This document shows positions 1-64,000 of a DNA stretch of 64,000 nucleotides, piece by piece (the stretch's first letter is position 1; every line of letters begins with the position of its first letter). This DNA is from Pycnopodia helianthoides (Eukaryota; Echinodermata; Asteroidea; Forcipulatida; Asteriidae): assembly GCA_032158295.1 (NCBI GenBank), contig CM063247.1, positions 22,853,876-22,917,875 of the forward strand, given 5' to 3'. The position numbers were made by a program, and so were the translations under genes. The notes under the pieces were generated by a model that was not told where the DNA came from, ran no database searches, and was given only the letters and a program-made list of their open reading frames with translations.

Positions 1-66
1 ATGGCAGAAAAAACAAGATGGCATGTTAACATTGTAACTGAGTGTTTTTTGTTGTCCTCCACTCAG

Positions 67-229
67 CAACGTGTGGTGAGTGAACCTCATCCGTTATCTC
101 ACCGTGATTACATCACCATCGGAGGTACAACAATTAGGCTACACATCCATGCTGGCGATGAAACATGTGATGAATGTGAACCAGGACAGGTCCAAGCATT
201 GATGGCAATGCAGCAACAGAATGAATTGG
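67..229 (+). CDS. AGGF1: AGGF1 exon, end of FHA domain
   Basis: The acceptor CTCCACTCAG ends at 66 and the donor GTAAAA starts at 230; the exon ends in phase 1. It encodes VVSEPHPLSHRDYITIGG and LHIHAGDETCDECEPGQV, the last strands of the AGGF1 FHA domain and the conserved Cys-containing linker. An internal GTGAGT at 76 resembles a donor but coding continues through it. Confidence 0.9.
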
Positions 230-3200
230 GTAAAATAAATGGCTTGAAAAAAGACTGACCATCACCTGTACTATCTTAAGGCGTTCAGAAAAAAAGTGTT
301 TTCATGTGAGAATAAAAGAATAAAAACGGGCAGAGATATTCGGCAGAAAATGGTGCTTGGGTTTTAGTGACTATATTGGGGTATAGTGATTTATCAATAA
401 CTAGCAGCAGCCAGTCATTGAGACAGTCGTAAGCAAAGCTTGAATTGAACACCTTTGGCTACAGTGGTAGTATTGGAGTAGAGGCAAAATGCAATGATCT
501 AGCCATAGCCCATAGCCATTCCTTAAATAATAATAATAACTAGTTCTTAAATAGCGCATTTCACAATAATGTATCAATGCTTTTTACATTAGTGCCCTGG
601 TCATTGGGCCAATAGCATTCCTGTAATCTTTCTCAACTTCCTGGGGAGTATACAGCCCTGGGCTGCTGTTGCGCTCCGAAGGCTTTTTCATACACAATAT
701 CAACCTCTACCCTCGCAGGTACCCATTTATAAGGCTATGGCTGTGACTGTTGGCTACAGTGGTAGTATTGAAGTAGAGGCAAAATGCAATGATCTAGCCA
801 TAGCCAGACCCAAATGTAGCATATTTGGCTATGCCCACATCACATCAAGAAACTTGTCTAAAGATTCCCTTTTCTTTTCCTGAAGGGACTGCATCATCAA
901 GCACTAAGCAAGACAAGGAACAACAGCGCAAGAAGGAGCTCCGTCAACTCAAGAAGAAATTTAACTTATCTAAGGATGACTTTGTGAATAAGGATCCCGC
1001 CTTGAAGAACTCTGCTTATATGGATCGAGCAGGACAGAGACGTCGTACAGTAGGAAGCGATAACCCATATCAACCTCATGATGAGCCTGCTTCTGTAGAT
1101 CGGTAAATCGAACTCTGTCATGTCCCCAGTATGACAAAGTAGTAATCAATACTGATTTTCAATAGTATTTGAAGGATACCAGACTATTTTCCCCCATGCT
1201 AAAGTGTCGTTATAAAGGGAAAGAAACCATCTTTTATAGTGTAGTTTTAGTAAGTTAACACAAGGAGTAGGGGTATTTGGCTTGTATGATCAGTGATCAT
1301 TGGATCTGAATTATTAAAGGAACATTACAGAATTGGTAAGAAAAAAACTTGTAAAATATACTTTTTGATCACAGATTTACATAAAACTTACACGGTCTAA
1401 TGATGATGATAGTAGAAAACATCCCTTGAAATATTTCTGTCTGAAACGCCATATTTGATGAGAAAGGAATAAACAAATTTTCCGATTGGAGTTTATCGCT
1501 CAGTGAGCGTTTTATTCATTTGTTGAATCTATATGATTTCATGCAAATGTGTAATCGGTTTTTCACTATTTTCTCGTGACCCAGATGGCCGATCGATCTC
1601 AAACTTCTACAGGTTTGTCAGTTTATGTGTGGATTACATAAAGTGTTTACACTGCCAGCAACTGTTTTGTTGGCAAAAACCAATTCTGTAATGTTCCTTT
1701 AAAGTAAAGGGGTTATACATGTATTTAAATTATTCTGTGAATAAATTTCTATTCACCTTGAAGATGGACCCCTTTATTGAAGCACGGCGGTGGCTTCAGT
1801 TATGGCTGAGGCTCTGACAGCCTGTTTGTAGCCCTGTACCAAAAATGCACATTCTCAAAGCTACAGATTGAACCTCTGCAAGAGCCGAAGCTGTGGTGTT
1901 GAAAAGGGCAGTTTGATATAATAGACCTTCATCATGCGGCAATGATCTTTACTTTATGTTCCCTGATTCTGATTCTGATTACATCACAAAGACACCAGAC
2001 TATTTTCCCTTCCAGCCTCAGTTTGGTTACGTTCGTTGTATGGGGGAATAAAACAAGATGGCAGCGTAATGAGAACATTCTAGATAGTGTTAATAAGCGA
2101 CAAGTAACTTCACGTGCCTTTTGTCTTGATATTCATCCAAGTGTTTGTGTTGTTGTTTGACAGAGCAATAAGTTCCAGTAATCTTGGTCATAAGTTGCTG
2201 TCTAAGATGGGTTGGACAGAAGGTCAGTCACTTGGCAAGAATGACCGAGGAATCAAAGAACCAGTAAGTCACTTTAATATTATCTCTCCACCTTAGGACA
2301 TCAAGAACAACTTTGCCACAAAATTGTGTTCTTCATTCCTCTTGAACTTGAACTTTGATGTTTGCAAATATCGGTTGCTGAAGAATATCTGGCTGATATG
2401 AAAAGAGAAGATAAAGAAACACACATATAGCAGATGTGTACGCGTCTAAATGCGGAGAAACTGCCAAGAAATTTCAAGAATTTCTCAAAAAATTGCTGCC
2501 TGTGCTTGATGTCATTAAAATATAGCAATTGGTGAGAATTGATCCTGATTTTCTTGCAGATTAAAGCAGTGTTCCACACAAAGAATGCAGGGCTTGGTTC
2601 CGGTTTAGTGCAGAGTATTGATCAAGTACCATTTATTAGACACACACATGAGCAATGGAATAGAGCTAGAAATCGTTATAAGGCAGCACCGGCGTGGGTA
2701 CAAGGTGGAGCCTTGTAGCAAGATGCAGCAGATGTGTACTCATCTAAATGCGGAGAAACTGCTACCAAGTAATTTCAATAATTTCTTGAAAATTTCTTTC
2801 TTTGCTTGATTTGTTGATAATTGATGATGATTTTCTTGCAGGTTAAGGCAGTTTTCCACTCTAAGAACGCAGGGCTTGGTTCCGGTTTAGTGCAGTCCAT
2901 TGATCAGGTGCCATTTATAAGACACAGACATGAGCAATGGGACAGAGCTAGAAAGCGTTATAATCTGATGAATGCACCACCAGGGGTTAGTAACGTCGGC
3001 AAGGCAGCACCGGCCTGGGTACAAGGTGGTGCCGAACAAATTGAAACAAGTCGGAAAGATCCAACAGCAAACACTGGGCTTGGTTTTAGCGTTGTGCAGT
3101 TACCACTAGCTACACAAAGACAAATGCAACAGGATAAACCTGGTGAGATTGTTGAAATTTGGGATGAATCTATGGAGGCAGATCAGCAGAAGGAAGACAA

Positions 3201-4026
3201 TGGTTCAGGACAGATTTCCTCAAATGAACCTGTGAATCAAACTAAGGATGGCAGTTCATCTGATAAACATGAACAGGGTAAAGTAGCGCTTGATAACTAT
3301 GAGAAACTGCTGCTTGGTATTGGAGAAGAAAACCTAAATAATGCCGGCATGAATTCCCAAATGGAAGTGAGTAGTAGTGAAAAGTTTGTTAAAGGGAAAG
3401 GAGGTAGGTCGGGTAGACAGTTGCGGAAAAGATCCAACGATGATGCACCAGCTGAGGCTGAGGCTGGTAGCAGTGAGACAGACTTGACTATCAATGAAAC
3501 TGGGGACAATCTAGGCATTACGGATTGTCATTCTAAATCGGTTGATGAATCAATACAGATGCCGACTACATCAAGGGATCAAAATACAAAGAATCCTGAG
3601 AATACCTCACAGGATCCGTTGTCCGTTGAGGAAAGAACCGAAAGTGAACAAAATATAGGAGTGGAAGATGACATTGATAAGTCCGAGTCAGTGTCAGGAT
3701 CTGGGAAAGATCAAAGTGAAAAGGAATCAGACAAAGTTACATTCCAGATGACCTCGGAGAAGGCCGGAAGCTTTAACGGCAAAGGAAGAATCGAAATGAA
3801 ATGGAACAAAGGTGGAAAGGAGAAACTGACGTCAAACCTGTTAGCGTTTGAGAAGAGCGATTCAGAAGAGGAGGGAACGGAGGAAGGATGTAGCAAGAGT
3901 GACCCTCAACAAAAGAGTAAATTACAAGGGACTAAATCACCAGAAAAGGATAGTAATTCTAGTTCAAGGCAGAGATCTGATAGGCCCACTAGATGGTCAA
4001 AGACAAAGAGCTCATCTGGCAATTAG
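67..4026 (+). CDS. AGGF1: AGGF1-like protein, 3' part (FHA end, G-patch, acidic tail)
   Basis: Four exons join in frame: 67-229, 886-1102, 2164-2263 and 2842-4026, giving 554 visible residues; the 5' part lies before the window. In order they hold the last strands of an FHA domain (LHIHAGDETCDECEPGQV), a basic helical segment (EQQRKKELRQLKKKF, then KNSAYMDRAGQRRR), a G-patch (GHKLLSKMGWTEGQSLGKN continuing into NAGLGSG) and a long Ser/Glu/Lys-rich tail. This order matches the C-terminal half of vertebrate AGGF1, a nuclear/secreted angiogenic factor whose G-patch suggests RNA-processing contacts. The tail after the G-patch (about 330 residues, low complexity, with a basic GRSGRQLRKR patch) looks longer than in vertebrates as I recall them. 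All donors and acceptors are GT-AG, with phases 1, 2 and 0. A second, partial copy of the last exon's start lies at 2560. Confidence 0.93.
455..510 (+). repeat. 56-bp direct repeat, copy 1, flanking a SINE-like insert
   Basis: The segment beginning TTGGCTACAGTGGTAGTATT and ending ATCTAGCCATAGCC recurs at 750-805 with a single change. The two copies bracket the SINE-like sequence at 515-735. Confidence 0.8.
515..735 (+). mobile_element. SINE-like fragment in AGGF1 intron
   Basis: It contains AATAATAATAA, ATAGCGC, CCTGGTCATTGGGCC, CTGGGGAGTATACAGCC and CAGGTACCCATTTA, a motif series also found in the same order in the fuller copy at 57605-57952. The tRNA-like head seen there is missing here. 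Confidence 0.65.
750..805 (+). repeat. 56-bp direct repeat, copy 2
   Basis: Second copy of the segment at 455-510, immediately after the SINE-like insert and upstream of the 886 exon. Confidence 0.8.
886..1102 (+). CDS. AGGF1: AGGF1 exon, basic linker before the G-patch
   Basis: It starts after TTTTCCTGAAG and ends at CG|GTAAAT in phase 2. It encodes a Lys/Arg-rich helix (KKELRQLKKKFNLSKDDF) and the conserved KDPALKNSAYMDRAGQRRR...VGSDNPYQ...APASV-type segment (here EPASVDR) that precedes the G-patch in AGGF1. Confidence 0.92.
1314..1702 (+). mobile_element. MITE family A, full copy in AGGF1 intron
   Basis: A 389-bp element whose ends are perfect inverted repeats: TTAAAGGAACATTACAGAAT at the left and its complement at the right. 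It starts and ends with TTAA. There is no ORF. Other copies lie at 27752, 35607, 47711, 50776 (partial) and 59932. Confidence 0.92.
1990..2095 (+). repeat. Dispersed repeat fragment (CAGACTATTTTCCC family)
   Basis: ACCAGACTATTTTCCCTTCC followed by CAGTTTGGTTACGTT and AAACAAGATGGCAG. The same first motif recurs at 1177 and 4147; diverged relatives lie near 23640 and on the minus strand near 63100. Confidence 0.55.
2164..2263 (+). CDS. AGGF1: AGGF1 exon, first half of the G-patch
   Basis: It starts after TTGTTTGACAG and ends at CCA|GTAAGT in phase 0. It encodes SNLGHKLLSKMGWTEGQSLG followed by KNDRGIKEP, the glycine-spaced first half of a G-patch. Confidence 0.93.
2560..2718 (+). other. Duplicated, truncated copy of the AGGF1 last-exon start
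   Basis: A tandem duplication copied part of the intron and the start of the last exon. A near-identical acceptor (GATTTTCTTGCAG) ends at 2559. The following codons (IKAVFHTKNAGLGSGLVQ, then EQWNRARNRYKAAPAWVQGG) are open to TAG at 2716-2718. Relative to the real exon it lacks 13 codons after RYN/RYK, an in-frame deletion. If used, it would end AGGF1 shortly after the G-patch and remove the acidic tail. It may be a decaying exon copy or an alternative terminal exon; a weak donor (CAAG|GTGGAG at 2705) is also present. Confidence 0.8.
2842..4026 (+). CDS. AGGF1: AGGF1 terminal coding exon
   Basis: Acceptor TTTTCTTGCAG, phase 0, open for 394 codons to TAG at 4024. It completes the G-patch (HSKNAGLGSGLVQ, then EQWDRARKRYNLM) and continues into an acidic and Ser-rich low-complexity region ending near RSDRPTRWSKTKSSSGN. 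The minus-strand and shifted ORFs here are shadows of this exon. Confidence 0.92.
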   Translation, partial: VKAVFHSKNAGLGSGLVQSIDQVPFIRHRHEQWDRARKRYNLMNAPPGVSNVGKAAPAWVQGGAEQIETSRKDPTANTGLGFSVVQLPLATQRQMQQDKPGEIVEIWDESMEADQQKEDNGSGQISSNEPVNQTKDGSSSDKHEQGKVALDNYEKLLLGIGEENLNNAGMNSQMEVSSSEKFVKGKGGRSGRQLRKRSNDDAPAEAEAGSSETDLTINETGDNLGITDCHSKSVDESIQMPTTSRDQNTKNPENTSQDPLSVEERTESEQNIGVEDDIDKSESVSGSGKDQSEKESDKVTFQMTSEKAGSFNGKGRIEMKWNKGGKEKLTSNLLAFEKSDSEEEGTEEGCSKSDPQQKSKLQGTKSPEKDSNSSSRQRSDRPTRWSKTKSSSGN

Positions 4027-4117
4027 GAATCTATTAATGATATCCATAATGAATATACATGTAGTCTGTCAAAATTATCATGGCAGAGTTGTTGGCTGAT
4101 TCCCTGTATGATGTAAG

Positions 4118-4123
4118 AATAAA
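4118..4123 (+). terminator. AGGF1 poly(A) signal AATAAA
   Basis: A canonical AATAAA lies 92 nt past the AGGF1 stop codon. It is the first candidate on this strand; a longer 3' UTR cannot be excluded. Confidence 0.6.
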
Positions 4124-4176
4124 GAGAACCTATCCTTAATCAGGAACCAGACTATTTTCCCTTGTAGTTCATGGCA

Positions 4177-4310
4177 GTGTCCGAATTAGTGGCTACAGCT
4201 ACGGCTATGGCTAGATCGACGCGTCATCATGCGTAGAAGTATAGAAGTACGTCCTTGGCAACACCCCTAGCAACAGCGGTAGCCGTAGCTGTAGCCACCA
4301 GTTCGGACAC
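4177..4310. mobile_element. Short inverted-repeat element (GTGTCCGAA ends)
   Basis: 134 bp. The left end GTGTCCGAATTAGTGGCTAC and a following AGCTACGGCTATGG are mirrored by TAGCCGTAGCTGTAGCC and ACCAGTTCGGACAC at the right. It is noncoding and foldable, lying just past the AGGF1 poly(A) signal. Confidence 0.75.
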
Positions 4311-4329
4311 GGCTTTAATTAGAGTGACA

Positions 4330-7300
4330 AGGTCCCAGGAGATGCTACATGTAATTGCTAAAGTAGACCTTTTTGACATGTTAGACAGCCTTTCTTAAGT
4401 TTGGTTCAATGATCCAATCAGTAATTTGAATGCATGTTACATTAAACAAATCATATCAAAAGCACACTAAAAAGTGACTATCAGATTTCTAAATCTGCCA
4501 ATAATTGCCAATAAGCTAATGTAGGGCTGGTTATCGAAGTTACGATTTTTGATATATGTAAATGTTTTAATAGTTCAGACTTCCATAGTTAATTTGGAAT
4601 GAAGTAATGAAGCATGCTGCAAAAATTGTAAGAGGCAACATTAAGGGGTTGGGTTGATTGGGTCTGTTTTGGGTTGGGTTTTTTTGTTCAGAGCTCCCAA
4701 CATTTCAGAATGTCTATTCTCTAAAAACAAATTTCAATTTCTGAAATTGAGGTTGTTGTTTTTTTAGTTTGCCATTTCGAGTTTAAAATGTTCGGTTCTC
4801 ACATTTACAAATGTTGGTTTGATGGTTTATTCCTGGCATATTTTAAACACGAGAGTATCAAAGGACAACACAAAACACACTGTACTCTTAGTATAGTAAC
4901 TTTATTTACACATTGTATATACACAATGTTATAATAACACCCAAATAATTATCAAACATTGTACGGTTTGTTACTTGAAGATCTCAACTCTTATTATATA
5001 TTTGATAAGTCTAAATCTTTCCTTTATGAAATAATATCCCAAAGTATCCCCACAATGTCAACATCGAAGTGAAGACTCCATGCAAAGAAAGTATCAGTGA
5101 CTGCTGAAAAATGGATGGAAACGTGTGTTTAGGACTAAACCATTTGGCATGTTTGGAGGAAAGCGTCATGATATATCTGCAAGGAGTGTTTAGATTTCAA
5201 ACCAAAGTAGAATTTGATCATCAGGTGATGCGTAATGATAGTGTTCAAGTAGCTAAATAATGCATAGATACAGGGTCTTGTAAAGACACGTTACTCTATT
5301 TCAATTCAACTGACTGAAACCTTAATACTAGTGAACCCATCCATCATGGATTTATTAAGAGTTTGTTTGTTTAGACATATCCAAGATATATTTCATATCT
5401 CTGTTTCTTTGAATACGTGAAGTAGCCACAAGTTTAAACATTTCAAAAAGGAACAATAACTAATTTAGTGTTTCCACATCTTGGAAGAGAGGGGTGCCTT
5501 TAAATCGGATACAATATTATTTCTTGGTTTATTCTGAAGTGACTTTCCACGGTCTCCACAATCAAATTAAGTTAAGTGATGCACTCTTTTTCCAATAGAG
5601 CCAGGGTTCAGAAAAAAATTCAGAAAATTCTCCAGTCTCTAACCTCAAGTTGAAACGATTCAAAAATACCAGTGTGTTCGATACCGTTCAAGTGCGATTT
5701 TTGTCAAAATCCAAAAACTTTCAACGGCATTACATTTCAAATATATGGTCTGTACATTTTTTGTGCAGAGAATGTTGTAGATCATTCCTGAATTTTGATC
5801 GCATTGAATGTGACCTTTTGACTGGTACACAATTTCCTCCTTGGAATGAACAGACCTGTTTTTTAAGTCTGATGACGTCATGTTTCAAAATTTGCTCTGA
5901 AACTAAGTGAAAGGGTATGAAATAATCACCATTTTAACATGAGGTTATAGACTTGTAATTTGTCCCCACTTTTATGGGATAAATGAGTACATCACAAAAT
6001 TGATTTTAACCTTAGAGCCCCTGGTTAAAGGGGATACAATCTGTGTTTATCTCATATTTATTGACTGTTGGTGTTTTATTTGTGACTTGCAACCATCTTC
6101 TTTTTACTCATCAGGGTCGCAATTTACACACAATGTAATGAGGGCATACTCAACAAGATTCAAGTTTTTTTCTGCTTTTTTTACCCTCATTATATTAAGT
6201 CATTGTTCATCTTCTTGCACCTAATTATGTCCACATGTGATTAACCTTCGCTTGTTTATTGTTTACTCTTCACATGTACATGAATATTTGTATGGTTTTG
6301 ATTTGCAAATAAAATCAACTTGACAAGAATTGATGTTTCCCTCTTCCATTGAGTTACTTTGTGTAAAAAATCACAGTAAACAAACCAAGAAGTAAACAAA
6401 TCTCCTGGCTGTGAAAGCTTGATATAAATAATTTAAAGAGCAAATGGTTTGATTGTCTCTTTTTCTTAAAGATGAATGCACTTTCTCAGAATGGGCTATA
6501 TTTGTGTAACACCAATTGATGTTATAATTGCCTGTTATTTTCCCATCATGTTGGTTTCAATGGAGTTTTATAAATAAAAAAAAACATTCTGTGCACTTTG
6601 TGTACCAGAAAGTCAAATGAGAATTGTTGTCAAACATCAATAAATGATGGGGGAAAAATCAGACTGGGAAATAATACATTGAGAGTTTTTTTTTATCAAT
6701 AATTCATTTGTATATAAATAATTTCATTTGTCTCAAAATGCAGTCGGGTTTAATGCTTTAACCTTCCTGCAAGGATAAAGTGTTGTATTTACTGCTCCTG
6801 GCAGGAGGCAGAACATCCAACAAAACATGGTCATCAGTGATAACGTCATTATAAGAAAGTACACAATTCCCAAGACTTCATTTACACATGGTCTATAAAG
6901 AATTGTCATAAGTCCATCTTTATGACAAGATGGAAAGAAAATACATGACTGATAAACAATATCGTGAAGAAAAGTTTATAAGCATAATAAATTGGTGGAG
7001 AATAATAGACATTAAATACTTTTCAAAATGATAAACAAGTGGTGATTACTTTATAAACTAATATCTGAAACTAACCCCCACAAAATAAATCCAAATGCTG
7101 ACAAATGGCAGTAACAAATGCTTTGAATTCTTTTCAAAAAACGTAGTTAAAACATCCTCCTCTATGATGTACACTGAGCAGAGACTTCGAACAAAACAAA
7201 AAAAACCTTGTAGGAAATCAATATTACAGACATCGACTTGTAAGGGTCCTTTAAATTAATACCATCTATGGAGCTTCAGAAAAGCATCAACATTATCCTG

Positions 7301-8235
7301 GCTTTATGACTTCTTAGAGAGACTCGGACAAGTTCAGGAATTGTAGACTAAGCATATTTTACAACAGATTAAAGTACAGTTCATAAATGTTAGTGTAATT
7401 GCTATGAATTCTATAATGTACCGGACTAGGACTAAACATGTATTGCTTTAAGTTTTATTCACAAGATTGACGATGATAATACAACTCAAATTTGCAGCTA
7501 TAGAAAGAAAAAGACAAGTAATAGAATAATATTGGATTTTATACGATTTCAGAAACGCATAAACAATTCATTCAGCATAAATTAACAGAGTTTGTCTCAT
7601 AAAAAACACAAAAATTCATGCTTAGTCAGCTTAAAAAGAATTGAAGAATCTGCCTTTTAAATCTTAATACATTTTCCTAAAGATATATTTGAACTCTTTA
7701 CATATAACATAGAAGGTGCATTTTAGAAAATCCTACAATCCCAATTTCATTAAAGTAAAATGTGTCAATTACTATAAAAGATTTTGAACAACTGAAACAC
7801 AATCGCTATTTTTGCCGAGTGTTTTGAGTTGGCAAGGATATATCTAAAAAATAAGAGAAAATTCAAGTTTTTCCGTAAAGTGAGCACAACCCCCCAATAA
7901 GAAACTAATTGAGATTAATGTCAATCTATCTAATTAATATTCATAATAAAAAAACACAAATTTCACGATAACAATGGAACATTGAACACCACCTTTTAAA
8001 AAACAACAACCACCTTCAAATGTACACTGAGGCATATAGCTACACTTTGTACAAGACGAAGAGTGCCAAGATAGGAGACTCTTCATTAAAAATACTCCGT
8101 TTATAAATACCAAGTTATAAATTTTCATAAATAAGTTTTTGTTTAGTCACAGCTGAAATGGGCTTTGGTACACAGTTTGAGGCCAAGTACACTGTGCTGC
8201 TATGTGACTTCACATTGCTAGGAAGGTACCTCTGG
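4330..8235. other. Gene-free AT-rich interval
   Basis: No ORF with recognisable protein similarity, no RNA gene and no clear transposon end. It holds A/T-rich sequence with several AATAAA and TTTATT motifs. It could include distal 3' UTR of AGGF1 (+) or PIAS (-), but nothing decides this. Confidence 0.6.
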
Positions 8236-8239
8236 TGTT

Positions 8240-8609
8240 TGAAGACACTGGACACCTTTGGTAATTGTCAAAGACCAGTCTTCTCACTTGGTGTTATCTC
8301 AACATATGCACAAAATAACAAACCTGTGAAAATTTGAACTCAATTGGTCGTCGAAGTTGCGAGATAATAATGGAAGAAAAAACACCCTTGTCACACAAAG
8401 TTGTGTGCTTTCAGATGCTTGATTTCGAGACCTCATGCGTGAGGTCTCAAAATCAATTCAAATATTTTACTTCTTTACTACATTACTTCAGAGGGAGCCG
8501 TTTCTCACAATGTTTTATACTATCAACAGCTCTCCATTGCTCGTTACCAAATAAGTTTTTATGCTAACAATTATTTTGAGTAATTACAAATAGTGTCCAG
8601 TGCCTTTAA
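8240..8609 (+). mobile_element. MITE family B copy
   Basis: Begins AAGACACTGGACACCTTTGG and ends AGTGTCCAGTGCCTTTAA, imperfect inverted ends. The centre holds a GAGACCTCA...TGAGGTCTC palindrome. The short Met-starting frame over it recurs in other copies only because the element is repeated. Other copies: 32389, 49502, 56229 and 56865. Confidence 0.9.
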
Positions 8610-9804
8610 TCAACTACCCCAAACTTCATCTGTTAAGACAAAGGCAATCAATGAAAAGAGGTCACTCAGATTAAGCAACAGAACTGTCACAGCTAAAGTC
8701 AAGCTAGGGCTATCAATCTTTTAAACTTTGTGAATTTAATCAACTTCTGGTCGTGACTGTTTGCAGGTCTTTATTATTATTGTTTAATTCAAAAGGTACA
8801 AAAAAGAGCAGTTGGGTTGATAACCTAGTTGTAAGATTGGTCATACTAATCAAGTCAATTTAGTAATTAATACTAAATACCTTTGTAATCACTTTTGTCA
8901 TCTTCCCATAATTACAACAGCAATCAATTTTCATTCATTTCATTCAGGGATTGTAAAGAATAAATATTGTCAACGTCTACACCAGCATTAACTTAACCCT
9001 AGACTTGTATCAGTCTAATAGCAGCTTTACCCGGCAATGTTGTTAACCTGGAAGCATTCATGCGGCCACAGACCCATGGTGCTGAATATTTCTACTCAGT
9101 GATATATTTCACCTAGTAATGCTATCTTGTTAAGCAAGTTTGTTAAGCTTGATTGCCTGCGCATCCACTATAAACATATCACAAGCATTTAAGATTGGTT
9201 CAAACACAGGCTAAATACTAAATCATCATATTTCCATAGTCAAATGAAAATGCCATTGCTACACCATCTATGTTGTGTTGAAGCGCTCAATAGTGCTCAT
9301 CACTTTATAACTGTGAAAATGAACAAAACAATTATAGCTAGTCATTAATCATAAAACACACTTTATTACATAAAAATCCTTTTACAACTTAAATAAAAAA
9401 CTAATTGTTTAACCTTTAGCCAAAGAAACTCTCCAATTACAAAGGGGGGCTCTGTGTATTATATTTGTTTAAAGTAAAGTTTGCCCAATCATTTCAAAGA
9501 GCTGCATTGTATAAAATCCTTCTTCACAAATTGATTTGCTAAGTAAATAATAAAGGGAACCAGTAATATACATTTAATAACATCATTTAGTATTTTGAGT
9601 GGTAACCATGTTCTGCTAAGCCAAAAAGGTATATGCTAAGCACTTCTATGAAACAGACCCCTGTGGGCTAAAAGGCTGTGTGAAGAAACACCATGGATGT
9701 ATTGCATTCTCTAACCTTGGTTTAGAGGAGGATTTCTTAATGATCCTCACAGCATATTAAACTCCTAGAACGTGCCATTGAAACAAAGCGATTCCATTAT
9801 GGAA

Positions 9805-10035
9805 TGTACATGGGCCCAATATCATAAAGTAACTAAGCATAAACTGTTACTGACAATACTAATCTGCTTAGCAAACTTTCAGCAGAAAACCACTTATGAG
9901 AAACTTTTGCCATGGTACTTCGGCTGGTAACCCATACCTGCTGAGCAATATTTATACGTGCATAGCAAATGATTAGTTGTACTTGGTGGTGCTTATGATA
10001 TGCCAGCATTTGACCTTCCCCAAGGTCACTGACTG
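9805..10035. repeat. Degenerate family C element
   Basis: GGGCCCAATATCATAAAGTA, then CTGCTTAGCAAAC, TCAGCAGAAAA and GGCTGGTAACCCATACCTGC follow the order of family C motifs, but the right end is lost. Confidence 0.45.
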
Positions 10036-10639
10036 AGCTCAACACATCTTCTGTATAGAGAGAAAATTACATTTAAATGTGCTAGGCTTTTTTTAAAATA
10101 TGATATCTCTTTGGTTTAATAATTTACAAGGGTTTTAAACTAATGCTCAGGGAGAAGAATGCTTAATGCTAATGATTGCGTGGCAATTGTAAACAACAAT
10201 TACATTCTTTAGTTCAGGTATTCTAACCACAACTGGTTCCCTCTTCTTCTTCCCTTAACTTTCTATGACCTTGAAGCATGATTCAAACAAAACATAGAAA
10301 CATTAAACAAATCATTTAGAAATGATTACAACTCCTTTTGAATGCAGTAGTTCATCAAGCGTTCATCAAATTCATACTTATGACATCACGGACATTTTGA
10401 AGAGATTTTATCACACTATGTATTTACCAAGAATCTCTATTGTTCCTTTAATACCATTGTTATTGGATTGATTTTTATAGGAAGCCCTGGTGGTCATTGT
10501 GTACACAACAATGGAGATTATTGGAGGATGATACAAAGACATTCAAAGCTTTTCTTTTTGTCTCTCCTGATTTTGTGAAGACTTATTCTGAAATATCTCT
10601 GACAAGTTCTCATCCAAACTAAAACTGATGAACAGTTCT

Positions 10640-10833
10640 GGGACCAATTTCATAAAGCCTGTAAGCAACAAAAATGCTAAGCACAGAAAAATATTGCTTA
10701 CCAGAAACTGGCTACCAGCCAACATTTCATAAGGTTTACATTGTTGTGACTGGTACCCCACTCATTTTTTGCTTAGCAAAGAAATGTGTTAAGCACTATT
10801 TTCTGCTTAACAGCTTTATGAATTTCGGCCTAG
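10640..10833. mobile_element. Family C element, diverged
   Basis: Starts GGGACCAATTTCATAAAG and ends CTTTATGAATTTCGGCC, inverted ends of the GGGCCCAATTTCATAGAG family, with TGCTAAGCACAG, GGCTACCAGCC and TTGTGACTGGTA inside. Confidence 0.7.
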
Positions 10834-11565
10834 ATCCTAAGATCTCCAAAGCAATCAACCTTCTAAGAACACACACACGTAGCATCTGGAATGAATTATT
10901 TGTCAATCACCCATTTCAGTATTACAATGACCATGAGACAATGTGACAAAGTTTCACTTCGTTCTTGAAGATGTTCTGCTTGTTCGTTATTTATAACTGT
11001 CCTTTCCATTATAATAATTTAAATAATTCATTAATCTTTGCTATAGGAAACTAACTTGACTTCAATTCTAAAAAATCAGACAATGAAAGTTTATCAGGTT
11101 GATTCATACGTATTATAATGTCTTTGTGTTAATGAAGATATGACCACAAACGTAAGACAATTAAACAACAGGTGTTTGGTTTTGATTGAGTCATTGGTTT
11201 ATACAATAAAGTATGTATACACAGTATGTAGTCTTAAACAATCAGTCATGTTGATCTATGTCCCCCCCCCCCCTCTGGCACTCATCATCATAGCTGGACC
11301 AATTTATAACGCTACGTACATCCCAGCAATATCTTACCATACAGAACCACGTGGTACAACTAGAAAACCATACACATAAAACTAGACATGTAGAAATCAG
11401 GTACTACCTCAGTTCAGATAGATAGTTATTGGTGTAACTGTTAAGGTAGCTCTGAGGGTTATAGTAATAGGATGGATGTTGTCGACTACTACTGGTGTAT
11501 GTTACGTAGCTCCCCGGCCCGGCCGCTCTCGGTGATGTACTTTCGGCTGGACTGGGGTCAAGACG

Positions 11566-11736
11566 TCAATCGAGCGCAATCACATCGGCGAGGTTGTAAC
11601 CGCTGGCGCTACCATTGCTGGCTGTTCTGCTGGTGCCACTGCTGGTGCTGTTTGTCGTGCTGATGCTGCTGGCACTGCGGATGCTGTTGCTGGAGGCAGC
11701 GAGGTGGTCAAAATAGAGATGTGGCATGTATTGTGA
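11566..11736 (-). CDS. PIAS: PIAS exon 12, C-terminus
   Basis: It starts after ATGATTACAG and ends with TGA at 11566. It encodes [20 protein letters not shown], a Ser/Thr-rich run, and [11 protein letters not shown]. The ending parallels vertebrate PIAS (IPDIISLD type). Confidence 0.9.
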   Translation of the reverse strand, partial: SQYMPHLYFDHLAASSNSIRSASSISTTNSTSSGTSRTASNGSASGYNLADVIALD

Positions 11737-14700
11737 CTGTAATCATAGATAATACAAAATAAACAGAACTTAACGGTTAAGTGATAAATCTCAGTCTAAT
11801 CAACTAAGCTCAACAAAGTAATCAATAACATGTATGAACATCACACAATAATTACACATTCATTGCATCATTAATGTAATGAAGCTACCATACATGTAGT
11901 AATAAATTGTTTCATCTTATTTAATTGTTATCAATAATGCATAAGTCTTAAATCATACACAAATTATAAATTCTAACTGCTGATCAATATGAGTTCCTTC
12001 TCTATGATCAACCTCTTACTTAAACCATATCCTTTAGATTCTATTCTCTTGTGTTCTCCACAGTTTGTATTTTTTTATCTGGCATGACTCCAGTCCTAAA
12101 CAACCTATCAATGAAATCTTAGTCCTAAGCCTAACCTCAATATTAACCATTACCTTTTATTTATAAATGTGAACTGAAATAAACAGCAATGAATAAATTA
12201 AACCACCAGACTGTAGCAAAACAAAAGCAGCCTGACCTACCAGACGCTAAACCACACCGCGCGCATGCACAAGTTATACACAGCAGTACAAAACACCCTC
12301 ATAGTGGATGTCAGAACACAATCTTGTACATTATTATGACAGCTTTCCCCAAAAAATGATAACGATCTACTTGGATGTTGTATAAAAGATAATGAATGTT
12401 TTGCATTCATACAATGGCAAGAATGTTTTCATTCAGTGAAAGATGGAATGATCCATTCAACTTAGCTTCGCCTCGATGAATGGAACAATCCATCTTTCAA
12501 CCAATGACAATGCTCTCACCTTTGCACTCCAACTGTTCATTATTAGTATGTTACAGTTTTGAAAAGTCACTACAGAAACACAACATCCAAACAACAAGAA
12601 ACAGTAATGCTGATTGGACAAAGACAAGATAGAACAAGCGCATACAGAATGAGAGCAGTAAGTTGATTGGACAAAGACAAAATAGAACAAGTGTATACAG
12701 AATGAGAGAAGTAAGTTGATTGGACAAAGACAAAATAGAACAAGTGTATACAGAATGAGAGAAGTAAGTTGATTGGACAAAAACAAGATAGAACAAGTGT
12801 ATACAGAATGAGAGCAGTAAGTTGATTGGACAAAGACAAGATAGAACAAGTGTATACAGAATGAGTGAAGTAAGTTGATCAGATTTTTGGATTTACCTGT
12901 GAATCATTGTGAAGTAAAGAGTACAGATCCATTCCTGTTGACAATAACAAAAAAATTAAAATCACTTACTTTATAAATAGCATTTAATCTGGTAACCTAA
13001 TTCTAGTAAATGTCAAGTAATAAACCACAAAATTCTAGTAATTCTAGTAAGCCAAACTTGTCTGTGCTAACCAGCTCTATGAAGGTGGATATTAATGACA
13101 GAGGTTCCTATGGGTAAGAGACCCTATCAACGAAACGTAGTATTATCAATGATTACAAAAATAAAGTATAACCTTCTTACCAAATGCCAAAATACTTATC
13201 TTGTAAATTGTCCCCTGCAACTTATTGCTTAGCAAGTCAAGTTGTAAAGCAAAGAAGGTGGGCTGACTTTGGGACTTTTTGAACAAGAGCACCGAGTCCA
13301 ATCTCAACTTACCAGGGTAATCTGATGGTGGCATCGGCAGGTACGGCGAATTGTAATCACCAAACAGAGGCATTTGAGAATGTGTTGTCTGACCCAGATC
13401 CATAGATGGTAACAAACTAGAGTGATGCGATGTTGGCAGTGGGGACTGTAAGCTGTAATCTATAGGGTACCTGGTTAGAGAAGAGAAGAATCAAAGCTAG
13501 TTAGTACTCCACCATGCTGATGACTATGTTCAGGAGATCATGGCAGTGGGGACTGTAAGCTGTAATCTATAGGGTACCTGGTTAGAGAAGAGAAGAATCA
13601 AAGCTAGTTAGTACTCCACCATGCTGATGACTATGTTCAGGAGATCATGGCAGTGGGGACTGTAAGCTGTAATCTATGGGGTACCTGGTTAGAGAAGAGA
13701 AGAATCAAAGCTAGTTAGTACTCCACCATGCTGGTGACTATGTTCAGGAGATCATGGCAGTGGGGACTGTAAGCTGTAATCTATGGGGTACCTGGTTAGA
13801 GAAGAGAAGAATCAAAGCTAGTTAGTACTCCACCATGCTGGTGACTATGTTCAGGAGATCATGGCAGTGGGGACTGTAAGCTGTAATCTATGGGTACCTG
13901 GTTAGAGAAGAGAAGAATCAAAGCTAGTTAGTACTCCACCATGCTGATGACTATGTTCAGGAGATCATGGCAGTGGGGACTGTAAGCTGTAATCTATAGG
14001 GTACCTGGTTAGAGAAGAGAAGAATCAAAGCTAGTTAGTACTCCACCATGCTGATGACTATGTTCAGGAGATCATGGCAGTGGGGACTGTAAGCTGTAAT
14101 CTATAGGGTACCTGGTTAGAGAAGAGAAGAATCAAAGCTAGTTAGTACTCCACCATGCTGGTGACTATGTTCAGGAGATCATGGCAGTGGGGACTGTAAG
14201 CTGTAATCTATGGGGTACCTGGTTAGAGAAGAGAAGAATCAAAGCTAGTTAGTACTCCACCATGCTGATGACTATGTTCAGGAGATCATGGCAGTGGGGA
14301 CTGTAAGCTGTAATCTATAGGTACCTGGTTAGAGAAGAGAAGAATCAAAGCTAGTTAGTACTCCACCATGCTGATGACTATGTTCAGGAGATCATGGCAG
14401 TGGGGACTGTAAGCTGTAATCTATAGGGTACCTGGTTAGAGAAGAGAAGAATCAAAGCTAGTTAGTACTCCACCATGCTGATGACTATGTTCAGGAGATC
14501 ATGGCAGTGGGGACTGTAAGCTGTAATCTATGGGGTACCTGGTTAGAGAAGAGAAGAATCAAAGCTAGTTAGTACTCCACCATGCTGATGACTATGTTCA
14601 GGAGATCATGGCAGTGGGGACTGTAAGCTGTAATCTATAGGGTACCTGGTTAGAGAAGAGAAGAATCAAAGCTAGTTAGTACTCCACCATGCTGATGACT

Positions 14701-17700
14701 ATGTTCAGGAGATCATGGCAGTGGGGACTGTAAGCTGTAATCTATAGGGTACCTGGTTAGAGAAGAGAAGAATCAAAGCTAGTTAGTACTCCACCATGCT
14801 GATGACTATGTTCAGGAGATCATGGCAGTGGGACTGTAAGCTGTAATCTATGGGGTACCTGGTTAGAGAAGAGAAGAATCAAAGCTAGTTAGTACTCCAC
14901 CATGCTGATGACTATGTTCAGGAGATCATGGCAGTGGGGACTGTAAGCTGTAATCTATAGGGTACCTGGTTAGAGAAGAGAAGAATCAAAGCTAGTTAGT
15001 ACTCCACCATGCTGGTGACTATGTTCAGGAGATCATGGCAGTGGGGACTGTAAGCTGTAATCTATGGGGTACCTGGTTAGAGAAGAGAAGAATCAAAGCT
15101 AGTTAGTACTCCACCATGCTGATGACTATGTTCAGGAGATCATGGCAGTGGGACTGTAAGCTGTAATCTATAGGGTACCTGGTTAGAGAAGAGAAGAATC
15201 AAAGCTAGTTAGTACTCCACCATGCTGATGACTATGTTCAGGAGATCATGGCAGTGGGGACTGTAAGCTGTAATCTATAGGGTACCTGGTTAGAGAAGAG
15301 AAGAATCAAAGCTAGTTAGTACTCCACCATGCTGGTGACTATGTTCAGGAGATCATGGCAGTGGGGACTGTAAGCTGTAATCTATGGGGTACCTGGTTAG
15401 AGAAGAGAAGAATCAAAGCTAGTTAGTACTCCACCATGCTGATGACTATGTTCAGGAGATCATGGCAGTGGGGACTGTAAGCTGTAATCTATAGGGTACC
15501 TGGTTAGAGAAGAGAAGAATCAAAGCTAGTTAGTACTCCACCATGCTGATGACTATGTTCAGGAGATCATGGCAGTGGGGACTGTAAGCTGTAATCTATG
15601 GGGTACCTGGTTAGAGAAGAGAAGAATCAAAGCTAGTTAGTACTCCACCATGCTGATGACTATGTTCAGGAGATCATGGCAGTGGGACTGTAAGCTGTAA
15701 TCTATGGGGTACCTGGTTAGAGAAGAGAAGAATCAAAGCTAGTTAGTACTCCACCATGCTGATGACTATGTTCAGGAGATCATGGCAGTGGGGACTGTAA
15801 GCTGTAATCTATAGGGTACCTGGTTAGAGAAGAGAAGAATCAAAGCTAGTTAGTACTCCACCATGCTGATGACTATGTTCAGGAGATCATGGCAGTGGGG
15901 ACTGTAAGCTGTAATCTATGGGTACCTGGTTAGAGAAGAGAAGAATCAAAGCTAGTTAGTACTCCACCATGCTGGTGACTATGTTCAGGAGATCATGGCA
16001 GTGGGGACTGTAAGCTGTAATCTATGGGGTACCTGGTTAGAGAAGAGAAGAATCAAAGCTAGTTAGTACTCCACCATGCTGATGACTATGTTCAGGAGAT
16101 CATATCTAAGACTTGTAACAGGTAAGATTAAGTTATAGGGGACCCTTACTAGACAAGCATTGGTTTTTGAAGGCCTCCTTCCACATGCATATCAATTGTC
16201 TGCCTCATACTTCTATTTTGTATTACTTTATTTATTGTTATTGCTATCTAACCATTTTAAGGTTACTCTAGAATCTAGAATGTCACTACAGTATTTACAT
16301 GTATGAGAAAATAAAAGTGTTCAACCACATCTTAAACAAGACATAAAAATGAGCCAATAAATGATTTGTTTTGTGTCATAACTCGGTCAGAAACAACTTA
16401 AAGCCTTATTCAACCACAAAGTCAATTACACTCAATAAATTTGCATAACAATCGTGACAATATCCCTACATCCATGTCACTGTGTGTAATCCAACGGCTA
16501 TTGTCCAAGCTAAGCCTTTCACAACATGAGAGGACCAGTGATTGAATACAACAGTGTATCACTATTGTATAGTTAGCAATGGTCCAGCGACTTTAGTTCT
16601 GTAGTTTACAAGCGATTGGCCTCAATTGATACTAAAGGTCTGCGTGGCCTGCTTGCAAAACTCCGGCTTAGACAGTAATAGGTGCTGGGTTCAAATCCCC
16701 CACCAAACTCAAGCAAATCCCAAACAAATATATATTTCCCCCCACACACAACAAAAAAAACCAAAACAAACAACAACCAAACAAAAAACCAATACAATAA
16801 GATAACCTTAAAAGGTGATACTTCTCAAACTACCTATGTCAATTTTTTATATAAATTGCAACTTTATTTTATATTGTTTAACCCCTCCTCCCCCCTAAAA
16901 AAAATTAAATAATACAAATTTAGTCCCCCCCCCTTTAAATGCCGTGTCCTCTTCTCAACTTGGGCAGAATGTCATACTTGGAAGATGGAAATGATATAAT
17001 AATTACCAGGACTTTTTCAGGTTGAAATAAACATTTCTTTACACTAAAATGACATTGAAAAAAAGACACAGAAAACAATATTTCTCGACATCATTTGATG
17101 ACTTTACTGATAATGCAACTTTCGGCATTTTAAGTTTCAACTTCAAGAAAATCTTTCAAATAAATATTGCTCAATTTTACCAAGTAAGGAAAAGAACTTT
17201 GAAACTTTGCTTTTTCCTGTAGCATCCAAATCCTGGACAAGCCAGAATAATTCTCCATATTAAACCAATATCAAACTATTACTGATTTACTGGTCGTGTC
17301 TGGACGTCAAACAAATTGCTATTTATGCAACCCAGGGTAAGATCTGTTATATAAGTAATATATCATCATGAATTTACACAATGATTCAAACAAAAACAAA
17401 TCCAATATAAACTCTTCAACTAAAAGAGTCAAACCAACACTTTTTAACCATTTCTCTTCAAGTGTTTAATTTTGAAGCGATACATAAAGAAAGAACAATT
17501 AATTTGAGACTGTGGAATGGACAGTTTCTTATCTGCATCAGCACAAGGCACAGAAAATATCAAGTTTGTCAGGTAAGGAACCCTTTGCACTAGTTAGTCT
17601 GATAAACACTCTGGAAAGAATTTTATTTATTTCATTATACAGACCAAACAACACAAACACAGCAGAATAAACAGGAAATTATAAAGAAATGTTTAGTTTT

Positions 17701-20700
17701 AGATATGGGAGAAAACAAAATCTCAATTTGAAAAAAACACCACACATAAGCCACAGCCCAATTTCATAGAACTGCTTAAGCAGAAAATGCTTCTTAACAA
17801 TTTTCTACTAAGCAGAAATGAGCAGGATACCAGTCACAAGTTGTACATGTGACAAGGTGGTTTGGTTGAAACCTTGTTCTGGTAAGCATCTTTCTGTTGT
17901 GCTTAGCTACTTTTTTTGTGCTGATGCAGCTCTATGAAATTGAAAGGGAAAGGGACTGAAAACCTAATCCACATGCAAGGCTCCAGTCCGGGGAGGGATT
18001 CGAACCAGGGTCCACAGAACAACAGGGAAGGAAAACCGTTAACGTCTGATAATCTGACTCAATAATCAAAGGAAAACAGAGGGTGGTTATAACCCCTTGT
18101 TTTATTATTTGCCAATCTAGCGGATTGACTGGCTGATCTAGCTGGTCTGTCCAGAGTAGGGGATGCACATAATGAGCCAAGTATTGAACGGCTACGATGG
18201 TAATGCGTAAGGTTAGCCGCAGTTGGAGTGTCACATTTGTATGGTACTGGAGATAGCACCGGAGAAGGGTGATTTAAGGGTGATACCAACCGTTTATTAG
18301 CCATCGTCAGTGGTGGTGGTGATTTGGGTGATGGAGAGATTACATTAGGCTCAGGGTCATCTTCATCCTCAGTGACTCTCATCGTTGCAGCGCGGTGTTG
18401 AGGTCTTGGGACAGGCTGCTCTTCCTCCTCATCTGTATCACTACTAACTTCTTCTTCTGTCTCATCACCTTCATCTTCAGAGCTGGAGACAGTCAAGTCA
18501 ATGCATTCTACATTGGACCTCTTATTTGGCATGTCCTCGCCTGTACGGTGGAAAATTAAAATAAAATATTGAAGTTTATCGTTTGTAAGAATCACAAAAT
18601 GAATTCTTTAAAGGTACACTGTATAAAAATCTCTTCTGCGAGAATTGCTCTTGAAAAAATACAAAATTTATTACTTCTGCATGCAGAACCTCAAAATCCT
18701 GCAGTAATACTGTATCCTTAAAAACTACACCATTATTGTTACCTATAAAACCAATTTCATTGTAACCTTAAAACAGCCCAACTTCAAAACAACCAAATTA
18801 ACATTGGTATGTTCAAACTCAACGACAAATCTGAGCTACTATGATATGTTGCCATTACTGGTTTGGCAAGATCCCATACACAGCCCAGCATTAACAGACA
18901 TCTACTACCAATGATGTTTCTTAAAGAGGTTGGGCCACGCTAGAGGTCACTCTTTAAAAAAAAGTTTTACATCCTTAAGTACACCTATATCTACCAGGAA
19001 AACAGTGTGACAGGGTTATAGAATGAATGGTTATGCGGTTACAACGCAGTTTCCAAGCCTCTTTTCACCCCCGCCCTCAGGCAAAATAAGAACAGCAGTC
19101 GGTGCCAGAAAGCTGTCTCCAAAAATTAAAAAGAATAGTAACGTGGCAGTACGTACTCCTCTGTCGAACGGCTGTTTGCTGTTACTCATTGAAGCATTGC
19201 TCAGTACAGACCATCCGGGGATTCAGTACGTATAGTGTCATTTTTGGTTTGCTGCCCTCATTTACGGGATTTTTATAAATTTAGGCGGCGGGCCAGTGAA
19301 AGGAGTAAAAACTCCCTGCAAATAACACTTCTTTTGTTAATGTAATATTAACAAAAATGCAACAAATTATAGAAAGCAGAAAACTAAAAAAGAACGTAAA
19401 CTTCAATCACCATGGCACATCCTCTTTAACTATACAGAGTGCCAGCATGACACAGTGATGTCCTGACAATGAACAATGCTCATATTCATCTAAAACCTTT
19501 ACACTAATATGAAATTCAATTGACTTTGTTATCTTTAACGGGAAATTCATTTCGGCCTTTACATCAATAAGTTATAAATACATCAATAAGTTATAAATAT
19601 ATACAAATTACAATACATTAGAATTTACCATTTCAGTACAAAATACATCAAAAATCCATGAAACTTCACTGTATAAGAACACAAAAAGTAAAAGACAAAA
19701 TGTTAAAAGCTAAAAGTTCATTTAAAATTGCTTTTCAAAATATAGGCACATACAAGTAACAAAACGGATAAAATGACACAAAAACGATATAGACAGAGAC
19801 AGTAAAATAGGCCGGTGGTCGCGGTACGAACAGCGCCCTCAAATCAAATAAACTGCCCATCTGACATACCGCATAGCATAACAGAGCTGTAGCTTCGTTT
19901 CTTCTCTGAGAGTGGCTGCCAAGACCCATCTTCCAGGAACTGGATCTCAAGACTGGGCGTATGATGAGCTAAGATCTCCATGAACAAGCTGGAAAGAGAA
20001 TACAGATGATCCATCAATTATCATCAAGTCGTTCATCATTGATTCCAACAGTCACAAATCCTCCAAAATCCTATCCAGGAAGTTGTTGCAGAAAATTTTG
20101 CTTGACAATTTTCTGCTAAGCAGAAATGAGCAGGACACCAGTCACAAATTGTACATGTGTTATGCTAGTTTGGCTGGTAACCTTAATTTGGTAAGCATAA
20201 TATTGTTGTGCTTAGTTACTTTTTGTAACTTAAGCTTAAGCAGCTCTATGAAATTGGGCCCAGATAACAATTGCTTATCACTGGGTCAAGCACACCAATC
20301 TCATCCAAATCCAAACAGTTGGAAGTTGAGTTAAACCATAGAGTGGGGGTATTTTGGAGGAAATGGCACAAAGACACCAGGGAATTAGGGTTAAAAGTCA
20401 AGCCACAACAACAAACCTTTCAATTTAAACTTCAATAGTTATAGGAATCTTCATGAGTTTGTTGGATTTCTTGTAGGCAATGAGCTAAACCGAGGACCAA
20501 GAATAATTGTGACCCGCTCTACAAAAATGTCGCCCAATGCATTATTGTTTAATGGACGTTTCAATTTGTAAAGTATTAAAAAATAAAAAATAAATCTATT
20601 TATGCATGATCATACTTTAGTCTAATTTGTGTCCTTTTGCTTATATGTAGAGCGAAATGGTAATTTTAAACATCAATTTACTTGTAATTCGTTTTCAACA

Positions 20701-23700
20701 AAAAATGATATATTGGCTAATTTCAAACAGGAGTAACTCAGCAACGCGATACACCCCCAGAGCTTAGACATATACCAAATTACTGCTGTTGGTATGTTCT
20801 CTCCAGCCATGTATATAATCCAAATCTTTAAATTGTCAAAATCAGACTCATTTTCACAGAGCAGGTCACAATTTCTAATGGGTCAGGCATATCAATCTTA
20901 GTCCAACCCATTTAAGTATTCGGGTGTGTTGTTATGTCTAAGTGATAAATAGCAAGACAAGTTCTCTAAAGAACAAAATCTACACAGCAAAGTAGATATT
21001 TATACACATGGTGTTACCGCAAACCGAATACATATGTCTAAGTGACTTAGGAGTTTAGACTTAGAGGCTTTTTTGTACAAACCCATCAATGATGAGGGAG
21101 TCAAAGGGTGCTTTCCTGTCACACACAGGACAAATCCACGTGGGTTTCTTCTCATTCATCTTAAGGTACAATACGCCATCAAAACACTGCAGGTGGTTGC
21201 AGGTGATTGGGCGACACGGTGTGCTCATGCGCATCTTGCCAAGGGGGCACATTAAGCTAACTCGAAGGCTCATGGTTGCAATCTCACTCTCTGGGTCATG
21301 GGATAACTTCTCTTTAACTGATGGGGCAAAGGCAAAGAAAGATACAAGTTATTACATAAGGAAGCTAGTGTACTCAGTAGGTCTTTAACACGTTGCCTAC
21401 GAGTATATTCGTAGTAACAGGTGTAACGGATTCTACCACTACGAGTATACTCGTAGGGAATGAAAGGGCTTTGTATTGTTAATTGAATACACTGGCATCA
21501 CTGAGCACGCAACAAATACGCTTCTGGCAGTGGTGAGGACATACATCCTTAGAATGTGTATGTTCAATTTTGTTTGTGTATAGTAGCTATTTGGTATGCA
21601 CGCATGCGCACTGCACTTGGCAAATGGGAACGCCCTACAAATCTATGACCGGCAGTCAACGAGTTAACCCTTTCAAGCGCCGACCAGTCGCAGACAAATA
21701 GTTGTACAACAAAAATTAAAGATCCCACGGCCACACAATTTTCATAATGGGAAAGAGGACTTTTTAGGGCACTGTTGTGACCAGTTTTTTTTTTTGGGGG
21801 GGGGTGGTGATTTGCAAAAATTGAGTGAACAATTAATGTGTCCATATAACCAATTTATCACAAAATAAATGGTGCATGAAAGGGTTAAGCTCTGCATGGT
21901 GTATTTATTTGTCGATGCATAACCTCTCAAATAGTCTGGCAGGTGGATGACGGGATTGTGCTTTTTGATGATACAAGCGCGGCTATCCTGTTGGTGAGTG
22001 TGCCACGCCCACTTCAGGCAAACTGGCTCTAACGATTGCAAGGAGCCCACAGGAAATGCATTCAACTGTTTTGTTTTGGATGATTTATGCAAGAACAAAA
22101 CAATTATCGGACTTGCCTTTCACATAATGTCTTGCAAAGACTCATAACAAACGTCTTTGGACAATGTCATGAGGGTTTGTCTGTCAAATGACAGAGAAAC
22201 ATATGAAGATTTGAAGACGGAAGGGAGCGAAAAACACTCAGATGCACTGCGTTTTACATAATGACTTACCAACAGGATAGGGCCTATGAAAAACATAGGA
22301 AGTATAACAAGCAGGCAGCCATTTAAAAATAAAAATTTGAACACTGCTTGTTATTTCACCTATACTTTTTCAAAATTCAAATCTGCGATGGCCCTATAGT
22401 CAAGTCATTTTCTTTCTCGTGACATACTCTGACTGTGTGACAAATTCCATGCTTGTATCATCAAAGGCACAATTCCCCACAAATCTGTCCCAATAAAACT
22501 GGTACTACCATCTTCTTTAATCACTACACAAACAAACAATGAACACAACCAACATTTCCAGAAAATGAGTTCAGCATGGTTTACAAATTAATCGCATTTC
22601 TCATGAGCTAAATCACTCTACTCAATTTGTTTAACATGGCATATATTATGATCTAGGTTGAAGGACTTACTGAGTGCTCTGGAGTGGTCTGCATTCCTGA
22701 CTCCATTATTCTTCAATCTCTGGTAGAGAATCTCTGCTGAAAGTTGACTGACTAAGTAGACTGCAACACAGTAGGACTGCACAATTTCAGGAAAATCAAA
22801 GAAGAAGAAGAAGAAGTGCTCCATTTATTACAAGAACTTGTTACTTGTTTCAATAAAGTGGTTATGTTTTCAGGAAAGAAATATGTAAATAACAAGTTCC
22901 TTTATGTTTTGTCAGGGACTTAGCACAAAATAAGAAAATGAGAGCTGATACTGTCCAAGAGAAAACTACTTCTATCTCCTGACAATTTGTACAGACCTCT
23001 TGCACAACGTGCAACGTACTCACATATACCTATCCTGAGTGTCATTTTGGGAGTCAAAATCGTATACAAACATGCAGAAAAGAGAGTTGACACCCAAAAT
23101 TATGCGCATTGTTCGGAGGCGCGTTCTGTGTTTTGTATATAAATCAATAGACCGCCTTTGCATAACGCGAAAATGCTACAGGTACACTGAGGTCACGCGC
23201 ACGTTTTTACGCACAGAGAACAGCTTTCGTCCAATGATCTGCCTCCTTTTTGAGAGTGTGACGTCGTATGCGTTGGGTCTATACTGGTATCTACATGATG
23301 GAGAGTGACTTACCCGGCCTATCTCTGGGATCCACTGGACATCTACTTGGTTGGGTGAGGTAGGAGTTAATCGAGAAAGCGGGGTTATATTGACTGGTCT
23401 ACTCGGTCGCTTAGGTTCAGACCCTGCTTTGGTTTGTGGCAGGAATGGCTGTCAAATTAAGCAAAGTTATACAAGAGTTAGCTATTATTCTAATCAGATC
23501 TGGTGATGCGACAATAACTTAATATAAATGGATTTCAAAAGTTATCTCTTCTTTGCCATCTTTGTCAACTTCCCTGTATATAAGGAAACAAAACCTCAAT
23601 GACAAAAAAAACTTGATTTTATAACCCATTTCAAGGAAACAGACTATTTCTCCTGATTAAATGGCTCTGACTGGATTACAGCACAGTGATATTCAATGAA

Positions 23701-26700
23701 GCAGAGACTGCCCTTAGCAACGCTGCCTTCAGCAACAGCTGCAGCTGCCAATCAGACACAACCCTAGTTTGGTTACATAAAGTGGAATGTAAATGTATCA
23801 AAAACAAGATGGTTGCTCCTAGTTCTATCATGTCTGTCATCTAATATGTATTACATTAGAACATATATGTACAGCATGTAACCATAGACTCATGTTTGTA
23901 CCATGAGAACCACAACCACCCTGGTACAAACACCCTACATTTACTTCATAACACTCAAGTGTTTGGGGTTATTGTATATATGCACTATTTAACCTTCATG
24001 GTGTATGAAATAGATTTTTTTTAATATAACAACCAAGCAGATCATTGCCATTTGATTGAAGAATTGTCTGTCACGTGATAGCAAATAAACGTACCATTGC
24101 ACGCTACGTCATTAACCGTGCATTTTTCGTTCCATTCACCGTGCATTTTTTGTTCCATCCGATTTGTTCTATTGCACGGTGCGTACCACATCATTGCGTG
24201 TGCGTGTCTTTGATAATGCAGTAGTACAGTAATACTGCAAGGCACATACCACATTACGGCGCTCGCGTGTCTCAAAATCTGAGCAGTACAGAACGGGCTT
24301 AGTCACTGTTGAATCCAAACAAACCGAACCAAAAGAAATGGGTGCAATGACACAATTAAATGTTGTACGCTTTGTTTGTTTTGAAAATTGTATCCTCCAA
24401 TCAAAATGACAAAGATCTACTTGGATGTTATATAAAACAAATAATAAATGTTTTTCATTCGTGCAATGGTGCGAATATTTTCATTCGTTGAAAGATGGAA
24501 TGTTCCATTCAACGAGGCGGAGCCAAGTTGAATGGAACATTCCATCTTTCAACAAATGAAAATATTCGCACCATTGCACTCATAGACATTCATTATTTGT
24601 ATAACATTGAGACCTACACTCCTAAAAATCACAGACCCTTGACACAAGCTTTGCATACCGAGGTCAATGGAATTATGGTCACAACCAGGGTTTCCTCCAG
24701 AAATCAATTGCCATGACCTGCCACATTCAATTTGTTAAATTGTGTAAGAGGTCAAAATAAGAAATACATTTGCACTAAGGATCCAATCCTACTGATGTAA
24801 CACATTCAGTGTGCAATGTACACTATTACTGTGAAGTCCAACACCATACGCTGATGATGTACATTATGATGGCTGAGTAGAATCACACTTGCATCCCAAG
24901 TGGGAATTACCCTCAGTGTTTTTCAGTACATGTATGGTTTGTACATGTAAGATTAATGGGATTTCTTTTTATAGTACAACATGGGAATTCCCATTGAGTG
25001 AATGCAGGCGCAGAGTCCTACTCTGGCCAAAGGCAATGTACACCATACATATGTACATCTATCCTACATGTATATATTAGATGAGTTCTCTTCCATTGTT
25101 TAAAAACTTGCTGAAAACTCATTTATTTAACTCCACATACACTTAGCTTGTAACATGTCTTAGATTATTCATCTGTATAATTGTCTTTGTATTCTATATT
25201 TCTCTTTTGCTGCTTTATGAATAGGGTCTCGTACACTAGATAGATTGCGCATTATAAATGCATTATTATTATTATTATTTATGTACATATTTCATCCAAA
25301 GGATCCACAACTCCTACAGATACAGAACACAGTTTTGAAACGTATCAAGTTTGTTATCATACATGTACATTCCACTTACATGAAGATGTGAATATGTACG
25401 TATTATTGTTATTACATTTTTCTGTTTCTCCTTCTAATAACCTACCCAGATAGCCCCCTCTATTTTAAAATATTCTGATTATAATGTTCAAGTACACAAT
25501 GAATGGCACACATACAATGTACATGTACGCTATAACATTGTCCATTTCGCCATTAACTAACAGATGCTGTTTTCTGCAGAATTAGGTCACAATGTCACTT
25601 ACTATAACATGCAGGCCTTGCTCTTTAAAAGCTTTTTGTAAAGAAGCCCATCGGGCTAGTAACGTGTGCAACTTACTTGCCCCCTGAAAGTTTTTGTAGC
25701 CCAGATTTTAAACTTACATCTTTTTGATGTTACTGGCTACGATCACAACTGATTTAATGGTCAAATGAAGTTACACTTACACACACTCTCAAAAAATAAA
25801 TCAACACATTTTACAAGCCCGTAGCAGCTTTGACTGGACAATGTAGCCGAGCTTATGTTAAGAGTTTCCCTTGATCACAGGCAAAACAACACTAACATAA
25901 CAACAAAATGCAAATTCAAAAATACATTTTCCCTGACCTGTAAATATCTTAGTGTTTTGCATAAAACATGCAAACGTTGAGAATTTACAATCCCCTCAGT
26001 CACCCATGAAACAGCCAAACCAGGACTAAAATTTCTCTTTCCCTCTGGAATGATATTTGACACGGTCGGCTGGTCACATCATAGGCCATCTAGCCTAAGG
26101 ACAACCTGGCTAACTTACATTACATGCAAGATGTACTTAGCTCACACAGGGATACATGAACACCGTGTACTGGAGATAGTCAACTCAAGTATACATGTAC
26201 ACTTAGCTTCAGAATTGCTTAACGTCCCAGCACCTTTAGAAAAAAACATTAGCGCTGGCACAATGCCAAATGAATAACATTACTGTTTATCCCAACGTTG
26301 TTTGTGCAAATTCTATAAATGCAATTTTCCCAAAGGTAAAGAAATAATATTCAAATCACTGGGCTTGCCAAATCAAATTTGATGTTTTCTTTTCACCACA
26401 CATTTTACGTATTGCTGGATGGTTTTGAGTTGAGAAAAATAAAATCGCAAAAGCAAACAACAATTTAACAATCAGTGATTGCACAATATATTGTCGCACA
26501 TCTACGCAAACAAAAATGTAATAGACACGTCAGTGTTTTCACGTTGCCCATTGTTGGCTTTCACTAGCATGTTTGGTTGTTTGGTGTTGATTTGGGTTTG
26601 GGGGGAGGTACATGTATGCCCACATGTGCCCTTTTAGAAGAGGGACTACTGATGGAAACCAACCACTGACAAAGTTAAGATTAGCAGTTCCTCTTCAATA

Positions 26701-29700
26701 GGGCCTAAAGTATAACAAATCAATGATTGTCATTACCTACATGATCTGAATATCGTTCATATGACATCTTGACTAATACCTAAATTATATTCTTTTTAGT
26801 TTAGTCTTGGTACAGTAGTTTCCTTTAACACAGTACGTACACTGTTCCCATGTTTTAAGCGGAACATACTCTGTCCAATCCAAATTAAGAACGGTGTGAA
26901 ATAACAGAAACTCAGGGGCAGTAGACCTTCACTAAAGGAATGAGCTGCACTTAATCAAAATACAGAGAAGCATGTTCATGTACAGAGAAGACACAATTCA
27001 GTTAAATATTTAATACAAGTATTAATGATACAGACTTAGTGTAAGAAGATTATGCAGAAAGTAGGATCTCGTTGAAGCAGCTATAAGTACATGTCCATCA
27101 TGTACATTTAGCAATTTTGTTCGTTCACGACCAACGTAGAAATTTGAAGAATTGGGCTTTTTGCACTGGCAGACATAATCGCTGATTTGATTGAACTACA
27201 ATGATAAAAACGTCTAAATATAGATTGTACAGTATGCACAACGGTCATGAATGTGCAATACTCTGTAGGAGTTGCATTACATGTGTATATTCAAACTATT
27301 ATTTCTTTTCTCTTCTTCCCCTGTTTCTATTATTAACTGTTTTTCCCCAAAGCACCTCAATTGAACAGCAACAAAACTAGGGTAAAATTTAAGGGGGGCA
27401 CAAGGGGGTTCACCATTATTTCTAGGGGGGCACTTCTGGCCAATTAAAATTGTAGTTTCCAAATTGTAATTTTCTGAAACAAGCCCCTTTAAAGTTCTCT
27501 TTATGTCATTTATTACTTGTATACTAAGAGATAATATGACTTGGAGATACATTGAAATTACTGTCAATATTGTGTAAAAGCTTATAAAATTGCATTTTAT
27601 TCTAGTCATTTTAAACCTAAAAAATCCTGACATCAAATGGCGGGGGGGGGGGGACACCCAGGAATCACGGACATTACGTGCCCATTTCTCTTAGTTACAT
27701 GTACATCACTGCAATTGATTAATCTCCCTGGCCTTGCCCTCCATTTCCTACTTAAAGGAACATTACAGAATTGGTTTTTGCTAACAAAACAGTTGCTGGC
27801 AGTGTAAGCACTTTATGTAATCCACCATATACATAAACTGAAAAACCTGTAGAAGTTTTAGATCGATCGGCCATCTGGGTCACGAGAAAATAGTGAAAAA
27901 CCGATTACACATTTGCATGAAATCATATAGATTCAACAAATGAATAAAATGCTCACTGAGCAATAAATTCCAATCGGAAAATTCGTTTATTCATTTCTCA
28001 TCAAATATGGCATTTCAAACTGAAATATTTCAAGGGATGTTTTCTACTATCATCATCATTACACCGTGTAAGTTTTATGTAAATCTGTGATCAAAAAGTA
28101 TATTTTGCAAGTGTTTTTCTTACCAATTCTGTAATGTTCCTTTAAGAAATGGAGTCTGTCCCCAAACTATGTCAATTCTAACTGTGGTAGTTTCTTAAAG
28201 AAGAGGTTGAATTTGATGTTGCACAAATAACATTGGACTACGTATGTACATGTGCCTGTCCTAGAAAATGAAACAAGTTTCAGGACAGTTAAACGAGCCT
28301 TCACCATGCAGAATGTGATATCATGATGATGTAGTGTGCAGTCTATCTTTCTATATTAACAAAGACCTCGCATATCTGTCATGTTGTCAATCTAATGGGC
28401 CATTTATTTTAATAAGATGGGCCAAGGAGATCAATATTGATGGGTTGGCTGTAACCCCTAGTGTAAGTGTTTTACTTGGGGTGTTTTAATGGTGTATAAA
28501 AATCAAAAATCATTTGGAAATAAGTGTTTGATAATAATGTCACTGTAACTAAGCTGTAGATTCATGTGAGATCTATTTCAAACTCGCATCAAATTTGGTG
28601 TATTCTTTCACTAGAAAAATTATAACATTCTTATTGATAGTTTCATGATCATTAGAATTTACATTGTTTGTTGAGCTTTATTTTTACTTTATATATCGCA
28701 GGTGAGTTAATTATGTTACGTAATGGGTCTAGATGATTGTTTTTTAAAGAAATATATTTAAAGTATACAGGAATCAATCAAGGTATTAAACTTAACTTCT
28801 GTACATGTACAATTTGCTTACAATGTACGTGTACAATGGTGAACATGTACCCTTTGAATAAAGATTAACCTCTTAGAACCTAAACAATTTATTTTGATTT
28901 GTAGTGCTAGCATCATACTGGTTTTTCTATCAGGGTTAATCATAGCACAAGCACAACCAGACTACATGTACGTTCCCCACCCCCCAACAAGACTATTGAT
29001 TTTTGTTTGTCCAACATAGGAAGCCAAATCTAAAAATAAACCTAAATGATGGCAACTAATTTGCTTGTTGCTTCATTGCGAGTTCGCAACGCCTTCACAG
29101 CTAAAATACTCACACACATGTGTGTGTGTGGTATATTTCTAGACTACATGTAGGTAAAGTTTGGGGATACAGTGTTGTCCCCTAATAGACATTAATAGAC
29201 AGCGATACACCTTGAGATACAGAGTAATTTGGCTACAAGGGAAGAGGTGGAAGAGAGGAGGGTGGAGGAGAGAAGGGTGCAGGAGTGGGATGTGCAAGAA
29301 TCATCATGGAGGTTAATAAGCCTTGGTGTGGTCATGAAACACTCAAGGAAACCTAACCACATGTACGTTACTACTGATCAACCATTCCATCTACTTAAAA
29401 TGGATTGATCATTTCCTGCTGGCAAACCCAGTTCACATGAAATTAGCATTCGCAGTATTTACTGAGGGAACCACTAACAAGTTTGGAGTAGCATGAAAAG
29501 CATTCATCTAAAGCACCTTGCCACTACAAACTGATTTAATGTATATTCCAGAGAGGAAAATGTAAATGGGAAGAACATCCGTAGGGGGCTTGTGTATGGA
29601 TTATCTCTGACGAGCCCTACTGCCTATGGCAACTAAAAAGTACCTTAAATTTGCAGTCAAAATACACCAGCTTTAAAGGGAAAGCCAAAGTCAATACTGT

Positions 29701-32700
29701 CAGTTTGGCGAGCCTTCCTTCATTTGTATGAAATAGGTCTCTTCCCTCACTGACCAACTGTCTCTAAATCCTTCTTTAAGATCACTTTTTGTATCCAAAA
29801 AGTTTAAGGGACAAGACAGAGGCAAGAGCCAGTCCAGCAAGTTGTAGATAATCAACACAGCTAATCATGGTCTGATATGTATACAAAGTGTACATACATG
29901 TACTTTAGGTCGTTTACCAGACAACACATTGCCTTGTACAAAATACATTTTATTATTATAGAGTAACCTTTTTCATGATTATTAAAATTTTAAAAGTAAA
30001 CAGCCTATATGCTCAACTTGCAGGTACCAAGGGCATTTATGGATAAAAGGGTATTCCATTTGCTCAACCTGACACATCATGGTATATGAGTCTCCTATAT
30101 ACACTGGCCAGATGCTACTTAATGTTCAAACACCCCAAGACTAGTCCAATGTCTCTCCAAATGGTCCTGCCGGCTAGTTCAGTGTTGAAAAGTGTCTCTA
30201 TTCAATAGGAAGTATGTTCCAGTGAAAAGGACGTCAGAGCAGTAAAATGAAAAGCTAACTGGTCCCGCTGGCTAGTTACTGATAATGGGTTTTTCCCCAG
30301 ATGTTGAAATGTTATTAAAATATCAATATTTCTAGGAAGTGGGTCAATAAGTCTGCATTATTTGAAAAGGGAAATTACCCAGATTTTAATAAAAAACTAA
30401 TTTTACATTCACAGGAAAGGCTCTCATTGTTATCCTTTCATTTAATGATATGCATGGAATTCTGCAAAAGAGCTCCCAAAAAAAAGGTTGATTATATCTC
30501 ATGTTGACGATTATATCTCAAGTAAATGTATTCGGCACAACACGCAATTTTTATAAATGAACATTTTTTAACATACTGTACCTACAAACATGTACATTAA
30601 AATGGTTGCAAAATATGTAATAAGTATTAGATTTGGAAATATATTACTATTTGTTCATTATCAATCGTCTATGACCACTTGACTGAAACTTTCCTAGGAC
30701 TTTTATAGTATTATTCTTTGACAATCATGTCAAAGGTCAACTGTGTGACCTCTGTGATGACATGTACAATCATTGATGGTCAGTGTGGAGAGTAAGCTTC
30801 AACCAGTATTCTGCAGTGGGATCATCAGGATTATTTCTCTTCATTATTTACACGTACAATGTACCATCTTCAGCAATGCAATTCTCCAATGAGTAGCGTG
30901 ATGCAGTTTGAAATTAAAAATAGAATCCTAACAGCCGGACTGACTATAAATACTCCATTCTGTGAAAAGACTGATTTTCTCTGTATATCATTATGTAGTG
31001 AAAGAAAACCAGCCAGTACGTGTTTGAATGTATACAGTAGTTAGCATGTGGAGCATAAATCTTTATGCAATTTATTCTTGTATTAAAGGTATTGTACACT
31101 TTTGGTAACAGCTCAAAATCAGTGTCCACATTTTGTGTGATTAAACATATGCATGAACAAACAAACCTGTGAAAGTTTGAGCTCAATTGGTCATCGAGGT
31201 CACGAGAAAATAGAGAAAAGAGATCTTATGTGTTTTCTGTTTTTTCAAATTATTGTGCGCGATAATTACTATTGTTTTACTTGTTTCTCAGAAACGATAG
31301 CATTTTAGGCAGAAATATTTTAAGGAACCCTTTCTACCATTACTTACTTTAAATCATGTAAGTTATGTTTGAATCTGTGAACATTGTGTTTTTCGATCTT
31401 ACCAATAGTGTACAGGGCCTTTAAAAAAAACCTTAGAATCCGTCCTCTTCAGTACTTTGCATTTACTTTACAATTTTACGAATTCTACATTGTATGTATA
31501 AAATAATGAAGGTGTAATAAGAACAAGTATGAGGTTGATTCTACACATGTACATATTTAGAAGGATTTAACATTGTGTAATTAATCTTTCTAATTACCCT
31601 GTACATCATGTCCAAAAGGTTGAAACTTGGTAATTTGGTGTAACACTAAACATATAATGTGTGTGACTAAACATATAATGTGTGTGCATACAACATGTAC
31701 ATGTACATTAAATGTACACTACATACATGTATGTGTACATTACATGTAGATGTACATGTACATTGTACATGTACATGTACATGTACATGTACATTGTACA
31801 TGTACATGTACATGTACATCCACATGTACATGTACATGTACATGTACATGTAGATGTACATGTACATCCACATATGTACATACAGGGTTAAATCATTTCC
31901 TTGTTTATATCTGAACGTTCATCAAAAGAACTTAAAGAGGGAAAAAAAGAAAAAGCAAATTCTTTAGTATTTTGCAGCTAAACCAACCATTGAAGCTACA
32001 ATGCCTCCAGGCGTTATGAAAGCTGTGATCGATTTCTGAAAGAAATGTACAGCTTCATAATAACAGTGTGTTAAATAAAGGGACACGTTGCCTTGGAGTG
32101 GGCGATTCGGACTATAACAAGCGTTTGAAAGCATTTACATGTATTATGCAATTTATATGGTTGAAAAGATGTTTTGAAAGCACCTGTAGAACCAAATTTA
32201 TGACTCCACAAAATGGCGAACCGTGTTAGTTCACAAAGTGAAAGGAAGATCACACAATTTTGAGGCATATTTGTATGGGTAATTATATTCTACTCTTGAA
32301 ACATCTTTCCAACCATATTCATTTCATACCAAATGCTTTCAAACGTTTTTTATAGTCCAAATCGCCCAATCTAAGGCAATCTGTTTCTTTAAAGACACTG
32401 GACACCTTTGGTAATTGTCAAAGACTAGTCTTCTCACTTGGTGTATCTCAACATATGCACAAAATTACAAACCTGTGAAAATTTGAACTCAATTGGTCGT
32501 CGAAGTTGTGAGATAATAATGGAAGAAAAAACACCCTTGTCACACGAAGTTGTGTGCTTTTAGATGCTTGATTTCGAGAACTCACGCGTGAGGTCTCAAA
32601 ATCAATTCAAATATTTACTTCTTTCTCAAAAACTACGTTACTTCAGAGGGAGCCGTTTCTCACAATGTTTTATACTATCAACAGCTCTCCATTGCTCGTT

Positions 32701-35700
32701 ACCAAGTAAGTTTTTATGGTAACAATTATTTTGAGTAATTACCAATAGTGTCCACTGCCTTTAAGAATGCTATTCATTCACAAATGATATTTGATTTCTG
32801 CAAATGGTCCTAAATACTTACTGGCAGAGGACAGAGTTTCCCATTGACTTTGACACACACACTGGAAGGGAACTTATCATCCTGATCACAGCTTGTTTCT
32901 GCAAGACAAAACCTACAAAGAAAATACAAACCACTGTGTTTATAGCCATTAAGATAGATTAGTATCCACCACTATGCAAATCACTAGGGGAAAGGTTTTT
33001 TTTGTCAGGGGGATTAAGGTGTAGAAATATTGACATTATTGGCAGAATGGTTTATCACTACACAATATCAGTTTTCCCTTGAACTAAAAAAAAAAGTACT
33101 TAACAAATATTAAAATGTACTTTCCTTTTTGTTTGTGTGCTTAATGACAAAATAAACACTGTAGAGCCATCAAATGACGGATTGTCCACACTTACAGTGT
33201 ATAGACAATAAACAATGCTGGCGGAATTTAATTGCCTTCATAATTTATCCAGGGTCTATTTTCTGATAAATATATGTTCAGGTTGTGGTCTTTCTGTCTC
33301 ATTGTTTCAAATATTAATACAATTCTTGGACAGGTGGACATACATGCATAAACGCCAGTGTTAATGGATGGTCAATTAGCCCTTCATTGTTTGTCCAACC
33401 CAAACATTTCATCCACTACATCAACCTTTCCTGAATTCCTTCCCCAGGTATGGCAGTGTTTGATTAGTAAACGCTGTCAGTTTTAAGTATTTTTACACAG
33501 AAGAATTTGTATGGCTACTGCACAGTTCAAGGCCAACATTGACTGCAGGATAAGAGTTTTAAAAAGAGATTTTCTTCTATTAACCCTTAAGGGCCCAAGT
33601 CCGTCAATATCCTCATTGCCAAAGTGCAGGATTGAGAAGGATTTGGGTTTTAGGGATCTGCAACACAGGAGGACTTAGAAGGGTTTGGGCTACAATGAGT
33701 TTTTGTTAGGGTAGGATTTAGCAGGACTTGGGCTATGGCTGTTTTTACATAGGAGGATTTAGAAGGTTTTAGGTCTTATGCAGCTTAGCCAAAATAGGAT
33801 TCTTAATGTTTTGGGCTTTTAGTTGACTCCCTAACTTCTGTCTCAAAAGGATTAGAAGGATTTGGGCTAATATGTTAATTTACAATAAGGAGAAGGATAT
33901 AGAAGGATTTGGACACTTTAGGTTTATGACAACTTTAATCTGAAGGATATAGAAGGATTTGGGCAGTATGTTTACCCAAAGGTCTGGTCTGTTAGGGTTT
34001 AAAGAATAGAAGCAACTGGATACCTTGTGAAGACAGGAGTTTTATGTAACTCTGATCTCCACTAACGTTACCATAGACTTACATGTAGTAACAACATATT
34101 CTTGTTTCTCAGTATGAACGTACACTGACGTCAAGATGATACAAAAATACTACATGTCCAACCTCAGACTATGCTCATGGTTAATGCATGTATTTCAGAG
34201 ATTTCAATGCGGAATCTTAGAGCAAGTAGCTTGTGCAGATTTTGCAAAAACGTTCCAAGAGACTGGCTATTTTGGTCACAACATCGTTACTTGATGCACG
34301 AATTCACTTGGTTCACGAAACTAAAATACATTGTGTTCACCAGTACCTTATCCACCCACACAATACACCCACTGACTACCGCTAAACAGTCCTTAAGTAT
34401 ACATGTAGTTAAAACACACCATACAACTTTTGTCCTAGATACACAGTGGCACAATAACATGTTATGACTATCAACCAAATGTACAGAATTAACAGGAAGA
34501 TAAAAATGCTTGAAATCAACAAGTACAAACTGTAAATTAATCTTTTGAAAGACAGGAACATATTCATCAAATATCCTACATGTAGTAGATCTGCAGATTT
34601 TCTTTCAAGAACTGTTTAGACAAATTGTATCACTTCTTACAAATTTCCACAAATTTAGGAAAAGTAAAGCACTTCAAATAAAGTTACAATTCTGACTGAT
34701 CAGTAACATTCCGACAACTTTACTCGCAGTTAATTTCAAAAACTGACTTGATGGTTTTAACAAAGTTGATCCCCCGTTTGGAATTGCTTCACTGGGTAAT
34801 TAAAACAAAAGAATCAAACTTTCCCGACATTGCCCCTGATAGATTCACCCTAACAGACCAGACCTTTGGGTAAACATACTGCCCAAATCCTTCAATATCC
34901 TTCGGATTAAAGTTGTAATAAACCTAAAGTGCCCAAATCCTTCAATATCCTTCAACTTATTGTAAGTATACATATTAGCCCAATCCTTCAAAATCCTTTT
35001 GAGACAGAAGTTAGGGAGTCAAAAATGTCAAAAAAGCCCAAAACCTTCAGAATCCTATTTTGGCTAAGCTGCATAATACATAAAACCTTCAAAATCCTCC
35101 TATGTAAAAACAGCCCGGTAGCGCAAGTCCTGTGAAATCCTACCCTAACAAAAACTCATTTTAGCCCAAAGCCTTCGAAATCCTCCTGTGTTGCAGATCC
35201 CTAATAGCCCAAATCCTTCACAATCCTGCACTTTGGCAATGAGGATATTGTAGGACTTGGGTTCTTTAGGGTTAAGACATTCTGAATTGGTTTTAGAAGA
35301 GTTGAATTAATTGCACCCTGTGGTCACGTGGTAGTTGTTGTGAAAATAACTCAAACCTGTTTATACAATGTACATTGTATGTCAGGGATTTGTATGCTTG
35401 TTTCTGCACTTATTATGATTGCAACAATCAAAGAATGCACAGATGATTTGTCGGGTCTTCTCGTTCTATTTTTTCAACTTTCAATTTCATGAGTGGACCT
35501 TCAGATTAATCTAAGATTTTGTTGCAATCACTACCAATCGTGTACATGTACCTTGTCTTTAAAAAACTGATATTAATTTCAAAATGACCACAAAGAATAT
35601 GTGCATTTAAAGGAACATTACAGAATTGGTAAGAAAAAAAACTTGCAAAATATACTTTTTGATCACAGATTTACATAAAACTTACACGGTCTAATAATGA

Positions 35701-38700
35701 TGATAGTAGAAAACATCCCTTGAAATATTTCTGTCTGAAATGCCATATTTGATGAGTAATGAATAAACTAACTTTCTGATTGGAGTTTATCGCTCAGTGA
35801 GCGTTTTATTCATTTGTTGAATCTATATGATTTCATGCAAATGTGTAATCGTTTTTCACTATTTTTTCGTGACCCAGATGGCCGATCGATCTCAAACTTC
35901 TACAGGTTTGTCAGTTTATGTGTGGATTACATAAAGTGCTTACACTGCCAGCAACTGTTTTGTTAGCAAAAACCAATTCTGTAATGTTCCTTTAACATTC
36001 AGTCTAATCCCTTTCCTGGCTCCCAATCAAAGTCAGTTAAGGAAGAGATGTATATAGTTTACCTTAATTGCACTTGTGCTCTTTGCTCTATTATTTGTTG
36101 CGTCTGTGCTGGGGTGAAGTGGAAAAACACCGTTCTGTGTACCTCTCGGAATTTGTTTCCAACTGGCGGCACTGAAAATAATCAATTAAAAAAAAACATG
36201 AAGCTGTTATTCCAGTAACTGAAGGTAATTACTGAGGGTTAGTACCAGATTGTTATTGTTTGTGTTGACTTGAATTGCACTAAACTTGTACTTCCTCATT
36301 TAGGGGCTGTCCCTGAGTTTTCAACATTTTCATTTAAAAAAGAGTGCAACAGGGGAGACAGGGAGGAAGACTTCAAAATGTACACAATAGAATCAATCAT
36401 GAGCAGACACACAAATTAGGGGAAAAATGACTGAAACTATGCACAGTACATGTACACTACATGTACAGTATGTAGCAGGCTTCAGAATGAATGATGATGT
36501 TTGGTTAGGGTGGGGGGGGACTAAGAACACTACGTACATAAGTACATACATTTGTGTAAGTACTGTACATGGATATTGTGCATACATTGACACCTGAACA
36601 TACACACACTTTGGATAATTCCCTAGAGAATTAGTGTACATCAATTCCCTAGTGAATTCATGTGTACATCAATTCCCGAGTGAATTCATATGTACATCAA
36701 TTCTCTAGTGAATTCATATAGTACATCAATTCTCTAGAGAATTCATGTGTACATCAATTCCCTAGTGAATTCATCAATTCCCTAGAGAATACTTCAATGT
36801 ACATATGAATTCATGTGTACATCAATTCTCTAGTGAATTCATATGTACATCAATTCCCTAGAGAATTCATATGTACATCAATTCCCTTGTGAATTCATAT
36901 GTACATCAATTCCATAGTGAATTCATGTGTACCTCAATTCCCTAGAGAATTCATGTGTACATCCATGCTGAAGAAGTTAACTTATAATGTGAGCGAATTC
37001 CCACAACAAAACTTAGTTTCAAACGTATCTAATGCACACCGAAAAATACAATTCTCATCGAATTTCCTCAAAGAGCTGTTTGAAACAAAGGAGTTTCCCA
37101 TTTTCAATTCCACACCACAGCATAAATTATGTATCTAATCCTTCTGCTCGGAAACATTTTCTAGCAAGTTGACCAACCATTTGAAACCATTCAACTGCAC
37201 TGAGTGTCTTACGGTGGCACAAATGTGCAGAAAACTACATGTGTATCCTGTACAATTGCATTCAGTACCGTATCATATTGCAGGCCTAGCACAGTTAACA
37301 TGGTTAATCTATTATTCAAAACCACCTTGGATGTAGATGGACAGACAGTAGAAGAGTTTTTTAATAGACAACTTTATTTAATGGATGTGTACCTGCAGAA
37401 ATAACAATTAGATAATTATTTCTTTACTGCCTGCTCGACCGTATTTGCATAAATTAGCAATGACAATGCATTAACAGTTCATTTTGAGACTTTTTGACTT
37501 GGTTTTTACACCCCATGTGTATTAAGCACTTAATACTCAATACTTTCCTGAGTCATGGGATTAAAACTCCACAGGCATATCACTCAGTTTGTTTTTACCC
37601 ATCTTGGAGCAAGGAAAACAAATCATGTAATCCTTGCATCAGAACAAGTTTCTCTATCTGTCTATCGCATATCATTCATGTCATGGATACATTATGGCCG
37701 AGCTACCTTTTTTAAGCAAATAACAACCCCTTCTGTTAATTTTTCTCCAACTGTCAGTGAAATAGTGCCCTTTTTTTTCCCTTCTTTTTTACCTCCCTGA
37801 TTTCAGAAATCGGTTTTGTTCCGATTTGTTAAGGTTTAAAGGCCCTGTACACTATTGGTAAGATCGAAAAACAGTGTTCACAGATTCACACATAACTTAC
37901 ACGATTTAAAGTACATGTAAGTAATGGTAGAAAGGGTTCCTTAAAGTATTTCTGCCTAAAAAGCTATCGTTTCTGAGAAACGAGTAAAACAATAGTAATT
38001 ATCGCGCGCGATAATTTGAAAAAACAGAAAACACATAAGATCTCTTTTCACTATTTTCTCGTGACCTCGATGACCAATTGAGCTCAAACTTTCACAGGTT
38101 TGTTTGTTGTTTAATCACACAAAATGTGGACACTGATTTTGAGCTGTTACCAAAAGTGTACAATACCTTTAAGATGTATAATTAGGACGATTCCAACTAA
38201 AATGAGAACAGTTGGCAGGAATGGATTGGTACTGATTCAAATACTTATTTAAAGTGAGATTTCAGATTGAAACAAATCCATTTTATTTTCAATGTAGTAC
38301 AGTGCCAGCCGTTTATCTTTACCCTGGTGTACAACTGTCAAGCTTTTCAACACAGCATAAAACTTATTTTTAAACAAAAAATACACATCATTTGTAACCC
38401 AAGTGTATCTCTGCATCAAGGTGGTTCACAAGTTTGTCAATTTAACAAGTTGGAAAATAAATTGATAAAATAGTTTTGTAAGCTTGCATAAAAAGGAAAA
38501 AAAAACCAACACATTATCAGTAAGTAAATAACTTGAACCTTTGGCACAGAAATACTCTTATCCAAACACACACATTCTCAGATGACAGAACCTTCTATTT
38601 ACTAACCAGGGGGATATTCACAATTTGCTCTTATACATATATACTCACCCATAACCTCTATACATGCTATACATTATTAAGTTACTCTCACCACCAAGTA

Positions 38701-41700
38701 ATTTGACACATACAGATGTGTGAGATATGATGCAGGATGTATACCATGTATACAGTGTGCACAAGAATTCTGAAACACAGTCATTATGAATATTTGACAT
38801 TTGATGTTTGATTCATTTTGGCATAATCCCACTAAATAAACATGAAAGCATCTCTTCTACTTCATCAAAAACAGCATCATAACAACAATAGCAGGACTGA
38901 TAGGCCTACTTACTTGTACCTCTTGAACAACACCTCTATACATGTACACATGTACATCTATGTACATGTACAAGAGAAGTGAACATTTTGTACCCAGACC
39001 ATATATCCAAGGGGCAATGGTTAGAGGAGTGGAGGCAATTGACCCCATTGCCTCCTTTGGTACAAAGTAAACATTCATGAAATTAAGGTAAAATTGGTAC
39101 GCACTGTAAGGCCAAGTAAAAAAACAAACATGTTTAGCGTCCCCGCCCGCCTCCTTTTTGGCCGCCTCCTTTTTTTTTTACTTTTTACTATTTTATTTAA
39201 AAAGAAAAAAAGAAAAAAAAAATGACTAAAATGATACAAATCATTTGTTTTGTCATACATTGCATCAGTACACTAAAATAGCACAAAGTCTGTGAATAAA
39301 TATACCTTGACCAGCCATATTTAGCATGGCGGCCATCTTGGAAAAAATAGCAAAAAATAGTAAAATAGTAGCGCCCTGTCTCCTCCTCTTTTTGAAAAAG
39401 TCCAACATGTTTCTTTTATATGTATTGTGTGTTTGAACAGTAGAAAAAGCAATGGATATTTGAAATTTAAAAAAGAATGGCGGCCATCTTGAAATAAAAA
39501 AATAAAAAATTAAAAGCCCCTCCTCCTTTTTTTTTTTTCAAGAAACCCGTATTTAAAGTATTTCTTAAGTTATTACCAAAAGTATCCACTGCTTTCATAG
39601 AGCTCTTAATTTGCCAATTATTTTACGCTAAAATTTGTGTACTAGTATAATAAGTACATAATGCATACATGTGTACATGTAGGTCACCAGCCGAAATACA
39701 TGTACCACATGGTGCATGGGTGTATACATGTGTAGTTTGTGAATAGTTACGGGTCCACTGATCTTTCCCTGGGAAATTATATGAAAATGCAGTTATGAAA
39801 CAGTTTCCAAAAACTTGCAGAAATTTGCATTTATTTTGTCTACTACATTGTATGCAATAATTGTAATGTATGAGTATGACTTCAATCTTAATGCAATAAA
39901 ATACATTACAGTACATTTCAGGGCTCGCCCTTAACACTAGCCCGGCGTACATTGTCTAGTAAAAAATGCTCTGGGCTAGTAAACACCACTTCTCAACTTG
40001 CCCTGTGGGCTACTAAAAACTGTGCAACCTACTTGTTTGAAATGCTCATTTCTTCCTTTTCAGATGTGAATAATTAATGTATAAAATGTGTTAACTGTTA
40101 TTGAGTGTGTGAATATACCTTCATTTGATCATTAAACTGGTTGTGATTGTTAACATTAACACATCAGAACATTACATTTATGGCAATTCCTGTTTAAAAT
40201 CCGGGCTACTAAAACTTCCTGGGGCAAGTAAAATGCACAGTTTACTGGCCCGGTGGGCTACTTTACAAAAAGCCTAAGCGCAAGGCCTGCATTTACAGTA
40301 CAGTACATTAACAGTTTACATGTGCATACATGTACATGTGCATACATGTACATGTGCATACATGTACATGTGCATACATGTGCAAACATTTGCATACATA
40401 GTGCAAACATGTGCATACATACATGTATGTACACATGTTCATGTACATGTGCTTACACAAAAGTACATGTACACATGTGTACATGTGCACGTGCATACAT
40501 GTGTACATGTGCACGTGCATACGTGTGCATGACACATGTATCAAGCAGGTTTTTCATGAAATATCATTACTTTTTCTTCAAAATTATAACAGAAAAAATG
40601 AATTCAATGAACAGACTAAACACACACATTATTGCAATGAAATATTTGTACAGTTTAGTACAATGTGTCTACATGTATGCACATGAATGTACATGTACAT
40701 CAAACGACATTTACACATTTTATGAGTAAAAATGCTGTAATTTTACAAAATCCGTATACAGCCGAGTGTCGGGTACAATGTAATGTGATCTGACTGAAAT
40801 GAGCCATTATTATCATCAACCATGATGGATGATCACTGAATGTAGGGCATGTGTGTCAGGGCTCGAATTTGACACTGGACCGCAGGCCCGAGGCCAGTGA
40901 TTTTAGCATTGGGCCAGTAAACTCAGACCGGACAAGTCCGGCGGTCTTGTGTTTTCAATTCAATAACAGATCATGTTCCTCACTCTATAATATCTTGAAC
41001 AGAAACAAATTATGTTCAAATGTTGACTTTGAGTAATGATTTGAAATATTCTTAATACCCTTAAAGACAAATGAGGTAAGTCTTCTCTTTTATGTCTTAC
41101 TGCTTGTTCAATTAAATGCAAGTTAAACTGTGCAAGGAAGTCTTTTCTCAGTTTGAATCTGGTCTTGTAAAATTAGTTCTGGTCCAGTAAACATTTTGAG
41201 ATGCAAGTCCTGTGGTCTTGTGGACTTTCCCCCCAAATTCGAGCCCTGTGCTGTGTGTCTAATTCTGAGGGGATCTATTCAAAGAGCGACTTCTAATTAC
41301 ATGTACATGCCAATTCAAAATAGGGGCATAAGTTTTTTTCTCTTTTTAAAATGTTTATTCTGATAAGTTTTCTGTCGTTGCAAAAACAAACATGGATAAA
41401 CAAAAACACATGTTCAGAAAGTGCTATGAATCATACATGTACACCAAAAACCAATCCAACCTGCACTTACAAACTCACCAGAAAAAGATGCACTTCATGT
41501 ACCATCACATAATGCAACGTGAAACTCATTCAACGTTTCGTAAAAACAGTTGTAAAGAAAGTAAATAGTTTTTTCCCTAGTGTGGTAAAAGACAATTTCC
41601 ATTTAAATACATGTCAGAGTTTGTACACACTCTGCCCACTGCTGTGCATTGAATTGAATGGAGGCCTTCACCACCCCAGGGAAAAATGTGTGCAACTGGT

Positions 41701-44700
41701 ATTGTGTCATGCCAACCATAGAGCTACATGTATGATCAGCATGACTGCCAACCTTTGCGAGATTAATGTGGGTGTTTCTCGCTGGATCGGTTTACGCAGT
41801 GGATCAAATAATAAAACCATGACGATAATGGTCAATTTTCCTTGAAGCCTTCTGGGGTTTTTCCTTCTTTGAATAACCTCACTTCGTCGCCATAGAAACA
41901 TGTTTTTTTAAAACTTGCATTGGAAGACTACATGGAAAGAGTTTTATCATTGAAAACGAGTATAACTGGCATGTATACACGTGTACAATGTAGACAGGGG
42001 AGTAATTATTTCAGGGCATTACACTAAAGTGTATTAATTACAAAATAGTACTTGTAAGATATGGTACACACAGCTACATGTACACAATGTACATGCCATG
42101 TACCTATTGAGTAATAGTCATGATGTTATTCAGAATACAATTATCTTTTTTTGTACAGTACCATGCAGCGTATACAGACTACAATGTACACAAGTGTATT
42201 TATTTGCAGTATGCAGACTCTGCCAGCACATGTCATGTTTGTAAGACCAGTAAACCACTATAGCCATGGTACAAGTAAAGGATCCATATTACATACATGT
42301 ACACTAACCTTGTCCAGTGTGTACATTTAACATTTTTGTTTCTTGTAACTGAGACAAAAGTCAGAGGTTATTGATCTTTATCTTTGAACTTTAAAGGAAA
42401 CTTACCTTTTTCCTGTTCAATCACTTAGACATGTAGTATGTACATGTTCTGTACCTTACTGACAGTATTTCTCAAAGGCCAGAAGGCAGGGTTAAATTTC
42501 GGAATTTCCGGAATATCTAAATATATTTTTTAGGTGTTATGGATATCATTGTAACAATGAAACGAAGTAGACAACCAACATTCTCAAACGTGGCTTTTGT
42601 TCACCATAAAATGGCCAAACCTTGGCTGTACATGTACATGTACACAAGCCACACACTGCTGATAATCGGCTTGAAGCTTGAATCTCAGACTTACCTCCCA
42701 CACTCCCATGTCAAATACAATTGTGTCAGCCTAATAATATATTGTAATCCTGGTTTGTCCTACAAAAGGACTAAGGACAAACATCCGTACAATAAGGGAG
42801 AATTTTCAGTTGCATGAATTCCAGTACCGATTGTGCCTCTTTGTTTCAGGGCAAACGAAGCATAAAACGATGAGTGCATACTGTACATTGTGAATGTCAG
42901 AGCGTGTTATGACGTCTGCCGAAAGCATCCCTAGATTTTTTTTTTTAAATTGGTTTGTCCGACTTCTGTTCTTGTGTCCATGCATAAAAGTTTTAGATGT
43001 ACATTATTCATCCCATAGGGCTCCAAACATTGCCAAAAGCTTAAAAATGTGATATCACTGGTTAACTGGTTAATGCCAGAAGCCATTTGCCCAGTACAAA
43101 GAGAAACAAAGGGTACTGGAATCTGCAAATCAAGACCTTCGTCCTTTACAGTGTACAACAAGTGAGGACTACGAGAGATCAATAGGCTGCCACCATTGTT
43201 TACATAATTATATTTGCCAATTGGAAGTAACTCTGAGATTCCAGCACGGCCAAGAGTTGGGCCGATTCACTGCGAGTGTGAACACATACCACATTCTATC
43301 CAAAGAGAAAAAGAAGTCCAAATTCTACCCATAAAAATATTCCGGAAATTCCTAAAATTAATCCCAAGGGTGAGCACAGAAAAATTCCAGAATTCCCAGC
43401 TGACATGTTTTCCAGAGACTAACACAAATGTTTTGTCAGGAAACTCTGCACATACATGTAGGCCTACAGAATGGATATGATCTTGATTTGAAAAATGCAT
43501 TTTTTCAAAGTCTGATTTGGGAAACAAATGATAAAAACCCTTTGTAACTGATTTTTTGCCTTATTTTTGGTAATCAACACTGCAAATAACAGGACCCAAC
43601 AATGCTTTACGAAGGGCCGGGAACTTTTGACCAAAAGGTTTTGGTGTTCAGTATTCAAGAGACTCTGAGCTTATAAGGAAGATCCCAAGCACAATACACT
43701 ACCAGGGATATGGTTGAGACAAACATGTAATCATAAATGTCATTGAATGATTGATTCAACTTACTCAATCCTGTAGGTTTGACAAGCTCTCCTAGTACAT
43801 CATAAAAGGGCAATAATTTCAACTTCACATCGGGATGAAACGGCTGGGGCTGACACGAGCCTCCCAAGAGTTCATGAGGGACAGTCTGATGAATATTCAT
43901 GGTACCAGGGTAGGATGGAAGTGGTGGGTTACTTGAACTGTGGTGAGTCCCTGTGCTACCTGACCCTGCCCCTTCTGGCATGCCCGGCATGAATTGGGGT
44001 GGGTTAATCAGTCTTCTGGGGAACCTCCTTCGGTATAACTCCCGGATTTTGATTTGGACGGAGGTACTACAGCCACTCTTGAGTAGAGTCAGGCCACGGG
44101 TCTGTAGTTCGTGTTTGCGACCGCTCTTATTTCTTCCCGCATAGCCAAGGAGCACTTGGAGTTCTGAAACCCGAAAACTCATCACCATGTGCTGCAATGG
44201 AAAGAACATACATCCATTAAGCAAATAAACAGTTCTTGAACTTCGTTCCCATTCACATTTTACAGGAATGGCAACAATAATAATCAAAAAGTAAAGTTTT
44301 CAATCCATAAAAAAAAATTACAACACCATTTTTTTGCTGATATTTGGACTATCGTCAAGAAAGATTATGGTCTTCATTTGTTTAAACGTAATTTTTTTTT
44401 TAAATCGACATTGTTGTTACTTACGCTGAAATTACATATCAAGTACGTACATGAATCAACAATGAGATAGGGTTTTAAATATTTGCAAGAGACTAATTCC
44501 CCAAAAATTTGACAAACATAGTGCCTGATAAACTTCTGGCACCGTGTTTTCTTGGGGAAACAACAATTAAGTATCACTGAATGAAAGTAGGCCAATAAAT
44601 TATTTTCTTATTCTTATAAAATGTCCCGCTTGCAATTGCTGAATTAGAATTGCGAGTTATTTATTCTGATTTGCATGCAGGCCTGGAATTAAACCCATCA

Positions 44701-46182
44701 TGCCCAATCATAACCCTACATGCACTTTAAGTGTAGTATGGTTCTTGACAATCTGAAACCCTTCTTCCACTTTTTCACTTAATAAAGAATCAAAGGGGAA
44801 ATCAGTGCGGGAAACTAGTCATCCCGCCCCTAGCATAGTTGCCCACAACAAAGCCCCCCCCCCCCCCCCCCCCCGCAAAACTTGACTGCTCTGCCTACTC
44901 GGCCTACACACATAAAGTGGCACACTTTTTTGTTGTGTTTTCATTTTTCCTGTTTGAACTCCAAGTCTGAAGAAAAGTTACGTTTTTGCATTTCTATGAA
45001 CAAAAGGTTGCAGTTGGATGATAACAAACTACAATGTAAGAAAACCTGAATCGTTCGGCCAAAACAAAAACATTCTGTTTCCGGTTACCAGATCAACCCT
45101 TATTTTATTTTAACTTTTCATTCGGCTTAAAACAAAAAACCCAAAAAAAACAACAACAATGGTTCCAAGGAGCAAATGTCTGGCTTTGACCACAAATTTA
45201 AACTTATTTCAACACAACAGAAATAAAAACCAGGACAAATCACCAACAAAAATATCAATATCTTTGTGATTTTTATTTTTTGTGATCCACTCATCTCTAT
45301 AACCGATTATCTTAATTGAATGAAAAATACCCGTTGATCTTGCACTGTTTTTTGCAGTAGATTCCACTCACGCTGATTATTATAAGAAATTTTCCCATGG
45401 TGGTAGTTGCGTATATAATTTATAAACCTCTTTTCATGAGAGAGGGTCATTCAAAAACGTGGAGTAATAATATTCTTGTTTGATTCTTATAATCGAGCTT
45501 CAGCATACAGCCAATGGAAAAAATGGAAAAGGAAACGTGCAACTAACCATGAACCAAGTCAGAATTTCGACCTTATTCTGTACACTAAAGGAAAAATAAT
45601 AATCTATCAAAAGTCGTGTAAATGGGTTTTATTTAGCACGTTCTTTACGACCAAAGTCGTTTCAAATCCTTCACTTTGTCTTTGAGAATTGGATACAGAA
45701 GGAATTAACATTGTCTTTGTAAAAGAAAAATTAAGAAAGGGTTTAACTTTAATTTGAAATTTGCTTTTAAAAATAATCCGGCACGACGGGTTAACACTAA
45801 CAAAAAAATAATTTATAATCACGAAGGGAACTGGTGTTAAAAAATCTTACGATATAAAGTGGCAATCAGAAATGGAACTTTTTCGCTCTGATTGTCAAAA
45901 ACCGTTCAACAATCATTCATTGATTTGAGCATGTTGAGAATGCAATTAACTGCGTACACACATCCCTATGCCATAATGCTGTGTGTGTTTAGATATGACG
46001 TTCTCTCGATCAACAACACAAGACACATTCTTCGATTCAACTCAAAATTAACACGTAAATTCACAATAAAACACTCAATTCTTAACAAAAATGAACACAT
46101 AATAAATAATGTGACTGATACCGTACACAAATTTACAATTTAAAGTAAGTTTTGTCACCTTTAAATCATCAAAATCCGCCAT
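11566..46182 (-). CDS. PIAS: PIAS family SUMO E3 ligase (complete, 12 coding exons)
   Basis: E3 SUMO ligase and transcription co-regulator of the nucleus. Coding exons, in order: 46182-46159, 44191-43765, 36171-36063, 32912-32822, 23448-23314, 22776-22671, 21317-21083, 19988-19870, 18540-18078, 13470-13313, 12934-12897 and 11736-11566. Phases agree throughout and sum to 2076 nt, about 691 residues, against roughly 650 for human PIAS1. Residues 1-70 form the SAP domain (MADFDDLK, then [20 protein letters not shown]); the PINIT domain has PVNIT; the SP-RING has CNHLQCF...CPVC; the SIM is [14 protein letters not shown] with a long acidic run; the C-terminus is ADVIALD, like the vertebrate ISLD end. 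All introns are GT-AG. The exon 9 donor (CT|GTTTTC) is weak and is the least certain junction. The gene is head to head with KATNAL2. Which vertebrate paralogue it resembles most cannot be decided here. Confidence 0.95.
12361..12555. mobile_element. Palindromic element, sibling of 24.4 kb
   Basis: GAAAGATGGAATGATCCATT and the mirrored ATGGAACAATCCATCTTTC flank a TAGCTTCGCCTC centre. Flanks AACGATCTACTTGGATGTTG and TGTTCATTATTAG match the element at 24410-24610. Confidence 0.75.
12611..12875. repeat. 53-bp tandem repeat, 5 copies
   Basis: Units starting TGATTGGACAAAGACAA at 12611, 12664, 12717, 12770 and 12823. The array lies in PIAS intron 11, about 20 bp past the exon 11 donor. Because 53 is not a multiple of 3, all three minus frames stay open and give look-alike ORFs. 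Confidence 0.92.
12897..12934 (-). CDS. PIAS: PIAS exon 11 (38-nt microexon)
   Basis: Acceptor TTGTCAACAG and donor CAG|GTAAAT. With phase 1 entry it reads (G)[12 protein letters not shown] and leaves in phase 0, exactly the phases needed to join exon 10 to exon 12. Confidence 0.8.
13313..13470 (-). CDS. PIAS: PIAS exon 10 (Ser/Pro/Tyr-rich C-terminal part)
   Basis: 158 nt, acceptor TTCTCTAACCAG and donor CCTG|GTAAGT. It encodes [40 protein letters not shown] and [12 protein letters not shown]. Its acceptor and first 36 nt are the unit of the 25-copy array immediately upstream. Confidence 0.88.
13435..16103. repeat. 25-copy 107-bp tandem array of a PIAS splice-acceptor junction
   Basis: Twenty-five units of 107 bp; six have one base deleted, which gives exactly 2669 bp. 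On the minus strand each unit carries TACTAAC, then about 30 nt with CTTCTCTTCTCTAACCAG, then the first 36 nt of exon 10 (GTACCCTATAGATTACAGC on), then unrelated sequence with TGA. The innermost copy (13435-13541) is the real exon junction; the other 24 are extra acceptors inside intron 9. Two variable sites (CTATA/CTATG and CTGAT/CTGGT) recur in blocks, suggesting block duplication. Confidence 0.96.
16600..16715 (+). mobile_element. SINE-like fragment with tRNA B-box
   Basis: GGTTCAAATCC at 16688 fits a Pol III B box, preceded by GTCTGCGTGGCCTGCTTGC. I could not fold a convincing cloverleaf. Confidence 0.35.
17755..17943. mobile_element. Family C element
   Basis: AGCCCAATTTCATAGAACTG at the left and CAGCTCTATGAAATTG at the right; the interior has GCTAAGCAGAAATGAGCAGG-type motifs and TTGTACATGTGAC. 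It abuts the SINE-like B-box sequence at 17943-18058. Confidence 0.85.
17943..18058 (-). mobile_element. SINE-like fragment with tRNA B-box next to PIAS exon 9
   Basis: On the minus strand GGTTCGAATCC (18007-17997) is a perfect Pol III B box, followed by a pyrimidine-rich tail. It begins right after the read-through stop of PIAS exon 9. The A box is not clear. Confidence 0.5.
18078..18540 (-). CDS. PIAS: PIAS exon 9, SIM and acidic region
   Basis: It starts after CACCGTACAG and encodes [20 protein letters not shown], an acidic run, then Pro/Ser-rich sequence. [14 protein letters not shown] matches the SUMO-interacting motif of PIAS. The only phase-2 donor that links to exon 10 is CT|GTTTTC at 18077, a weak match. 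If the intron is retained, the protein ends FSFDY with TGA at 18061-18059. Confidence 0.85.
19870..19988 (-). CDS. PIAS: PIAS exon 8
   Basis: 119 nt between CTCTTTCCAG and G|GTATGT. It encodes [20 protein letters not shown], then [19 protein letters not shown], the conserved helix after the SP-RING. Confidence 0.93.
20075..20262. mobile_element. Family C element, left end degraded
   Basis: TTTTCTGCTAAGCAGAAATG, AGGACACCAGTCACAAATTG and the right end AGCAGCTCTATGAAATTGGG match family C; the left terminal repeat is replaced. It lies in the PIAS intron between exons 7 and 8. Confidence 0.75.
21083..21317 (-). CDS. PIAS: PIAS exon 7, SP-RING
   Basis: 235 nt. It encodes [20 protein letters not shown] and then the [62 protein letters not shown]. 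The Cys/His ligands needed to bind zinc and recruit UBC9 are present. The exon ends GATGG|GTTTGT; read-through would stop after FVQKSL. Confidence 0.96.
21385..21667. mobile_element. TTAA-ended MITE with palindromes
   Basis: Left end TTAACACGTTGCCTACGAG; right end, read inward, TTAACTCGTTGACTGCCGG. The 283-bp interior has a perfect 18-bp palindrome, CTACGAGTATACTCGTAG (21439-21456), and a near copy at 21397-21414. The TTAA borders fit a piggyBac-type target, but no transposase is present. Confidence 0.7.
22671..22776 (-). CDS. PIAS: PIAS exon 6
   Basis: 106 nt between TGAAATTGTGCAG and A|GTAAGT. It encodes [20 protein letters not shown] and [13 protein letters not shown], the end of PINIT and the linker to the SP-RING. 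Confidence 0.95.
23314..23448 (-). CDS. PIAS: PIAS exon 5, PINIT motif
   Basis: 135 nt, phase 0 at both ends. It encodes [19 protein letters not shown] and [16 protein letters not shown] is the local form of the PINIT signature. Confidence 0.95.
24410..24612. mobile_element. Long hairpin-forming palindromic element
   Basis: Arms 24438-24513 and 24527-24600 are near-perfect inverted copies (for example GAAAGATGGAATGTTCCATT against AATGGAACATTCCATCTTTC) around a 13-nt centre with GGCGGAGCC. A relative lies at 12361-12555. Confidence 0.88.
25606..25700 (-). repeat. Family E fragment
   Basis: GCAGGCCTTGCTCTTTAAAA, GCCCATCGGGCTAGTAACG and CTTGCCCCCTGAAAG match, in reverse, the right part of the element at 39919-40291. 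Confidence 0.6.
25700..27750. other. PIAS intron 4 sequence without recognised genes
   Basis: No convincing exon, RNA gene or transposon end. A G-rich run near 27640 and scattered ACATGTAC motifs are the only visible features. Confidence 0.5.
27752..28145 (-). mobile_element. MITE family A copy
   Basis: Reverse-oriented full copy with TTAA-bounded AAAGGAACATTACAGAATTG ends. The core AGATCGATCGGCCATCTGGG is intact. Confidence 0.9.
28150..31080. other. PIAS intron 4 sequence without recognised genes
   Basis: AT-rich sequence with a purine-rich tract at 29240-29290 and a (TG)n run near 29120. No ORF with protein similarity. Confidence 0.5.
31083..31424 (+). mobile_element. MITE family D copy
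   Basis: Begins TTAAAGGTATTGTACACTTT and ends AATAGTGTACAGGGCCTTTAA in slightly imperfect inverted form. It contains the core GAGCTCAATTGGTCATCGAG and GTCACGAGAAAATAG shared with families A and B, plus a GCGCGATAATTACTATTG segment. The inverse copy is at 37836. Confidence 0.88.
31692..31885. repeat. (TACATG)n self-complementary microsatellite
   Basis: Runs of ACATGTACATGTACAT with a few interruptions (TAGATG, CCACAT). The hexamer is its own complement when shifted, so the whole tract can form hairpins. The MYMYM-type ORF over it is an artefact. Confidence 0.95.
32078..32390. mobile_element. Inverted-repeat element with about 55-bp ends
   Basis: GACACGTTGCCTTGGAGTGG and CGATTCGGACTATAA near the left are mirrored by TTATAGTCCAAATCGCCCAA and TAAGGCAATCTGTTTC at the right; AGCGTTTGAAAGCAT faces ATGCTTTCAAACG. 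It abuts the family B copy at 32389. Confidence 0.85.
32389..32764 (+). mobile_element. MITE family B copy
   Basis: TTAAAGACACTGGACACC at the left, AGTGTCCACTGCCTTTAA at the right, and the central TCACGCGTGAGGTCTC. It lies directly beside PIAS exon 4. Confidence 0.92.
32822..32912 (-). CDS. PIAS: PIAS exon 4, PINIT domain
   Basis: 91 nt between TTTTCTTTGTAG and CCA|GTAAGT. It encodes [20 protein letters not shown], then [11 protein letters not shown], a conserved PINIT segment. Confidence 0.95.
33580..35275. mobile_element. Foldback element with 420-bp arms
   Basis: The left arm 33580-33999 is the inverse of the right arm 34847-35275. The ends are TTAACCCTTAAGGGCCCAAG and its near mirror. 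Each arm is made of about ten subrepeats of roughly 40 bp sharing AGGATTTAGAAGGATTTGGG. The middle (34000-34846) has no transposase. This resembles foldback elements such as the sea urchin TU family in architecture; homology to TU is not shown. Confidence 0.88.
35607..35995 (+). mobile_element. MITE family A copy
   Basis: Full 389-bp copy with TTAA-bounded inverted ends, about 70 bp from PIAS exon 3. Confidence 0.92.
36063..36171 (-). CDS. PIAS: PIAS exon 3, PINIT domain
   Basis: 109 nt starting after ATTATTTTCAG and ending at AG|GTAAAC, phase 1 in and phase 2 out. It reads [20 protein letters not shown], then [15 protein letters not shown], as in the PIAS PINIT domain. Confidence 0.93.
36617..36964. 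repeat. Palindromic minisatellite, 12 cores
   Basis: Twelve cores of the form AATTCYCTAGWGAATT, mostly 27-29 bp apart, joined by CATRTGTACATC. At 36727 the core AATTCTCTAGAGAATT is a perfect 16-bp palindrome. Confidence 0.92.
37836..38172 (-). mobile_element. MITE family D copy
   Basis: Inverse of the copy at 31083: TTAAAGGCCCTGTACACTAT at the left, AAAAGTGTACAATACCTTTAA at the right. Confidence 0.88.
39140..39545. repeat. Diverged repeats with GGCGGCCATCTTG
   Basis: GGCGGCCATCTTG occurs at 39328 and 39479. Its complement CAAGATGGCGGCC fits the YY1 consensus. CCTCCTTTTT tracts recur at 39150, 39165 and 39520. It lies in the PIAS intron between exons 2 and 3. Confidence 0.55.
39919..40291. 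mobile_element. Family E element
   Basis: Left end CAGGGCTCGCCCTTAACAC; right end CCTAAGCGCAAGGCCTG is its diverged mirror. The interior repeats GGGCTAGTAAAC-type motifs. Confidence 0.65.
40312..40535. repeat. ACATGTGCATAC-type satellite
   Basis: Irregular repeats of CATGTACATGTGCATA. Both strands stay open in several frames, giving spurious Cys/His/Met-rich ORFs. Confidence 0.92.
40857..41248. mobile_element. Family E relative with perfect ends
   Basis: CAGGGCTCGAATTTG at the left and its inverse, CAAATTCGAGCCCTG with one change, at the right. CTGGACC, GGCCAGTGATTTTAG and GGTCTTGTG motifs recur in the copy at 55211. Confidence 0.85.
41260..43700. other. PIAS intron 2 sequence without recognised genes
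   Basis: ACATGTAC-rich and AT-rich sequence. AATTTCCGGAATAT near 42500 and TATTCCGGAAATTCC near 43340 face each other as an inverted pair. No ORF is convincing. Confidence 0.45.
43765..44191 (-). CDS. PIAS: PIAS exon 2, SAP domain
   Basis: 427 nt. Acceptor CTTTCCATTGCAG and donor A|GTAAGT. It encodes [20 protein letters not shown] (SAP domain with its LxxLL motif), [15 protein letters not shown], a Pro/Ser/Gly linker, and [18 protein letters not shown], which opens the PINIT region. Confidence 0.95.
44300..46140. other. PIAS intron 1, no recognised gene
   Basis: AT-rich sequence with a run of about 22 C near 44850. No repeat family from the rest of the window was recognised. Confidence 0.5.
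46159..46182 (-). CDS. PIAS: PIAS coding exon 1 (MADFDDLK)
   Basis: A 24-nt coding start, ATG then GCGGATTTTGATGATTTAAAG, with donor GTGACA at 46158. It is in phase 0 with the SAP exon and matches the MAD...LK start of vertebrate PIAS proteins. The start codon is 323 bp from that of KATNAL2. Confidence 0.88.
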
Positions 46183-46505
46183 ATCGGGGCGCTGTCGACG
46201 ACATTTGTGTAGATTGAAGGTCCTTTCACGATTTTTTCCATACCGATTGGAAACAACTGCGCTTGCGCAAGTACTGCCTCTCTCAATTAGTTTACAAATT
46301 AATATACTTTTTTTAATACACGTAAATTTTTAAAATTATTATTTTCTGGGTCAAAGCTATGAAATACTGTTTTTAAAAATTTTTATTTTTTAAATTTTTA
46401 TAAAACAACAACCAAGTCTGCTATTTGACGCACGAGCCGAAAAGGTCAGAATCGTCAAAAGTCCAGGCAACGGGGGACGCATTCACGATTTTGTGAAAGT
46501 TAATC
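46183..46505. promoter_or_regulatory. Shared PIAS/KATNAL2 bidirectional promoter region
   Basis: These 323 bp separate two divergent ATGs. Visible motifs are an inverted CCAAT box (ATTGG, 46246), TGCGCTTGCGCA near 46258 that is one base from an NRF1 palindrome, and GGCAAC at 46466, half of an RFX X-box. There is no TATA box in a useful place. The region is richer in CpG at its ends than the flanking introns. Confidence 0.75.
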
Positions 46506-57554
<11,049 letters not shown>

Positions 57555-57604
57555 AGTTAAGACTTGGGTTTTGTGGAGTTCAAGTTGTGTGGAAGATGGA
57601 ATTA

Positions 57605-57952
57605 AAATAATAATAATGTTCGGTTTTTATATATAGCGCTTTATACACCATGTCTCAAAGCGCTTCCAACATTAGTACCCTGATCACTGGGCCATTTCAT
57701 TCCTTAAACCATCTCAGCTCTCTGGGGAGTATACAGCCTGTGCTGCCAAATATGTAGCGCACTAAGCTAAATCAATCACAAGAACCATCTCTGCCCTCAC
57801 AGGTACCCATTTACCCCTGGGTGGAGAGAAGCAATATAGTAAAGTGTCTTGCTCAGGGACACAGGTGTCACGACCGGGATTCGAACCCACACTCTGCTGA
57901 ACAGAAACACCAGAGCTTGAATTCGGTGCTCTTATCCGCTCGGCCACGACAC
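57605..57952 (-). mobile_element. tRNA-headed SINE in the KATNAL2 3' flank
   Basis: On the minus strand it starts GTGTCGTGGCCGAGCGGATA, an A-box-like tRNA start, and has GGGTTCGAATCCCGG as B box. The head (57952-57865) can be drawn as a Leu-type cloverleaf with a CAA-like anticodon loop and wobble pairs in the acceptor stem. The body has CAGTGATCAGGG-type motifs also seen at 515-735 and ends in ATTATTATT. It is a retroposon, not a functional tRNA. Confidence 0.8.
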
Positions 57953-57959
57953 TCTAATT

Positions 57960-58845
57960 CATATGGTAGCATCAACACTGAGCAGTTCAGTTAGAAGATG
58001 CAAGGTATGGAAGGGGGTTAAAGAATGATCAGATGATGTGGGTGTGAAAATTGTCATAACCGAAATGAACTTTCTCTTGCAGATAAAATGAAAAATGATA
58101 TCAAATTGAGATCCAGGGGAAGCACGTCTCATGGATACTGTCAAACATGAATAGATCTTCCCAGTGTTCTGTTTGTCATGCTTGATTTAGAAAATCAGCA
58201 AATTGTTTTGATTTTTTTTTTAATTTTTTTATTTGAGCCCCAGTGTTGTAATGTGTCGAGTAATAACACTCCAATGATGGCAAACAATTCGAACTTGCCT
58301 TAAGAAAATGTACATTTGTCAGAATTTTAAAATCTTTTTTTTTCATAGCACATGGCTGTCACCAATCAGTGCTTTAAATGTAATACTGACAACAAGTGAA
58401 GTATCTTCAATTGAATGGCAGAATGTCTTAAACTATTCACATTTTTGGTGGACACCAAAGGCTGGCTCTTTTGTGTGAGAAAACCCTTTGGATTAAGGAT
58501 CCATCTTAACATGGGTTTGAATCTACACCCAGTCATGAAGATTATTCCAATCTTTTTTATTTTTTCAATTGACAATTATTGATTTTGTATCATATCTTAA
58601 TGTTACTATTACTGTGGCTGTTACATTAACCTGAGGCCTTTGAATGAAGCTGGTATATTGATTCTTTAGCTACTTATAATTGATATGTTGTGGAGGCTTG
58701 CCAACTAGGTTTGTTTATACATCTGATATTGCAATGCACAATGCACTTATTGCTGTGTGACTTTATACTTTGTGTTAACCACATGTTTGTATTTCACAAG
58801 CCATGCCTGACTTTATATGCAAGGGACAACATGTTTCTCAGCAAA
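57960..58845. other. KATNAL2 3' flank, nothing recognised
   Basis: AT-rich, with poly(T) tracts near 58210 and 58335. It could be 3' UTR. No ORF is convincing. Confidence 0.45.
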
Positions 58846-58849
58846 AACA

Positions 58850-59027
58850 GGGCCCATTTCATAGAGCTGCTTCAGCACAAAAAAGTAGCTAAGCAAAACA
58901 AAATTATGCTTACCAGAATAAGGTTACCGAAACTAGTCACATGTACAATTTGTGACTGGTATCCTGCTTAGCAGAGAAAATTGCTAAGCAATATTTTCTG
59001 CTGAAGCAGCTCAGTGAAATTGGGCCC
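58850..59027. mobile_element. MITE family C copy
   Basis: GGGCCCATTTCATAGAGCTG and CAGCTCAGTGAAATTGGGCCC ends; shortened interior. Confidence 0.88.
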
Positions 59028-59814
59028 AGGTTACCAGCCAAAAATTGATGATACATTTACATTTCTGTAATGTTTTCCTAAAATTTGTCGGTTCTTATTT
59101 TGAAAATTTCAAATTTCTCATCTGAATTAGTTTAACAAAGAAGGGTATGTACAGCATTGGAAAAAAACAAGGTTTTAGAACTGCTTTAACCATTAGCGTT
59201 TTGTCTCACTCTCTCCGACAGAGGTAACAAATATTTTCCAAATGTTCAACATATTTGAAAGTTTTGTCAGTGACCCACGAAAAAAAGTAAAAATTCAGAA
59301 CAAATTTTTACGTTTTACTCTGTCATATTAAAAGTTAGCATCAACCTAAAGAAACGTCTGTAAGTAATAACAAGGCCAACAATATTATTTACAAAATGTA
59401 GATAAAAGTATGTGTATTAATATTTTTAAATGGAAATAGTTTGTAAGCTTTTAAAGGCTTGGTATTTCTTATCTGGTGGGGCAAGGCCATTACCTGAGAA
59501 AATAGCATCTTCAGAGTTTAGATTATCACAAATTCTATAGGAACAATTATTTAAGGAGACTAAGGTCAAAACAAGGCAGGTAATGGAAGCAATAACCTAA
59601 CCTTAGTAATATTCAAAACCTATACTATTATTATATCATAATGCCTGTGGAGACTAAATAAACTCCAAAATAGCATGTTTGTATCAGTGCAAAAATCTTT
59701 GTATATATTGTTTTTTTAATAGTCTTTTTGCAAGTTGTGTTTGAAAGCACTGAGGCTGTAGCTGACTAAAGCTGTGCCAAGTGTACACAGAAACTTAATA
59801 GCGCTTAAATGAAC

Positions 59815-59931
59815 ATTACAGCTAAGCACAACAAAATTATGCTTACCAGAACAAGGTTACCAGCCAAACTACCATATCACTTCAACAATTTGTGACTGTT
59901 ATCCTGCTCATTTCTGCATAGCAGGCATCTG
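59815..59931. mobile_element. Family C fragment interrupted by family A
   Basis: AGCTAAGCACAACAAAATTA, ACCAGCCAAACTACCATATC and CATTTCTGCATAGCAGG follow family C order and stop where the A element begins at 59932. Confidence 0.65.
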
Positions 59932-60304
59932 TTAAAGGAACATTACAGAATTGGTTTTTGCTAACAAAACAGTCGCTGGTAGTGCAGGCACTTTATGTAA
60001 TCCACCATATACATAAACTGACAAACCTGTGGAAGTTTGAGATCGATCGGCCATCTGGGTCACGAGAAAATAGTGAAAAACCGATTACACATTTGCATGA
60101 AATCATATAGATTAACAAATGAATAAAACGCTCACTGAGCGATAAACTCCAATCAGAAAATTAGTTTATTCATTTCAGACAGAAATATTTCAAGGGATGT
60201 TTTCTACTATCATCATCATTAGACCCCGTAAGTTTTATGCAAATCTGTGACCAAAGGGTATATTTTACAAGTTTTTTCTTACCAATTCTGTACTGTTCCT
60301 TTAA
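59932..60304 (-). mobile_element. MITE family A copy
   Basis: TTAAAGGAACATTACAGAAT at the left; the right end has one change (TACTGTTCC). About 20 bp near the centre are deleted relative to the other copies. Confidence 0.9.
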
Positions 60305-60309
60305 GTACA

Positions 60310-62755
60310 ATGTTTTGCCTCTCTTGTGCAGATAATTATTGTATCAAATTAAAATACAAACTTTTTGCACTGATGTGATGAAATGTGGATTGTTATCTAT
60401 TGAGCCAATGTTTGTGGCTTTGTTTATACAACTGTGTGCAATTTCTTCAAATAAATATCTACTTGATCTATTTTTGTAGACAAGCTGTAGAAAATATGTA
60501 CATTGATTTTTCTTGTAATTTATGTACAGAGTATATTTGCTTGATAAATATTCATGTAAATAGTGAGCTAATTGTATAGAATTGTATCATACAAAAACTG
60601 TAAAAGGCTTTTCGTGTATGACATTATGTGTAACAGTTTATAATCTTGTTCATTCCCTCTAAGCAACCCAAACCCAGCAAACTCCAATAGCATGATGTTT
60701 GGTATTGGGCAGGCGTATCACCATGAACAGAATTAAATATTTGGGGAATAGAGTTTCCCATGGACTTTGTCACAGGAGATGATCCTATAGTATAACAAAA
60801 AAATTAAGGGTTACAAATGTAAGACTAACTGGGATTACAACCCATAATAAAAAATAATATAAATGCAAATATTTAAACATGGTTGAGATACAGGGCCACT
60901 CATGTTATTTGCTATCACTGTAAGCAAATTCAATTTAATTGACTTGGAGAATTGGAATAATATATAAATGTGATGCTATACGCCAAAATCAGACAGGTGA
61001 AGAAAAAAAGTGAAATGGCATTTTTAAGTGAAGACAACCAAAGGATCAATTTGGATGTGACGTATTGAACATTCTGACCTTATAGACCTAGTTAGGTGCC
61101 ATCATTTGTTTAACCTCTTGCTGTCTGAGACCATTCAATACCATTCACTGTGGTTTTGAATGATAGATAATATGATACCATGAGGGAATGCATGTACACA
61201 GTACACAGTTAGTTCTGTGCACAGTTGTGCCACCTTACACAACCTTGGCAGTCGAATGGTTTCAAATGGTTGGTCAACTCACTGGAAAATGTTGCCAAGA
61301 GTCACTGACAGTAGGAGGGTAAATAAACCATTGTAGTATCCTAACTTGACAGGAAGTCTCTGCTTTTCACATGGAGTGTCACAATTCAGAAAATACCCCG
61401 ACCACCTTTATAACACTAGACTGTGTAATTTGTCACATGCAGTTCAAGTCAATAATGATCAAAATAGTACAAATTTCAAAACATTTGTCGCTTTCCTTGA
61501 ATTTTACATTTGTTTACTGTTTGTAGTGGTTGGACTTCAATGACTGATTTTCAATCAATTTTACAGTAAAGTTTAACCATATTAATGTAATCCTGTAAAC
61601 ACACAACAGTTGCTCATTGTTATGCTGAAAGTTTTAAAATTTTGTATTAGTTTAATTGATTTTTTAAAACTAATGAACAGTACTCTAAATGCATATGCTT
61701 TGTATTGAGGTGTGAGTACACGTACATGCTAAATCCTGGTTTATTTGTTAATTGTATGCGCATTGCTTCAAGGAAGTGAATAAACACATCTTTACTTTGA
61801 AACATCTAATTTAATTTAAAGATTTTTGTGAAGTCAATTAGGGGTTCTGCTGCACTCTGCGTGTTCTTTTTATAATAATCAAATGCTGTATGGCATATTG
61901 ACCAAAATGCGAGGACAACTCTTATTTAATCAAACAAATTAAACGGGTAGTCTCAAAAAGAAAAACTTTTCAAAGAAAGAGACAAACATTTTAATGTCAA
62001 ACAATTGAAAATTTACATTACATTTCAAGGGCCAACAATAAATAAAGTTCATTTTCAAAGTTCAAATTATGTACGTCATTTCAATGTACTAACAAAAAAG
62101 AAAACTACAATTCCTGAAACCAACCTATGCATAAATTTGACAAGATTTACATCGTGCCAAATAAGACTAATAAATTAGGGTTTATCAATCGGAATTTAAT
62201 TTGTAAATGAGTTAGGTGAGGAATCTACATTTGATAATTATGTACTTTGGGAGTTGCTGACATAAAAACAGGAATGGGTCGTTTAGTGAAAACGTCTATG
62301 TTCAACATTCCAAGACTCCAGGGATTGTACAATTGCTCTTTTCTGGAAGGTTTGTTACAGTCGCATCATAACGAAGCAGAAAGCATCAGCTAAGAATCAA
62401 ATATCTGCAATACTGCATGATCTGTAAATGACAAAATGGTTCAATGAAGGACATTAGATAAACTAAATTAAATGCTTTGTAAGTAAAAAGTAAGTTGTGG
62501 ATTCAATATATCATTTTACAGCGAATTATATACTTAAAATTATTCATGTTGTCCAGTTTTACCTAACTTAAAAATATTTTAAGTAATTAATGGTTATCAA
62601 GGGGATAGGCATTTATTACATAAGTGTACTTATACTTATAGATAAAAAGTAACAAAGAAAATCACATTCTGGGCATAAGTTTTGGGAGTAAATGTAGTAG
62701 TGATAATAAACACATTGAGAATCATATCTGAGAATCGGGATTTACAAGGTTTACA
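60310..62755. other. Intergenic or 3' UTR sequence, no gene recognised
   Basis: AATAAA motifs occur near 60451 and 61783 on the + strand, the latter in GTGAATAAACACATC. Either could end a long KATNAL2 3' UTR. A segment near 61260-61300 mirrors one near 37150-37200 (TGGTTTCAAATGGTTGGTCA against its complement), a short dispersed repeat. Confidence 0.4.
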
Positions 62756-62761
62756 AGTTAC

Positions 62762-62811
62762 CCCGTACATGAACACAGAATGCATGGTATGCAGACAAGA
62801 CCCCGACTTCA
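62762..62811 (-). CDS. Possible third exon of the unrecognised gene
   Basis: TTACTGTTGACAG precedes 62811 and GTAACT follows 62762. With the incoming phase it reads (L)KSGSCLHTMHSVFMYG and leaves in phase 0. Support is only splice signals and phase. Confidence 0.25.
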
Positions 62812-62862
62812 CTGTCAACAGTAAGACACTTAAGAAAGTTTAACAAGTGGGTTTATTCTTAC

Positions 62863-63768
62863 AAGAGAGATCCATAAGATCTTGTCTTTCTTGAAGATTT
62901 TCTTGGAGAGATTCCATCAACTGGAAATATCTGAAGAGAGTATCTCTTGGCCATAGAGTCTCTGTTGGAGTCTTTAACAACAGCTGCATGTTATCATGTA
63001 CAAGCTTCTCCCAATCTAAAGAGAGTCAGAAACAAGCTCAAGACCTGGATCAAAGTACTGACATCTTACTTTACCTCCATTCAAGTCAATATAACCAAAG
63101 TGAGGCTGGAAGGGAAAATAGTCTGGCTTCCATTTGCGTACAATTTAGAACTGTCGTTGTCAAAAGAGAATGTGACAAAGATGGTCTTTCCGATGTCATT
63201 CTAAAAAGTGCAATTAGCCTTTTGGGTTGCACTGTTTGGTTTGGGTGTATACAGACAATTTTACCCAAACCAAATAGTGCCCGCCCTAGTAATGTGTCTA
63301 TCATACCTCAACATGGCTTATGGAAACTGTTATGAGATGCTAATTAAGTAGCAAAAGTTATACCACATAACTCATGTGTGTACTATGTATGCTAAGATTC
63401 AACACATCAGAATTGTCATTTATGCATAATGTATAATACAGATATGAGTTGTCACACCACACTAATATTCTTTCATGTATGAATTGCTCATCTCTAAACA
63501 TAACTGAATTTGTCTTAAATCCCGTTGTACTTTTCAAGTGATCTGAACTCTTTTATTATTAAATCAATAAATAGATTGGAATCAATTACTTACTCTCTGA
63601 AGATTGTTCATCTTCCATTTGGTTATAACTAATCTGACTTGTGAGTTCTTCTACAGTTCCTTGGGCTAGTTTTCCTTCAGAAGCACTGACAGAGACATGA
63701 AAATAATAATCTTCAATAATTACAGACACATTCCTATATTCAATGGATTCTTTAACTTTGAATTTCAT
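62863..63768 (-). CDS. Unrecognised gene, two phase-matched exons (partial)
   Basis: Exon 63768-63594 reads MKFKVKESIEYRNVSVIIED, YYFHVSVSASEGKLAQGTVE and QMEDEQSSE, then donor A|GTAAGT. Exon 63015-62863 starts after CTCTCTTTAG and reads WEKLVHDNMQLLLKTPTETL, WPRDTLFRYFQLMESLQENL, QERQDLMDLS, then T|GTAAGA. The phases join exactly and only one frame of the second exon is open. The first part looks beta-strand rich, the second helical and amphipathic. The Met at 63768 may be internal, since the frame stays open upstream. I do not recognise the family. The gene converges on KATNAL2 and its ends are unknown. Confidence 0.6.
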
Positions 63769-63884
63769 GTTGTCTTGACTTTGGTTCCTAACGACTTTTG
63801 AGGGACATATTGATTATTAATAATGTGGCCTTTTAATTACAAAAATGGAATGCTATGCCTAAATTACAGCTGACTGTACATTAA

Positions 63885-64000
63885 AACACCTGGACCCATT
63901 TCCATGGCTCTGCTTACGGTAAGCAAGTAATCGGCGCTTACGAAGCAGGGAATTCCGCGCTTACATCAAGCGTATTTCGCAGGTTAGCAGGGAATTTCTG
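63885..64000. repeat. Family C-like sequence at the window edge
   Basis: CTGGACCCATTTCCATGGCTCTGCTTACGG resembles a diverged family C left end, followed by GCTTACG motifs; cut by the window end. Confidence 0.35.

Follow-up and report, generated by a model that had tools for sequence, protein, structure and literature searches.

How is one 3' splice site chosen when 25 nearly identical copies of it lie side by side, and how did a conserved gene come to carry them? This question is raised by a tandem array in the genome of Pycnopodia helianthoides, within a stretch of 64,000 nucleotides that was analysed as a whole and is called the window here. The minus strand of the window was found to encode PIAS in full, in 12 coding exons that run from 46182 to 11567 (Table 1). 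The gene had been named as PIAS by an earlier reading made from the letters alone (hereafter the sequence-only reading), and this identification was borne out: the predicted protein contains the SAP, PINIT and MIZ/SP-RING domains of PIAS SUMO ligases (Pfam: SAP, 1.4e-05; PINIT, 4.5e-28; zf-MIZ, 3.7e-20), the top protein match among the 120 matches listed was a PIAS2-like protein of Asterias rubens, and our corrected model is identical to A. rubens PIAS at 587 of 627 aligned positions. The acidic stretch VECIDLT in exon 9 is presumably a SUMO-interacting-type motif.

Table 1. Coordinates of the PIAS coding exons, intron 9 and the acceptor array in the window. A slash marks a splice boundary, here and in the text.
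Feature	Positions	Strand	Remarks
PIAS coding exon 1	46182-46159	-	
PIAS coding exon 2	44191-43765	-	
PIAS coding exon 3	36171-36063	-	
PIAS coding exon 4	32912-32822	-	
PIAS coding exon 5	23448-23314	-	
PIAS coding exon 6	22776-22671	-	
PIAS coding exon 7	21317-21083	-	
PIAS coding exon 8	19988-19870	-	exon 8/9 junction uncertain by a few residues
PIAS coding exon 9	18291..18540	-	contains acidic VECIDLT; ends ...MANKR
PIAS intron 9	13471..18290	-	4820 nt; donor ACG/GTTGGT; holds 24 upstream acceptor copies
25-unit tandem array	13435..16103	-	per unit: intron end, 71 nt; exon 10 start, 36 nt (1 nt less in six units)
Unit 25, functional boundary	13541-13435	-	
PIAS coding exon 10	13313..13470	-	158 nt; donor CTG/GTAAGT
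PIAS coding exon 11	12897..12934	-	
PIAS coding exon 12	11567..11736	-	ends DVIALD, then stop

The array is real and consists of units arranged head to tail on the minus strand, from 16103 to 13435. TRF returned a period of 107 bp with 25.0 copies and 98% matches over 13434-16103, the scores for periods 107, 320 and 427 being nearly equal. Splitting the minus strand into units gave 19 of 107 bp and six of 106 bp (units 2, 4, 9, 12, 17 and 21). The intron part of the unit reads ATGATCTCCTGA..., followed by TACTAAC, a pyrimidine tract and CTAACCAG, and the exon part reads GTACCC[C/T]ATAGATTACAGCTTACAGTCCCCACTGCC. This split agrees with the unit proposed beforehand, namely TACTAAC, a pyrimidine tract, an acceptor and 36 nt from the start of coding exon 10. 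The 25 units represent nine sequence types, with a mean pairwise edit distance of 1.26 and a maximum of 3, and their variation is of four kinds: a T/C difference in the intron part, and a C/T difference and deletions in two C runs in the exon part. A 49-nt acceptor core, from CAGCATGG to CTAACCAG, is one and the same sequence in 25 of 25 units, all of which have AG/GT at the acceptor, so that the description of the locus as 25 tandem near-identical acceptors holds. The sole AG between TACTAAC and CTAACCAG is found three bases past the branch motif, which is too close for use, and each unit thus offers one clean acceptor. The invariance of the core across all copies could hint at constraint, but divergence over the whole array is too low to distinguish this. 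A higher-order repeat was considered and rejected, as the lowest p values among 12 lags (0.03 and 0.04) are unremarkable for 12 tests.

The sequence-only reading had correctly placed the true acceptor at 13470, and it had put the intron 9 donor near 18077. The latter position was not supported: A. rubens PIAS runs uninterrupted over the junction (NKR/YPIDY), a join that GTTGGT at 18290 matches with the correct phase, and the donor is therefore 18290. All donor scores in this work were obtained with an approximate matrix; by this matrix the donor at 18290 scores -0.34, whereas 18077 was rejected with a score of -11.09, a value equalled or exceeded by 98% of the gene's 2135 GT sites. The sequence-only reading had chosen the GT that most closely precedes a stop at 18059, a choice suggested by the open frame 18290-18059. 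This frame stays open for 76 codons beyond the intron 9 donor before it meets the stop, and might serve as a C-terminus of PIAS, either alternative or produced by intron retention; the 76-codon extension is absent from the listed A. rubens PIAS2-like protein. In Acanthaster, PIAS has five extra residues at the exon 9/10 junction (NKRASPHRYPIDYS), and the donor position may be shifted there. Also in intron 9, GGTTCGAATCC at 17990-18010 resembles a tRNA B box and may belong to a tRNA-derived SINE.

Given the continuity of A. rubens PIAS, a full-length protein requires exon 9 to be joined to the innermost unit. We then followed the reading frames from the other acceptors, any of which had been expected to give 12 codons and then TGA. 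This was the case for 18 of the 24 and failed for the remaining six, in which the frame either stops after two codons (units 2, 17 and 21) or continues for 24 codons up to the TAA in the following TACTAAC (units 4, 9 and 12). The stops reached from upstream acceptors are 225-2680 nt ahead of the next junction, at the exon 10 donor. A stop more than 50-55 nt before a junction leads, by the usual NMD rule, to degradation of the message. With the stops at these distances, decay is therefore expected rather than a short PIAS, and mRNA decay would be a likelier fate for messages using an upstream acceptor than the production of stable truncated PIAS.

The array was further compared with the rest of the assembly (479 Mb, 742 contigs). 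Allowing up to three mismatches, the 36-nt motif TACTAAC...CTAACCAG had 25 matches in the 479 Mb, all within the array, while its reversed control had none; the repeated acceptor motif is not due to chance. The DNA flanking the array on either side matched over its whole length only itself. A second haplotype or a paralogous array in the assembly was rejected, since the unit together with both flanks was found at a single place. The background of tandem arrays was sampled in 20 stretches of 10 kb (200 kb) from five contigs, which contained 58 arrays of period at least 10, 19 of period at least 30 and three of period at least 50 with at least five copies. In the 64-kb window, the corresponding numbers were 17 (period at least 10) and eight (period at least 30). 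The 19 sampled arrays of period at least 30 were all shorter than 2.67 kb; the PIAS array is large for this genome, and its length is unusual. From the unit lengths of 17 arrays and the 21 PIAS junctions, chance alone predicts 0.22 units per window that span a junction, a figure that includes this array, so that one such case needs no special cause.

Other repeats were noted around the array. A second minisatellite (12603-12879; 53 bp, 5.2 copies, 94% matches) starts 18 nt past the coding exon 11 donor and 0.6 kb from the acceptor array, so that two arrays adjoin neighbouring exons of PIAS. About 35 bp upstream of the first array unit is a dispersed repeat of about 130 bp (16138-16270), for which 25 further partial matches were found in the genome, at 74-89% identity. 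Another long homogeneous minisatellite of the same genome, with 13 copies of 64 bp (98%), is present at L001:6106-6934.

From the anatomy, the identity of the acceptors, the reading frames, the uniqueness of the locus and the density of minisatellites around it, we infer, with a probability of about 0.72, that the array is a neutral minisatellite which by accident engulfed a splice site, a so-called mirage, that its innermost acceptor is normally used and that slips to other units decay. Under this model, a 107-bp stretch (71 nt of intron and 36 nt of exon) would have been duplicated, then expanded and homogenised, probably by unequal exchange or slippage, in a setting where minisatellites are abundant. 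All units upstream of the last one would be spliced out as intron. The acceptor at 13470 would be preferred because no other lies at an ordinary exon length (here 158 nt) from CTG/GTAAGT, a strong donor that scores highest (6.53, approximate matrix) among the 10 scored in PIAS. Moving the acceptor outwards by one unit would lengthen the exon to 265 nt and by two units to 372 nt, while the outermost acceptor would give 2720 nt. Since exon 10 has an ordinary length only when counted from 13470, and its donor is strong, cross-exon pairing should favour the innermost acceptor. Exon definition of this kind should also keep slips close to it, so that they would land mainly on the two nearest units, and the resulting early-stop messages would be degraded. 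The claim that the spliceosome must favour the innermost acceptor was, in this respect, a fair inference. Nearness to the upstream donor, or the order of transcription, would pull the opposite way. With duplicated acceptors in vitro, the donor-proximal one is often favoured, which here is the outermost unit.

Three other explanations were weighed against this model. The array could be an assembly artefact, the real copy number being far lower. What the six shorter units have lost is one C of a C run, and long reads often contain errors of this type; against this, the order of the nine unit types has no clear periodicity (p = 0.03 for the best among 12 lags), the array sits on a 23.4-Mb contig, and the unit with both flanks occurs at one place only, which makes an artefact very improbable. 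Alternatively, in line with the sequence-only reading, in which the array may set the ratio of long to truncated PIAS, the upstream acceptors could be used in a controlled manner to produce stop-containing messages, with the length of the array tuning PIAS level or isoform ratio. Leakage is plausible given 25 identical acceptor cores, and human ABCA7 provides a parallel, in which retention of VNTR units introduces a premature stop and skipping of exon 19 rises with VNTR length (PMC5954066). Unit retention itself, however, was independent of VNTR size in ABCA7 (PMC5954066), and stops so far upstream of a junction predict decay, not a stable short PIAS. We consider such a regulatory role unlikely.

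The array might also correct its own errors. Every unit contains CAG/GTACCC, so that an upstream acceptor could double as a donor: a slip to unit k could be re-spliced to unit 25, giving the correct message, and removal might even proceed in 107-nt steps. The arrangement that defines recursive splice sites, an acceptor directly adjoining a donor, is indeed present in 25 of 25 units. On the approximate matrix, the in-place score of the unit donor is -0.06, close to that of the exon 9 donor, and it falls to -2.43 once the unit is joined to exon 9, beside the weakest PIAS donor scored (-2.21). Such a donor nevertheless looks weak, as 10% of the gene's 2135 GT sites score at least as high as its in-place form and 28% at least as high as its joined form, and AG/GT is ordinary, being found at two of 11 PIAS acceptors (that of exon 4 besides that of exon 10). 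Precise introns are known to arise from AGGT duplications (PMC3443670), and Drosophila ratchet points share the layout of the units but require a cryptic exon defined downstream (PMC8605326). The case for re-splicing is weak, and we hold re-splicing itself to be improbable. We would say the same of its corollary, that a scar-free splice ladder lets the intron tolerate runaway acceptor duplication and that the array could hence grow in a conserved gene.

Choice among equal 3' splice sites has been studied mostly with engineered duplications. PIAS intron 9 provides a natural experiment on this choice, with 25 identical acceptors in a conserved gene, and bears on the extent to which exon definition overrides proximity to the donor. 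The small differences between units make many of the junctions distinguishable in long-read data. Leakage that grew with copy number would turn the array into a natural tuning knob for PIAS, and a lack of leakage would be a strong case for exon definition or for re-splicing.

Judged by its sequence, the PIAS array has the anatomy of a mirage, a kind of structure already known from amphioxus and seen here in a starfish with more copies. Mirages are amphioxus tandem repeats that span an intron-exon boundary, in the globin genes BflGb6 and BflGb9 and in Adh3, and RT-PCR suggests that they are regularly spliced (PMC3087553). As in the BflGb6 mirage, a minisatellite-like tandem duplication takes in the 3' end of an intron and the 5' part of an exon (PMC3087553), in the present case 71 nt and 36 nt in each of 25 units. 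The amphioxus mirages likewise have AG/GT splice signals in their units and show concerted evolution (PMC3087553), and the starfish units all carry AG/GT together with the identical acceptor core. The starfish array differs in having 25 units, as against six and three in two BflGb6 haplotypes, of 107 bp rather than 150-160 bp, and nearly identical to one another, whereas the amphioxus units are 81-100% identical (PMC3087553). It is known from the sequence of one assembly, while the mirages are also documented by haplotypes and RT-PCR (PMC3087553). No starfish case was found in a literature search for which subscription journals were largely out of reach.

The other systems share single features with the PIAS array. 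The human ABCA7 intronic VNTR, whose expansion accompanies exon skipping, resembles it in placing a splice signal in each tandem unit beside a coding exon, with misuse leading to a premature stop; unlike the PIAS array, its 25-bp unit starts with a 5' splice donor, and the effects of its length have been measured in people (PMC5954066). In intron gain by tandem duplication of AGGT, each unit likewise contributes an AG/GT and two units frame a potential scar-free intron (PMC3443670), whereas in PIAS both the acceptor that was duplicated and the intron around it were already present. Drosophila ratchet points, the sites of recursive splicing, also juxtapose acceptor and donor, with a pyrimidine tract followed by CAG/GT, but the PIAS unit donor looks weak and the units are in tandem, not spaced (PMC8605326). 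Set beside these systems, the PIAS array is read here as a long, recently homogenised mirage.
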